Source: Alphaproteobacteria bacterium
Lineage (GTDB): Bacteria; Pseudomonadota; Alphaproteobacteria; Micropepsales; Micropepsaceae
DNA length: 49,306 bases
Direction of reading: 5' to 3'
Assembly (NCBI GenBank): GCA_028865545.1
Contig: JAGWJY010000023.1
Coordinates: 1 to 49,306, forward strand
Position 1 is the first letter of the stretch. Every line of letters starts with the position of its first letter. This document shows, one piece after another, positions 1 to 49,306 of this stretch. Under the pieces are notes generated by a model that had not been told where the DNA came from, searched no databases, and was given only the letters and a program-made list of their open reading frames with translations. The position numbers were made by a program, and so were the translations under genes.

Positions 1-78
1 CGCCAAACTGTCGTGCGGCACCAGCGTTGTGACACCGGTAGCAATCGAGGCCTGAAGTAGTTGGCGACGGTTGGTCAT
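1..78 (-). CDS. N-terminus of a secreted protein (partial, runs off the left edge)
   Basis: Only the first 26 codons are present. The reverse strand reads MTNRRQLLQASIATGVTTLV..., a basic twin-arginine-like start followed by a hydrophobic stretch, as in Tat-exported periplasmic enzymes. The ATG at 78 has a purine-rich AGGGG ribosome site about 8 bases upstream, so the start is well supported. The gene reads leftwards, downstream of TBDR1 on the same strand, but a strong terminator and about 400 bases separate them, so it probably has its own promoter. The mature enzyme is outside the window and its function cannot be assigned. Confidence 0.65.
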   Translation of the reverse strand, partial: MTNRRQLLQASIATGVTTLVPHDSLA

Positions 79-163
79 CTGCGTTTCCCCTGCTGTTTTT
101 GTTGGATGTTTCTATCTAGCCGGACAGGCGGAAATCCGCAATGCGGCGGCGCATCCAGAACAG

Positions 164-195
164 AAACCTCGCAGCACGTCGGTGCTGGGAGGTTT
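164..195 (-). repeat. Long hairpin in the leader of the partial leftward gene
   Basis: Arms 164-177 and 182-195 form a 14-bp stem with one mismatch and a 4-base loop (GTCG). Read on the minus strand it is followed by a mildly T-rich stretch (TTTCTGTTCT). It lies about 85 bases upstream of the ATG at 78, so it could be a backup terminator for TBDR1 or a leader structure of the next gene. No known riboswitch class was recognised. Confidence 0.4.
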
Positions 196-432
196 GAGGC
201 TCCCCTCGCCAAGGAATTCTCCTGGGTGCGCCGCGAATTTGATCGGCTCGGCTCCAGGTCCAGAGCGACCGATGCCATTGGGTCGATGAGATAACTGGCA
301 GAGTTTCGGATCAGTCGATCGGCAGTTCACGCGCCTGAAGATAGGTTCCAAGCCACCATCAGGCCCCGTCCCCTGGCACGCCATATTATGCCGGCCAGCA
401 GAAAAAAAACGCACGTTGGCGATAAAGAAAGA

Positions 433-456
433 GGGGCCGCCGTTACCGGCGGCCCC
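433..456 (-). terminator. Rho-independent terminator of TBDR1
   Basis: A perfect 10-bp GC-rich stem (433-442 with 447-456) has a 4-base loop and, on the minus strand, is followed by CTCTTTCTTTATC. It starts 20 bases after the TBDR1 stop codon. Confidence 0.85.
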
Positions 457-476
457 AATTACGCACCTTCGGGGAC

Positions 477-3400
477 TTAAAGCTTGAAGTGAACGCCAGC
501 CGTGAATGTACGACCGAGGCTGATCACGCCGTACACCTGGTCCGGGAACCTGCCACGCGTCGAGTAAGAATTGTTGAGCAGGTTGCCAGCCGTGAAGTAC
601 GCATTGATGTTGTCCGTGATGTCATAGCCACCGCTGAGTGTGAAATCCCAGCTGCCGTTCACAAAGATCGGCTCCGTGCCAAAATAGCCGTTCCCCTGGC
701 CCTGACCGAAGCGGTCGAGGTAGGTGTCACGCCAGTTGGCGGCAAAACGAAGCTGGATGCCGTCCTTGTCGTAGAAGAAGGTCGCGTTCGCCGAGTCGGC
801 CAGTCCGGTGACCGCGAAATTGCTGACCAGCAGGTTGTACGGATCATACGGCTTGTCGGTTTGGACGATCGTGCCGTTGAGCAGGTAGCCGAAGCCGCTT
901 TCGCCGAATACATGCTGCCAGGCAACCTCGAGGCCGTACACGCTGGCCGAAGGCCCGTTGATGACGCTCCGGAGCGAGAACACCGGATTCGTGCCAGTGT
1001 TCGGATCGATCACGCCCGGCACTGTGAGCGTTGAACTGCCGGTTATGACGAAGTTGCTCACGTTCTTCAGGAACACGTCGGCCGACAGATAGGAGTTGTC
1101 GCTGTAGTACCATTCACCGGCCACATCCAGGTTGTCAGAGAGGAACGGCAACAAATTCGGATTGCCGCCGGTGGCCACCAGCGAACCGGCGCGGCCGCCG
1201 TACGTCACGTTGGACGTCAGGTTGCCGATCGGCGCACGGGTCATCGTGCGAGACGCATCGAACCGCACATGGAAGTCGTCGGTCACAAACAGATTCAGGT
1301 CGATGTTCGGCAGCAGATAGGAGTAGCTGTTCGTCGCGGTGGTAATCCCCGGGGCACTAAGGATGAAATTGTACGCCGTATGATCACCGGGGGTGACGGG
1401 CATCGACACCAGGTTGGTACCGAAGCCGTTCACCGTCATCTGGGTGTACTCCCAACGCACGCCGCCGCTGATCTTCAGAGGCATGTCGGCCACCTTCGCT
1501 TCCGACGCGAAGCTGAGATAGATGGCGTAGTTGTCTTCAAGGAGCCTCTGATAGCTCGATTGAGAGAGGTCATCCATAAGCTTCGGTGGGTACATGCCGT
1601 GGAAGCCCGCCGGGCTCGTCACGCCGAAGCAGTTCATGCCGTTGACGGTCGGGACACCGCCCGGGCAGTTCATGGTCGAACCTGTCAAACCGTTCAGGTA
1701 CTTGTAGACGTCGTAGGCATTGGTGACCGGAAGACCCGGAATCACGCCGCCCGCAGGTGCCGTCCAACCGGGGATGCTGTCCGGCTTCATCGTCTTGACG
1801 CCGTGGAACAGATCCGCCGGGAGATGGAAGCCGGCGTTCGTGCCGGAGGCGAACACGTTATGCGAATCCGGGCCATAGCCGGAGACGGCCTGCCAGTTGT
1901 TGTTGGAGCCGCCGAAGAGGTCCGTGTAGAAGTTCGTGATGTAGTGGTTGGGCTGGTACTGGGCACCGACCTTGATCTTGAGGGTCTCGTATTCGAAATC
2001 GGATTCCAGTCTCGCCTGATTGACCAGATAGGTGTTCTCTCTGCTGTTCACCACCATCACGTGTGAACCCAGGATGCTGCCGTCGGCCTCAGGCGAACAG
2101 ACTGCGGATGGGCAAGTGGGAACGCCGAGGCCCGTGAAATAGGTGGCATTACCGCTCGGACCGACGCCGCTGTAGAACGGAAGATTGTGCCCGCCAGCCT
2201 GGGTCACGGTGTAGGCGGAACCATAGATGCCGCCGGCCGTCGAGGGACCATAGCCGATACCGGCGGAGACTTCGCCGATGTGGGCCAGGGGGCCACCCGG
2301 GTTTAGAGAGGCCAACGCCTGACTGAAGTCGGCGACCAGCGTGATGTGGTCGCTGACGTTCCACTTGGCATTGATGCCCCAGTTGTAGGTCTGCTGGACC
2401 TGCTGGCTTCTGACGTCGTCGAAGTCCTGCGGTCCGAAACGGGTGAAGGCGGTGATCGTGCCGTACGAAGATGTCTTGACGTTTCTCATATCGCCGACGC
2501 TGTTCCACAGCGCGTAGGTCAGCGAATCCTGCATCAGGTCGTCGCGGGCGTAGTTGACGTCGAGCGTGATTTCCAACGCATCCATCGGCCTGAACTGCAC
2601 GGCGCCGCGGAGGTTGATGCGCTCTTCGTTGATCTGGTTCCAGTCGACCGCATAGTCCTGCGTCCACCAGACCGGCTTCGTTGTGTCGGGGACCGCGTTG
2701 ATGCTGTAATTCGCCGCGGTCGGATCGGTGGAAAGCGTCGAGCAATCGGGCCCGGTATAGCCGGAGAGCTGGCACGGCGCGACGTACTGGCCGTTCCATC
2801 CCCAGTTCTGGACCTGCCACTGACTGGTCTGGAAGCTCGAATAAGCGCCGGCGACGAGAACACCCACCCGATTATTCGCGAAGGTATCGCTGACCAGGAA
2901 GTTGCCGTTGGGCATCCACCGGCCGTCGTCGACGTTGATGCTGCCCGAAGCAGACGCCGCAACCGTGAGGCCCGGTTTGTCGAACGGCTTGGGATAGATG
3001 ACGTTGATGGTCGCACCGATGGCGCCGGCCGACAGCGCGGCATCCGGAGACTTGAGAACCTGCAGCTGCGATACCATGTCCGCGCTGAGGCCGCTGAAGT
3101 CGAACGAACGGCCGCCGGCAGTCGTGCCGGTGACGGAGTTGGCCGATGGGATGAAGCGTCCATCGAACAGCGTTTCGTTGTATGTCGGGCCGAAGCCGCG
3201 AACGGTGATCGACACGCCTTGGCCGGTCGTGGTCGCTTGGCCGTTGTTGGTCGAGTTCGCCGTCATCGACATCGTCACGCCGGGAATGCGCATCAGCGCA
3301 TTGGCCAGGTTCGCATCCGGGAACTTGCCGATGTCTTCCGCGGTGATCGCGTCGACCAGGCCCAACGAATCGCGCTTGATGTCCAACGACTTTTGCAGCG

Positions 3401-3554
3401 ATTCGCGGATGCCGGTGACGACGACGGTTTCCATCGCGGACCCGGCTTCCTGTGCCGCCGCCGGCGTCGCCATCAACGCCGCCAAGCAGGCGGTACCAAG
3501 CAGGGTTCCGCTCAGAATCCTTCCCGATGTCGTTGTAATTCTTCGACTAGTCAT
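477..3554 (-). CDS. TonB-dependent receptor (large, carbohydrate-type), TBDR1
   Basis: Outer-membrane active transporter of 1025 residues. Residues 1-35 form a signal peptide ending in a small-residue run before AAAQ. The plug domain follows with TonB-box-like ETVVVTG and the stretch IGKFPDANLANALMRIPGV, typical of the oligosaccharide TBDRs of Caulobacter and Xanthomonas; the remainder is a beta-barrel. The ATG at 3554 follows a good GGGAGGG site. A terminator lies just downstream. About 280 bases upstream of the ATG are two adjacent xyl-box-like LacI sites. With a GH51 arabinofuranosidase and an esterase upstream on the same strand, a xylo- or arabino-oligosaccharide substrate is likely, but the sequence does not prove it. 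The C-terminus ends FKL rather than the usual terminal Phe. Confidence 0.93.
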   Translation of the reverse strand: MTSRRITTTSGRILSGTLLGTACLAALMATPAAAQEAGSAMETVVVTGIRESLQKSLDIKRDSLGLVDAITAEDIGKFPDANLANALMRIPGVTMSMTANSTNNGQATTTGQGVSITVRGFGPTYNETLFDGRFIPSANSVTGTTAGGRSFDFSGLSADMVSQLQVLKSPDAALSAGAIGATINVIYPKPFDKPGLTVAASASGSINVDDGRWMPNGNFLVSDTFANNRVGVLVAGAYSSFQTSQWQVQNWGWNGQYVAPCQLSGYTGPDCSTLSTDPTAANYSINAVPDTTKPVWWTQDYAVDWNQINEERINLRGAVQFRPMDALEITLDVNYARDDLMQDSLTYALWNSVGDMRNVKTSSYGTITAFTRFGPQDFDDVRSQQVQQTYNWGINAKWNVSDHITLVADFSQALASLNPGGPLAHIGEVSAGIGYGPSTAGGIYGSAYTVTQAGGHNLPFYSGVGPSGNATYFTGLGVPTCPSAVCSPEADGSILGSHVMVVNSRENTYLVNQARLESDFEYETLKIKVGAQYQPNHYITNFYTDLFGGSNNNWQAVSGYGPDSHNVFASGTNAGFHLPADLFHGVKTMKPDSIPGWTAPAGGVIPGLPVTNAYDVYKYLNGLTGSTMNCPGGVPTVNGMNCFGVTSPAGFHGMYPPKLMDDLSQSSYQRLLEDNYAIYLSFASEAKVADMPLKISGGVRWEYTQMTVNGFGTNLVSMPVTPGDHTAYNFILSAPGITTATNSYSYLLPNIDLNLFVTDDFHVRFDASRTMTRAPIGNLTSNVTYGGRAGSLVATGGNPNLLPFLSDNLDVAGEWYYSDNSYLSADVFLKNVSNFVITGSSTLTVPGVIDPNTGTNPVFSLRSVINGPSASVYGLEVAWQHVFGESGFGYLLNGTIVQTDKPYDPYNLLVSNFAVTGLADSANATFFYDKDGIQLRFAANWRDTYLDRFGQGQGNGYFGTEPIFVNGSWDFTLSGGYDITDNINAYFTAGNLLNNSYSTRGRFPDQVYGVISLGRTFTAGVHFKL

Positions 3555-3831
3555 CTGTACCCTCCCAATTTCATGTGTTGATCTGCGCGTTTCACTTATG
3601 TCGCCGCCCGGCGCGACGTTTCATGCCGGTTGCAATCGCAAACGCCGATTGACTGCGACGCACTTCCCCCTGCCTCGACAGCCGACGCACGGCCCCGTCT
3701 CGACAAAAGTCCTAGGCAAATTTCCGAACTCCCGAGGGTGTCCTAGCCCTCAGCGCTCGTATGCTTTCACGAAGGTGATGTGGCGCTAGCCATAGTCGTA
3801 TCTGGTCTGCACAAGGCCAGTCCCCAAGTTA

Positions 3832-3845
3832 TGTTAGCGTTACCA
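3832..3845. promoter_or_regulatory. xyl-box-like LacI operator, site 1 of TBDR1
   Basis: TGTTAGCGTTACCA matches the reverse complement of the xyl-box as I remember it (TGTTAGCGCTACCA) at 13 of 14 positions. It also forms the left arm of a perfect 10-bp inverted repeat with 3851-3860. The regulator is inferred to be the LacI protein encoded at 35395-36480. Confidence 0.6.
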
Positions 3846-3846
3846 T

Positions 3847-3860
3847 TGTGAACGCTAACA
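3847..3860. promoter_or_regulatory. xyl-box-like LacI operator, site 2 of TBDR1
   Basis: TGTGAACGCTAACA matches the remembered xyl-box TGGTAGCGCTAACA at 11 of 14 positions. It lies one base after site 1 in the opposite orientation, so the outer halves (3832-3841, 3851-3860) are exact inverted repeats. It is weaker alone; the pairing with site 1 is the argument. Confidence 0.45.
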
Positions 3861-4269
3861 AGGTTGGATCGACTTGGCCAGAATATTAGCGAGCCTATTA
3901 TTCGTTTTATCAGCAATTGTTGTACAGCCGTCACAAGAATTGAGTTTGAATATTATAACTTCTCTATGTGAATAAATAACACTATGAGATAGATCGTGTT
4001 TCTTATTTTAGAATACAAATAATTATCATTATGATGAAGAATTTTTCTTGCACGTTATGCACTCTGCACGGACCTATACTCGATGTCATATTGATATTAT
4101 TTATATGATACAAGATATGAGCGGACCTGGTGCGAGGCCAATTGCGTAGACAACCCGACATTGCGGTGCTGTTTTCCGGCGCAATGCAACGCTCGCCGGG
4201 GATGACAATCGGGGCGTTGCGTTCAACAGCGTGCCCGTGCCACCTGCGCGGTCCGCACCGGATAGCACA

Positions 4270-4309
4270 GCGGCCTCTCCGCCAGACAAAGTCTGAGGAA
4301 AGAGGCCGC
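4270..4309 (-). terminator. Hairpin downstream of the esterase gene, possible terminator
   Basis: Arms 4270-4278 (GCGGCCTCT) and 4301-4309 pair perfectly over 9 bp and enclose a second stem (CAGAC 4283-4287 with GTCTG 4291-4295). It lies about 45 bases beyond the esterase stop codon. There is no clear T-run on the minus strand, so termination would be weak or Rho-assisted. Confidence 0.4.
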
Positions 4310-4352
4310 GCGGGCCCGGTGGTCCCGCGTCAGGACCGTGACCGAAATCGCC

Positions 4353-5438
4353 TTACTTGCAGTCCTGCGTGAAGCAGAGATGCTCGCTGAAGAACGGCAG
4401 CACGTGGTTCTGGAAGCGATAGGCCACGTGGCTGGTATGCGTCCCGTGATACAGCTCGAAACTGTTCTTGATGCCGTAGCTGTCGAGCACCGCGTGCACC
4501 TTCTCGGTGTCGAAGCGCAGACCGTCCTGGTCGCCCACATCCAGAGCGATGGCGCTGTATTGGCGCAGATTGCCGATGTACTGGTCGATGAAGTCCAGCG
4601 GCGAATTCGCCGCCCACTTCGCCAGAACGTCGGGCTGGACCACGCCGTCCTTCACCGGCATATCGAAATAGAGCGGCGGGTTCTTCGGATCCGGCGACCA
4701 GGCGGCCGCGGTGGCCAGCTCGGCGCGCTCGAAGAAAGACATGTTGGCCGCGTCGGCCGGCGACTTCATCGCCGCCACCGCCTTGTCGAATGCCTGCTCA
4801 TGCGCGGACGCGGGATCGGGCGCCGGGCGCGGCGACAGACAGCAGGGGCTCATGACGTAGAGGCTGCCGAACACGTCGGGATGCTTCATGCCGATGCGCA
4901 GCGCGCCGTAACCGCCCATGGAATGGCCGATCAGGCCGCGGCTGAGGCGGTCGGGGATGGTGCGGTAATGCGCGTCGATATAGGAGACGACATCGTGGGC
5001 GATGAACTGCTCGAAATTGCCGACGGTGACCGAGCCCGAATACATCGAGCCGCCATAGACCGTTTTCGAGTCGGGCATCACCACGATCATCTCCTTGGCG
5101 CCCGTGGCGAAGGCGCCCTCGATGGTCTGCGGCACGCGGATTTCGTGCGTCCACTGCTCCGCGCCGATGGAGTAGCCGTGCAGGGCGTAGACCACGGGAT
5201 AGCGGCGCGTCGTATCCTTGAAATAGCTGGGCGGCAGGAAGACGATGACGTCGCGATCGACCGCCTCGCCTTCCAGATTGCCCTCCAGCGAGGCGCCGTG
5301 GATCATGATGTGCTCGGCCGTCACCGGCTGCGCCCCGGCGACAACCGGCGGCAACTCGGTCTCGACCTGCGCCAGAGCCGGCGGCGCGCACGCCAGCAGA
5401 ACAGCGGCCGCAACGGCCCCGAACAGATTCCGCATCAT
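4353..5438 (-). CDS. Secreted esterase of the esterase D / CE1 type (possible feruloyl or acetyl esterase)
   Basis: Alpha/beta-hydrolase of 361 residues with a signal peptide (residues 1-24, ending ALAQ). The nucleophile motif GHSMGG places Ser near residue 173; Asp near 303 and His near 337 (GTHTSHV) are plausible triad partners. The family removes acyl groups from sugars or glutathione; carbohydrate esterase family 1 includes feruloyl and acetyl-xylan esterases. I chose the ATG at 5438 because a GGAAGG site precedes it and the signal peptide begins there; a longer reading frame to 5492 only adds an implausible leader. It starts 65 bases after the GH51 stop, so the two probably share a transcript. 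Removing ferulate or acetate from arabinoxylan is an attractive guess, unproven. Confidence 0.82.
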   Translation of the reverse strand: MMRNLFGAVAAAVLLACAPPALAQVETELPPVVAGAQPVTAEHIMIHGASLEGNLEGEAVDRDVIVFLPPSYFKDTTRRYPVVYALHGYSIGAEQWTHEIRVPQTIEGAFATGAKEMIVVMPDSKTVYGGSMYSGSVTVGNFEQFIAHDVVSYIDAHYRTIPDRLSRGLIGHSMGGYGALRIGMKHPDVFGSLYVMSPCCLSPRPAPDPASAHEQAFDKAVAAMKSPADAANMSFFERAELATAAAWSPDPKNPPLYFDMPVKDGVVQPDVLAKWAANSPLDFIDQYIGNLRQYSAIALDVGDQDGLRFDTEKVHAVLDSYGIKNSFELYHGTHTSHVAYRFQNHVLPFFSEHLCFTQDCK

Positions 5439-5503
5439 CCTTATCCTTCCCTGGACAGCCGTGTGGTCACGGCCGTTTGTTGTTGTTGTCAAACTCCCGC
5501 GCT

Positions 5504-7063
5504 TTATCGATCCAGCGTAAGAACCGTGACAGATGCCGGCGGCAGTGTGATCGACAGCTTGCCGTCCGAAACCGCAGCCGACACCGGCTTGGGCGACACG
5601 GTGTAGGGCGCCGCAAAGGTGTTGACCGAGTCCACCGCCGGCGCCGCCAGTACCTGCCCCTTCGCCACCGTCGCTGCCGTCCCCGGCACCGTGACGGCGA
5701 AATCCGCCGGCCGGTTCGGATCGAGATTGGTCAGCGAGACGACGATCTTGCCGTCCTTCGCCTTGGCCGCGATCGCATCCACGCGCGGCAAGGTGATGTC
5801 TTTATAGGTATAGCTGCCCGCGTCGTAGGTGACCGGCAGGAAAGTGGCATCCTGGAACGGCACATACATCTTGAAGACGTAATAGGTGGGCGTGCGGATC
5901 ATCTTGGGGCCGTCGGTCATCAGCATCGCCTGCAGCACGTTCACCATCTGGGCGATGTTGGCCATGCGCACGCGATCGGCATGGCGGGCAAAGATGTTGA
6001 GATTGAGGGCGGCGAGGATGGCGTCGCGCTGCGAGTTCTGCTGCTGCAGGAAATGCGGGTTCGAGCCCGGCGTCGGCGCCAGCCAGGCGCCCCACTCGTC
6101 GACCACGAGCGCGATCTTCTTTCCGGGATCGTATTGGTCCATGACGGCCGACTGCTTGTCGATCAGGCCGTTCATCTTCAGCGTTTCCTGCAGCACGGAG
6201 GCATAGTCCTGCTCGCCGAAATCCATGGACGGCATGTGCGGAGGCCAGCCGCCCGCCACGGTGTAGGAATGCAGCGACATGCCGTCGAGGTCGAAGGACC
6301 AGCCATGGCGCTTCTTCCAGGTGCTCATCACCGCGTCGGTCCAGTCGGTGTCGGGAGTGCCCGGACCGACCGCGATCTTCTGCATCTTCTGCGCAGGGTC
6401 GAAGTCGTTCACGAAGCGCGCAAAGCGCCGCATCCGCGCGGTGTATTCGGTGGGCGTCATCAGCCCGCCGCAATCCCAGCTCTCGTTGCCGAGACCGAGA
6501 TAAGCGACCTTGTAGGGCGCGGGATGGCCGTTGGCGGCGCGCTCCTTGGCCAGCGTGGTCGGCTGATCGGCCGTCATGTATTCCAGCCAGTCGGCCGCCT
6601 CCTGGACGGTGCCGGAGCCGAGATTGACGGAGATGTAGGCCTGCGAGCCGATCTGGTGCAGGAAGTCGAAATATTCGCCGGTGCCGAAGGCGTTGCTGTC
6701 GAGCACGTCGCCCCAGCTGGTGTTGACGCGGGTGGTGCGGGTTTTGCCGACGCCGTCGCGCCAATGATACTGGTCGGCATAACAGCCGCCCGGCCAGCGC
6801 ACGTCGGGCACATGCAGCTCGCGCAGCGCCGCGACCACGTCTTTGCGGATGCCTCGCACATTCGGAATCTTGGAGTCGCGTCCCACCCAGATGCCGTTAT
6901 AGATCTGGGTGCCGAGCTGTTCGGCGAACTGGCCGAAGATGTGCCGGTCTATGGTGGCGCCGGGCTGGGAGGTGTCCACCTTGACGGCAATCGCGTCCTG
7001 GGCCTGTGCCGCGGCGCAGGAGAGCCCCAACGCCAAAAGAATTCCGGATATCGCTGGGCGCAT
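5504..7063 (-). CDS. abfA: Secreted alpha-L-arabinofuranosidase, GH51
   Basis: Glycosidase of 519 residues that releases arabinofuranosyl side chains from arabinoxylan or arabinan. A signal peptide (residues 1-22, ending AQAQ) sends it to the periplasm. The GH51 marks are visible: HIFGQFAEQLG near residue 41, WPGGC near 90, the acid/base Glu194 in LGNESWD and the nucleophile Glu323 in VDEWGAW. The ATG at 7063 has a GAGGG site 6 bases upstream; the reading frame continues to 7333 but that part overlaps the next gene. A xyl-box-like site sits 30 bases upstream of the start (7093-7106). It is probably cotranscribed with the downstream esterase. Confidence 0.93.
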   Translation of the reverse strand: MRPAISGILLALGLSCAAAQAQDAIAVKVDTSQPGATIDRHIFGQFAEQLGTQIYNGIWVGRDSKIPNVRGIRKDVVAALRELHVPDVRWPGGCYADQYHWRDGVGKTRTTRVNTSWGDVLDSNAFGTGEYFDFLHQIGSQAYISVNLGSGTVQEAADWLEYMTADQPTTLAKERAANGHPAPYKVAYLGLGNESWDCGGLMTPTEYTARMRRFARFVNDFDPAQKMQKIAVGPGTPDTDWTDAVMSTWKKRHGWSFDLDGMSLHSYTVAGGWPPHMPSMDFGEQDYASVLQETLKMNGLIDKQSAVMDQYDPGKKIALVVDEWGAWLAPTPGSNPHFLQQQNSQRDAILAALNLNIFARHADRVRMANIAQMVNVLQAMLMTDGPKMIRTPTYYVFKMYVPFQDATFLPVTYDAGSYTYKDITLPRVDAIAAKAKDGKIVVSLTNLDPNRPADFAVTVPGTAATVAKGQVLAAPAVDSVNTFAAPYTVSPKPVSAAVSDGKLSITLPPASVTVLTLDR

Positions 7064-7092
7064 CGTTTCCCTCACCGTTTTGTCTGAGAATT

Positions 7093-7106
7093 TGGTAGCG
7101 CAACCA
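7093..7106. promoter_or_regulatory. xyl-box-like LacI operator upstream of GH51
   Basis: TGGTAGCGCAACCA is palindromic at all but one base pair and matches the remembered xyl-box at 12 of 14 positions. It lies 30 bases upstream of the GH51 ATG, a position where a bound repressor could block transcription. Confidence 0.6.
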
Positions 7107-7176
7107 TCCACGTTCTGCAACACGCTTGCGGCGTCGCTTCTTCGCAAGCGCAGCAAGCGCGGAACGGCGGCGGGCT

Positions 7177-7494
7177 CTACGGCCCCTTCATCTTGGCGAA
7201 GATCTGGCGGTCCTTGTTGTCCCGCATCAGCGCGGTGAGGCCGGAGATGGTCGCGAGGCCGAGGCCGCCCGGTATGCCGTTGTCCGGATCGGCGATGATC
7301 TTGGTGTAGCTCTCGCCCGCGATCTTTTCCCAACGCCCGGCCGGTGTCTTGATTTCAAGACTTGCGACCGTCGCCTTCAGCACGAGGCGCACAATGGCGA
7401 CCGTCGGCGCTTTCGGTTTGGTGAGGCTGAGATAGCCGCCCAACATCTGCCAGCCATTGGCCAGCGCCCAGGCGGTCAATTCGTCTTGCGTCAT
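7177..7494 (-). CDS. Conserved-looking hypothetical protein, 105 aa
   Basis: Not recognised. The start ATG at 7494 overlaps the dusB stop in an ATGA junction, which argues for translational coupling and against the slightly longer start at 7509. The protein begins MTQDELTAWALANGWQ and looks soluble, with mixed alpha/beta character, no signal peptide, no membrane segment and no cysteine. A C-terminal GLGLATISGLTALM stretch is the only longer hydrophobic part. Cotranscription with a tRNA-modifying enzyme hints at, but does not establish, a link to RNA metabolism. Confidence 0.65.
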   Translation of the reverse strand: MTQDELTAWALANGWQMLGGYLSLTKPKAPTVAIVRLVLKATVASLEIKTPAGRWEKIAGESYTKIIADPDNGIPGGLGLATISGLTALMRDNKDRQIFAKMKGP

Positions 7495-8489
7495 CACGCC
7501 GTCCCCCACAATGCGACCAATGCCGCTTCAATCTCGCGCGGCTCGCGGAGCTGACACAGATGCGATTTCGCGGCGCGGCGCGCCTGTGCGGACAGCGGCC
7601 AGGGCGCGTTCTCGACATACCAGCCCAGATGCTTGCGGAACGTCTTGAGCCCGAGCGCGTCGCCGTAAAAGCGCAAGCTGTCGCGGAAATGATCGAGCAC
7701 GATGGCCAGGCGTTCGGCGAGGCCCGGCTCGCGCATCGCCTCGCCGCTGTGCAGCGCCTGCGCCACAGAGGCGGCGATCCAAGGCTTGCCATAGGCGCCG
7801 CGGCCGATCATCACCGCGTCGGCGCCGGACTGGCGCAACGCTTCGCGCGCCGAAACGTCGTCGAGGATGTCGCCGTTGACGATCACCGGCAGGCGCGTCG
7901 CCGCCTTTACCTCGGCGATGGCGCGCCAATCGCTCGGTCCCTTGAAGAATTGCTGGCGCGTGCGGCCATGCACCGTGATCGCCTGCACGCCGCAGCGTTC
8001 GGCGCGCGCCGCCAGTTCGGGCGCATTGCGGCAGGCATCATCCCAACCGAGACGCATCTTCAGCGTCACCGGACGCGTGGTCGCCTGCACCGTCGCCTCG
8101 ATCAGCGTTTCGGCATGATCGAGATCGCGCATCAGCGCGGAACCGGACAGCCCGCCGGTGACCTCTTTCGCCGGACAACCCATATTGATGTCGATGATAT
8201 GCGCGCCGGAGGCTTCCGCCATCGCCGCGCCCCTGGCGAGCCAACGCGCTTCGCGTCCGGCCAGTTGAACCACCATCAGCGGCAAGCCCTCGCCCACGGC
8301 GCGGCGCACGACATCAGGACGGCCGCGCGCCAGCGTCTCGCAGGCCACCATCTCGGTAACGACATAAGGCGCGCCGAGCTTCGAAGCGGCGCGGCGGAAC
8401 GGCAGATCCGAGACGCCGCTCATCGGCGCGGTCAGCACGCGGCCGGAAATCGTGACGTCGCCAATGCGGAATGTCTGGTCGCGGTTCAA
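7494..8489 (-). CDS. dusB: tRNA-dihydrouridine synthase, DusB type
   Basis: FMN-dependent enzyme that reduces uridines in the D-loop of tRNA. The TIM-barrel starts with the flavin-binding APMSGVSD (near residue 21); DINMGCPAKEV carries the catalytic Cys105; ITVHGRTRQQ and MIGRGAYGKPW are typical of the family. I take the TTG at 8489 as start (331 residues): AAGGCGAAG lies upstream and family proteins begin just before this point, while the longer reading frame runs into tamB. An in-frame GTG some 40 bases upstream is the alternative. In many alphaproteobacteria dusB (nifR3) precedes ntrB; here it precedes a 105-aa hypothetical gene instead. Confidence 0.88.
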   Translation of the reverse strand: MNRDQTFRIGDVTISGRVLTAPMSGVSDLPFRRAASKLGAPYVVTEMVACETLARGRPDVVRRAVGEGLPLMVVQLAGREARWLARGAAMAEASGAHIIDINMGCPAKEVTGGLSGSALMRDLDHAETLIEATVQATTRPVTLKMRLGWDDACRNAPELAARAERCGVQAITVHGRTRQQFFKGPSDWRAIAEVKAATRLPVIVNGDILDDVSAREALRQSGADAVMIGRGAYGKPWIAASVAQALHSGEAMREPGLAERLAIVLDHFRDSLRFYGDALGLKTFRKHLGWYVENAPWPLSAQARRAAKSHLCQLREPREIEAALVALWGTA

Positions 8490-8556
8490 CGCTTCGCCTT
8501 TGCACGGGAAACAAGGCGCGCAGCTATGCACCGGTCCATGGGAAATGCAACGTGGG

Positions 8557-11500
8557 TCAATATTCGAACTGGTAGGAAAGCCCGACCGTGTCGCCGGTGT
8601 CGGACAGCGAGGTGCTGGCGGCATTGGCGCGCGTGCCCGCGTTGACCGACGCCTGCGCCTTGAGGTTCTTGGTGATATCGATCTGACCCACGATGCGCGT
8701 GCCGCCGGAGAGGTCCTGCGTGGCGCCGATATAGATATTGTGCGCCACATATTTTCCGGCCTCGATGGTGGTCTGGCTTGCGCCGCCGCTCGACGGCGCC
8801 GTACTGCCGACGGCCAGCGTGTCCAGACCGAGGCTTCTGCGCAATATGCCAACGGGATTGAAGCCGGTTCCCACGCCGCTCAGCGAGGCAACGGCCTGTG
8901 CGATCTGCGTCAGCTGCAAAGGGGACAATTGTGAAATGCTCTGCTGGAACAGAAGCCGCGCGAGAATCTCGTCCTGCGGCAGGGCCGGAGAACTGGAAAG
9001 CTGAATCTTCGGCGCAGAGGCATAGCCGGTGACCGTCAACGTTGCGGTGACGCCGCCGGAATCTGTTTCGGCGACGAAATCCAACGTGGGATCGAGACGG
9101 GATTTCAAACTGCCGCCGTCAAAGGTCACCTTGCCGGTCTGGAAGGTGAGCGTGCGCCCGGCGAGGCTCAGCGTGCCGCGGCGCATCGACAGAGCGCCGG
9201 CGATCTGCGGCTCTTTGGCGGTGCCGGTGATGGTGAGACGACCCGCCAATTCCGCGTCGAGGCCACGGCCGCGGACGAACAACCGGCCCGGTGACGCGAT
9301 CGACAAATCCAACGCAATCGCATCGCCCGACGGCGGAGGCGGCGCGCCCGGGCCTTTCCTGCGCACATCCAGAACGGCGACATTCGGGGGGAACTTATCG
9401 GGAATCCGGATTTCACCCTGCGAGATATCGGTCTCCCCGGAGAGCGTCAGCTTGCCTTGCAGCGTGCCGGACAATTTGAGATTCGCGTTCATCGTCGCTT
9501 TCATGTGGTCGCCGACCAAGGGCTGAGCGTTCTTCATGATGAAATCGATCGCGACTTGCCTGCCCGGCGCGTCCAGATCGACGGAGCCGGAACCGGTGAT
9601 CGTTCCTTGTCCGGCATGCGCGGTCAGTTGGGAGATGCGGACGGCGCCGTCCTGCGCTTCGAATGCGGCAGCGATGTCGCGCAATCTCAGCCCGTTCGCG
9701 TAATCCCTGAATTCACCCTTGGCGAGTCCGGCCGTGCCGTTCAGCCGAGGCTTGGAAAGCGTGCCGGCAACGGTGGCATTCAGCGTCAGAACACCCGTCA
9801 GGCTTTGTCCGGTGGCGGCAAGAAAGCCGTTCACCAGACCCAGATCGGCGCTGCCGCCAGCGCGCAGATCGAGCGGATGGCCCGGGCGCAGCGGCACATC
9901 GCCTTTCACCGCAAGCCGGAGCGACTGACCGCCTTCGAGCTTTGCGTCCAGCGCCACGACCGCGTTCTTCAGCGTTCCGGTGACGTCGAGCGTGGCGGGG
10001 GTGTGCTGGGGCGCGTCGCGCATGCGCAAGCCACGGCCGTGGAGCTGGAAGGCCCCTTCCGGAGACTGGAGGGAACCTGACAGTTCCGCGCTGGCCGAGA
10101 GCGTCCCGTCCATCGTCACGCCGCCGGCGGCCGGAAAAAGCACGTTCGGCGCCAGGTTCGTGACCGACGCCGTAAGCGCGAGTTTCGGCGTGATCCGGCC
10201 GGCGAGATCCACTTCGGCATGCCCGATCCCGAGCCGCAGGCGATCGATGCTCACGCCGTCCTTGAAGCTGACGGCCGCCGGCGCCAGGAGATTCAAAGGC
10301 TGACCGCGCCACGCGCCATTCACATGGCGCAACATGACGGTGCCCTTTTCCGCGTCGGCAAGCGCAGCCATGTCGAGCGAAACACGATCGCCGGCTGATG
10401 TGGAGATGTCCGAGGTCAAGCGAAGGGCGGCGGCGTTAAGCGGCCCATTGACGGTCGCCGTCGCCGATCCGGTGAAACCCGACGTCTGCAGCCCTGTTAT
10501 TTTGGCCGCGATGGCCAGCACCGGCGTGCCGAGGAGATCATCGATATTGCCATCGACATCGACGCGACCGACATGCGTGTCGCTCACCTGCAGGTCGCGC
10601 AACTGTCCGTGAAGCTTGGCGATCGCCCGCTTTCGACCGGCCTGAATATCGATGTTGGCGTCGGCGCTGCCCCCGAGTGTCGCATCGAGCAGCGGCGCGA
10701 TGTCGGTCAGATTGCCGATGTGCAGCGACACGCTGCCGCGAGGCGGAGAATCTCCCGGCGGAATCACGACATGGCCTTGTGCGCTGGTGCCCTTCCATTC
10801 GGTCCGCTCGAGTATCGCCGTCATCACCCCCGACCGATCGCGCGCAAAGCGGCCGTGCGCCAGGAGCGGCGCGCCGTCGAACTTGCCCTCGGCGCGGAAA
10901 TCGCCGCTGGTGACGCGCGGCAGCCCGTTGGCGGTCAGCGCGACCGTTATGTTCTCTCGCGGGAAATGGCTTGTGCCGAGATTGCCGCTGCCGGTTGCAC
11001 TGAGCCGGGCGCTGTCCGGTGGCCCGGTAAGCGTTCCACGAAAATCGAGCGTGCCGGCCAGCGTCGACGCCAGGCGCGACATGTCCGAGATCGCGGCGTC
11101 CCAGCGATATTCCAACGCCCCGCTTCGCGTTGCGCCGTCGACATGCGCGGACAGCGCCGCGCCGAGAAAGGCCCCTCGGGCGGAAACGAGATTGCCATCG
11201 TGGACGGCAAGCGAGGCACTGATCGTCGCCCGCGAGCCTGCGAGACGCGCCAGCGCGCTCCGCCCCCGCGTGTCGATCGTGCCGCTCAGCGTGATGGCTG
11301 TGGCTGTCGGGCCTTCAATGCTCTTGACGGTAAGATCGGCACTACCGTCGAGATCGAGACCCGCCACCGCCGACAAAGGCGACAGCGACGGCAGGTGCAG
11401 CGCGACGGTTGCGTTGAGCGGCCCGCGTGTATCGACCTGCCCGTGGATCTGCACCAGCGGATGATCCAGCACAAAGCTGACAGGGCGCGCCTTGCCTTCG

Positions 11501-12561
11501 AAATTGATTTGCGCGGATAGGCGGACGGGCGATGCCGCGAAAACATCGGGCGCGCTGCCCGGTATCTTCAACTGATCCGCGACGCCGGTGAGTTCGGCGG
11601 TGCCCTGATTGCCTTGCAGCTTCGCGTCGATGCGATGAACGGAAACCCCTGCCGCACGAACATCCTGCAAGGCGAGCGCGGCATCGATCTGCGGACGATC
11701 GAAAGAACCGATTATTCTTCCGTCAGCCGCAAGCACCGCCCACGCAACGTCGGGACGCGGCCGCATCGCCGGCGCCGTGGCGGAAAACGCAACATCCATG
11801 GTGCGGGCGGCGAGGTCTATCGTTCCGTGCGCCGTCGCCTTGAGTGCGCCGGCCTGCAGATCGAAGGCGATAGCGTTGGCGTTCCCCCTCGCGCTTGCCC
11901 GGGCGTTAAGCGCCACCGGCCCGAGTGTCGGCAGTCCGAGAATGCCGCCGGCGACGCCGTTGCCTTTCTCCGTGATCGTGGCCGTACCGCGGACAATGCC
12001 GTCCCGGACGGCCGCGTTCACGCGATAGACGCCGTCTCCATCCAATTGCCTGGCAGCTATATCGGCGGCCATGTCACGCCACGAGGCGTAGTGAACCTGA
12101 CCGGATGCCGTAAGCACCGCCTTTTCGCCGGCGACGGCCGGGAGAATGTCGATCCGCTTGAAACGAAAATCGGCGATATCGATGCGGAAATCGGAGGAGC
12201 CTTTCGTCTGCGATTCATGCCGCCTGAGAAACGTGATCCGATCGGCTTCGACGCGCGAAGCATCGAGGTGATTGTCGAGCAAAGACATCGCCCGCCAGTC
12301 GAGCCGGACGTTTTCAATCCGGAGCCATGCGCCTTTGGCATCGCGAAGTTCGATGCTGCCGACACGGAGATGATTGGGGAGATCGCCGCCGAGGTCCCGA
12401 AGCACGACATCGCCGCCCGTCAGCGACGTCACCAGCCACGCCGCCACCGCATGCCCCGGTGACGTCTCGACGATCAGAAGCAGCGTGAGCGCGAGCGCAG
12501 CCAGGATGCCGCCGCCAATGGCGGCCGCCCGTAGAGCAAGTGTCTTCCAGGTCCGCCGCAT
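8557..12561 (-). CDS. tamB: Translocation and assembly module inner-membrane protein TamB
   Basis: Very long protein (1334 residues) with one N-terminal membrane anchor (about residues 10-30), a repetitive beta-rich middle that in this family forms a lipid-conducting groove, and a C-terminal TamB domain (from about residue 1000, with DISQGEIRIP and RLLFQQSISQLSPLQLTQIAQAV) ending in an aromatic strand. It spans the periplasm and works with TamA in outer-membrane biogenesis and phospholipid transport. Its ATG overlaps the tamA stop (ATGA), the classical tamAB arrangement. Dense antisense reading frames across it are shadows. Confidence 0.93.
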   Translation of the reverse strand: MRRTWKTLALRAAAIGGGILAALALTLLLIVETSPGHAVAAWLVTSLTGGDVVLRDLGGDLPNHLRVGSIELRDAKGAWLRIENVRLDWRAMSLLDNHLDASRVEADRITFLRRHESQTKGSSDFRIDIADFRFKRIDILPAVAGEKAVLTASGQVHYASWRDMAADIAARQLDGDGVYRVNAAVRDGIVRGTATITEKGNGVAGGILGLPTLGPVALNARASARGNANAIAFDLQAGALKATAHGTIDLAARTMDVAFSATAPAMRPRPDVAWAVLAADGRIIGSFDRPQIDAALALQDVRAAGVSVHRIDAKLQGNQGTAELTGVADQLKIPGSAPDVFAASPVRLSAQINFEGKARPVSFVLDHPLVQIHGQVDTRGPLNATVALHLPSLSPLSAVAGLDLDGSADLTVKSIEGPTATAITLSGTIDTRGRSALARLAGSRATISASLAVHDGNLVSARGAFLGAALSAHVDGATRSGALEYRWDAAISDMSRLASTLAGTLDFRGTLTGPPDSARLSATGSGNLGTSHFPRENITVALTANGLPRVTSGDFRAEGKFDGAPLLAHGRFARDRSGVMTAILERTEWKGTSAQGHVVIPPGDSPPRGSVSLHIGNLTDIAPLLDATLGGSADANIDIQAGRKRAIAKLHGQLRDLQVSDTHVGRVDVDGNIDDLLGTPVLAIAAKITGLQTSGFTGSATATVNGPLNAAALRLTSDISTSAGDRVSLDMAALADAEKGTVMLRHVNGAWRGQPLNLLAPAAVSFKDGVSIDRLRLGIGHAEVDLAGRITPKLALTASVTNLAPNVLFPAAGGVTMDGTLSASAELSGSLQSPEGAFQLHGRGLRMRDAPQHTPATLDVTGTLKNAVVALDAKLEGGQSLRLAVKGDVPLRPGHPLDLRAGGSADLGLVNGFLAATGQSLTGVLTLNATVAGTLSKPRLNGTAGLAKGEFRDYANGLRLRDIAAAFEAQDGAVRISQLTAHAGQGTITGSGSVDLDAPGRQVAIDFIMKNAQPLVGDHMKATMNANLKLSGTLQGKLTLSGETDISQGEIRIPDKFPPNVAVLDVRRKGPGAPPPPSGDAIALDLSIASPGRLFVRGRGLDAELAGRLTITGTAKEPQIAGALSMRRGTLSLAGRTLTFQTGKVTFDGGSLKSRLDPTLDFVAETDSGGVTATLTVTGYASAPKIQLSSSPALPQDEILARLLFQQSISQLSPLQLTQIAQAVASLSGVGTGFNPVGILRRSLGLDTLAVGSTAPSSGGASQTTIEAGKYVAHNIYIGATQDLSGGTRIVGQIDITKNLKAQASVNAGTRANAASTSLSDTGDTVGLSYQFEY

Positions 12562-14447
12562 CAGAATGCCTGCCCCAACCCGATGTAGATCTCGAAAGAA
12601 TCGGTTTGCGGAACGTGGGTCAGCGGCACGGCGGCATCCAACCGGATGGCGCCGATCGAGGTGTAATAGCGCAGGCCCATACCGGCACCGACGTTCATAG
12701 TGCCGTTGAACGGCAGATTGTTGGTGCTCGCCTGCCCTGCATCCACGAAGGCCGCCGCGCCCCAGTCCTCGCCAAAGCGCTGGCGGAATTCGATGGTGCC
12801 TGCATCCACGGAGGTCGCGCCTGCCGGCGTGCCATCGGCGAAATGCGGCCCGATCGATTGGTAACGGAAGCCGCGGACGGTTGCGCTGCCGCCGGCGTAG
12901 AAGCGCTGGTCGGGCGGCAGATCGAAATTCGAGCCCCCTTGGATGCTGCCGACCAGCGCGCGAAGCGCCAGCACCGAACGGCCGTCGCCCGAAAGGTCGA
13001 AATAGGCCGAGCCGGCACCCTGCAGCGCCACGAACACGACATTCGTCGTGCCCACCGCCAAAGTCGGACTGACGGAAAGAGAGGCGCGCACGCCGCTAAC
13101 CGGGTCGGCCAGCGGGTTCGTCAAACCGGTGCTGTCATAGGTCACGTCAAAGGGGGCGGCGAACAGCTGATACAGGCGGCTCGTTCCTTCCTGCGCAATC
13201 GCGTCATGCGTCGCGGAAAGGCCGACGCTTCCCGCCCAGAGCGAGGAATATTTGCGGCGAAGCGAGGCGCCCAGCGTCTCTGCCGTCTGGCTGTAGGCGT
13301 CGAGCTGCTGCTTCACGGCGGCGACGTTCAGTTCGAGAGTCTGGTTCGGCGCGATGAAGCGCGGCTTGCTGAATTTTGCCGAGAAATTGTAGCCGATGCC
13401 GCTTGTGGCATTGCCGCCAAGACCGGTTGCGGCCGCGGACAAGGCCAGCTGTTCCGCGTTGCCCAGAAGATTGCGGTGTGTCCAGCTTGCCGAAAGGCTG
13501 GCGCCGAGATCCGTGGAATAATTCGCCGAGAATGCGACGGCATGCCGTGGCCGCTCCTGCACATCGAAGGTGAGTGGAACGCGATCGCCTTGCGACGGGG
13601 CCTCGGTCGCGCGGACGGACACAGCCGAAAAGACGCCGAGCGCCATCAGCGCCTGCCGTGCTTTTTCGATGTCGCTGGGCCGGTAGCTTTGACCCGGATG
13701 GATGGTGAGCGCATCGCGAACGAAATTTTCGTGTACGCCCTTCAGCCCTTGGAATGAAATAGGCCCAATGACGTCGCGCGATCCGGTCTCCACCTTGAAC
13801 GTCAGATCGACGGCATGCGCCGCGTCGTCAAGATAGGCGATCGGCGCCTCGACCTTGGCAAAGGCGTAGCCGTCTTCCTGCAGCGCGGTGAGCAGGCGGG
13901 ATTGCGCCGACAGAACGTCTGGCGCCACCGCGGCCTGCCCGACAGAAAGCCCGAGCGCGCCACGCTCGTTGGGCGGAATGGCACCTTCGATGTCGATCTT
14001 CCGCAACCGGTAAAGCGGCCCGCGTGCGATATCGACCTTCACTTCGACTGAAGTGTCTTGCGGCACGGCATCCAGAATATTCGGAAGCTCAGCATCGCCG
14101 ATGTCGTGGCCGGCGATCGAAACAGAAATCTTCGGCGCGTAATAGCCGAAGCTGTTGAGCACGGTCTCTATTCGCGCGATGTCGCCGCGTGCGCGCGCGA
14201 TGAGAGCGAAAGGCGCGGCCGGCGCACTTGTGCGCAAGCTCGACAGAAGCGCGCTCGCACCAATCGCAGCATCGAGATCCGAGGCTCCCGTCCTGGAGAT
14301 CGTCAACGTGTAGGGCTGAGGGTTGGCGGCGTGGCTCGCGGCCGCGGCAAACGCCGCCGTCACGGCCGCAAACATGACGAGACGCAGCAGCCACTTTCGG
14401 CATTCATACCTATAAATGAAAATGCGGCGATGCCGCGGGCCTTTCAT
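12561..14447 (-). CDS. tamA: Outer-membrane assembly protein TamA (Omp85 family)
   Basis: Protein of 628 residues: a basic N-terminus plus signal peptide (to about residue 40, ending SHAA), three POTRA-like segments (about 45-270) and a 16-strand Omp85 barrel. The barrel contains VRGFRYQ, the lid-locking VRGF motif of the family, and ends in the C-terminal Phe of IGLGQAF. The ATG at 14447 follows a GGAACGGA stretch; the reading frame extends to 14543 but the extension lacks signal-peptide character. It partners with TamB, encoded immediately downstream with a 4-base overlap. Confidence 0.9.
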   Translation of the reverse strand: MKGPRHRRIFIYRYECRKWLLRLVMFAAVTAAFAAAASHAANPQPYTLTISRTGASDLDAAIGASALLSSLRTSAPAAPFALIARARGDIARIETVLNSFGYYAPKISVSIAGHDIGDAELPNILDAVPQDTSVEVKVDIARGPLYRLRKIDIEGAIPPNERGALGLSVGQAAVAPDVLSAQSRLLTALQEDGYAFAKVEAPIAYLDDAAHAVDLTFKVETGSRDVIGPISFQGLKGVHENFVRDALTIHPGQSYRPSDIEKARQALMALGVFSAVSVRATEAPSQGDRVPLTFDVQERPRHAVAFSANYSTDLGASLSASWTHRNLLGNAEQLALSAAATGLGGNATSGIGYNFSAKFSKPRFIAPNQTLELNVAAVKQQLDAYSQTAETLGASLRRKYSSLWAGSVGLSATHDAIAQEGTSRLYQLFAAPFDVTYDSTGLTNPLADPVSGVRASLSVSPTLAVGTTNVVFVALQGAGSAYFDLSGDGRSVLALRALVGSIQGGSNFDLPPDQRFYAGGSATVRGFRYQSIGPHFADGTPAGATSVDAGTIEFRQRFGEDWGAAAFVDAGQASTNNLPFNGTMNVGAGMGLRYYTSIGAIRLDAAVPLTHVPQTDSFEIYIGLGQAF

Positions 14448-14596
14448 CGTCCGTTCCGTTCTGTGTTGCGAAGTCGCGGCTGGCATGCCGGAAATGGATG
14501 CACGACCATCCGGCGATTGTCGCGAAGCGATCGCAGGGCCCACATTGTTGTTCGCGCGACCGACGCCATGCTATCGTAACAACGATAGGAGATTCA

Positions 14597-15844
14597 ATGG
14601 ATTCCTGGTTCTTGGCGGTGGCAATGCTGGTGACCGTCACCGCGTTGTTCGCATGGATCAACGTTTCATTTTTCAAACTGCCTCAGACCATCGGCCTGTT
14701 GATCATGGGGTTTTGCGCCTCCTTTGTGCTGATCGCAGGCGAGCTTCTTTTTCCCGGCGCCATGCCATACCGCCAACTGCTGCAGACCGTGGCGTCGTTC
14801 GATTTTTCGCAAACGCTCATGACCGGCATGCTCGGCTTCCTGCTGTTTGCAGGTGCCCTGCATGTCGATCTTGGAGAATTGAAGAGCCGCGGCTGGGCGG
14901 TCGGCGTCATGGCGACCTTCGGAACGATGCTGTCTACGGCCGTCGTCGGCGTGGCGTTCTGGCTGGCTTCGCGCGCACTGGGTGTGACCGTTCCACTCGT
15001 TTGGGCATTCGTCTTCGGCGCTCTTATCAGCCCGACGGACCCGGTTGCGGTCATGGCGACCCTCAAGACCGCGCGCGTTTCGCGGCAACTCAAGACCGAT
15101 ATGGGTGGCGAGTCTCTGTTCAACGACGGCGTCGGCGTCGTGCTGTTCACGATTCTGGCTGCGACGGCCGCCATGGGCGGGCTCAAGACCATCTCCCCCA
15201 CGGCGGTGGTCGAGATGTTCCTTGTCGAAGCGGCGGGCGGTGCGCTGCTCGGGCTGCTCACCGGATATGTGGCGTATCGGGCCATGCGCCATATCGATGA
15301 CTATGTCGTCGAAGTGCTGATCTCCCTTGCCCTGGTGATGGGCACATACGCGCTCGCGGGCGTGCTGGGCCTCAGCGGACCGATCGCGGTCGTCGTGGCG
15401 GGGCTTCTCATCGGCAACACCGGAGTGGCGCACGCCATGAGCGAGAAAACGCGCGATTACCTTTTCGCGTTTTGGACGCTGGTCGACGAGATGCTGAATT
15501 TCATTCTGTTTCTTTTCATCGGATTGGAAGTCATCGTGCTCAGCTTCAATTTGAACCTGCTGCCGCTCGCGCTGAGCGCCATCCCCATCGCCATCGTCGC
15601 GCGTCTGCTGTCGGTCTCGGCCTCGGTCGGAGGCCTCAGATGGTTCACGCATTTTCCGCGCGGCACCATTGCACTCCTCACCTGGGGCGGACTTCGCGGC
15701 GGCATCTCCATCGCCATGGCGCTTTCGTTGCCGGATATGCCCTATCGCACCGCTTTGATCGCGGCGACCTATTGCGTGGCGCTGTTCACCATCGTGGTGC
15801 AGGGGCTCACATTCCCGGCCCTTATCAAGAAATTTGCCGCATAG
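14597..15844 (+). CDS. CPA1-family Na+/H+ antiporter (NhaP-like)
   Basis: Inner-membrane antiporter of 415 residues with about 12 hydrophobic segments. The family signature ALISPTDPVAVMATLK and the ion-binding helix GESLFNDGVGVVLF are both intact, so it should exchange cytoplasmic Na+ (or K+) for H+. The ATG at 14597 has an AGGAG site at ideal spacing; the longer reading frame from 14498 is hydrophilic and not credible. It is transcribed divergently from tamA, with about 150 bases between the starts for both promoters. Confidence 0.92.
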   Translation: MDSWFLAVAMLVTVTALFAWINVSFFKLPQTIGLLIMGFCASFVLIAGELLFPGAMPYRQLLQTVASFDFSQTLMTGMLGFLLFAGALHVDLGELKSRGWAVGVMATFGTMLSTAVVGVAFWLASRALGVTVPLVWAFVFGALISPTDPVAVMATLKTARVSRQLKTDMGGESLFNDGVGVVLFTILAATAAMGGLKTISPTAVVEMFLVEAAGGALLGLLTGYVAYRAMRHIDDYVVEVLISLALVMGTYALAGVLGLSGPIAVVVAGLLIGNTGVAHAMSEKTRDYLFAFWTLVDEMLNFILFLFIGLEVIVLSFNLNLLPLALSAIPIAIVARLLSVSASVGGLRWFTHFPRGTIALLTWGGLRGGISIAMALSLPDMPYRTALIAATYCVALFTIVVQGLTFPALIKKFAA

Positions 15845-15903
15845 GCCGGGCCGGCCGCGTTGCGACTGGAATATTTCAACTATATCAATACGTTATGGAG
15901 CGT

Positions 15904-15993
<90 letters not shown>

Positions 15994-16064
15994 GTCGAGC
16001 CGGTCCAAATACTTAAGGCCAGCCCGGATAGCAAGCGGGATCGGGGCAGGCCTTTTCCAGCGCC

Positions 16065-17732
16065 CTAACGGCCGGCACGGCCGCGGCGCGAGCGATGCTT
16101 GGCCAAGGTCAGAGGGGTCCGCGACTTCGGCACCTTGGTGATGAAATTGTAGCGGGCGACGTGGTAGCTCGGATCGAAGCCGTAGAAGTTGAGGCGCATG
16201 CGGGCGAGTTCTTCTTCGCGATACGCCGCGAGTGGCTTTTCGGCTTCGTCGGCGGCGCGGCGCCGGCGCTTCGCGGCAAGCCGCGCGGCGAAATCGGCAT
16301 CCGCCGCGAGCGCGCGGGCCATCGATACGGCATCGCCTTGCGGCGACAGGATGCGGTCGACGAGACCGAGACGATGCGCTTCGGCGACGCCCATGGGCAA
16401 TCGCGCCTGAGTCACGCGATGGGCATTCTCCGTACCGGCGCGGCGTGGCAGCAGATAGGTCCAGTATTCCGAGCCGTAAAGATTGCCCATGTCCTTGTAA
16501 TGCGGATTGAGCAGCACGTTCTCGCAAGCCCACACCTCGTCGGCCGCCAGCGCGAGAAAGACACCGCCGGCGCCGGCGCTACCGCGCAAGGCAGAGACGA
16601 CGAGACGGTCCGTGGTGGTGATGATGTCGCGGGCGAGATCGTCGATGGCATTTATGTTGCGCCAGGATTCGTCGGCGGGGCTCCCGGCGTCCTCGATCAA
16701 ACCAAGGTGGATGCCGTTCGACCAGTAATCGGGCCCGCCCATCAGCAACAGCACCCGGGTCGGCCGTTGCAACGCCTGTGCGTAGGCTGCCCGCAACGCC
16801 TCGCACTGCGCCGTGCTCATGGCGCCGTTGTAGAAAGCAAAGTGCAGCATGCCGACGGCACCGTCTTCTTCGTAGCGGATCGGAGCATAGCCGAGCGCTG
16901 CCGGAAGGTTCGCGCTTTCCTTTGCAAAGACGTGGGTCGCCGGAAGCTTGAGCGCCTTGTCGCGTTCTTCGCGCACATGACCGATCCACACCGCACCGTC
17001 GCGCGCGGCGCGCGCCAAGGCGCCGTCACAGCGTGCGATGACCGCGCCCGGCGGACCCGAAAGATTTTCCGCGCGATGGGCATCGAAAAGCCGGACGGGG
17101 CGGTCGAACAAAATGTCGCGAACGCCCGGCACGCCGTCGGCGCTGCGGATTTTCCGAAGTACGGCTTCGACGCTGTCGTTCCGCCAATCGATGGCGCGGT
17201 CGCTTTGACGACAGACCGGACGCGCGCGGCCGCGAATATTCGCGTCGGATAGATCTGAGCGTTTCGCGACGAATGTTTTTGATTCCATGCGCGTGAGGGC
17301 CGAGAGCACCGCGTCCACGGCGGCGTCTGTGATTTCTCGGCGGTAAAGGCTCGATTTGGTTGCGGCACGCATCGCAAAGATCGCCGAGGCCCAAACCGGT
17401 CCGGCATCCATCTCGGCCTCGGCTTCGAGCACGGTGACGCCCCATTCTTCTTCGCCGTTGAGCACGGCCCAGTCCAAGGCCGATGGCCCACGGTCGCCGA
17501 CAATGCCGGGATGCACGATCAGGCAGCGGCGCGAACGCCAAACGTCCTCGGGGATCGCACGCTTGAGGAAGGGCGCCAGGACAACGTCCGGGTCGAACAA
17601 CTCGACAGCCTCGCGGGTCACCGCATCGTTGACGTCGAACTCGACCGACACGTCGTGGTGGCGTTCGCGCAGCTCGACATGCAGCCGCTGCGACAGACTG
17701 TTGAAACTGTGGACGAGAAGCAGGATGCGCAC
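16065..17732 (-). CDS. hypX: Hydrogenase maturation factor HypX (CO synthesis from formyl-THF)
   Basis: Two-domain enzyme of 555 residues. The N-terminal half (about 1-250) resembles methionyl-tRNA formyltransferases, with LIVHPGIVGDRGPSALDWA in the folate-binding region. The C-terminal half (about 270-540) is an enoyl-CoA-hydratase/crotonase fold with ALRGSAGAGG and YGSEYWTYLLPRR. In organisms studied, HypX moves a formyl group from formyl-tetrahydrofolate to CoA and decarbonylates it, giving the CO ligand of [NiFe]-hydrogenase under air. The start is a GTG at 17732, one base beyond the hypE stop, so coupling is likely. Its presence implies a hydrogenase made aerobically, encoded elsewhere. 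Confidence 0.93.
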   Translation of the reverse strand: MRILLLVHSFNSLSQRLHVELRERHHDVSVEFDVNDAVTREAVELFDPDVVLAPFLKRAIPEDVWRSRRCLIVHPGIVGDRGPSALDWAVLNGEEEWGVTVLEAEAEMDAGPVWASAIFAMRAATKSSLYRREITDAAVDAVLSALTRMESKTFVAKRSDLSDANIRGRARPVCRQSDRAIDWRNDSVEAVLRKIRSADGVPGVRDILFDRPVRLFDAHRAENLSGPPGAVIARCDGALARAARDGAVWIGHVREERDKALKLPATHVFAKESANLPAALGYAPIRYEEDGAVGMLHFAFYNGAMSTAQCEALRAAYAQALQRPTRVLLLMGGPDYWSNGIHLGLIEDAGSPADESWRNINAIDDLARDIITTTDRLVVSALRGSAGAGGVFLALAADEVWACENVLLNPHYKDMGNLYGSEYWTYLLPRRAGTENAHRVTQARLPMGVAEAHRLGLVDRILSPQGDAVSMARALAADADFAARLAAKRRRRAADEAEKPLAAYREEELARMRLNFYGFDPSYHVARYNFITKVPKSRTPLTLAKHRSRRGRAGR

Positions 17733-17733
17733 G

Positions 17734-18780
17734 TCAGCAGATCCGCGGCAATTGCTCGCCGGACAACCAGTCGACGATCCGCCCGCCGCCGAAGGAGGTC
17801 GTCATCTGCACGAAATGATGGTCGTCGGCGATTGCTTCGCCGATGATCGCCGCATCGCGTCCCAAGGGGTGAGCCTGCATCGCCGCAAGGATGTCCCCGG
17901 CCGCCTCTGGCGCAACGATGGCGACAAGCTTGCCCTCATTGGCCACATAGAGCGGATCGAGACCGAGCAGATCGCAAGCCGCGGCGACTTCCGGCTTGAT
18001 GGGCAGCGCCTCTTCGGAAATGCGAAAGCCGACATGCGATTGATGGGCGAGTTCGTTCAGCGTCGCCGCCAGGCCGCCGCGGGTCGGATCGCGCATGACG
18101 CGCAGCGACGGACCACCCGCTCCGACCATCACCGCGACAAGTTGATGAAGAGCTGCCGAATCCGAGACGATGTCGGTCTCGAAGGTCAGGTTCTGCCGCT
18201 TCGACATCACCGCGACGCCATGATCGCCGATGGTGCCGGACAGGATCACCTTATCGCCCGCCCGCGCCTTTTCGGACGACAGATCCAGACCATCCGGCAC
18301 AACGCCGACGCCGGTCGTGGTGATGAAGACGCCGTCCGCCTTGCCGCGTTCGACCACTTTGGTGTCGCCGGTGATGATCGGGACGCCGGCATCGCGCGCC
18401 GCCTCGCCCATACTGTCGGCCACACGCTTCAAATCGGCGAGCGCGAAACCTTCTTCGATGATGAAGCCGGCCGAAAGATAGATCGGCCGCGCGCCCGCCA
18501 TCGCGATGTCGTTGATCGTGCCATGCACCGCGAGCGAACCGATGTCGCCGCCGGGAAAGAAGATCGGCGACACGACGTAGCCGTCGGTCGTCATCACCAT
18601 ACGGCCGCCGATGACGTCAAAGGCGGACTGGTCGTTGCCGCGCCGCAGCCAGGCATTGTCCAACGCTTCGTGAAAGATGTCGGCGATCAGCTGCATCATC
18701 GCCCGTCCGCCGGAACCGTGCGAAAGGTCGACGCGGCCGTTCTTGATGTCGAGCTTGCGCTTGTACGTCTTCACCGTCAT
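17734..18780 (-). CDS. hypE: Hydrogenase maturation protein HypE
   Basis: Protein of 348 residues of the AIR-synthase/selenophosphate-synthetase fold. It dehydrates the thiocarbamate on its C-terminal cysteine to thiocyanate, providing the CN ligands; the required C-terminal PRIC is present. LSHGSGGRAMMQLI near the N-terminus and TTDGYVVSPIFFPGGDIG are diagnostic. The ATG at 18780 overlaps the hypD stop (ATGA), so the upstream extension of the reading frame is a shadow of hypD. Confidence 0.96.
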   Translation of the reverse strand: MTVKTYKRKLDIKNGRVDLSHGSGGRAMMQLIADIFHEALDNAWLRRGNDQSAFDVIGGRMVMTTDGYVVSPIFFPGGDIGSLAVHGTINDIAMAGARPIYLSAGFIIEEGFALADLKRVADSMGEAARDAGVPIITGDTKVVERGKADGVFITTTGVGVVPDGLDLSSEKARAGDKVILSGTIGDHGVAVMSKRQNLTFETDIVSDSAALHQLVAVMVGAGGPSLRVMRDPTRGGLAATLNELAHQSHVGFRISEEALPIKPEVAAACDLLGLDPLYVANEGKLVAIVAPEAAGDILAAMQAHPLGRDAAIIGEAIADDHHFVQMTTSFGGGRIVDWLSGEQLPRIC

Positions 18781-19916
18781 GACGCCTCCCGCACATGATC
18801 GCGGAAGCGGCCATAGGTCCAATGTGCGGCGCAGGCGCCTTCCGACGAGACCATGCAGGAGCCCATCGGCGTGTCCGGCGTGCACACCGTGCCGAACAAT
18901 TTACAGTCCGTCGGCTTCTTGACGCCGCGCAGGATGGCGCCGCATTCGCAGGCCGGATTGTCGTGCGCCTCGATATGCCCGATATCGAAGCGCCGCTCGG
19001 CGTCGAATTCGGCATAAGCTTTTTTCAGGCGCAGCCCGCTATAGGGGACCTGCCCCAACCCACGCCACTCGAAGCTCTTACGCAGCTCGAAGATTTCGGC
19101 GACCTCGGCCTTGGCCCGTTCATTGCCTTCCGGCTTGACCGCGCGGGTGTACTGGTTTTCGACCTCGCAGCGCCCTTCATTGACCTGACGGACCAGCATC
19201 ATGATCGCCTGCATGACGTCGAGCGGCTCGAAGCCGGCGATCACCACGGGCTTCTCGAATTCCTCCGCGAAAAACGCATAAGGCTGGCTGCCGATCACCG
19301 TCGAGACATGCGCCGGACCGATGAATCCGTCGATGCGGACGCGGCCCAGCTCGCGAACGTCAGGACTTTCCAAGATGTTCTGGATCGCCGAAGGGGTCAG
19401 TACGTGGTTACAGAAGATGGTGAAGTTCTTGAGCTTCTTCGCGGCCGCAATCTTGATCGCCAGCGCGGTGGGCGGCGTCGTGGTCTCGAAGCCGATGGCA
19501 AAGAAGATGACTTCACGCTCCGGTTCGGCTTCTGCGATCCGCAGTGCGTCGGTCGTCGAATAGACCATGCGGATGTCGGCGCCCGCCGCCTTGGCTTTCA
19601 ACAGCGACGTGCCATGCGAACCCGGCACGCGCATCAAATCACCATAGGTGCACAGCGTGACCTCCGGCCGCTCGGCAAGACGGATCGCGGCGTCGATGCG
19701 CCCGATCGGCAGCACGCAGACCGGACAGCCCGGGCCGTGGATCATGCGCACATTGCCGGGGAGCAGGTCCTGGATGCCATAACGCGAAATGGCGTGGGTA
19801 TGCCCGCCGCAGAATTCCATGAAATGATAGCTGGCGGCCGGATCGGCTTCGTGGGCGATGCGTGCGGCAAGAGCGCGGGCAAGACGGCCGTCGCGGTATT
19901 CGTCCGCGTGTTTCAT
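18777..19916 (-). CDS. hypD: Hydrogenase maturation protein HypD
   Basis: Iron-sulfur scaffold protein of 379 residues on which, with HypC, the Fe(CN)2CO unit is built. The essential cysteines are visible: Cys36 in EFCGGHTHA and Cys64/Cys67 in GPGCPVCVLP. The C-terminal cysteines for the [4Fe-4S] cluster lie in NPACECG, TDCKLFG and TVCTP. The ATG at 19916 overlaps the end of hypC by four bases. Confidence 0.96.
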   Translation of the reverse strand: MKHADEYRDGRLARALAARIAHEADPAASYHFMEFCGGHTHAISRYGIQDLLPGNVRMIHGPGCPVCVLPIGRIDAAIRLAERPEVTLCTYGDLMRVPGSHGTSLLKAKAAGADIRMVYSTTDALRIAEAEPEREVIFFAIGFETTTPPTALAIKIAAAKKLKNFTIFCNHVLTPSAIQNILESPDVRELGRVRIDGFIGPAHVSTVIGSQPYAFFAEEFEKPVVIAGFEPLDVMQAIMMLVRQVNEGRCEVENQYTRAVKPEGNERAKAEVAEIFELRKSFEWRGLGQVPYSGLRLKKAYAEFDAERRFDIGHIEAHDNPACECGAILRGVKKPTDCKLFGTVCTPDTPMGSCMVSSEGACAAHWTYGRFRDHVREAS

Positions 19917-20164
19917 TGCCCAGCTTCCGCGGCTTCGATCTCGGCGATTTCTTCCAGATGTCCGAACACGCGTTCGGCCTCCGCCTCGTCGATCACCGTG
20001 AGCGCGAAGCCGACATGGGCGAGCACATAGTCGCCGACACGCGCCTCGGGCACATAAGCCAGATTGATTTCCTTGACGATGCCGCCGAAATCGACCTTTC
20101 CCACGCGCATGATCGGATCGTCACCCGAAATGCCCGTAATCCGGCCTGGAATTGCTAAGCACAC
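19913..20164 (-). CDS. hypC: Hydrogenase assembly chaperone HypC
   Basis: Small chaperone of 83 residues that carries iron to the hydrogenase large subunit and complexes with HypD. The reading frame is longer, but family proteins begin MCLAIPG with an essential Cys2. Here a GTG at 20164 gives exactly that N-terminus, with an AAGGAG site 7 bases upstream, so this start is firm. It is first in the hypCDEX operon and faces nnrS across a 200-base promoter region. Confidence 0.94.
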   Translation of the reverse strand: MCLAIPGRITGISGDDPIMRVGKVDFGGIVKEINLAYVPEARVGDYVLAHVGFALTVIDEAEAERVFGHLEEIAEIEAAEAGQ

Positions 20165-20235
20165 GAACTTGCTCCTTGCCGGGCGCGCCGGCGGCATCCG
20201 TTCAATACTGCATCGCCGGCACGCAGGGTAGTTCG

Positions 20236-20262
20236 CATTCCTGCCCTCAAAATGCGGGAATG
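20236..20262. repeat. Dyad in the hypC-nnrS intergenic region
   Basis: Arms 20236-20244 (CATTCCTGC) and 20254-20262 (GCGGGAATG) pair over 9 bp with one G-U wobble, 9 bases apart. It lies between the divergent hypC and nnrS starts and could be a regulator site or a leader hairpin. No FNR/FixK-type TTGAT-N4-ATCAA site was seen nearby. An AT-only stretch at 20298-20312 probably forms a core promoter. Confidence 0.35.
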
Positions 20263-20366
20263 TACGGATGACGCCTTGTCGCGGATAAAGTGGTATGTAA
20301 TATATATATTTTAGCCCGAAAACCCAGCAAAATGAACCCTTCGAAGCCCGACGAGACGACAAACAC

Positions 20367-21572
20367 ATGGCCGCAATCCCCCGCTATCGCCGGCATGCAG
20401 GTTCCGCACTCTTCTCCGCCGGGTTTCGGCCGTTCTTCCTGGCTGCCGCGCTGTGGGCGGTGGTGGCCATTCCACTCTGGCTGCTGGCCTATGCGACGGG
20501 GATCACAGCGCCGAGCGCGCTGCCGCCGGTCACCTGGCATGCCCATGAAATGGTCTACGGCTTCGCGGTCGCAAGTGCGGCCGGCTTTCTGCTGACCGCA
20601 ATCCCGAACTGGACCGGCCGGATGCCGCTGCAGGGGTGGCCGCTGGCGACGCTCGCGGCGCTCTGGCTGATCGGACGCGTTGCCGTTCTGCTTTCCGCGG
20701 AAATCGGTGCGCCGCTCGCCGCCGTCGCAGATTTGTCGTTTCCGGTCGCCTTTCTGGCGGTCGTCGCGCGGGAAATCATCGCCGGACGGAACTGGCGCAA
20801 CCTGCCGATGCTGGCGGCCCTTTCGCTGCTGTTGTTCGGCAATCTGCTTGTCCATCTCGAACCGCTGGGCATCGCCGACACCGCCGCTCTCGGCAATCGC
20901 ATCGGCATCGGAACGCTGCTGGAACTGATCGCTCTGGTCGGTGGCCGCATCGTTCCGAGCTTCACGCGCAACTGGCTTGCGAAGAACTATCCCGAAGCGA
21001 AGCCGCCGGCCCAAGCCGGAGCATTCGATTTTGCCGCGCTGGTCGTTACAGGCATCGGACTGGCGGTGTGGGTTGTTGCTCCGGACTCCGTCGTTGCCCC
21101 TTGGGCCGAACTTGCCGCCGGTGCCGCCGCGGGCTTGCGTCTGTCCCGTTGGCGCGGCGTGAAGACAATCCGCGAGCCGCTGCTGCTGATTTTACATGTC
21201 GGCTATGGCTGGCTGGCGATCGGTTTGCTGCTTCTCGGATTTGACGGCTTTTACGACTTCATGCCGCCAACATCGGCGTTGCACGCACTGACGATCGGCG
21301 CCATCGGCACAATGATCCTTGCGGTGATGACGCGGGCGACGCTCGGCCACACCGGACGCTCGTTGTCGGCCGGTCCGGCCACCAAAGCGATGTATGTGCT
21401 GGTGACGGCAGCCGCGATACTGCGCCTTGCCGTGCCATTTGCCGGCGCGCAGATGATGGTCATGCTGTCGCTTGCCGGCACGGCGTGGTGCGCCGCCTTC
21501 GGGCTCTTCGCAGTGCTCTACGCCGGACCGTTGGCGTGGCCCCGGGCGCAAGGCGGCGGGACGCCCATCTGA
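20367..21572 (+). CDS. nnrS: NnrS family membrane protein (NO-stress)
   Basis: Haem- and copper-containing inner-membrane protein family linked to denitrification and relief of nitrosative stress. The 401 residues form about 12 hydrophobic segments. Family marks are FRPFFLAAALW (near residue 21), WHAHEMVYGF (near 58) and GGRIVPSFTRNWL (near 190). The ATG at 20367 has only a weak purine stretch upstream (GACGAGACGA). It is divergent from hypC and about 16 kb from norB and the NsrR-like regulator, with which it probably shares NO control; its own operator was not identified with confidence. Confidence 0.9.
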   Translation: MAAIPRYRRHAGSALFSAGFRPFFLAAALWAVVAIPLWLLAYATGITAPSALPPVTWHAHEMVYGFAVASAAGFLLTAIPNWTGRMPLQGWPLATLAALWLIGRVAVLLSAEIGAPLAAVADLSFPVAFLAVVAREIIAGRNWRNLPMLAALSLLLFGNLLVHLEPLGIADTAALGNRIGIGTLLELIALVGGRIVPSFTRNWLAKNYPEAKPPAQAGAFDFAALVVTGIGLAVWVVAPDSVVAPWAELAAGAAAGLRLSRWRGVKTIREPLLLILHVGYGWLAIGLLLLGFDGFYDFMPPTSALHALTIGAIGTMILAVMTRATLGHTGRSLSAGPATKAMYVLVTAAAILRLAVPFAGAQMMVMLSLAGTAWCAAFGLFAVLYAGPLAWPRAQGGGTPI

Positions 21573-21599
21573 CGGATTCTCACGCCGAACGTTTGCGGA

Positions 21600-22412
21600 T
21601 TATTCGCCGCCGGCCAGCCAAGTAAAATCGGCGCGGGCGTCGTCCAGGCGCGGAAGCACCGGCGCCAGCGCATCACGCATCTCCGTCTCGAAGCCGAACG
21701 GCGGATTGACAATGAGAAGACCGGCCGTCGTCAGCCGCTCTTCACTGCGCGCGCCGAGTGTGACATCGAGGCGTAGGACTTTCCTCGCACCGGCCGCGAG
21801 GACCTCGCCACAAAAGCCATTCGCGCCCGCCGGCGACTTGACCGGAAACCAGACGAGGTAGATGCCGGTCGCAAAGCGCCGGATTGCGCCGGCGACAGCC
21901 CCAGCCGCCTCGGAGAATTCCCCGCCGGCTTCATAAGGTGGGTCGATCAGAATGGCCGCACGCCTTTCCGGCGGCGGCAGCAAGGCGATCAGGCGAGCAT
22001 AGCCGTCGGCCGTTTCCGCACGCGCCTTGCGGAAAGGCCGCAAAGTCGCGGCGAGCACAGCCGCATCTTCGGGATGTTTCTCGATGGCGACCAGCCGGTC
22101 CTGCGGCCTCAGAAGCTTCGCGGCGATGAGCGGCGAACCCGGATAGGCGTCACGAGCAGACGTCAGATCGAGATAGGTCGACAATGCCGACGGCCCGCCT
22201 TGCAGGCCGGCGAGCTTCGCGACACCACCTTCCGCTTCGCCCGTGCGCACCGCCTCACCACCCGTCAGGTCATAAACGCCGCGGCCCGCATGCGTATCGA
22301 TGACCGCGAACGCGGCGTCTTTCTTGCGTAGATGCAGCACCACGGAAACCAGCGCCAAGTGCTTCGCCACATCGGCAAAGTTCCCCGCGTGGTAGGCATG
22401 GCGATAATTCAT
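21600..22412 (-). CDS. rlmJ: 23S rRNA (adenine-2030-N6)-methyltransferase RlmJ
   Basis: SAM-dependent methyltransferase of 270 residues, the usual length. The start MNYRHAYHAGNFADVAKH is the RlmJ signature, DTHAGRGVYDL binds SAM and IDPPYE is the N6-adenine catalytic motif. It modifies A2030 in domain V of 23S rRNA. It converges on nnrS, with 27 bases between the stop codons. Confidence 0.95.
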   Translation of the reverse strand: MNYRHAYHAGNFADVAKHLALVSVVLHLRKKDAAFAVIDTHAGRGVYDLTGGEAVRTGEAEGGVAKLAGLQGGPSALSTYLDLTSARDAYPGSPLIAAKLLRPQDRLVAIEKHPEDAAVLAATLRPFRKARAETADGYARLIALLPPPERRAAILIDPPYEAGGEFSEAAGAVAGAIRRFATGIYLVWFPVKSPAGANGFCGEVLAAGARKVLRLDVTLGARSEERLTTAGLLIVNPPFGFETEMRDALAPVLPRLDDARADFTWLAGGE

Positions 22413-22567
22413 TCCCTATGGTCCCGGAGCGACTGCCGCAGAATAGCGGACAACGGCCGGCTTATTGCAACGCACAATTGGCGCTGCGCAGGCAAGGGCC
22501 TGCAAGCCTTCTGGCACGACCGCGTTCGCGCAGCCCTCTTGTGCCCTGCACCGTCGAATATGTCGCT

Positions 22568-22577
22568 GTGTGCACAC
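22568..22577. repeat. Short perfect palindrome upstream of the Na+/sugar symporter
   Basis: GTGTGCACAC is a perfect 10-bp palindrome 121 bases upstream of the symporter ATG, within the 285-base gap between rlmJ and the symporter. It may be an operator, but a palindrome of this size can occur by chance. Confidence 0.25.
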
Positions 22578-22697
22578 GCAAAACCCCCTTTTGGGAGCGA
22601 TCCCGCCTCGAAAGCATGATAATCGTCTTTCTCTCGCCTTAACCGAATCTGGACGACGAATCGGCTAAATTGACGCTAGGGGAACGGACCAGCCGTA

Positions 22698-24269
22698 ATG
22701 CACCTTTCGCTACTCGATATCTTGGTCGTAATTCTGTACGCGACTTTTGTACTGATCGTCGCGCAGTTCGTGTCCCGGGAGAAGGACGACCGCCAGAAAT
22801 ACAGCCCGGGATCGACATCGGCGAAAGGCTCGCTTCCCTGGTGGGCAATCGGGACATCGCTGATCGCCGCGAACATTTCCGCCGAACAGATCATTGGCAT
22901 GTCCGGATCGGCCTATGTGCTGGGCATGGCCATCGCCTCCTATGAGTGGACGGCGGCTGCGGTGTTGCTGATCGTGGGAAAATATTTCCTGCCGATCTTT
23001 CTGAAAAATCAGATCTACACGATGCCGGAGTTCCTCAAGCGACGTTACGGTCCGCGCATTCAGCTGGTCATGGCGGTGTTCTGGCTCATTCTCTACGTGT
23101 TCGTGAATCTCACCGCGATCCTGTGGCTCGGTGCCACCGCGGTCCACACCGTCACCGGTCTGACGGTATGGCCCAGCCTGATCCTGCTTGGCTTGTTCGC
23201 CGGCAACTATGCGCTTTACGTCGGCGTCAAAGCCGTCGCTTTCACCGACGTGGTACAGGTGTGCATGCTGGTGCTCGGCGGACTGGTGGTGGTGTTCATC
23301 GCCCTGGAGAAGATTTCCGGCGGCAGCGGCATCGCCGGACTGGTCGACGGTCTGCACATCCTTGCGACACGCCTACCGGATCATTTCCACATGATCCTTG
23401 GTCCGGACAGCCCGTACTACAAATACGTGCCGGGCATCTCCGTGCTGATTGGCGGCATGTGGATTGTCCACCTCGCCTATTGGGGCTTCAATCAATACAT
23501 CATACAGCGTGCGCTAACTGCGGAAAGCGTCCGGGAGGCTCAGAAGGGCGTCGTGCTGGCGGCGTTCCTGAAGCTGCTGATTCCGGTTCTGGTCGTCCTG
23601 CCGGGTATCGCGGCCGTTGTTCTTGCCAAGCACCTGCCGCGGGCGGATGAAGCCTATCCCCAGCTCATGACGCTATTGCCAGGCGGTTTGCTGGGGCTGG
23701 TATTCGTGGCCTTGATTGCAGCGATCATCGCGTCGATGGGATCAACACTCAATTCCGTCTCGACCATCTTCACCAACGATATTCTCAGACCCATACGCCG
23801 GGGCACCACGGACCGTGAGTTCGTGATCGCCGGCAGGGCCGTCGCCATCGTCGCGCTGATCATTGCGGTTGCCGTTGCCAAGCCGTTACTCGGCCATGTC
23901 GGTCAGGCATTCCAGTACATCCAGGAATACACCGGGTTCTTTTCACCCGGCATCACGGTGATCTTCCTGCTCGGCATGTTTTGGAAGCGGGCGACGGAAA
24001 CGGGGGCGCTTGTCGCCGCGATCGGCTCAGTTGCGATCTCCCTGTTTTACCGGTTCTATTTTCCCGAGGTGGCTTTTCTCAATCGAATGGCTTTTGTCTT
24101 TCTGATCTGCCTCGCTCTGGCGGTCATCGTTTCGCTGTCGCAGAAGGCAAAGCCGCAAAGCTCGACGATCGACGTCGCCAATGTCGACTACTCGACGAGC
24201 ACGACCTTCAACATCGCCGGGCTTCTCGTAATATCCATTCTGGTGGCGTTGTACGCGATCTTGTGGTGA
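22698..24269 (+). CDS. Sodium/solute symporter (SSS family, SGLT-like sugar type)
   Basis: Membrane transporter of 523 residues with about 14 hydrophobic segments. WWAIGTSLIAANISAEQ (near residue 50) holds the sodium-site region and GGMWIVHLAYWGFNQYIIQRAL is typical of the SGLT/vSGLT branch, so a hexose or pentose is the likely substrate. The start at 22698 is preceded by AGGGGAACGG at a rather long distance. No xyl-box was found upstream, so it may not belong to the proposed LacI regulon. It converges on the protease gene that follows. Confidence 0.9.
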   Translation: MHLSLLDILVVILYATFVLIVAQFVSREKDDRQKYSPGSTSAKGSLPWWAIGTSLIAANISAEQIIGMSGSAYVLGMAIASYEWTAAAVLLIVGKYFLPIFLKNQIYTMPEFLKRRYGPRIQLVMAVFWLILYVFVNLTAILWLGATAVHTVTGLTVWPSLILLGLFAGNYALYVGVKAVAFTDVVQVCMLVLGGLVVVFIALEKISGGSGIAGLVDGLHILATRLPDHFHMILGPDSPYYKYVPGISVLIGGMWIVHLAYWGFNQYIIQRALTAESVREAQKGVVLAAFLKLLIPVLVVLPGIAAVVLAKHLPRADEAYPQLMTLLPGGLLGLVFVALIAAIIASMGSTLNSVSTIFTNDILRPIRRGTTDREFVIAGRAVAIVALIIAVAVAKPLLGHVGQAFQYIQEYTGFFSPGITVIFLLGMFWKRATETGALVAAIGSVAISLFYRFYFPEVAFLNRMAFVFLICLALAVIVSLSQKAKPQSSTIDVANVDYSTSTTFNIAGLLVISILVALYAILW

Positions 24270-24305
24270 CGACGCAAAAACACGGCGCGCAGCCGGCGGA
24301 CGAGC

Positions 24306-25283
24306 TCAGGTCCGTTCGGCAAGGACCAGCCGCGCAAGATCGAAGCGTATTTCCTTGCTTCCGAAATCAATCGACACTTGCGCGAACTGGCGAAGGAAAT
24401 TCATTCCGATAAGCATCGCCGGCGTGTCGGACAAACCCCAGAGGTCGAATATCTGCATATCGGCAATAGCAATGTTGCAGTCTTCGAACGTTACGCCGTT
24501 GAGCTTGACCCGCTTAATGGTCGTGACGCGGCCATCGATGACACCGCCCGTTACGCCGGTAATCGGTACGGTTTGCAGTTTGATATAACTCGGATCACGC
24601 TCGACCAGCGCATCATACAGCTGAGAATTTCCAACCGAAACTTCCGCACCCGTATCGATAAACGTCGTAGTGCGAACGCCGTCGGCGTTGCAGTTGACCG
24701 CCCGCAAATGCCCCTGATGGCCGGAAAGCGATATCCTCGCTTCGTATGGCGGGACGATGCTGTACGTGTGAACGTAGCGCGGCTCGGTGATCAGCAGCGC
24801 CTGATTCTTGAAATCGAGCGTCACCCGATATCCGTCGATGACGTCCAGACCAAGATAGCCGTCCGCGGCCAGGAACGCGCGCGGCAGTATCGGCACGACC
24901 AGGTTGTTATGGGACACGGCCCCAAAAGAGATATTGCCGAGCTTTACGGTCTGCGCCGGCAGAGTCCGCACCACGCCGGCGACCATTACCTCGTGACTCT
25001 GCAACAGCCCCAGCGAAAGCGCCACAGTATCGGCCATTACCGTACGGTCGGCCCCCGTATCGACAACGAAACGGAACGGGCCCTTGCCGTTCAACAGAAC
25101 CTCTATGGTGAGATGCTGCGCGGCATCCGTCTGGGCCGTAACCTTGCTTGAGTCAGTCGGCGGTGAAGCAGGAATCTGCGAAGGCGACTGCGCAAGCGCC
25201 GGCGAGAGTGTCATAGCCGCCGTACCGCAGCCGATGAATCGGCGGCGCGAATAGCAATCAAGCGGCAGAAACGCACGCATCAT
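24306..25283 (-). CDS. Exported retropepsin-like aspartic protease with two DTGA motifs
   Basis: Protein of 325 residues. A twin-arginine-type leader (SRRRFIGCGTAAMTLSPALAQ, residues 12-32) is followed by two lobes, each with a catalytic DTGA: Asp75 in VVDTGADRTVM and Asp210 in FIDTGAEVSVG. Two such motifs in one chain make a single-chain pepsin-like active site rather than a homodimer. MLIGMNFLRQF near the C-terminus is common to bacterial retropepsin-like proteins. I chose the MM start at 25283; the reading frame runs to 25493 without credible leader features. The substrate is unknown. It is 270 bases downstream of the GH3 gene on the same strand. Confidence 0.78.
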   Translation of the reverse strand: MMRAFLPLDCYSRRRFIGCGTAAMTLSPALAQSPSQIPASPPTDSSKVTAQTDAAQHLTIEVLLNGKGPFRFVVDTGADRTVMADTVALSLGLLQSHEVMVAGVVRTLPAQTVKLGNISFGAVSHNNLVVPILPRAFLAADGYLGLDVIDGYRVTLDFKNQALLITEPRYVHTYSIVPPYEARISLSGHQGHLRAVNCNADGVRTTTFIDTGAEVSVGNSQLYDALVERDPSYIKLQTVPITGVTGGVIDGRVTTIKRVKLNGVTFEDCNIAIADMQIFDLWGLSDTPAMLIGMNFLRQFAQVSIDFGSKEIRFDLARLVLAERT

Positions 25284-25552
25284 GCCCCCGGCATTCCGGG
25301 CGTCCATCGGTGACGGACTTCCTCTTCCTTCAATTGTTCGCGCGGCCTGTGTCCAAAATATGTCTGGGCGCGGGCTTGAAGGCTCCGACATATTCTTCCA
25401 GAAGTTCATTGCAGTGCAGCGCACGGGCGCACGGACGGCTGCAAAACCCAACCTCATCGCGGGTTCATGCAGGCTCTGCAGGATAATAGGCACAGCCGTT
25501 CACAACAGCGTTATCACGCGCCGCGCGAGCGGCTTGCCTTACGAGGCGTAAT

Positions 25553-28216
25553 TCACATGCTCGGTGCCGGCGGACAACTCTGCTGACCAGAAGCTGGTTC
25601 GAGTCTGACCGAACCCAGTCTGATCTCCAGCTTGCCGCTGGTGGTGAGTTCAAGCGGCGTTGTAATGGCGCGCATGTCGGCTCCGGCCGTCGCCAGACAG
25701 GAGAGCGGCACCGTAACCTTTGTCCAGCCGGTGCCAAAAACAGACTGCAACGACTTGGTTACATCCACCTTGCCCTGGCTCTGCGCACCGCCCATTCCCA
25801 GCGTCACTTGCTTCGTCGGCGCATGTTCCACACGCAATGCCAACACCAATGCCATGTTGGTCCTCGTCTGCCGCAGCAGATTGATGGGAGCACCGGAGAC
25901 AGTGAGACTCGCCTGCCCCTTGCCCGACCAAGCTGCCAGCAAAGCGTCCGGCTGACCGCCGCCATGTGCCAATCTGGTGCGCAGTGCGCCTCCGGGCGCC
26001 GCCGACACCGGTGCACTCCTTGCCACCGCACCGCCTGCGCCGATCAACGAATACGACCAAGTCGAAGCGGCGTCCCCGGCATCCACGATGCTGCTGCGAT
26101 CAATCTCGGTGACCGGCGGCGCCTCCGGAAGCTGCCCGATGTTGCGCGGCTCCGCGTAGGTCAGACCATAGCCATAGGCGAACAGAGGATAATATGGCTC
26201 CGTACCGACGTTGAGCGGCGTCTGATCGGGTGCACGCGGCCAGGAGAAAGACAGCGTGCCGCGAAAATCATAGGCAACCGCGCCATCCGGCTTGCTGAAC
26301 AGCAGATCGGACACGCCTGCACCTTCAGAGCCAGGAAGCCACGCGGCTATGAAAGCGTTGGATGCGTTGATCTCAGGCGTGACGTAAAGCGGCCGGCCGG
26401 AGAGGAACACGCCAACCACCGGAATACCTTGCGCACGCAGGCTTTGGATCAGCTTGAGGTCTTTCGCGTCCGCGAAATTGACATTGCCCCGGTCACCAAA
26501 AAATTCCGCATATGGGTTCTCGCCGAAGACAACGATGGCCACGTCGGGCTTCTCCGTGAAACTGCCGTCGACGCTGAGCGCAGCAGTGCCGCCTGCCGCC
26601 TCGACGTTGGCTTTGATGCCTTCGTAGATTGTCTCGCCATGCGGGAAGTCCGCGCGCGTGTTGCCGCCGCCCTGCCAGGAGATCGTCCAGCCGCCGCATT
26701 GCTTGGGCAGATTATCGGCGCCGTCGCCCGCCACCAGGACGTGATCGCGCGGCGACAGCGGCAGGAGGCCGGCGTCGTTCTTCAGGAGCACCAGTGATTC
26801 GCGAACGGCTTCACGCGCCACCGCACGATGTTCTGGGGAACCGAGCAGATTCCATTGTCCCGCGTTCGGCCGCGACGAAGGCTTGCCTTCCGTCATCACG
26901 CCGGCGCGGAGCTTGACGCGCAGGATGCGCGATACCGCCTCGTCGAGCCTGGCCATGGGGATTTGACCGGATTTGACTTGCTCCAGCGTGGATTTGTAGA
27001 GGCCCTTCCAGCCGTCCGCGGCCATATACATGTCCTGGCCGGACATCAGCGCCGTCGGACAGTTCGTCTTCGTGCAGCCGGGAATCTGCGCATAACCGTC
27101 CCAGTCGCCCACAACAAAGCCGTCGAAGCCCAAGCGGCCGAACAACACGTCCTGCAACAGAGATTTGTTGGCATGCATTTTCTGCCCGCGCCAACTCGAA
27201 TAGGACGCCATCACCGACTGCACACCCGCCTTGATCGCCGCTTCGTAGGGCGGCGCGAAAATATCCCGCAGCGCGGGCTCGCTGTAGAGATTGTCGCCCT
27301 CATCGACCCCGCCGTCGGTGCCGCCGTCGCCGAGATAATGCTTGGCCGTCGCGATGACATGATCACCACGCAGAAAATCCGGGCTGCCCGGCATGCCTTG
27401 TATGCCCTCGACGATCGCCGTGGCGTATTCGCTGACAATTTTCGGATCTTCCGAATAGCTTTCGTAAGTGCGGCCCCAACGGTCGTCGCGCGCCACGGCG
27501 ATGGTCGGCGCAAAAGTCCAGTCACCGCCGACAACGCGCAGTTCCTGCGCCGTAATCTCGCCGATCTTGTGCATCAACGCCGGGTCGTGCATCGCGCCGA
27601 GGCCGATGTTGTGCGGGAAGATCGTTGCGCCGATGATGTTGGAATTGCCGTGAACGGCGTCCTGGCCCCAGATGATCGGGATCACCGGCTGCCCCGCCGG
27701 CACATCGACCGACGCGTCGTAATATTCGTCCGCCGCCTTCAACCAATCCTGAGCAGGTGCGCGATCATTGCCGTATGGGCCGGAATCGCCGCCGTTCAGA
27801 ATTGAACCGAGGTGATATTTGCGGACATCATCCGGCGTCACCGTACCGATGTCGGCCTGGATGATCTGCCCGACCTTGTCCTCCACGCTCATTTGCGACA
27901 GCAGCTTCGCCACTTCGGCCTCGATGGCCGGATCGCGCGGCTCGCCGCTCTCACCCTTCGGCCAGATGTCCGGATGAATCTCCGTCGACGTTGCGAAGTC
28001 GATGGTCGGTTGCGGCGCGGGCGCCGCTTGGACGGGTGCACTGGGTTGGCTGAACATGGAGCTCAACTCGTCGAGTTTCGGTATGGAAGGCATAGACGGG
28101 AGAGACGAACAGGCGCCCAGCGCCAGGGCACCCGCCAACATGACGGTGGCATTGCGCAGTCTTCGGGAAAGGCCCCGATCGATAATTTGAAGAGCCTTTT
28201 CCGTAAGCGCCGTCAT
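25553..28216 (-). CDS. GH3 glycosidase, lipoprotein (beta-glucosidase/exo-glucanase or xylosidase)
   Basis: Glycoside hydrolase family 3 enzyme of 887 residues. The N-terminal lipobox LGAC (Cys36) predicts a lipoprotein. The (beta/alpha)8 domain contains HGNSNIIGATIFPHNIGLGA, KHYLGDGGT and the nucleophile Asp371 in FVVGDWDGY. A GH3 C-terminal domain follows (AVREAVRESLVLLKND, then VVGVFLSGRPLYV). A further C-terminal beta-sandwich-like extension (after about residue 700) makes it longer than simple beta-glucosidases and like ExoP-type exo-1,3/1,4-glucanases. Substrate specificity cannot be read from sequence alone. It is third in the porter-epimerase-GH3 run, 69 bases after the epimerase. Confidence 0.92.
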   Translation of the reverse strand: MTALTEKALQIIDRGLSRRLRNATVMLAGALALGACSSLPSMPSIPKLDELSSMFSQPSAPVQAAPAPQPTIDFATSTEIHPDIWPKGESGEPRDPAIEAEVAKLLSQMSVEDKVGQIIQADIGTVTPDDVRKYHLGSILNGGDSGPYGNDRAPAQDWLKAADEYYDASVDVPAGQPVIPIIWGQDAVHGNSNIIGATIFPHNIGLGAMHDPALMHKIGEITAQELRVVGGDWTFAPTIAVARDDRWGRTYESYSEDPKIVSEYATAIVEGIQGMPGSPDFLRGDHVIATAKHYLGDGGTDGGVDEGDNLYSEPALRDIFAPPYEAAIKAGVQSVMASYSSWRGQKMHANKSLLQDVLFGRLGFDGFVVGDWDGYAQIPGCTKTNCPTALMSGQDMYMAADGWKGLYKSTLEQVKSGQIPMARLDEAVSRILRVKLRAGVMTEGKPSSRPNAGQWNLLGSPEHRAVAREAVRESLVLLKNDAGLLPLSPRDHVLVAGDGADNLPKQCGGWTISWQGGGNTRADFPHGETIYEGIKANVEAAGGTAALSVDGSFTEKPDVAIVVFGENPYAEFFGDRGNVNFADAKDLKLIQSLRAQGIPVVGVFLSGRPLYVTPEINASNAFIAAWLPGSEGAGVSDLLFSKPDGAVAYDFRGTLSFSWPRAPDQTPLNVGTEPYYPLFAYGYGLTYAEPRNIGQLPEAPPVTEIDRSSIVDAGDAASTWSYSLIGAGGAVARSAPVSAAPGGALRTRLAHGGGQPDALLAAWSGKGQASLTVSGAPINLLRQTRTNMALVLALRVEHAPTKQVTLGMGGAQSQGKVDVTKSLQSVFGTGWTKVTVPLSCLATAGADMRAITTPLELTTSGKLEIRLGSVRLEPASGQQSCPPAPSM

Positions 28217-28285
28217 CCTCTGGCTTCCTTTATGGGGTAAGACCTGCCGCTATAACTTAGGTTTCTTACTTTGATTCTGGAAATC

Positions 28286-29152
28286 TTACAGTCTGCGAAC
28301 GCCCAGGCGCATTTCGATGGCGAACGATTCGCCCGGCGCCAGGGTTTTTGCGCCCGTCTCGCTTGTCGGTTCAGGGCGATTGAACGCGTTGGGCATGGCG
28401 CTGACCGGCTCAGCGCAGAAGAAGTTTTGCCCGACAGGCATGAAGCAATGCAGGACGATGCAGTCCTCTGAGCCCTCGAGCGAGACGGAAATTCCGCTGT
28501 CGGGCTGATCGATGCGCGCAGCGCCTCGCCAGCCGGGGAATGAGTTGTCGACGAACGGCGCCTTGGACACTTGCGTGCCGTGCCCGAGATCGATGAAGCG
28601 CGTCGCCTCGACCAATTCCGTCGGAATCATCGTCTGGTCGGCGAGCCACATGCCGGAGACCGAAGCCGAGATGCTGGTCCGTGGCAGCCGCGGATAATAG
28701 GGATGGAAGCCAAGTGTCGTCGGCATCGGCCGCGTATCCCGGTTGCGGACCGAGAGCCGGACGCTGAGCGCTGTGTCCGTCAGAGCGAAAACCTGCTCCG
28801 CCGAATAGGCCCACGGCCATTCGTCCGCCTCATGGTCGAAAGCGAGCGTCGCCTGGTCGCGCGACAGCGAAGCGACACGCCAGGCAACATGCCAGCCATG
28901 GCCATGCAGAGGATGCGGGTGATCTCCAAAATTCCTCGGGATGCGGTACTCATGCCCCTGGAAATGAAGCAGGCCGTGTTCGATGCGATTGGCATACGGC
29001 ACCAAAGGAAAGCTGCCCATCTCGCGGACATCGGCCGTGTCCTTCGGCGCACGCCGCAGAACATCCTTCCCTTCGAATGTGTACCGCGAGATTGCTCCAC
29101 CGATCTCCGGCGAAACATCCACCTCCAGGCCACCGTGCGCCAATGCAATCAT
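28286..29152 (-). CDS. Aldose 1-epimerase (mutarotase)
   Basis: Beta-sandwich epimerase of 288 residues that interconverts alpha and beta anomers of aldoses. Visible family marks are PLVPYANRI near residue 50, HPLHGHGW near 80 with the catalytic His, and LGFHPYYPR near 165 (the usual HPYF region). It starts 21 bases after the porter stop codon, so it is surely cotranscribed with it. A mutarotase fits with a sugar porter and an upstream glycosidase that releases one anomer. Confidence 0.9.
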   Translation of the reverse strand: MIALAHGGLEVDVSPEIGGAISRYTFEGKDVLRRAPKDTADVREMGSFPLVPYANRIEHGLLHFQGHEYRIPRNFGDHPHPLHGHGWHVAWRVASLSRDQATLAFDHEADEWPWAYSAEQVFALTDTALSVRLSVRNRDTRPMPTTLGFHPYYPRLPRTSISASVSGMWLADQTMIPTELVEATRFIDLGHGTQVSKAPFVDNSFPGWRGAARIDQPDSGISVSLEGSEDCIVLHCFMPVGQNFFCAEPVSAMPNAFNRPEPTSETGAKTLAPGESFAIEMRLGVRRL

Positions 29153-29173
29153 GTGGGTGCCCTTCCCGTTAAA

Positions 29174-30649
29174 CTACTTCGCTGTCCTGGGCTTGTGCCA
29201 CACCTGCTCGATGGCCTCCAGCGTGCGCCCTTTGGTTTCCGGCACAAATTTCATCACGAACAGCGCCGCGAGGATCGCGCCCGCGCCATACAGCCAGTAG
29301 GCGAAACCGTGGTTGAACATGCGGTTCAGCCAAGAACTACCATCCATCATCGGGAAAGTCTGCGAGACGATGAAATTCGTGATCCATTGCGCCGCAACCG
29401 CGATCGACATCGCCTTGCCCTTGATCGAGTTGGGGAAGATCTCGGACAGCATCACCCACACGATCGGACCCCATGAAAAAGAGAAACCGATGATGTAGAC
29501 GACCACGGCCCCTATCGCGATATAGGACGATCCCGTCGTGCTTGCGGCGCCAACGTGCTCCACCGTCGCGCTGACGAGGTGCATGTCGAACAGAGTGCCG
29601 ATCGTCAGCATCGCTACCGCCATGATCACCGCACCGGCGATCAGCAGCGGCTTGCGGCCCAGCTTGTCGACGGTGGCGGTCGCGACCAGGGTGAACAACG
29701 TCATCGTGACGCCGACGAACCAAGCCGACTCCAGATAGGCGTCATTGGTGGAGGCGCCCATGTTCTCGAACATTTTCGGCGCGAAATAGAGCACTGCGTT
29801 GATACCGACGACCTGCTGAAATATCGAAAGCATGATGCCGACGACCAGCACCAGACTGCCATAGCTGAACAGCGGGCGCGTGTGCTGGACCAGCGAAGCC
29901 TCAATCTCCTTCAGGGTCGATTGTGCGGCATCGACACCGACCAGCCGCTTGAGCAGCGCCAGAGCTTCGCTGTCGCGGTCTTTGAGCACGAGATAGCGCG
30001 GCGTTTCCGGCACCAGCAACATGCAGACGATCAAAAGCGTCGCGGGAATTGCGGCCGAGGCGAGCATGTAGCGCCAGCCTTCGTTCATCAGGAATTCGTG
30101 GCTGCGCCCGGACTGAATCCAGAAGTTCACAAAATAAACGAGGTTGATGCCGATCACGATCGCGATCTGCTGGAAGGTCACCAACATGCCGCGCGTGGCC
30201 GGTGGTGCGACTTCTGCGATGTACATCGGCGCCAGCATCGAGGCCATACCAATGGCCGTGCCGCCCATCAGACGATAGAAGATGAAAGCCGGGAGCGCGT
30301 TTTCACGGACACCGCCTAAGATGCTCCAGCCGAATTCCGGAAAGCCCGCGCCGACAGACGACACGAAGAACAGCACACCCGCGATCAGCAGACCGGTCTT
30401 GCGGCCGAGCTTGGTCGATATCGGACCGGCGGCAGCGGCGCCGATCACGCAGCCGAGGAGCGCGCAACCAATGGCAAAGCCGGACAGAAAATTTGCTGTG
30501 CCTTCCGGCAGATGTCGCGGCGTGACGAAATTGTAAGTGATGGCGTCTGTTGCACCGGAAATCACTGCCGTGTCGTAACCGAACAACAGACCGCCGAGCG
30601 TCGCGGCAACTGTTAAGCCGGCTATCAGCGCATAATTGGCCTTGGCCAT
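29174..30649 (-). CDS. MFS sugar porter (XylE/AraE/GalP type)
   Basis: Sugar:H+ symporter of the major facilitator superfamily, 491 residues and 12 membrane segments. The sugar-porter signatures are GYDTAVISGA near residue 24, PETPRY near the centre and PETKGRTLE near the C-terminus. AAGGGGTG lies just upstream of the ATG. It heads the porter-epimerase-GH3 transcription unit and has a xyl-box-like operator 109 bases upstream. Pentose (xylose or arabinose) is the likely substrate given its regulation and neighbours, but galactose or glucose cannot be excluded. Confidence 0.92.
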   Translation of the reverse strand: MAKANYALIAGLTVAATLGGLLFGYDTAVISGATDAITYNFVTPRHLPEGTANFLSGFAIGCALLGCVIGAAAAGPISTKLGRKTGLLIAGVLFFVSSVGAGFPEFGWSILGGVRENALPAFIFYRLMGGTAIGMASMLAPMYIAEVAPPATRGMLVTFQQIAIVIGINLVYFVNFWIQSGRSHEFLMNEGWRYMLASAAIPATLLIVCMLLVPETPRYLVLKDRDSEALALLKRLVGVDAAQSTLKEIEASLVQHTRPLFSYGSLVLVVGIMLSIFQQVVGINAVLYFAPKMFENMGASTNDAYLESAWFVGVTMTLFTLVATATVDKLGRKPLLIAGAVIMAVAMLTIGTLFDMHLVSATVEHVGAASTTGSSYIAIGAVVVYIIGFSFSWGPIVWVMLSEIFPNSIKGKAMSIAVAAQWITNFIVSQTFPMMDGSSWLNRMFNHGFAYWLYGAGAILAALFVMKFVPETKGRTLEAIEQVWHKPRTAK

Positions 30650-30757
30650 CTGGCACCCCTTTTATGGACGTCGTGTCCCGTTTTCTCCCGCCGCCGTCGG
30701 AGCTTGCTGCCCCGTTGGACTTTGCGTCCTTTTTCTAGGTCGGCGTCGCGACCGTAA

Positions 30758-30771
30758 TGATAGCGCTAACA
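30758..30771. promoter_or_regulatory. xyl-box-like LacI operator upstream of the sugar porter
   Basis: TGATAGCGCTAACA matches the remembered xyl-box TGGTAGCGCTAACA at 13 of 14 positions. With its flanks (30756-30773) it is an 18-bp palindrome with one mismatched pair. It lies in the 223-base gap between the dehydratase stop and the porter ATG, so the porter is the only gene it can control directly. Confidence 0.68.
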
Positions 30772-30872
30772 TTCCGCAAGCGTCGACGGACTCGAAATTC
30801 GCCCGCGGGACGGATGCTATTGACGGTGCTTTTCTGCAGCAAGGCCCGAGCAATACGCTCTCAACGACAGAC

Positions 30873-32645
30873 CTAGTGATTGTGCCTGGGAGGCTTCGCA
30901 GCAACTCCGCGGTATTTCACCGCAAGCTCCATCACCGCTCCGCTATCGAGCTGGCTGGTGGTGGCGCGAAAAATCTCCTGCCAGGGCGTCTGACTTGGGG
31001 GGATTGGCGGCGGCGGTTCTTTTTTGCGCCGGGCGATTTCTTCGTCGGACACCAGCGCATCGCAGCGGCCCCGCTCCACGTCGATGCGAATCGCGTCGCC
31101 AGTACGCAGCCAGGAGAGCCCGCCGCCCACGGCACTTTCCGGCGCGGCGTTGAGGATCGATGGACTGTCGGAAGTTCCGGACTGACGCCCATCGCCGATC
31201 GTCGGCAGGCTGGCGATGCCCTTCTTCAGCAACGCATCCGGCGGCTGCATGTTGACGACTTCCGCCGAGCCGGGCCAGCCGATCGGACCGGCGCCGCGGA
31301 TCACCAGAATCGTGCGTTCGTCGATATCGAGCGAGGGATCGTTGATGCGCGCGTGGTAGTCGTCGCCTCCGTCGAACACGACCGCGCGCCCTTCAAAAAT
31401 GCCTTCGGCACTCAGATAGCGACGACGAAATTCCTCGGAGATCACGCTAGACTTCATGATCGCGAAATCGAACAGATTGCCACTCATCACCAAGAAGCCG
31501 GCGCGCTCCTGCATGGGCTTCTCATAGGCCGCGATCATCTCGCGATCGTTGCTTTCACGGCCCTTCAGATTCTCGGCGACGGTCTTGCCGGTGACGGTGA
31601 GCGGTCCGCCATCGACTTTTCCCGCACGCAGCAGTTCGTGCATGACGGCCGGCACGCCACCGGCCCGATGGAAACGCTCGCCGAGATATTTGCCGGCCGG
31701 CTGCATGTTGAGCAGCAAGGGGATGTCGCGCCCATAATCCATCCAGTCTTGCGCCTTGATCTCAACACCCGCGTGGCGCGCCATGGCATGCAGATGCGGC
31801 TGGGCGTTGGTGGACCCGCCCATGGCGGCGATCATGGCGATGGCATTGAGGAACGCTGGACGCGTCAAGATTTGCGACGGACGCAGGTCTTCATAGGCCA
31901 TTTCAACAATGCGCTTGCCGGTGGCATAAGCCATCTGTCCACGCTCGCGGTACGGCGCCGGGATTGCCGAACATCCGGGCAGCGACAGCCCGAGTACCTC
32001 GGCAACCGCGTTCATCGTGGAAGCGGTGCCCATCGTATTGCAGTGACCCAGCGACGGGGCCGACGCCGCGGCCGTCTGCACGAATTCCTCTTCAGTGATC
32101 TCGCCGGCGCCAAGACGGCGCCGGCTCTTCCAGATCACCGTGCCGGAGCCGACCAATTCGCCTTCGAACCAGCCGTCGAGCATCGGCCCGCCGGAAAGGA
32201 CAATGGCCGGAATATCCACGGTCGATGCCGCCATGACGGCTGAAGGGGTGGTCTTGTCACAACCGGTCGTCAGCACCACCGCATCGATGGGATAACCGTG
32301 CAGGATTTCCACCAGCCCGAGATAGGCAAGATTGCGGTCGATCGCGGCGGTCGGCCGACGGCAATTCTCGAACAAGGGATGCGTCGGAAATTCCAGAGGC
32401 ACGCCTCCGGCGTCGCGAACACCCTCCTTTACCCGACGGGCCAGTTCGAGGTGCACGCGGTTGCAAGGGTTGAGATCGCTGCCGCTTTGCGCGATGCCGA
32501 TTATGGGCCGCCCCGAACGAAGTTCTTCCGGCGTCAGGCCGCTGTTCATCCAGCGCTCAAGATAGAGCGCCACCATGTCCATACGTGCCGGATCATCAAA
32601 CCAGTCCCGCGACCGGAATCGTTTTTTCGGTTTGTCATGCGCCAT
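30873..32645 (-). CDS. xylD: Pentonate dehydratase, IlvD/Edd family (xylonate/L-arabinonate)
   Basis: Iron-sulfur dehydratase of 590 residues that removes water from D-xylonate or L-arabinonate to give the 2-keto-3-deoxy acid. The three cluster-ligand cysteines lie at 61 (NPCNR), 129 (TTGCDKTTP) and 202 (LGHCNTMG), positions almost identical to those I recall for characterised sugar-acid dehydratases with [2Fe-2S] clusters. Length and the RFRSRDWFDDP start match the pentonate branch rather than IlvD or Edd. It is third in the XylX-aldehyde dehydrogenase-dehydratase run. The sequence does not settle which pentonate is preferred. Confidence 0.88.
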   Translation of the reverse strand: MAHDKPKKRFRSRDWFDDPARMDMVALYLERWMNSGLTPEELRSGRPIIGIAQSGSDLNPCNRVHLELARRVKEGVRDAGGVPLEFPTHPLFENCRRPTAAIDRNLAYLGLVEILHGYPIDAVVLTTGCDKTTPSAVMAASTVDIPAIVLSGGPMLDGWFEGELVGSGTVIWKSRRRLGAGEITEEEFVQTAAASAPSLGHCNTMGTASTMNAVAEVLGLSLPGCSAIPAPYRERGQMAYATGKRIVEMAYEDLRPSQILTRPAFLNAIAMIAAMGGSTNAQPHLHAMARHAGVEIKAQDWMDYGRDIPLLLNMQPAGKYLGERFHRAGGVPAVMHELLRAGKVDGGPLTVTGKTVAENLKGRESNDREMIAAYEKPMQERAGFLVMSGNLFDFAIMKSSVISEEFRRRYLSAEGIFEGRAVVFDGGDDYHARINDPSLDIDERTILVIRGAGPIGWPGSAEVVNMQPPDALLKKGIASLPTIGDGRQSGTSDSPSILNAAPESAVGGGLSWLRTGDAIRIDVERGRCDALVSDEEIARRKKEPPPPIPPSQTPWQEIFRATTSQLDSGAVMELAVKYRGVAAKPPRHNH

Positions 32646-32675
32646 CGCGGTTTCCCTCCGTCGCGACCTGCGCGA

Positions 32676-34118
32676 TCAAGCCAAAGTATAGGCGATTTTC
32701 AGCTGCGTGTAGAACTCTACCGCAGCGGTTCCCTGCTCGCGCGGACCGTAGCTCGACTTGCGCGTTCCGCCGAACGGCACGTGGTAGTCGACCCCAGCCG
32801 TCGGCAGGTTCACCATCACCATACCCGCCCGCACGTTACGCCGGAAATGAAGCGCGTGCTTGAGCGATGTCGTGACAATGCCTGCAGACAGGCCGAAATC
32901 ACCCATGTTCGCGACCGCGAGGGCTTCGTCATAATTCTTGACCCGCACCACACTGGCGACCGGCCCGAAGATCTCCTCGCAATTGACCCGCATGTCCGGC
33001 TTGGTGTCGACCAGCAAGGTCGGCGCCACATAATAGCCGGGCTTGGACAATTTCAAGCGCTCGCCGCCGGCAACGCAGCGCGCCCCTTCCTTCGCGGCGA
33101 TATCGATATAGCCCAGCACCGTGTTGAGCTGAGCCTCGCTCGCCACCGGTCCGATCTTGGTGTCCGGATCGAGCGCATCGCCGACGCGCAACGCCGCGAC
33201 CTTCTCGGTCAGCGCCTTGACAAAGCGATCATAGACGCCTTCCGTTACGATGATACGGCTCGATGCCGTGCAGCGTTGCCCGCTGGCGAAAAAGGCGCCG
33301 TCCAGGGCGCACTGGACCGCACGATCGAGGTCTGCATCGTCGAGCACGACAAGCGGATTCTTGCCGCCCATCTCCATCTGCAGCCGAGCCTGACGCTCGA
33401 TTGCCAACTTGGCGATGCCGGCGCCGACGCCCTGTGATCCGGTGAAAGAGATACCCGCCACGCGCGTGTCTTTTACCAGCGCATTGCCGGCGGCCGCCCC
33501 ACCGAACACCATGTTGAAGACGCCTTTGGGGATACCGGCGTCATGGAGAATTTCGGCCATCGCCGCAGCAATGGCGGGTGTCAGCGAGGCAGGTTTCAGC
33601 ACCACCGTGTTGCCGAACGCAAGCGCGGGCGCGCTTTTCCAGGCGGGTATGGCGATGGGAAAATTCCATGGCGCTATCAATCCGAACACGCCCAACGGCT
33701 CACGATAGGTCGTGACCTCCACGCCGGCGCGGGTGGAATCGACATTGTCGCCGGTCCGGCGCAGCGCTTCGCCGGCGAAGAATTTGAACAGCCGCCCCGC
33801 GCGGGCCACTTCGCCGATGCCCTCTGGCACCGTCTTGCCCTCTTCACGCGACAGCAGCCGGCCGAGCTCCTCGCGGCGCGCCAGGATCGCGGTGCCGGCA
33901 CGATCAAGCACGTCGGAGCGCAGTTCCGGACTCGCTTGCGACCAGGCAGGAAACGCTTCGGTCGCCGCGGCTATCGCCGCGCGCATCGCCGAGCCGTCGT
34001 CATTGGGGGCACGCGCGACAACGTCCGCCGTATCCGACGGATTGAGGCTTTCGAGGCCCGTGCTGGCTCCGACCCATTCGCCGCCGATCAGATGTCTTAA
34101 AGAAAGAGTTTCGCTCAC
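32676..34118 (-). CDS. 2-oxoglutarate-semialdehyde dehydrogenase, XylA-like
   Basis: NAD(P)-dependent aldehyde dehydrogenase of 480 residues. It has Asn152 in PWNFP, general base Glu249 in QMEMGGKNP and catalytic Cys283 in SGQRCTAS. In the Weimberg pathway this enzyme oxidises 2,5-dioxopentanoate to 2-oxoglutarate. The start is a GTG at 34118 overlapping the XylX stop (GTGA), giving VSETLSLRHLIGGEW. The ATG start upstream at 34178 would lie inside the XylX gene and adds residues unlike the family. Its place between the two dehydratases makes this role much more likely than a general ALDH function. Confidence 0.88.
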   Translation of the reverse strand: MSETLSLRHLIGGEWVGASTGLESLNPSDTADVVARAPNDDGSAMRAAIAAATEAFPAWSQASPELRSDVLDRAGTAILARREELGRLLSREEGKTVPEGIGEVARAGRLFKFFAGEALRRTGDNVDSTRAGVEVTTYREPLGVFGLIAPWNFPIAIPAWKSAPALAFGNTVVLKPASLTPAIAAAMAEILHDAGIPKGVFNMVFGGAAAGNALVKDTRVAGISFTGSQGVGAGIAKLAIERQARLQMEMGGKNPLVVLDDADLDRAVQCALDGAFFASGQRCTASSRIIVTEGVYDRFVKALTEKVAALRVGDALDPDTKIGPVASEAQLNTVLGYIDIAAKEGARCVAGGERLKLSKPGYYVAPTLLVDTKPDMRVNCEEIFGPVASVVRVKNYDEALAVANMGDFGLSAGIVTTSLKHALHFRRNVRAGMVMVNLPTAGVDYHVPFGGTRKSSYGPREQGTAAVEFYTQLKIAYTLA

Positions 34119-35287
34119 AGCTTGACCTCCGCGCCCGTCGCGCGCCCCTTCAGCAGACCACGCGACGCGAGATTGCACATAAGATCGCCCACTCCGAACG
34201 TCCAGGGCGGCGCGGCGTCACAGCACGTCACCTTGTTCTCCAGAACGCCGAGTTTCTCCGACGACACCCGTACGACGTCGCCCTGTTTGTGGGTAAAGCC
34301 GCTACCGGGCGCGCCGCGGTCGTCGGTGGGGGCAAACATCGTTCCGAGGAACAACGCAAAACCGTCCGGATATTGGTGATGCTTGCCGATCGTCTGGCCG
34401 ACAAGTTCGAGAGGATCACGGCTGATCTCTGTCATGGAACTCTTGCCTTCCAGCCGGTAGCCATCTTCCCCGACAACCTCGAGCCGGACAACAGCCTTGC
34501 GCACGTCGTCCAGAGCGAAGGTATCGTCGAACAAGCGGATGAACGGGCCAATCGAGCAGGAAGCATTGTTGTCCTTGGCCTTGCCGAGCAGCAGCGCGCT
34601 GCGTCCCTCGATGCAGCGGAGATTCACGTCATTGCCGAGCGCGGCGCCGAGCGTTCGCCCAGCGCGGTCGCACACCAGCACGATCTCCGGCTCGGGGTTG
34701 TTCCACACCGAATCCGAGCGCACACCGACCCAATCGCCCCAGCCGACCGATGACAATGTCGGCGCCTTGGTAAACACCTCGGCGTCGGGGCCAATCGCGA
34801 CTTCAAGGTATTGCGACCACAAACCATCGGCGATCAACGCGTCCTTGAGCTTCTTGGCTTCAGGCGATCCAGGCTTGACCGAGCGAATATCCGTGCCGAC
34901 CCGATCGCGCAGGGCCGCGCGGATCGCCTCGGCGCGACTTGCTTCACCACGGGCGCGCTCCTCGATCACCCGTTCGACGGCGGACACCGCGAAGGTAACG
35001 CCGGCCGCCTTGATGCATTGCAGATCGACGGGTGCCAGGAGACGCATCCTGCCGGACGATCCGTCCCAGGCGCGGCGCAAATCCAGCGTCTCGAGCGGAC
35101 CGAGGTCAACACCGGCCCGGACTTGGGACCAGTCCCAAATTTCGAGAAATTGCGACACGGTGGGCGCGATCGCAGAAATGTCCCGCGCGTGCCCGCCGCT
35201 GACCAGGATGGGCGTCGGCCCAGCGGAAGTTTCGATACGACCCAGAAGCGTCGCAGCCCGCCAATCTTGCGGTAGGTGTTCGATCAT
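34115..35287 (-). CDS. xylX: 2-keto-3-deoxy-pentonate dehydratase, XylX/FAH family
   Basis: Fumarylacetoacetate-hydrolase-fold protein of 390 residues, the size of Caulobacter-type XylX. It converts 2-keto-3-deoxy-xylonate (or -arabonate) to 2,5-dioxopentanoate. EPEIVLVCD, the GNDVNLRCIEG region and a metal-binding Glu/Asp set are visible; the C-terminal half carries the FAH core. The ATG at 35287 has a weak GGCGAG site. It is first of three cotranscribed Weimberg genes and lies 107 bases after the LacI gene on the same strand, so it may be read from the lacI promoter or its own. Confidence 0.87.
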   Translation of the reverse strand: MIEHLPQDWRAATLLGRIETSAGPTPILVSGGHARDISAIAPTVSQFLEIWDWSQVRAGVDLGPLETLDLRRAWDGSSGRMRLLAPVDLQCIKAAGVTFAVSAVERVIEERARGEASRAEAIRAALRDRVGTDIRSVKPGSPEAKKLKDALIADGLWSQYLEVAIGPDAEVFTKAPTLSSVGWGDWVGVRSDSVWNNPEPEIVLVCDRAGRTLGAALGNDVNLRCIEGRSALLLGKAKDNNASCSIGPFIRLFDDTFALDDVRKAVVRLEVVGEDGYRLEGKSSMTEISRDPLELVGQTIGKHHQYPDGFALFLGTMFAPTDDRGAPGSGFTHKQGDVVRVSSEKLGVLENKVTCCDAAPPWTFGVGDLMCNLASRGLLKGRATGAEVKL

Positions 35288-35394
35288 ATACTCGCCATTA
35301 CCGATTGCGCGCGCGTTTGGCCAATCTCTTCCGCGCCGCTTCCGGACCTGCCACCGTCAAAGCTCCGATTTGCTCTGTCAAGAGCGGCGTCTGT

Positions 35395-36480
35395 TCAACT
35401 GACCTTCAGCGGGCCGGCCGATTGGCGCTTGACCAGCGAATAGGTCACCAGATGATCGACGGGCTTAGGATCGCCGCCACCTTTGCGGCTGCGGATGATA
35501 CGGATGATCAAATCAATGGCGATCTCGGCCATCGCCGCGATCGGCTGGTGGATCGTCGTCAGTTCCGGCCAGATCGTGGCGGCAATCGCCGTGTCGTCGA
35601 AGCCGACGACGGAAAGATCCTCAGGCACATCGAGGCTCTTGCGGTGCGCCACGGAAACCGCCGCCGCGGCCATATCGTCGTTGCTGGCGAAGATGGCGGT
35701 CGGCGCCGGACGTCGCGACAACAGATGCTCCGCCGCATCCAGGCCGGAGCGATAACTGAAGTAACCTTGCACGACGAGCGATTTGTCGATGGGAATCCCG
35801 GCCTCGCGCATTGCCGCTTCAAAGCCGCGCGCACGTTCGGCGCTGGCGCTCAAATTGGGATGGCCACGGATAAAACCAATGCGGCGGTGGCCGAGTTCCA
35901 GCAGATAGTTCGTCATTTCGTAGGCGGCCGCGTAGTCGTTGATCCGAACGCAGGAGGCCTCCGCGTTGAACCGCCCGGTCGCTACGGCGACGCTGGGCAG
36001 GCCGGCCTTCTTGAGTTCGGCAAGCACTTCGTCGGATTCGCACATCGGCGGCGGCAGGATCACGCCGGCAACGCCACCGTCGATCAGCTTGAGGACGGCG
36101 GCACGCTCCGCGGCGGCGCTGGTCGTCGTGCATTTCTCGAGGACGATCTGCGCGCTCTTGCGACTCGACTCGTCGAGTGTCCCCACCAGGAACTCGCTGA
36201 GGTAGGCGGCACTGGGGTTGCTGTAGAGCAATCCGATGCGCGCGCCCTCGGCACCGGCCAGGCTGCGCGCAGCAAGATTTGGGGCGTAGTTGAGGTCCTT
36301 GACCGCGGACATCACGGCAGCGCGCGTAACAGGGCGCACATTCTTCTCGCCGTTGACAACGCGCGACACAGTCATCGGCGACACGCCCGCACGCTTCGCC
36401 ACGTCATGGATCGTCACCGCGCCGCGGTTCTTGCGGCCGGATTTCTGGGACGCTTTCGGTGAATCTTCCGAGGTGGTCAT
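35395..36480 (-). CDS. LacI-family transcriptional regulator (candidate pentose/xylan regulator)
   Basis: Repressor-type regulator of 361 residues. The N-terminal helix-turn-helix VTIHDVAKRAGVSPMTVSRVVNG is about 20 residues from the start, followed by the hinge NLAARSLAG and a sugar-binding periplasmic-protein-like domain (LELGHRRIGFIRG; PTAIFASNDDMA; LSVVGFDD). I chose the ATG at 36480; the frame extends to a TTG at 36516 without a ribosome site. It sits directly upstream of the Weimberg genes. LacI proteins of this type bind GCGC-centred palindromes like the four sites listed here, so it is the best candidate to control TBDR1, GH51 and the sugar porter. No such site was found in its own promoter. 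Confidence 0.9.
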   Translation of the reverse strand: MTTSEDSPKASQKSGRKNRGAVTIHDVAKRAGVSPMTVSRVVNGEKNVRPVTRAAVMSAVKDLNYAPNLAARSLAGAEGARIGLLYSNPSAAYLSEFLVGTLDESSRKSAQIVLEKCTTTSAAAERAAVLKLIDGGVAGVILPPPMCESDEVLAELKKAGLPSVAVATGRFNAEASCVRINDYAAAYEMTNYLLELGHRRIGFIRGHPNLSASAERARGFEAAMREAGIPIDKSLVVQGYFSYRSGLDAAEHLLSRRPAPTAIFASNDDMAAAAVSVAHRKSLDVPEDLSVVGFDDTAIAATIWPELTTIHQPIAAMAEIAIDLIIRIIRSRKGGGDPKPVDHLVTYSLVKRQSAGPLKVS

Positions 36481-36789
36481 CTGGGATTGGTACACATCAC
36501 CGGGAACAAAAAGCAATTTCGGTCAAGCTGGTTTCTCGGCGGCGCCGGTCACGGTAGGCAGCGCGGTATATACGCCACCGCATTCGCAGCGTCCCATACA
36601 AATCCACTTCTTAGAATTCGCCCTGCCCAAAATTGGCATAATACATTGATTTAATTAAATTTTATGACGTCTCGCATACAGGAGCGTTACTCCCGGCGAT
36701 GGCCGCGATAGCCATTTCATCTCGGACCGTCTGAACTTGGAAGACACGACCACCCCCAAGGATCACGGCCTTATTCGGCTCCCAGCCGG
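36481..36789. other. Intergenic region between the LacI and NsrR-like genes
   Basis: About 310 bases upstream of the LacI gene. It contains an AT-rich patch (36637-36665, with TTAATTAAATTTTA) that may hold the lacI promoter or mark the end of the norB-nsrR transcript. I see no gene, no xyl-box and no clear terminator. Confidence 0.5.
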
Positions 36790-37248
36790 TCAAAGAGCCG
36801 TGCGCGGGCTGTCGTCGAGCAGCCGTCGCATGCGGCCAGCCCGCCCGGCGCCCTGTATCGCGTCGGCCAGCGTGTAACGCTCGAGCACGGACAGAAACGC
36901 AGCGAGAGCTTCCTCCAACGGCCGCCGCAGACCGCAAGCCGGCGACACCACGCAGACATTTCGCTTGCGGTCGAAGCATTCGACCAGCGCAAAGCCGTCC
37001 TCGGTCATGCGGACGACCTCCCCGAGATTGATCTCGTCCGGCCGCTTGGCGAGTTTGAGGCCGCCCTTGCGGCCACGGACGCTTTCGACAAAGCCGGCCT
37101 GGATCAGCGTCTGCGCGACCTTCACCAGATGATTACGGGAGATATGATAGCGACGTGCCACTTCCGCGATCGTGTGAAGGTCATCAGGTTCCAGCGCCAG
37201 CAGCATCAGCAGACGCAAGGCAAAGTCCGTATGCAGAGTCAGGCGCAA
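36790..37248 (-). CDS. nsrR: Rrf2-family regulator, NsrR-like (NO sensor)
   Basis: Iron-sulfur transcription regulator of 152 residues. The N-terminal winged helix contains TIAEVARRYHISRNHLVKVAQ, and the cluster-binding loop has three cysteines (91, 99, 105: ECFDRKRNVC, SPAC). Such spacing is typical of NsrR, which represses NO-detoxification genes until NO damages its cluster. It lies 88 bases downstream of the nitric oxide reductase gene on the same strand, separated by a strong hairpin. That supports NsrR over IscR or RirA. Confidence 0.88.
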   Translation of the reverse strand: MRLTLHTDFALRLLMLLALEPDDLHTIAEVARRYHISRNHLVKVAQTLIQAGFVESVRGRKGGLKLAKRPDEINLGEVVRMTEDGFALVECFDRKRNVCVVSPACGLRRPLEEALAAFLSVLERYTLADAIQGAGRAGRMRRLLDDSPRTAL

Positions 37249-37298
37249 TGTTCACCTCCAGCAGTTCCGCCAATGATAGCGGCGAATGCAGCGGACGA

Positions 37299-37328
37299 AT
37301 ACGGCGGGCGAAATGCCGCCCGCCGTAT
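37299..37328 (-). repeat. Strong hairpin between norB and nsrR
   Basis: Perfect 11-bp stem (37299-37309 with 37318-37328) and an 8-base loop, starting 8 bases beyond the norB stop. The minus-strand sequence after it is not T-rich, so it may protect the norB mRNA 3' end or reduce read-through into nsrR rather than terminate fully. Confidence 0.6.
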
Positions 37329-37336
37329 CTATTGTG

Positions 37337-39643
37337 TCATTCCCGCCCTTCAGACGGCCGTGCGGCAAAGTGAGGCAACAGCGGTCTGAGCTTCAGCAAG
37401 AAGTCAAACGCCATCAGCACGGCACCGGCTGCGAACACGACATCGCCCGGCAGCCGCATCCATTGCCAGAACGTCGTCGTCTCATAGAACGTCATGCTCC
37501 GGGCATAAGCCAGACCATGTTCGTAGACCGCTGCAAGTTGGGACCATCCGATCGGGAAGAAGTTGAACACGATCCACATCACCAGGCCAATGTTATAGAG
37601 CCAGAAGGCCCAACGCCCGAGCGTTTCACTGAACGGGGCCCGGTCGCCCGCCAGATATCTGAGACAGAAATAGACCAGTCCCAGGCCCAACAGTCCGAAG
37701 GCGCCGAACAATGCGGTGTGCGCGTGGTTCAGCGTCAGGAACGTGCCGTGCTCGTAGTAGTTTACCAGCGGAGCATTGAGCGTTCCGCCGCCGAACACAC
37801 CGGCGCCGACGAAATTCCAGAACGCCGCGCCGATAATGTAGGTGTAGGCCAAGCCATATTTGAAGTCGGCATGCCCTTTGATCAACTGGCGCTGCTGGAT
37901 TGCCTCCATGATCAAGAGCACGAGCGGCAATACTTCGATGAAGGAGAACATCGTACCCAGCGGTACCCACATGCCGGGCTCGCCTGCCCAATACATGTGA
38001 TGGCCGGTACCGAGTACGCCGCCAAGGAAGATCAGTATCAGTTCGAGATAGACGGCGCGCTCCGCCAAGCGGCGCGACACTAGTCCCAGCGCCATCAGCA
38101 GATAGGCACTGATCGCCGAAGCGAAGAACTCAAAGGACTGCTCCACCCACAGATGCACGACCCACCAGCGCCAGAAGTCGGTGATCGTGAAAGACTTCTC
38201 GACGCCCGTCAGCGGGATCATGCCGAAGGCGTAGAGCAGTGCGATGTTGGTTGTGGACGCCCAGATCAGATGCTCCAGACGGATGCGTCCGGTCCAGAAC
38301 TCGCCGGTCGCCTTCCACAGACTGTCCTTTGTCGGCCACAGCGCACGGAAGACCAACAGGCTCCAGATCACCAGCCCGGCGAAGAAACCGATCTGCCAGG
38401 CGCGGCCGAGTTCGATATAGGAGAGCCCCTGGTTGCCGAACCAGAACCAGCCTTCCTTGATATAGCCCATGACGCCGAAATAATCGCCCGCCAACGCGCC
38501 GACGACGATGAATACCGTGACGTAGAACAGCACATCGACCAGGAAGCCCTGCAACTTCGCCTCGCGTCCGGAGATAGCCGGCGCCAGGAACAACGCGCCG
38601 CCGATCCAGGATATGCCGATCCACACAATGGGCGATTGGATATGGACGTCGCGCAGGAAGCTGAACGGCAGATATTTGTCGATCGGAATTCCGTAGAACG
38701 CCGTGCGTTCCGTGTAGTAATGCGCCATCAGCGCACCTACCAGAATCTGCAGCAGGAATACCGCCGCCACGACGAGGAAATACTTGCCGACTTTGCGCTG
38801 GCTCGGCGTCAGCGTGCGGAACTTGACGAGAACCGGGTCCATCGGCCCATTGTCGTGTTCATTCAAATAGCGCTGATAGATGTATATGATTGCGCCGAAC
38901 ATAAAGAAGGTGAAGCAGAAGCTCACCCAGGTCCAGATGAAGGTCGATGTCGTCGGTGTATTGCCGACCAGCGGCTCATAGGGCCAGTTCTGCGTCCAGG
39001 ATGCCGTCGACCCCGGCCGCCGCGCCACGGTGGTCAGCGAGGAGTAGATGAGGAAACTCGCTGTGTCGCGGGCACCTTGGGCATCGAGGCTGTAGGCCTT
39101 CGTCCAACCTTTTGCGAAATTGTTATGCAGAAGCTGATCGGTGATCGCGCCACGCAACGTCGTGATCGCCGACGCCAGTGCGAACGGAACCACGGTTTCC
39201 TTCTTGGTCAGATCGACGTTTTGCAGTTCGGTCTGCATCGCGGATTGGACGCCGGTCTTATGCTCCGCGTTCAGATCGGCGAGCGCCTTGCCGTATTCCT
39301 GGCGCGCAATGTTTTCTTCCGTTTGAGTCGCAAGTTTGACCAGGATATCGGCGGTGTAGTCCTCGCCGAAGTAAGAGCCCATGCCGTAAAGGCTGCCGTA
39401 ATCCATCAGGTCGGCACGCTGGAAACCCTGCTTGCCGCGATAGATTTCGGCTTCTGTGAGCACGACGGTGCCGCCAGGCGTGACAAATTGGTCAGGCAGC
39501 GGCGGCGCCTGTTCATAGGTCAGCACGGTGGTCCAGCCGAGCAATGCGAACGTCGCGATCGCGACGGCAAGCAGAACCCATTTCAGGATGTTGCTGACTT
39601 TGTCTTCGGCGACTGGCTGCGCGGATGCGGGATGCAATGCCAT
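37337..39643 (-). CDS. norB: Nitric oxide reductase, quinol-dependent single subunit (qNor)
   Basis: Membrane enzyme of 768 residues that reduces two NO to N2O with electrons from quinol. The single-subunit qNor form is shown by the N-terminal extension (about 220 residues, anchor plus periplasmic domain with YRGKQGFQRADLMDYGSLYG) fused to the 12-helix NorB core. Haem and non-haem iron ligands are visible in VVHLWVEQSFEFF (near residue 495) and GTGHHMYW (near 546). The ATG at 39643 has a GGGGGAGA site 4-8 bases upstream; the frame to 40066 is an artefact. With nnrS and nsrR it points to NO detoxification or partial denitrification; no nitrite or N2O reductase is in the window. Confidence 0.95.
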   Translation of the reverse strand: MALHPASAQPVAEDKVSNILKWVLLAVAIATFALLGWTTVLTYEQAPPLPDQFVTPGGTVVLTEAEIYRGKQGFQRADLMDYGSLYGMGSYFGEDYTADILVKLATQTEENIARQEYGKALADLNAEHKTGVQSAMQTELQNVDLTKKETVVPFALASAITTLRGAITDQLLHNNFAKGWTKAYSLDAQGARDTASFLIYSSLTTVARRPGSTASWTQNWPYEPLVGNTPTTSTFIWTWVSFCFTFFMFGAIIYIYQRYLNEHDNGPMDPVLVKFRTLTPSQRKVGKYFLVVAAVFLLQILVGALMAHYYTERTAFYGIPIDKYLPFSFLRDVHIQSPIVWIGISWIGGALFLAPAISGREAKLQGFLVDVLFYVTVFIVVGALAGDYFGVMGYIKEGWFWFGNQGLSYIELGRAWQIGFFAGLVIWSLLVFRALWPTKDSLWKATGEFWTGRIRLEHLIWASTTNIALLYAFGMIPLTGVEKSFTITDFWRWWVVHLWVEQSFEFFASAISAYLLMALGLVSRRLAERAVYLELILIFLGGVLGTGHHMYWAGEPGMWVPLGTMFSFIEVLPLVLLIMEAIQQRQLIKGHADFKYGLAYTYIIGAAFWNFVGAGVFGGGTLNAPLVNYYEHGTFLTLNHAHTALFGAFGLLGLGLVYFCLRYLAGDRAPFSETLGRWAFWLYNIGLVMWIVFNFFPIGWSQLAAVYEHGLAYARSMTFYETTTFWQWMRLPGDVVFAAGAVLMAFDFLLKLRPLLPHFAARPSEGRE

Positions 39644-39702
39644 TTCTCTCCCCCGGGTTGCGTTGGATTTGTGGTGCAAAACGCGACTCGAACTTGAAGT
39701 CC

Positions 39703-39722
39703 AAATATATATGCATTTTTGA
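39703..39722. promoter_or_regulatory. Possible NsrR site / core promoter of norB
   Basis: An AT-rich stretch 60-80 bases upstream of the norB ATG contains AAAAATGCATATATATTT on the minus strand. The ATGCAT core and AT-rich flanks resemble one half of known NsrR sites. The match is partial and palindromy outside the core is poor. Confidence 0.3.
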
Positions 39723-39833
39723 TACCTGTATTTCGCTATGACATCCTGCCGCGCCGGGACCCCCCCTATTGGGCGTAAAGTGGTTCGTGGATGCGCACGC
39801 ACCAGAAATGACTCCTCAAGGGGGATTTTTACG

Positions 39834-41969
39834 ATGCTAAGACGCACTTTTCTGTTGGCTTCGGCCGCGACAGCCGCCACTACTACGCTTCCGCCCATGA
39901 CGAACCTGTCCGCCGCTCCAATGGAAATGTCGCTGCTTGCCCCCTGGAAGGGGCCACATGGCGGCGGTCCGGCCTTTGCACAGGTCAAGATCGACGATTT
40001 CAAGCCCGCGTTGTTGGCAGGCATCGAGAAAAATCGCGCCGAGATCGCGAAGATCGCGACCAACAAGGCGGCGGCGAACTTCGAGAATACGATTGCTGCG
40101 CTGGAAGATTCAGGCCGACCGCTCGGCCGGGCCGTGTCGATCTTCTACATCTACACCTCGACGATGAACGACAAGCAGATGCAGGCGGTCGAGAAGGAAA
40201 TGTCGCCGGTGCTCGCCGCCTTCAACGACGAAGTCATCCAGAATTCCGCACTGTTTGCACGCGTCAAGGCCGTCTATCAGTCGCGCGAGGCTGCCGGGCT
40301 CACGCCGGAACAGCAGCGGCTTGTCTGGGTCGTCTATCGCCGCTTCGCGCGCCAAGGCGCAGCGCTCGGCGATACCGACAAGGTCAGATTGGCCGACATC
40401 AATCAGAAACTCGCGGGGCTCTATACGGCCTTCAGCCAGAACGAGCTGGGCGACGAGGAAGATCATTGGCTGACGCTGGAAGAAGCGGAACTCGACGGCC
40501 TGCCGGACTGGCTACGCGCCTCCGCGGCGACAGCCGCAGAGGAAAAAGAGCAAAAAGGCAAGTGGCTGATCGCCAATACGCGCTCGGCGATGGAGCCGTT
40601 CCTCACCTATTCCACGCGCCGTGACCTGCGCGAAAAGGCGTTCCGCATGTGGACGTCGCGCGGCAACAACGGCGATGCGCACGACAACAACGCCAATATC
40701 ACCGAAATCCTGGAACTACGCGCCGAAAAGGCAAAACTGCTGGGCTATCCCACCTTTGCCCACTGGATCACCGACTACCAGATGGCGAAGACGCCGGATG
40801 CGGTCATGGACCTTCTGATGAAGGTATGGACGCCGGCGGTGGCGCGCGTTCACGAAGAAGTCACCGACATGCAACAGGTCGCCGACGCGGAAGGCGCCGA
40901 CATCAAGATCGCGCCGTGGGACTATCGCTATTACGCGGAGAAGGTGCGCAAGGCGAAGTACGATCTCGACGAAAGCGCGATCAAGCCGTACCTGCAGCTC
41001 GACAAGATCCGCGAAGGCATGTTCTGGGCGGCTGGGCAGCTTTACGGCCTGGAATTCGTCGAGGTGCATGACCTGCCGGCCTATCGCAAGGATGTGCGAG
41101 TCTTCGACGTGCACAAGGAAGGCAAGCATGCCGGCCTGATGTTCTATGATCCCTATGCGCGCGCCGGCAAGAATTCCGGCGCATGGATGAGCGAGTACCG
41201 CACCCAGGAGCGCTTCCGCACCGCGGTCACGCCGATCGTGTCCAACAATCTGAACTTCGTCGCGGCCGCCCCCGGTCAGCCGATCCTGATCTCATGGGAT
41301 GATGCGGTGACGATGTTCCATGAATTCGGCCATGCCTTGCACGGGCTGAATTCGAACGTGAATTATCCCTCGATCGCGGGCGCCAACACAGTACCGGACT
41401 TCGTTGAATTCCCCAGCCAGCTCAACGAGCACTGGCTACCGACCCAAGAGGTGCTGTCGCGCTTCGCCCTGCATCATGAGACCGGAGCGCCGATGCCCGC
41501 GGAACTCGTCGCCAAGATCAAGAAGGCGCACACCTTCAACAAAGGCTTCGATACCGTCGAATATCTTGCATCGGCGATCGTCGACATGAAAGTGCATCTG
41601 GCGGGCAGCGCGAAGATCGATCCGCATGCTTTCGAGGCCGAGACCCTGAAAGAGATCGGCATGCCCGCGGAAATCGTCATGCGCCACCGCATGCCGCATT
41701 TCGGGCACATCTTTGCGGGTGAAGGATACGCTTCGGGATATTACGACTACATCTGGGCAGATACGCTGGTCGCCGATGCAGCGGAAGCTTTCGAGGATGC
41801 ACCCGGCGGGTTCTACGACAAGGCGCTCGCGAAGAAGCTATACGACGACATCATCAGCCGGGGCAATTCAGTGGATGCCAACGAAGCCTATCGCAAGTTC
41901 CGGGGCCGCGACGCCACCGTGGACGCATTGATGCGCGATAGAGGATTCCCGGCACCGACCAAGGCCTAG
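39834..41969 (+). CDS. dcp: Peptidyl-dipeptidase Dcp-like metallopeptidase (M3 family), exported
   Basis: Zinc peptidase of 711 residues that removes C-terminal dipeptides from oligopeptides. The catalytic FHEFGHALHG gives His496, Glu497 and His500, with a downstream Glu in FVEFPSQLNEHW. GYYDYIWADTLVADA near the C-terminus is characteristic of Dcp. A leader MLRRTFLLASAATAATTT (residues 1-18) suggests export, as in many periplasmic M3 peptidases of alphaproteobacteria. I start at the ATG at 39834 after AAGGGGGA; the frame from 39738 has no ribosome site. It is divergent from norB and its stop lies 2 bases from that of the next, convergent gene. Confidence 0.92.
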   Translation: MLRRTFLLASAATAATTTLPPMTNLSAAPMEMSLLAPWKGPHGGGPAFAQVKIDDFKPALLAGIEKNRAEIAKIATNKAAANFENTIAALEDSGRPLGRAVSIFYIYTSTMNDKQMQAVEKEMSPVLAAFNDEVIQNSALFARVKAVYQSREAAGLTPEQQRLVWVVYRRFARQGAALGDTDKVRLADINQKLAGLYTAFSQNELGDEEDHWLTLEEAELDGLPDWLRASAATAAEEKEQKGKWLIANTRSAMEPFLTYSTRRDLREKAFRMWTSRGNNGDAHDNNANITEILELRAEKAKLLGYPTFAHWITDYQMAKTPDAVMDLLMKVWTPAVARVHEEVTDMQQVADAEGADIKIAPWDYRYYAEKVRKAKYDLDESAIKPYLQLDKIREGMFWAAGQLYGLEFVEVHDLPAYRKDVRVFDVHKEGKHAGLMFYDPYARAGKNSGAWMSEYRTQERFRTAVTPIVSNNLNFVAAAPGQPILISWDDAVTMFHEFGHALHGLNSNVNYPSIAGANTVPDFVEFPSQLNEHWLPTQEVLSRFALHHETGAPMPAELVAKIKKAHTFNKGFDTVEYLASAIVDMKVHLAGSAKIDPHAFEAETLKEIGMPAEIVMRHRMPHFGHIFAGEGYASGYYDYIWADTLVADAAEAFEDAPGGFYDKALAKKLYDDIISRGNSVDANEAYRKFRGRDATVDALMRDRGFPAPTKA

Positions 41970-41971
41970 CG

Positions 41972-42370
41972 TTAGTTTTGACCGTGGTCCGAAACAACAC
42001 GGCAGGAAACCGGTGCGCGTCCTCTGAAGAAGGCGGTGTTGAACATCTTCTCCGGCGGAGAGAATTCGCCGGTCATCGTGACCGTGTCGCCTTCGGCGCA
42101 CGGAAGACGATCGATGACGGATGCACTGACCGTCGTCGTGCCGCACAGCGGTGCCGGCAGATCGAGAAAGAAATATGTCTGAAGTTCGGCCTGCGGTTCC
42201 TCGCGCATGCTTTGCGGCGAACGGATTTTGCCGGTCAGCGTCACGACGCTGGGCGTTTTGCAGATGTCGACCTTCGGCTGCTCCTCCGCTCCAATCGCTG
42301 ATTGAGACACCAGGGCTATGGCGAAGGCGCCCGCTGCTGCAACGGATGACACTTTGTAATAGCTGCGCAT
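41972..42370 (-). CDS. Small secreted protein of unknown function, 132 aa
   Basis: Signal peptide (residues 1-28, ending AIGA) followed by a roughly 100-residue beta-rich domain with CKTPSVVTLTGKI, PAPLCG and PVSCRVV. Four cysteines could form two disulfides. The pattern resembles small OB-fold-like periplasmic domains such as DUF4431, but I hold that weakly. The ATG at 42370 gives a proper signal peptide; the longer frame does not. It converges on the peptidase gene. Confidence 0.65.
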   Translation of the reverse strand: MRSYYKVSSVAAAGAFAIALVSQSAIGAEEQPKVDICKTPSVVTLTGKIRSPQSMREEPQAELQTYFFLDLPAPLCGTTTVSASVIDRLPCAEGDTVTMTGEFSPPEKMFNTAFFRGRAPVSCRVVSDHGQN

Positions 42371-42466
42371 GGGAACCTGAGGGCTCGTGCCGCGCCCCAA
42401 GATATCACCCTGCCACACGGTGAACCAGCAACAGCCCGCCACACCTATCGCAGAAGCGTATGCGGC

Positions 42467-43183
42467 TCAGATGCGTTCCAGACGTGCGGCGACAACACCG
42501 GGATTACCCTCGACATAGGGAACGTCGTGCCGGAGCGAAGCATAGAGATTATGATCTTCGCGGACGCCGAAACGCCGAATACTGACCGGCCCAAATTCGG
42601 GCGCGAACATTTCAACCACGCCTTCATCCAGGGAGTGCGGCTCTGTCGGTGTCGGCGCGTGACCGATTTCCACGATCAGCAGGATGCGACCTGCCGGCGC
42701 GACGACGCGTTTGATCTCGCGAACCGTCGCCACGACGTCATCGACGTGATCCAGGCTGTTGAAGGTCGACACGACATCGAAATGGCCGTCGGGGTACGGA
42801 ATCTCTTCCGACGATGCACTACAATAGGTCATCGCCTGCTTGTCTTCGGCCAGTTTGCGGTAATGGTCGGCCAGCGGATCGAGCCCGACGCGCTCACGCG
42901 CGCAGTTCGCCCATTCGAGGCTCCCGCAGGGACCGCAGCCGATATCGAGAATGGCGCCGCCCGCGTAATCGTCCGCTGTCAGACCGAAAAACCTCGTAAA
43001 AAAGAATTCGTAATGCGCCCGCTCATGCTCCAGTTTCGCCAGATCGCGTGCGATGGGCGCCGTGACGCCGCGCCAATAGCGCAGTTCGTGGTACTCCTTG
43101 AACCGCTTGCGCGCCTGGGCCGGCAGCACCGATAGCGCCGAATTCACCACGAATTTTGCGCTTGGTTTCAGAACTTCGAGCAT
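42467..43183 (-). CDS. Class I SAM-dependent methyltransferase
   Basis: Protein of 238 residues with the SAM-binding motif AILDIGCGPCGSLEW near residue 90. The acidic loop VGLDPLADHY, post-motif SSEEIPYPDGHFDVVSTFNSLDHV and AGRILLIVEIG complete a Rossmann methyltransferase of the UbiE/methyltransf_11 type. The ATG at 43183 is preceded by AAGGAAGG. The substrate is not evident; neighbours (DedA, TPR-sulfotransferase) might suggest envelope or polysaccharide work, but only by position. Confidence 0.82.
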   Translation of the reverse strand: MLEVLKPSAKFVVNSALSVLPAQARKRFKEYHELRYWRGVTAPIARDLAKLEHERAHYEFFFTRFFGLTADDYAGGAILDIGCGPCGSLEWANCARERVGLDPLADHYRKLAEDKQAMTYCSASSEEIPYPDGHFDVVSTFNSLDHVDDVVATVREIKRVVAPAGRILLIVEIGHAPTPTEPHSLDEGVVEMFAPEFGPVSIRRFGVREDHNLYASLRHDVPYVEGNPGVVAARLERI

Positions 43184-43286
43184 GCCGTATCCTTCCTTGC
43201 ACAGGCGCCGCGTGCCAAAACGGATCAAATCCGTCGGCTTGGGGAAGACGAAGCAAGGGTGAGGCCAGCGGCAAAAGTCCGCGGCT

Positions 43287-43376
43287 TCAGGTAAATGCGG
43301 CGAAGGTAAAGACGAGTGCGGCGCAGAACACGCACTGCGCAAGTCGCAGCAAAGTGCCGACCTTGGGCAAGCTCAT
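43287..43376 (-). CDS. Possible 29-aa membrane micropeptide
   Basis: The minus strand reads MSLPKVGTLLRLAQCVFCAALVFTFAAFT and then stops. An AAGGATGG site lies just upstream of the ATG, and it begins 10 bases after the dedA stop codon, as expected for a coupled gene. One hydrophobic segment with two cysteines would fit a single-pass membrane peptide. At this length chance is a serious alternative. Confidence 0.35.
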   Translation of the reverse strand: MSLPKVGTLLRLAQCVFCAALVFTFAAFT

Positions 43377-43386
43377 GCCGCCATCC

Positions 43387-44007
43387 TTACGGCTGCATAT
43401 ACCGATTGAAAAAACGGGACTTCTTCACGGCCCACAAGGCGCCGACGATCAAGGCGACGATGATCCCGAGCAAAAGCCACTCCTGATGCCTGCCGACATG
43501 CAGCGTATGGACGAACGTCGCCGTCAGCGCGCCCGGTAACAAGAGCGCCGGCGCCCATATCAAGGCCGACGACATGTTGGCGATCCAGAACCGGACAGGG
43601 GGCATTTTGGATATCCCCGCCACCAGCGGAACAACGGCGCGAAACGGTCCAAAAAACCGTCCAATGAAAACGCTCTTTCCGCCGTGGCGCTTAAAGAAGG
43701 CGTATCCCGTCGCCAGCAACTCCGGATGACGCGTGAACGGCCAGGATCGCTCGACCAGATGCCCGTACCGCCACCCCAGCCAGTAGGAGATAGCGTCACC
43801 GGCCGTCGCCCCCGCGATGCAGCCGATCAGAAGCGGCCAAGCGCTGAGCGTGCCGCTGGGGATGAAGGCCCCGGCCGCAATCATGATGGCCGTCCCGGGA
43901 ATCAGAAGGCTCAAAAAAGCGAAGGATTCACCGAACGATACCGCAAACATGATCGGACCGGCCCAGATGGCGTTCCGGCCGATGAAAGCGACGATTTCGT
44001 GGATCAT
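43387..44007 (-). CDS. DedA family membrane protein
   Basis: Inner-membrane protein of 206 residues of the SNARE-associated/VTT superfamily, implicated in lipid carrier recycling and membrane homeostasis. Marks are FGESFAFLSLLIPGTAIMIAAG (residues 25-46), the acidic GDAISYWLGWRYG near 70 and GRFFGPFRAVVPLVAG near 115 with the conserved Arg. I use the ATG at 44007; upstream codons add a non-hydrophobic leader and no good ribosome site is visible for either choice. A possible 29-aa reading frame follows it. Confidence 0.87.
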   Translation of the reverse strand: MIHEIVAFIGRNAIWAGPIMFAVSFGESFAFLSLLIPGTAIMIAAGAFIPSGTLSAWPLLIGCIAGATAGDAISYWLGWRYGHLVERSWPFTRHPELLATGYAFFKRHGGKSVFIGRFFGPFRAVVPLVAGISKMPPVRFWIANMSSALIWAPALLLPGALTATFVHTLHVGRHQEWLLLGIIVALIVGALWAVKKSRFFNRYMQP

Positions 44008-44271
44008 TGGGCACACATAAACAGCGCACCGGTGACATGCAATGGGAGAGCGTGCCGGCCGCATCGATAATCCGCAGCATCGCGGCGTAAAAATCGCATT
44101 AAGCCGCCAATTGAAGAGAGTTTTTGGCGCTCTCCTTTAATCGCCACGCCGCCTTCAAAGCGGAGACAAACGCTAGGAGGCAGACGGGTAACCGGTCGCA
44201 CGCCGAGCGGCCCGGTTGACTGTGCCGCCGTCAATACCTTTGATCCTCGATGGTTCTTCAGGGGCAATACC

Positions 44272-46293
44272 TTGGCGCGCGAAGTTCCCGGTCCGGTCGG
44301 CACGCTTTCTGCGGCCTTGGCCAACGCTGCGAAGTTGCTGAAGGTCAAGCCCGCGTTTGCCGAAGAGCAAGCGCGCGAAATCCTGAAGGCGGCTCCCGGA
44401 AACGGCCAGGCATTGCTGTTGCTGGGGAGTGCCCAACGCCGTCAACGGAAAACCGCCGCGGCCGTCGAGACACTCAAACTCCTGGCCGAAACGTCGCCGA
44501 AGTCTGCTCCGGCCCAATTCGAATACGGCCTCGCTTTGGCCGAGGCGGGACAATGCGACGAGGCGATCGACGCGCTCCACCGCGCAGTGGCGCTCGAGCC
44601 CGGGCATGCCAGCGCGTGGCGCGAGCTCGGCGACCAGAAGGCGCTGACCGGCGACGACCACGGCGCCGTCGAGGCTTATGCCCATCATATCCAAGCGTCG
44701 GCGAACGACCCGCAACTTCGCGCAGCAGGTCAGGCGCTTTGCGAAAACAGACTCGCGGTGGCTGAGCATATGTTGCGTGCGTTCCTGAGGGAGAACCCGA
44801 CCGACGTGTCCGCCATTCGTATGCTGGCGGAGACCGGTTCGCGCCTCGGCCGCTATGAGGACGCCGAACATCTGCTCGCACGCTGCGTCGAGCTGGCGCC
44901 CGGCTTTACCGCCGCGCGGCATAACTACGCCTCCGTCCTGTATCGTCAGAACAAACCGCTGGAAGCCATCGCTCAGGCCGACATCCTGCTGAAGGACGAT
45001 CCGCGCAATCCCGGTCATCGCGCACTGAAGGCTGCCGCCTTGGGCCAGATTGGCGAATATGCCCGCGCCGTCGAGATTTATGAGAATCTGCTGGCGACCC
45101 ATCCCGGTCAGCCCAAGGCCTGGATGAGCTACGGCCACGCACTGAAGGCGCTCGGACGGCACAACGAATGCGTTGCCGCGTACCGCAAGAGCATTGCGCT
45201 GCTCCCCAGTTTGGGCGAGGCCTATTGGAGCCTGGCGAACCTCAAGACCTTCCGCTTCACCGACCAGGATGTGGCGGCTATGCGCGATCAACTGGCCCGC
45301 TCCGACATCGCGGATGAAGATCGCTATCACCTCGACTTCGCGCTCGGCAAAGCATTCGAGGATGCCGGCAAGTTCGATGTATCGTTCCAGCATTATGCAA
45401 AAGGAAACGCGTTGCGGCGGGCGGGTGCCGGCTACGATGCGGGAGAATTCGCCGAGCACGTCCAACGGCTGAAAGCCCAGTTCACGGCAGAATTCCTGCG
45501 AGACCGCTCAGCCGTCGGTTGCAATGCTCCCGATCCGATTTTCATCGTGGGACTGCCGCGTGCCGGATCCACGTTGCTGGAACAGATTTTGTCGAGCCAC
45601 TCCGCCATCGAGGGCACGATGGAATTGCCCGACATTATTGCGATCGCCCGCCGTCTTGGCGGCAAGAAGCGGCACGGCGAAGCGTCCGCCTACCCGTCAA
45701 TTCTGAATACCCTCGATCGGGGGATGTTCGCCGCGCTCGGCGAGGAATATCTCGCGCGCACGCGTATCCATCGCAAGCTGAGCCGTCCCTATTTCATCGA
45801 CAAGATGCCCAACAATTTCGTGCATGTGGGACTGATCCATCTGATCCTTCCCAATGCCAAGATCATCGACGCGCGCCGCCATCCGCTCGGCTGCTGCTTT
45901 TCCTGCTTCAAACAGCATTTCGCGCGGGGCCAGGCCTTCACCTACAGCCTTGATGACATCGGCCGGTATTACGCCAGTTATGTCGAGCTGATGGCGCATT
46001 ACGACGCCGTGCTACCGGGCCGCGTGCATCGCGTGATCTACGAACGACTCGTTGCCGATCCTGAGGCCGAGGTGCGCCGGCTTCTCGCCTATTGCGGCCT
46101 GCCTTTCGAGGATCGTTGCCTGCGCTTTTACGAAAATGAGCGCGCGGTCCGCACGGCAAGCTCCGAGCAGGTTCGCCAGCCCATCTTCAAGGACGCTGTC
46201 GAACACTGGCAGAATTTCGAGCCTTGGCTCGAACCGCTTAAGTCGGCGCTGGGGCTGGTGCTCGAACCTTACCCAGCTGCGCCCACTTTTTGA
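44272..46293 (+). CDS. TPR-repeat protein with C-terminal sulfotransferase domain
   Basis: Protein of 673 residues. The first about 350 residues are tandem TPR helices (e.g. PAQFEYGLALAEAGQ, AWRELGDQKALTGDD, AWMSYGHALKALGRH). Residues about 420-650 form a PAPS-dependent sulfotransferase, with the 5'-phosphosulfate loop GLPRAGSTLLEQIL at 426-439 and the 3'-phosphate region DARRHPLGCCFSCF. It should transfer sulfate to a protein, glycan or small molecule held by the repeats. The start is a TTG at 44272 behind AGGGG at good spacing. It is followed 150 bases later by a TBDR on the same strand, a pairing I remember as common in sphingomonads and relatives. No signal peptide is evident. Confidence 0.87.
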   Translation: MAREVPGPVGTLSAALANAAKLLKVKPAFAEEQAREILKAAPGNGQALLLLGSAQRRQRKTAAAVETLKLLAETSPKSAPAQFEYGLALAEAGQCDEAIDALHRAVALEPGHASAWRELGDQKALTGDDHGAVEAYAHHIQASANDPQLRAAGQALCENRLAVAEHMLRAFLRENPTDVSAIRMLAETGSRLGRYEDAEHLLARCVELAPGFTAARHNYASVLYRQNKPLEAIAQADILLKDDPRNPGHRALKAAALGQIGEYARAVEIYENLLATHPGQPKAWMSYGHALKALGRHNECVAAYRKSIALLPSLGEAYWSLANLKTFRFTDQDVAAMRDQLARSDIADEDRYHLDFALGKAFEDAGKFDVSFQHYAKGNALRRAGAGYDAGEFAEHVQRLKAQFTAEFLRDRSAVGCNAPDPIFIVGLPRAGSTLLEQILSSHSAIEGTMELPDIIAIARRLGGKKRHGEASAYPSILNTLDRGMFAALGEEYLARTRIHRKLSRPYFIDKMPNNFVHVGLIHLILPNAKIIDARRHPLGCCFSCFKQHFARGQAFTYSLDDIGRYYASYVELMAHYDAVLPGRVHRVIYERLVADPEAEVRRLLAYCGLPFEDRCLRFYENERAVRTASSEQVRQPIFKDAVEHWQNFEPWLEPLKSALGLVLEPYPAAPTF

Positions 46294-46310
46294 GCAGAAG
46301 TTTCCCATGC

Positions 46311-46367
46311 GTCATAAATAGGCATCTCCCATTGACGTGATGGGACGTTCAGCTTCTTATTTATGAC
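46311..46367. repeat. Nested inverted repeats upstream of TBDR2
   Basis: GTCATAAATA (46311-46320) and TATTTATGAC (46358-46367) are perfect 10-bp inverted repeats 37 bases apart. Inside them TCCCAT (46327-46332) and ATGGGA (46340-46345) form a second dyad. The region overlaps a candidate promoter, so it looks like an operator pair. A transcription terminator is less likely because no T-run follows on the plus strand. Confidence 0.55.
46332..46360 (+). promoter_or_regulatory. Candidate sigma70-type promoter of TBDR2
   Basis: A TTGACG -35 element (46332-46337) is separated by 17 bases from TCTTAT (46355-46360), which overlaps the right arm of the long inverted repeat. It lies about 90 bases upstream of the TBDR2 start. 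A protein bound to the repeats would block this promoter. Confidence 0.4.
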
Positions 46368-46446
46368 AAGAACAAAAAAGACTCGGGGAGAACGCGTGCG
46401 AGGGCGAGCGTCGGTTTGATCCAACTCAAGAGCGGGGGCTTTGATC

Positions 46447-48831
46447 GTGACGGGAAATTTTACGGGTAAGGCGGCGCGTCTGCGCCCAGTTCTTCTTCCG
46501 GCATTGCTGGCAACAACCATGTTCACAACGGTCTCGGCTGCAATGGCCGACGACAGCGGTGGCCTCGAGACGATCATCGTCACAGCTCAGAAGCGCGAAG
46601 AGGATCTGCAAAAAGTTCCCATAAACGTCCAGGTGCTGACCGCCCAGAAAATTTCCGAGTTGCACCTCACCGATTTCACCGATTTCGCAGAATACATGCC
46701 GAGCGTAAATTTTGCGGCTAGCGGCCAAGGCAGCAACGGCGGTCCGGGGTTCGCGAATATTACGATGCGCGGCATCGCCAGCGATCAGAACGGCAACCAT
46801 TCCGGTCCGCTGCCAACTGTCGGCGTCTATCTCGACGAACAACCGATCACCACGATCGGCGGCACGCTTGACGTGCCCACCTACGACGTTCAGCGCGTGG
46901 AAGCGTTGTCTGGTCCGCAAGGCACGCTTTACGGCGCCAGCTCTGAATCGGGCACGATACGCATCATCACCAACAAGCCGGATATGGACGCCTTCTCGGC
47001 GAGCTACAATATCGAAACCAACTCGGTCGAACACGGCGGCATCGGCTATTCCGGACACGGGATGGTCAATATCCCGCTCGAGGACAATATCGCCGTCCGC
47101 ATCGTGGCGTGGGACGAGCACGACGCCGGTTATATCGACAATATTCACGGCACGCGGACTTATCCGACGTCCGGCGTGACCATCGACAACGCCGCCTTGG
47201 CGAAGAACAACTACAACACGGTCGACAAGATGGGCGGCCGCGCCGCGTTGGAGATTGATCTCGACGACAATTGGACGATTACGCCCATGGTCATGGGGCA
47301 AATCGAAAATTCGAACGGCGTCTTCGCTTACGACCCGACGGTTGGACCGCTGGAGGTCAAGCACTTCTTCCCGGAATATGTCCACGACAAGTGGTATCAG
47401 GCCGCTCTCACGGTTCAGGGCAAGATCAGCAATCTCGACGTGATCTATACCGGCGGCTATATGGACCGGGCGATCAATTCGGAAGCCGACTATACGGACT
47501 ATTCCTTCTGGTACGACACGCTGTACGGCTATGGCGCTTACATCACCGACAATGCCGGCAATGTGATCGATCCGTCGCAATACATTCTCGGCACGGACCA
47601 CTTCACCAAGGAAAGCCACGAGTTCCGCATTTCAACGCCGAAAGACGACCGCCTGCGCATGGTTGCCGGCGCATTCTACGAGCGGCAGACGCACGACATT
47701 CTTCAGGACTACAAAATCAACGGCATCTCCAACAACATCTCGATTCCGGGTTGGCCCAATACACTGTGGCTGACCGACCAAGTCCGCGTGGACCGCGACT
47801 ATGCCGTGTTCGGGGAATTGGCCTATGATATCCTGCCCAACCTCACCGCGACGGGCGGTGTTCGCCTCTTCGAGGCCGATAATTCACTCAAAGGGTTCTT
47901 TGGACTCGCCGCGGGCTACAGTTCTGGCACCGGTATCTCGCAATGCGCCGTGCCGCCGCCGAACCCGACGCCGCTGTACAGCGTGCCATGTCAAAACCTC
48001 GACGCCCGCGTCAAACAAAACGGCGAGACGCACAAGCTCAATCTTACATGGCATGTCGATGATGATCGCATGCTGTACGCCACCTATTCGACGGGGTTCC
48101 GTCCGGGCGGCGTCAACCGGCGCAGCAATTTTGCGCCGTACAAATCGGACACGCTGACGAACTACGAGGTCGGTTGGAAAACGAGCTGGGACAATAATCT
48201 GATGCGCTTCAACGGCGCGTTCTATTTGGAAAATTGGAAGGACTTCCAGTTCCCGTTCCTTGGGCCCAATTCGCTGACGATCATCGCCAATGGCGGTCAG
48301 GCGCAGGTCAAGGGTGCCGAATTCGATTTGACATGGCTGCCGGCCGACGGCCTGACGCTGACCGGCTCCGGCGCTTACAATGACGCGCATCTGACTGCGG
48401 ATTATTGCGGCACGTTCGCCGGCGGCGTCGTCGTCACTTCTTGTCCGGGTACCGCGCAGGCACCCAAAGGCACCCAGCTGCCCATCACGCCGAAATGGAA
48501 ACTCAACGCCACCGCGCGTTATGAGTTCATGGTCGGCAACCTCAACGCCCATGTGCAGGGCTCGCTGGTTCACCAGAGCGGCGCCTGGCCGGATTTGCGC
48601 ATTGCAGAACGCACCCTGCTCGGACAATCGCGCGCCTATACGATGTTCGATTTCGCCACGGGCGTGGAGCAGGGCAACTGGACGCTCGAGCTCTACGTGA
48701 AGAACCTCACCGACGAGCGCGCCCAGCTTGGCCGATATGCGGAATGCACGCCCGGCGTCTGCGGCAACGAGACCTACATTCTGACCAGCCAGCCGCGCAC
48801 CATCGGGCTGACATTCGGCCAGAAATTCTAA
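46447..48831 (+). CDS. TonB-dependent receptor, TBDR2
   Basis: Outer-membrane receptor of 794 residues. The signal peptide runs to about residue 34 (AAMAD), a TonB box and plug follow (LETIIVTAQKREEDLQKVPI; MRGIASDQNG; VEALSGPQGTLYGASSESGTIRIIT), and the barrel ends in the classical terminal Phe (IGLTFGQKF). This branch of short TBDRs often handles siderophore-like or aromatic/lipidic small molecules as well as sugars, so the substrate is open. I take the GTG at 46447 because AGCGGGGG is 8 bases upstream; the TTG at 46441 would be too close to it. Its partner gene appears to be the TPR-sulfotransferase upstream. Confidence 0.92.
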   Translation: MTGNFTGKAARLRPVLLPALLATTMFTTVSAAMADDSGGLETIIVTAQKREEDLQKVPINVQVLTAQKISELHLTDFTDFAEYMPSVNFAASGQGSNGGPGFANITMRGIASDQNGNHSGPLPTVGVYLDEQPITTIGGTLDVPTYDVQRVEALSGPQGTLYGASSESGTIRIITNKPDMDAFSASYNIETNSVEHGGIGYSGHGMVNIPLEDNIAVRIVAWDEHDAGYIDNIHGTRTYPTSGVTIDNAALAKNNYNTVDKMGGRAALEIDLDDNWTITPMVMGQIENSNGVFAYDPTVGPLEVKHFFPEYVHDKWYQAALTVQGKISNLDVIYTGGYMDRAINSEADYTDYSFWYDTLYGYGAYITDNAGNVIDPSQYILGTDHFTKESHEFRISTPKDDRLRMVAGAFYERQTHDILQDYKINGISNNISIPGWPNTLWLTDQVRVDRDYAVFGELAYDILPNLTATGGVRLFEADNSLKGFFGLAAGYSSGTGISQCAVPPPNPTPLYSVPCQNLDARVKQNGETHKLNLTWHVDDDRMLYATYSTGFRPGGVNRRSNFAPYKSDTLTNYEVGWKTSWDNNLMRFNGAFYLENWKDFQFPFLGPNSLTIIANGGQAQVKGAEFDLTWLPADGLTLTGSGAYNDAHLTADYCGTFAGGVVVTSCPGTAQAPKGTQLPITPKWKLNATARYEFMVGNLNAHVQGSLVHQSGAWPDLRIAERTLLGQSRAYTMFDFATGVEQGNWTLELYVKNLTDERAQLGRYAECTPGVCGNETYILTSQPRTIGLTFGQKF

Positions 48832-48960
48832 AGGGGCGCCGCGCAGGAGATGGCGTGCAGCGAAGCTTGGCTTGTCTGGCGTAGCATTGCGGATACAAGC
48901 CCAGGTTCGCCCTTCGGGCTACGCCGGGCAGGCTTCTCTCGCTGTTGCGAGCGAAGCCTG
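48832..48960. repeat. Hairpin-rich intergenic block (REP-like) after TBDR2
   Basis: Several inverted repeats follow one another: GGCTTGT/ACAAGCC (48869-48875 with 48895-48901), TGGCGTAGC/GCTACGCC, and a strong hairpin 48929-48960 with an 8-bp stem, one mismatch, a 5-bp stem and a TGTT loop. The last stem ends at the CCA end of the tRNA-Leu fragment. Such blocks often act as transcription ends and occur in many genomic copies; only one copy is in this window, so repetition is inferred. Confidence 0.45.
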
Positions 48961-49013
48961 GTGCCCCTGGCCGGACTTGAACCAGCACGCCCGTGAAGGC
49001 AACAGATTTTGAG
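48959..49013 (-). pseudogene. 3' half of tRNA-Leu(CAA), truncated at the anticodon loop (att site)
   Basis: On the minus strand the sequence runs from the anticodon loop (CTCAAAA, anticodon CAA at 49011-49009) through the 3' anticodon stem TCTGT, a long variable arm, T-arm GCTGG/CCGGC with TTCAAGT, acceptor strand CAGGGGC, discriminator A and encoded CCA. The 5' half is missing: the bases that should form ACAGA and the D-arm are replaced by unrelated sequence. A tyrosine-recombinase gene begins 180 bases away. This is how a tRNA 3' end looks after an island has inserted at the anticodon loop. Confidence 0.85.
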
Positions 49014-49038
49014 AAGCCCCAGATGCCCTATCCTTTGT

Positions 49039-49164
49039 GTATCCGGGGGTATCCGATTTCCCGATAACCGACTGTTAGCACTAGACTTTTCCGGCTATCG
49101 ACCCATCCATACCTAACCGGATGTTCGCCACGGTTGGCTTTCTGGTTGCACCTATGTTGCACCT
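49039..49164. repeat. Helically phased short direct repeats before the integrase gene
   Basis: GTATCCG occurs at 49039-49045 and 49049-49055 (10-base period), and GTTGCACCT at 49145-49153 and 49156-49164 (11-base period). Between an att core and an integrase gene such phased repeats are good candidates for arm-type recombinase or excisionase binding sites. Confidence 0.4.
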
Positions 49165-49191
49165 GAAATCCGACCTCAACGGAGGTTAGGA

Positions 49192-49306
49192 ATGCCCAAA
49201 ATCAAACTCACCAAGACCGCTGTCGATGCGGCCTCGCCGAAAGAACGCGATTACGAACTCCGAGACACGATGATACCCGGCTTCCTCGTAAAGGTCACGC
49301 CAACCG
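49192..49306 (+). CDS. Tyrosine recombinase (integrase), N-terminus only
   Basis: The first 38 residues (MPKIKLTKTAVDAASPKERDY..., ending near LVKVTPT) match the arm-type DNA-binding domain at the start of island and phage integrases (DUF4102 style: KLT-TVDAA-P---DY--RD---PGF--KV). A strong GGAGG site precedes the ATG. The gene continues beyond the window; the catalytic Arg/His/Tyr domain is not seen. It points away from the tRNA-Leu fragment, into the presumed island. Confidence 0.87.
   Translation, partial: MPKIKLTKTAVDAASPKERDYELRDTMIPGFLVKVTPT

Follow-up and report, generated by a model that had tools for sequence, protein, structure and literature searches.

The window, that is, the whole stretch of DNA that was analysed, comprised the entire contig C80 (49,306 bp) of a genome (G000) available as a 101-contig draft. 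Host genes at its right-hand end are followed by one half of a tRNA-Leu(CAA) gene and by the start of a tyrosine integrase gene. The features were as follows:

39738..41969, plus strand: M3-family peptidase gene, host flank; in relative G007 a homologue is found on the 3' side of the intact tRNA-Leu(CAA) gene
46441..48831, plus strand: TonB-dependent receptor gene, host flank adjoining the tRNA 3' end
48959..49013, minus strand: 3' half of the host tRNA-Leu(CAA), from anticodon loop to CCA, 55/55 identical to intact genes and severed from its 5' half
49007..49013, minus strand: crossover core CTCAAAA, the 7-base anticodon loop and the only bases common to both junctions
49014..49191, no strand: left attachment arm of the element, 178 nt, conserved in sequence in genome G044 and locus L103
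49029..49054, plus strand: TATCC repeats at 49029, 49040 and 49050, about one helical turn apart, putative protein-binding sites
49145..49164, plus strand: two copies of GTTGCACCT (at 49145 and 49156, 11-bp spacing), putative integrase arm sites
49192..49306, plus strand: tyrosine integrase gene start, ATG at 49192, 38 codons, then the contig end

Left junction at the end of the window

The 55-bp 3' half was identical at 55/55 positions to the intact tRNA-Leu(CAA) genes of public contigs L071 and L074. Identity broke at the first base of the anticodon loop, where the intact genes read GGCAGA followed by CTCAAAATC and the window reads GGGCTT followed by CTCAAAATC. ARAGORN called no tRNA at window positions 48959-49013. 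The sole complete tRNA in the window was a tRNA-Ser(CGA) at 15904-15993 on the minus strand. Across the own assembly, neither ARAGORN (38 tRNA places) nor a pattern search found a complete tRNA-Leu(CAA); the leucine anticodons among the 38 places were TAA, TAG, GAG and CAG. Taken alone this absence is weak evidence, because the Trp, Tyr and Ile isotypes were also missing from those places. A GC-rich palindromic repeat (window 48900-48960) was located directly 3' of the tRNA. It also occurs on contigs C4, C14 and C87 of the same genome and in relatives, some copies being immediate neighbours of other tRNA genes (Val, Ala, Thr).

The distance from the start codon to the core, both included, was 188 nt in the window, in G044 and in the IMG/VR locus L103, with similar sequence between. 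In L104 and G228 it was 186 and 196 nt, respectively; the arms there are more distant, and the same core stands beside the tRNA 3' half. The TATCC motif recurred at matching places in L103 and, partially, in G044 and L104. A motif similar to GTTGCACCT was present in L103, in G044 and also in the G044 right arm, the left-arm copies again being at matching places. Tandem Repeats Finder reported nothing for the phased repeats, and the two-copy 9-mer GTTGCACCT, taken by itself, could be a chance match. Since both motifs recur at matching places in relatives, the phased repeats are unlikely to be due to chance.

The 38-residue integrase start was 76% identical to the start of the G044 tyrosine recombinase P0002, a protein of 472 aa as delimited here, with Phage_integrase (PF00589) and Arm-DNA-bind_3 (PF13356) domains. 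A tyrosine integrase at the attachment site was thus recognized from its 38-aa start, the remainder of the gene being beyond the contig. Recombinases on C11, C23, C52 and C85 of the same genome were considered as its continuation; none fitted, as judged by position and frame length only.

A first-pass annotation had placed an island boundary here. It described a tRNA-Leu 3' half cut exactly at the start of the anticodon loop, phased direct repeats and a rightward-pointing integrase start. The cut was borne out by the 55/55 identity ending at the first base of the loop, and the repeats proved short but real (GTTGCACCT twice at 11 bp, TATCC three times, both recurring in relatives). The integrase start, 38 codons from 49192, does face into the island, and relatives share the same left end.

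Integrase relatives were sought in several collections. The 38 residues matched 9 of the 69 genus genomes at E<=0.001, the own genome included, G044 being the best of the other eight at 76%. P0002 matched 43 of 385 class genomes at E<=1e-60, and only G228 exceeded 60% identity (65%). Three loci of the viral collection matched P0002 at 79, 72 and 62%. L103 and L104, of which only the left end is available, show the tRNA half. For the third, L105 (62%), a tRNA half was absent from the 450 nt preceding the integrase gene, and its 17 kb contained no tRNA. Viral contigs scanned with patterns for either arm, left or right, gave no matches, and a phage collection contained no relative of the integrase at E<=1e-60. 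Plasmids yielded 119 records at E<=1e-80 (best 63%). The one plasmid relative checked, Polaromonas pPNAP01, had no tRNA in the 9.2 kb around its integrase.

Right junction at the end of contig C72

Contig C72 was reached by following the biotin genes, which stand 5' of this tRNA in REEB43 and G044. The order at its end is biotin genes, three small ORFs, the 5' half of tRNA-Leu(CAA), CTCAAAA, 110 nt of non-tRNA DNA (beginning AGTGG) and the contig end. When the halves from C72 and the window were rejoined, ARAGORN called one tRNA-Leu(CAA); neither junction alone scanned as a tRNA. In G007 an intact tRNA-Leu(CAA) is flanked by purH, which is on C72 in the own genome, and by the M3 peptidase gene, which is in the window; all three are located within about 8 kb. 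C72 and C80 are therefore the two sides of one ancestral locus.

The last 110 nt of C72 were compared with the right arms of the elements in G044 and G228 and scored 31.5 and 34.0, the best of 1000 shuffles being 10.5 and 12.0, respectively. As the C72 end matches these right arms and the window left arm matches G044 and L103, the two contig ends belong to the two ends of one element family. The right-arm sequence on C72 ends at CGCGCTAG, the start point of an arm repeat in G044. By register with the relatives, a spare tRNA-Leu(CAA) of the own genome is predicted to begin about 47 nt past the C72 end. An open frame at the C72 end was rejected as a protein: it matched one of 69 genus genomes, the own one, and it is the DNA, not the frame, that is conserved in G044.

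The host tRNA-Leu(CAA) is split and is not rebuilt, the two junctions having just the seven loop bases in common. The earlier proposal of a crossover within the anticodon loop is supported, CTCAAAA alone being shared. The accompanying prediction, that a 3' half brought by the island restores an intact tRNA, was not supported: the C72 junction consists of the 5' half, CTCAAAA and non-tRNA DNA. The second copy of the roughly 55-base 3' half, expected inside an intact tRNA-Leu gene, was not found in the own assembly. The two elements with related integrases and a readable right end (G228 and G044) instead carry a separate whole tRNA-Leu(CAA) inside.

Elements in other genomes

In G228 the host tRNA is split between C4:191788 and C4:284054, and the element, 92,266 bp from core to core, is contained in a single contig. 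A complete tRNA-Leu(CAA) is located at C4:191951-192037, with its start 163 nt from the first core base. Only 67 of 87 aligned positions agree with the rejoined host gene, and this copy is therefore foreign. The integrase of this element is 65% identical to that of G044. For its cargo, 54 ORFs of at least 200 aa were listed and 20 were scanned, of which 16 had Pfam matches. Conjugation genes among the 20 scanned encoded a T4SS coupling protein, TrbI, TrbL and a TraG-like ATPase. Other cargo comprised DUF3363, a copper oxidase, a metal P-type ATPase, an RND pump, AbiJ_NTD3 and TIR domains. From this Pfam content the element was classed as a Trb-type conjugative element.

The two ends in G044 are on different contigs. 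The 5' half ends in CTCAAAA at C21:9562, and a complete tRNA-Leu(CAA) occupies C21:9720-9806, 164 nt from the first base of the core; C47 carries the 3' half from position 14172 on. The complete copy may be foreign, but it is identical to the rejoined host gene at 86 of 87 positions. The split host tRNA of G044 (GCGGGCG acceptor) is of a sequence type unlike that of G000, G007, G010, G013, G021 and G022 and nearly equals the element copy; the native gene may have been replaced by an earlier element. The G044 fragments encode an AAA_34 protein, a P-type ATPase and an RND pump, and AAA_34 accompanies a strawberry-notch domain in G228. We infer the C21 part to be element DNA. CTCAAAA is present at both junctions of G000, G044 and G228. 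The loop of the spare tRNA in G044 and G228 reads TTCAAAA instead.

A further split was present in G021, a member of the window's genus, where a 19.7-kb element (C1:52690 to 72398) interrupts the native tRNA-Leu(CAA). A foreign complete tRNA-Leu(CAA) lies beside its recombinase gene at C1:70837-70923, with the loop CTCAAAA. The junctions share 17 bp (ACGCGGCAGACTCAAAA), which is more than the loop. This recombinase and P0002 both match phrog_1 (integrase); BLASTP aligned them at 25% over 85 residues (E 6e-4), and the two are therefore very distant. The G021 recombinase had no Pfam match at 1e-5 and no solved relative at 0.01, so its label rests on PHROGs. The G021 element also carries an MmeI-type restriction-modification enzyme (L075 5249-7948).

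ARAGORN called no tRNA at attL or attR, and one in the rejoined empty site, for all four elements examined (G000, G044, G228 and G021). Every element with both ends read and the tRNA split (3/3: G228, G044 and G021) carries a complete tRNA-Leu(CAA), in each case oriented like the broken gene. Exact matches to the tRNA 5' half plus loop were collected from eight genomes (G000, G007, G010, G013, G021, G022, G044 and G228). In G228, G044 and G021 they were the split half and the element copy only, the element copy being the sole complete tRNA-Leu(CAA) found. G000 gave the split half only, and G007, G010 and G013 one intact gene each. Two contig-end matches in G022 were rejected as another split, being one intact gene at overlapping contig ends. 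RNA-fold z values for the three element-borne tRNAs were -2.46, -4.30 and -2.48, and -0.44 for the own 5' half joined to the right arm. Minimum-energy folds were not plain cloverleaves, and the tRNA calls for this reason rest on ARAGORN.

At the same tRNA, REEB43 follows the classical scheme, with a 5.3-kb island and a 55-bp repeat (rebuilt gene). Its integrase shares the domains of P0002 and 36% sequence identity with it, which places both strategies within one broad integrase family. An 11-bp-phased repeat, TGGTTGCCATGTGGTTGCCA, occurs in both arms of the REEB43 island (L073 5090-5111 and L074 2116-2136) and provides good candidates for integrase arm sites. L071 contains, besides its intact tRNA-Leu(CAA) at 5930-6015, an extra diverged 3' fragment at 7927-7981, about 1.9 kb downstream, which may mark a further small insertion at this tRNA.

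Proposed mechanism, alternatives and known systems

The end of the window is probably the attL of a mobile element, most likely conjugative, whose integrase splits tRNA-Leu(CAA) at CTCAAAA and which would bring a spare gene with it. Integration splits the host gene because the attachment site of the element shares only the 7-bp loop with that gene. The tyrosine integrase would recombine within the CTCAAAA loop, using arm sites at the phased repeats. By homology with G228 and G044, the element of the own genome would make up for the split gene at its right end, where a complete tRNA-Leu(CAA) would start about 163 nt from the first core base. The spare gene would be transcribed from the host tRNA promoter, which remains ahead of the 5' half. 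Promoter scans of two right junctions detected no promoter-like site between junction and spare tRNA and one upstream of the G044 5' half, and no plus-strand terminator was found in the scans around these junctions; each of these results is weak evidence either way. The TTCAAAA loop of the spare genes in G044 and G228 would shield them from the element's own integrase. The CTCAAAA loop of the G021 spare gene does not fit such self-protection, unless the G021 integrase needs a longer core.

The same junctions could be read as a classical tRNA island that rebuilds tRNA-Leu(CAA) with its own 3' half, the C72 end being an assembly chimera or the product of a minority strain. REEB43 does follow the classical scheme at this tRNA, and its integrase is 36% identical to the G044 enzyme; a 101-contig draft also leaves room for a chimera. 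This account is nonetheless very unlikely: with the cores in register, the C72 end shows homology to the right arms of two other elements whose integrases are related, and the own assembly yielded no second 3' half. C72 and C80 are unlinked contigs with a gap between them, which would allow their ends to derive from two different insertions or from a rearrangement. Against this, each contig end has its counterpart at one end of a single element family, seen in G044 and G228, and the host flanks are neighbours in G007; we regard two separate events as highly improbable.

A real split with no spare tRNA in the own genome, UUG being read by tRNA-Leu(TAA), was also considered. Such an arrangement would agree with the presence of tRNA-Leu(TAA), and the lack of a complete tRNA-Leu(CAA), in the own assembly. 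It is unlikely, given that all three split elements with both ends read (G228, G044 and G021) carry a complete tRNA-Leu(CAA) and that the two with related integrases place it 163 and 164 nt from the core. On the preferred reading, a split accompanied by an element-borne spare gene, the own element would work like tRNA-dependent integration; we infer its membership from the relatives, C72 ending before the predicted position of the spare gene. A wider generalization is offered tentatively, at somewhat less than even confidence. Conjugative elements, like phages, would 'break and replace' tRNA genes, with at least two origins at tRNA-Leu(CAA) in this class and very distant integrases. The host promoter would drive the downstream spare, loss of the spare would be costly, and TTCAAAA would shield the two related spares.

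Textbook tRNA islands repair the gene they enter. For such islands the Islander rule is that attP should restore the tRNA (PMC4383910). The present locus resembles the islands described there in having a tyrosine integrase at a tRNA gene, an anticodon-loop crossover class and a displaced 3' fragment, but the C72 junction does not restore the tRNA. Finders of the Islander type rely on a rebuilt gene plus a fragment; an element that splits its target and supplies a whole copy would escape them or be given wrong boundaries.

tRNA-dependent lysogeny has been described for actinobacteriophages, among them Fionnbharth and Gaia (Guerrero-Bustamante and Hatfull 2024, PMC10865867). According to the available text of that paper, Gaia integrates at tRNA-Leu(CAA) with an 8-bp core and its relative Omega rebuilds the gene, a contrast paralleled here by REEB43, which rebuilds the gene. 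Both systems have a tyrosine integrase, a short core in a tRNA gene (8-11 bp in the phages) and a tRNA that is not rebuilt. They differ in that the phages are from Actinobacteria and their lysogeny was shown by experiment (PMC10865867), whereas the conjugative element and islands reported here are from Alphaproteobacteria, have a 7-bp core and are known from sequence. Also unlike the phages as described there, the two elements with related integrases have the spare gene just inside the right junction and the integrase at the left end.

In the ICEMh1/ICEPmu1 family of Pasteurellaceae, an 11-13 bp repeat (11 bp in ICEMh1) corresponds to the anticodon loop of the UUG tRNA-Leu (PMC6861422). A disrupted copy is reported at one end and a full-length copy at the other, with a third, disrupted copy upstream of the full-length gene; this last copy fits the same arrangement as the split elements described here. 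The recombinases there are annotated as XerC/XerD, and the available text of PMC6861422 does not describe the full-length gene as element-borne. Other tRNA-Leu elements have also been described (PMC9437646). For Tn7100, the tRNA-Leu genes left at either end are reported to be complete (PMC9355037), and partial-gene repeats of 66 bp (PMC4908127) and 56 bp (PMC7438473) are given in the text available. A search of the open PMC literature, with subscription papers mostly outside its scope, found no description of a conjugative element with a complete spare tRNA on board.

Elements that bring a whole tRNA copy change the tRNA set of the host. The host may in addition become dependent on the element, as is described for actinophages (PMC10865867). 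The G228 element is complete on one contig, which makes the scheme of a split gene and a spare copy directly testable.
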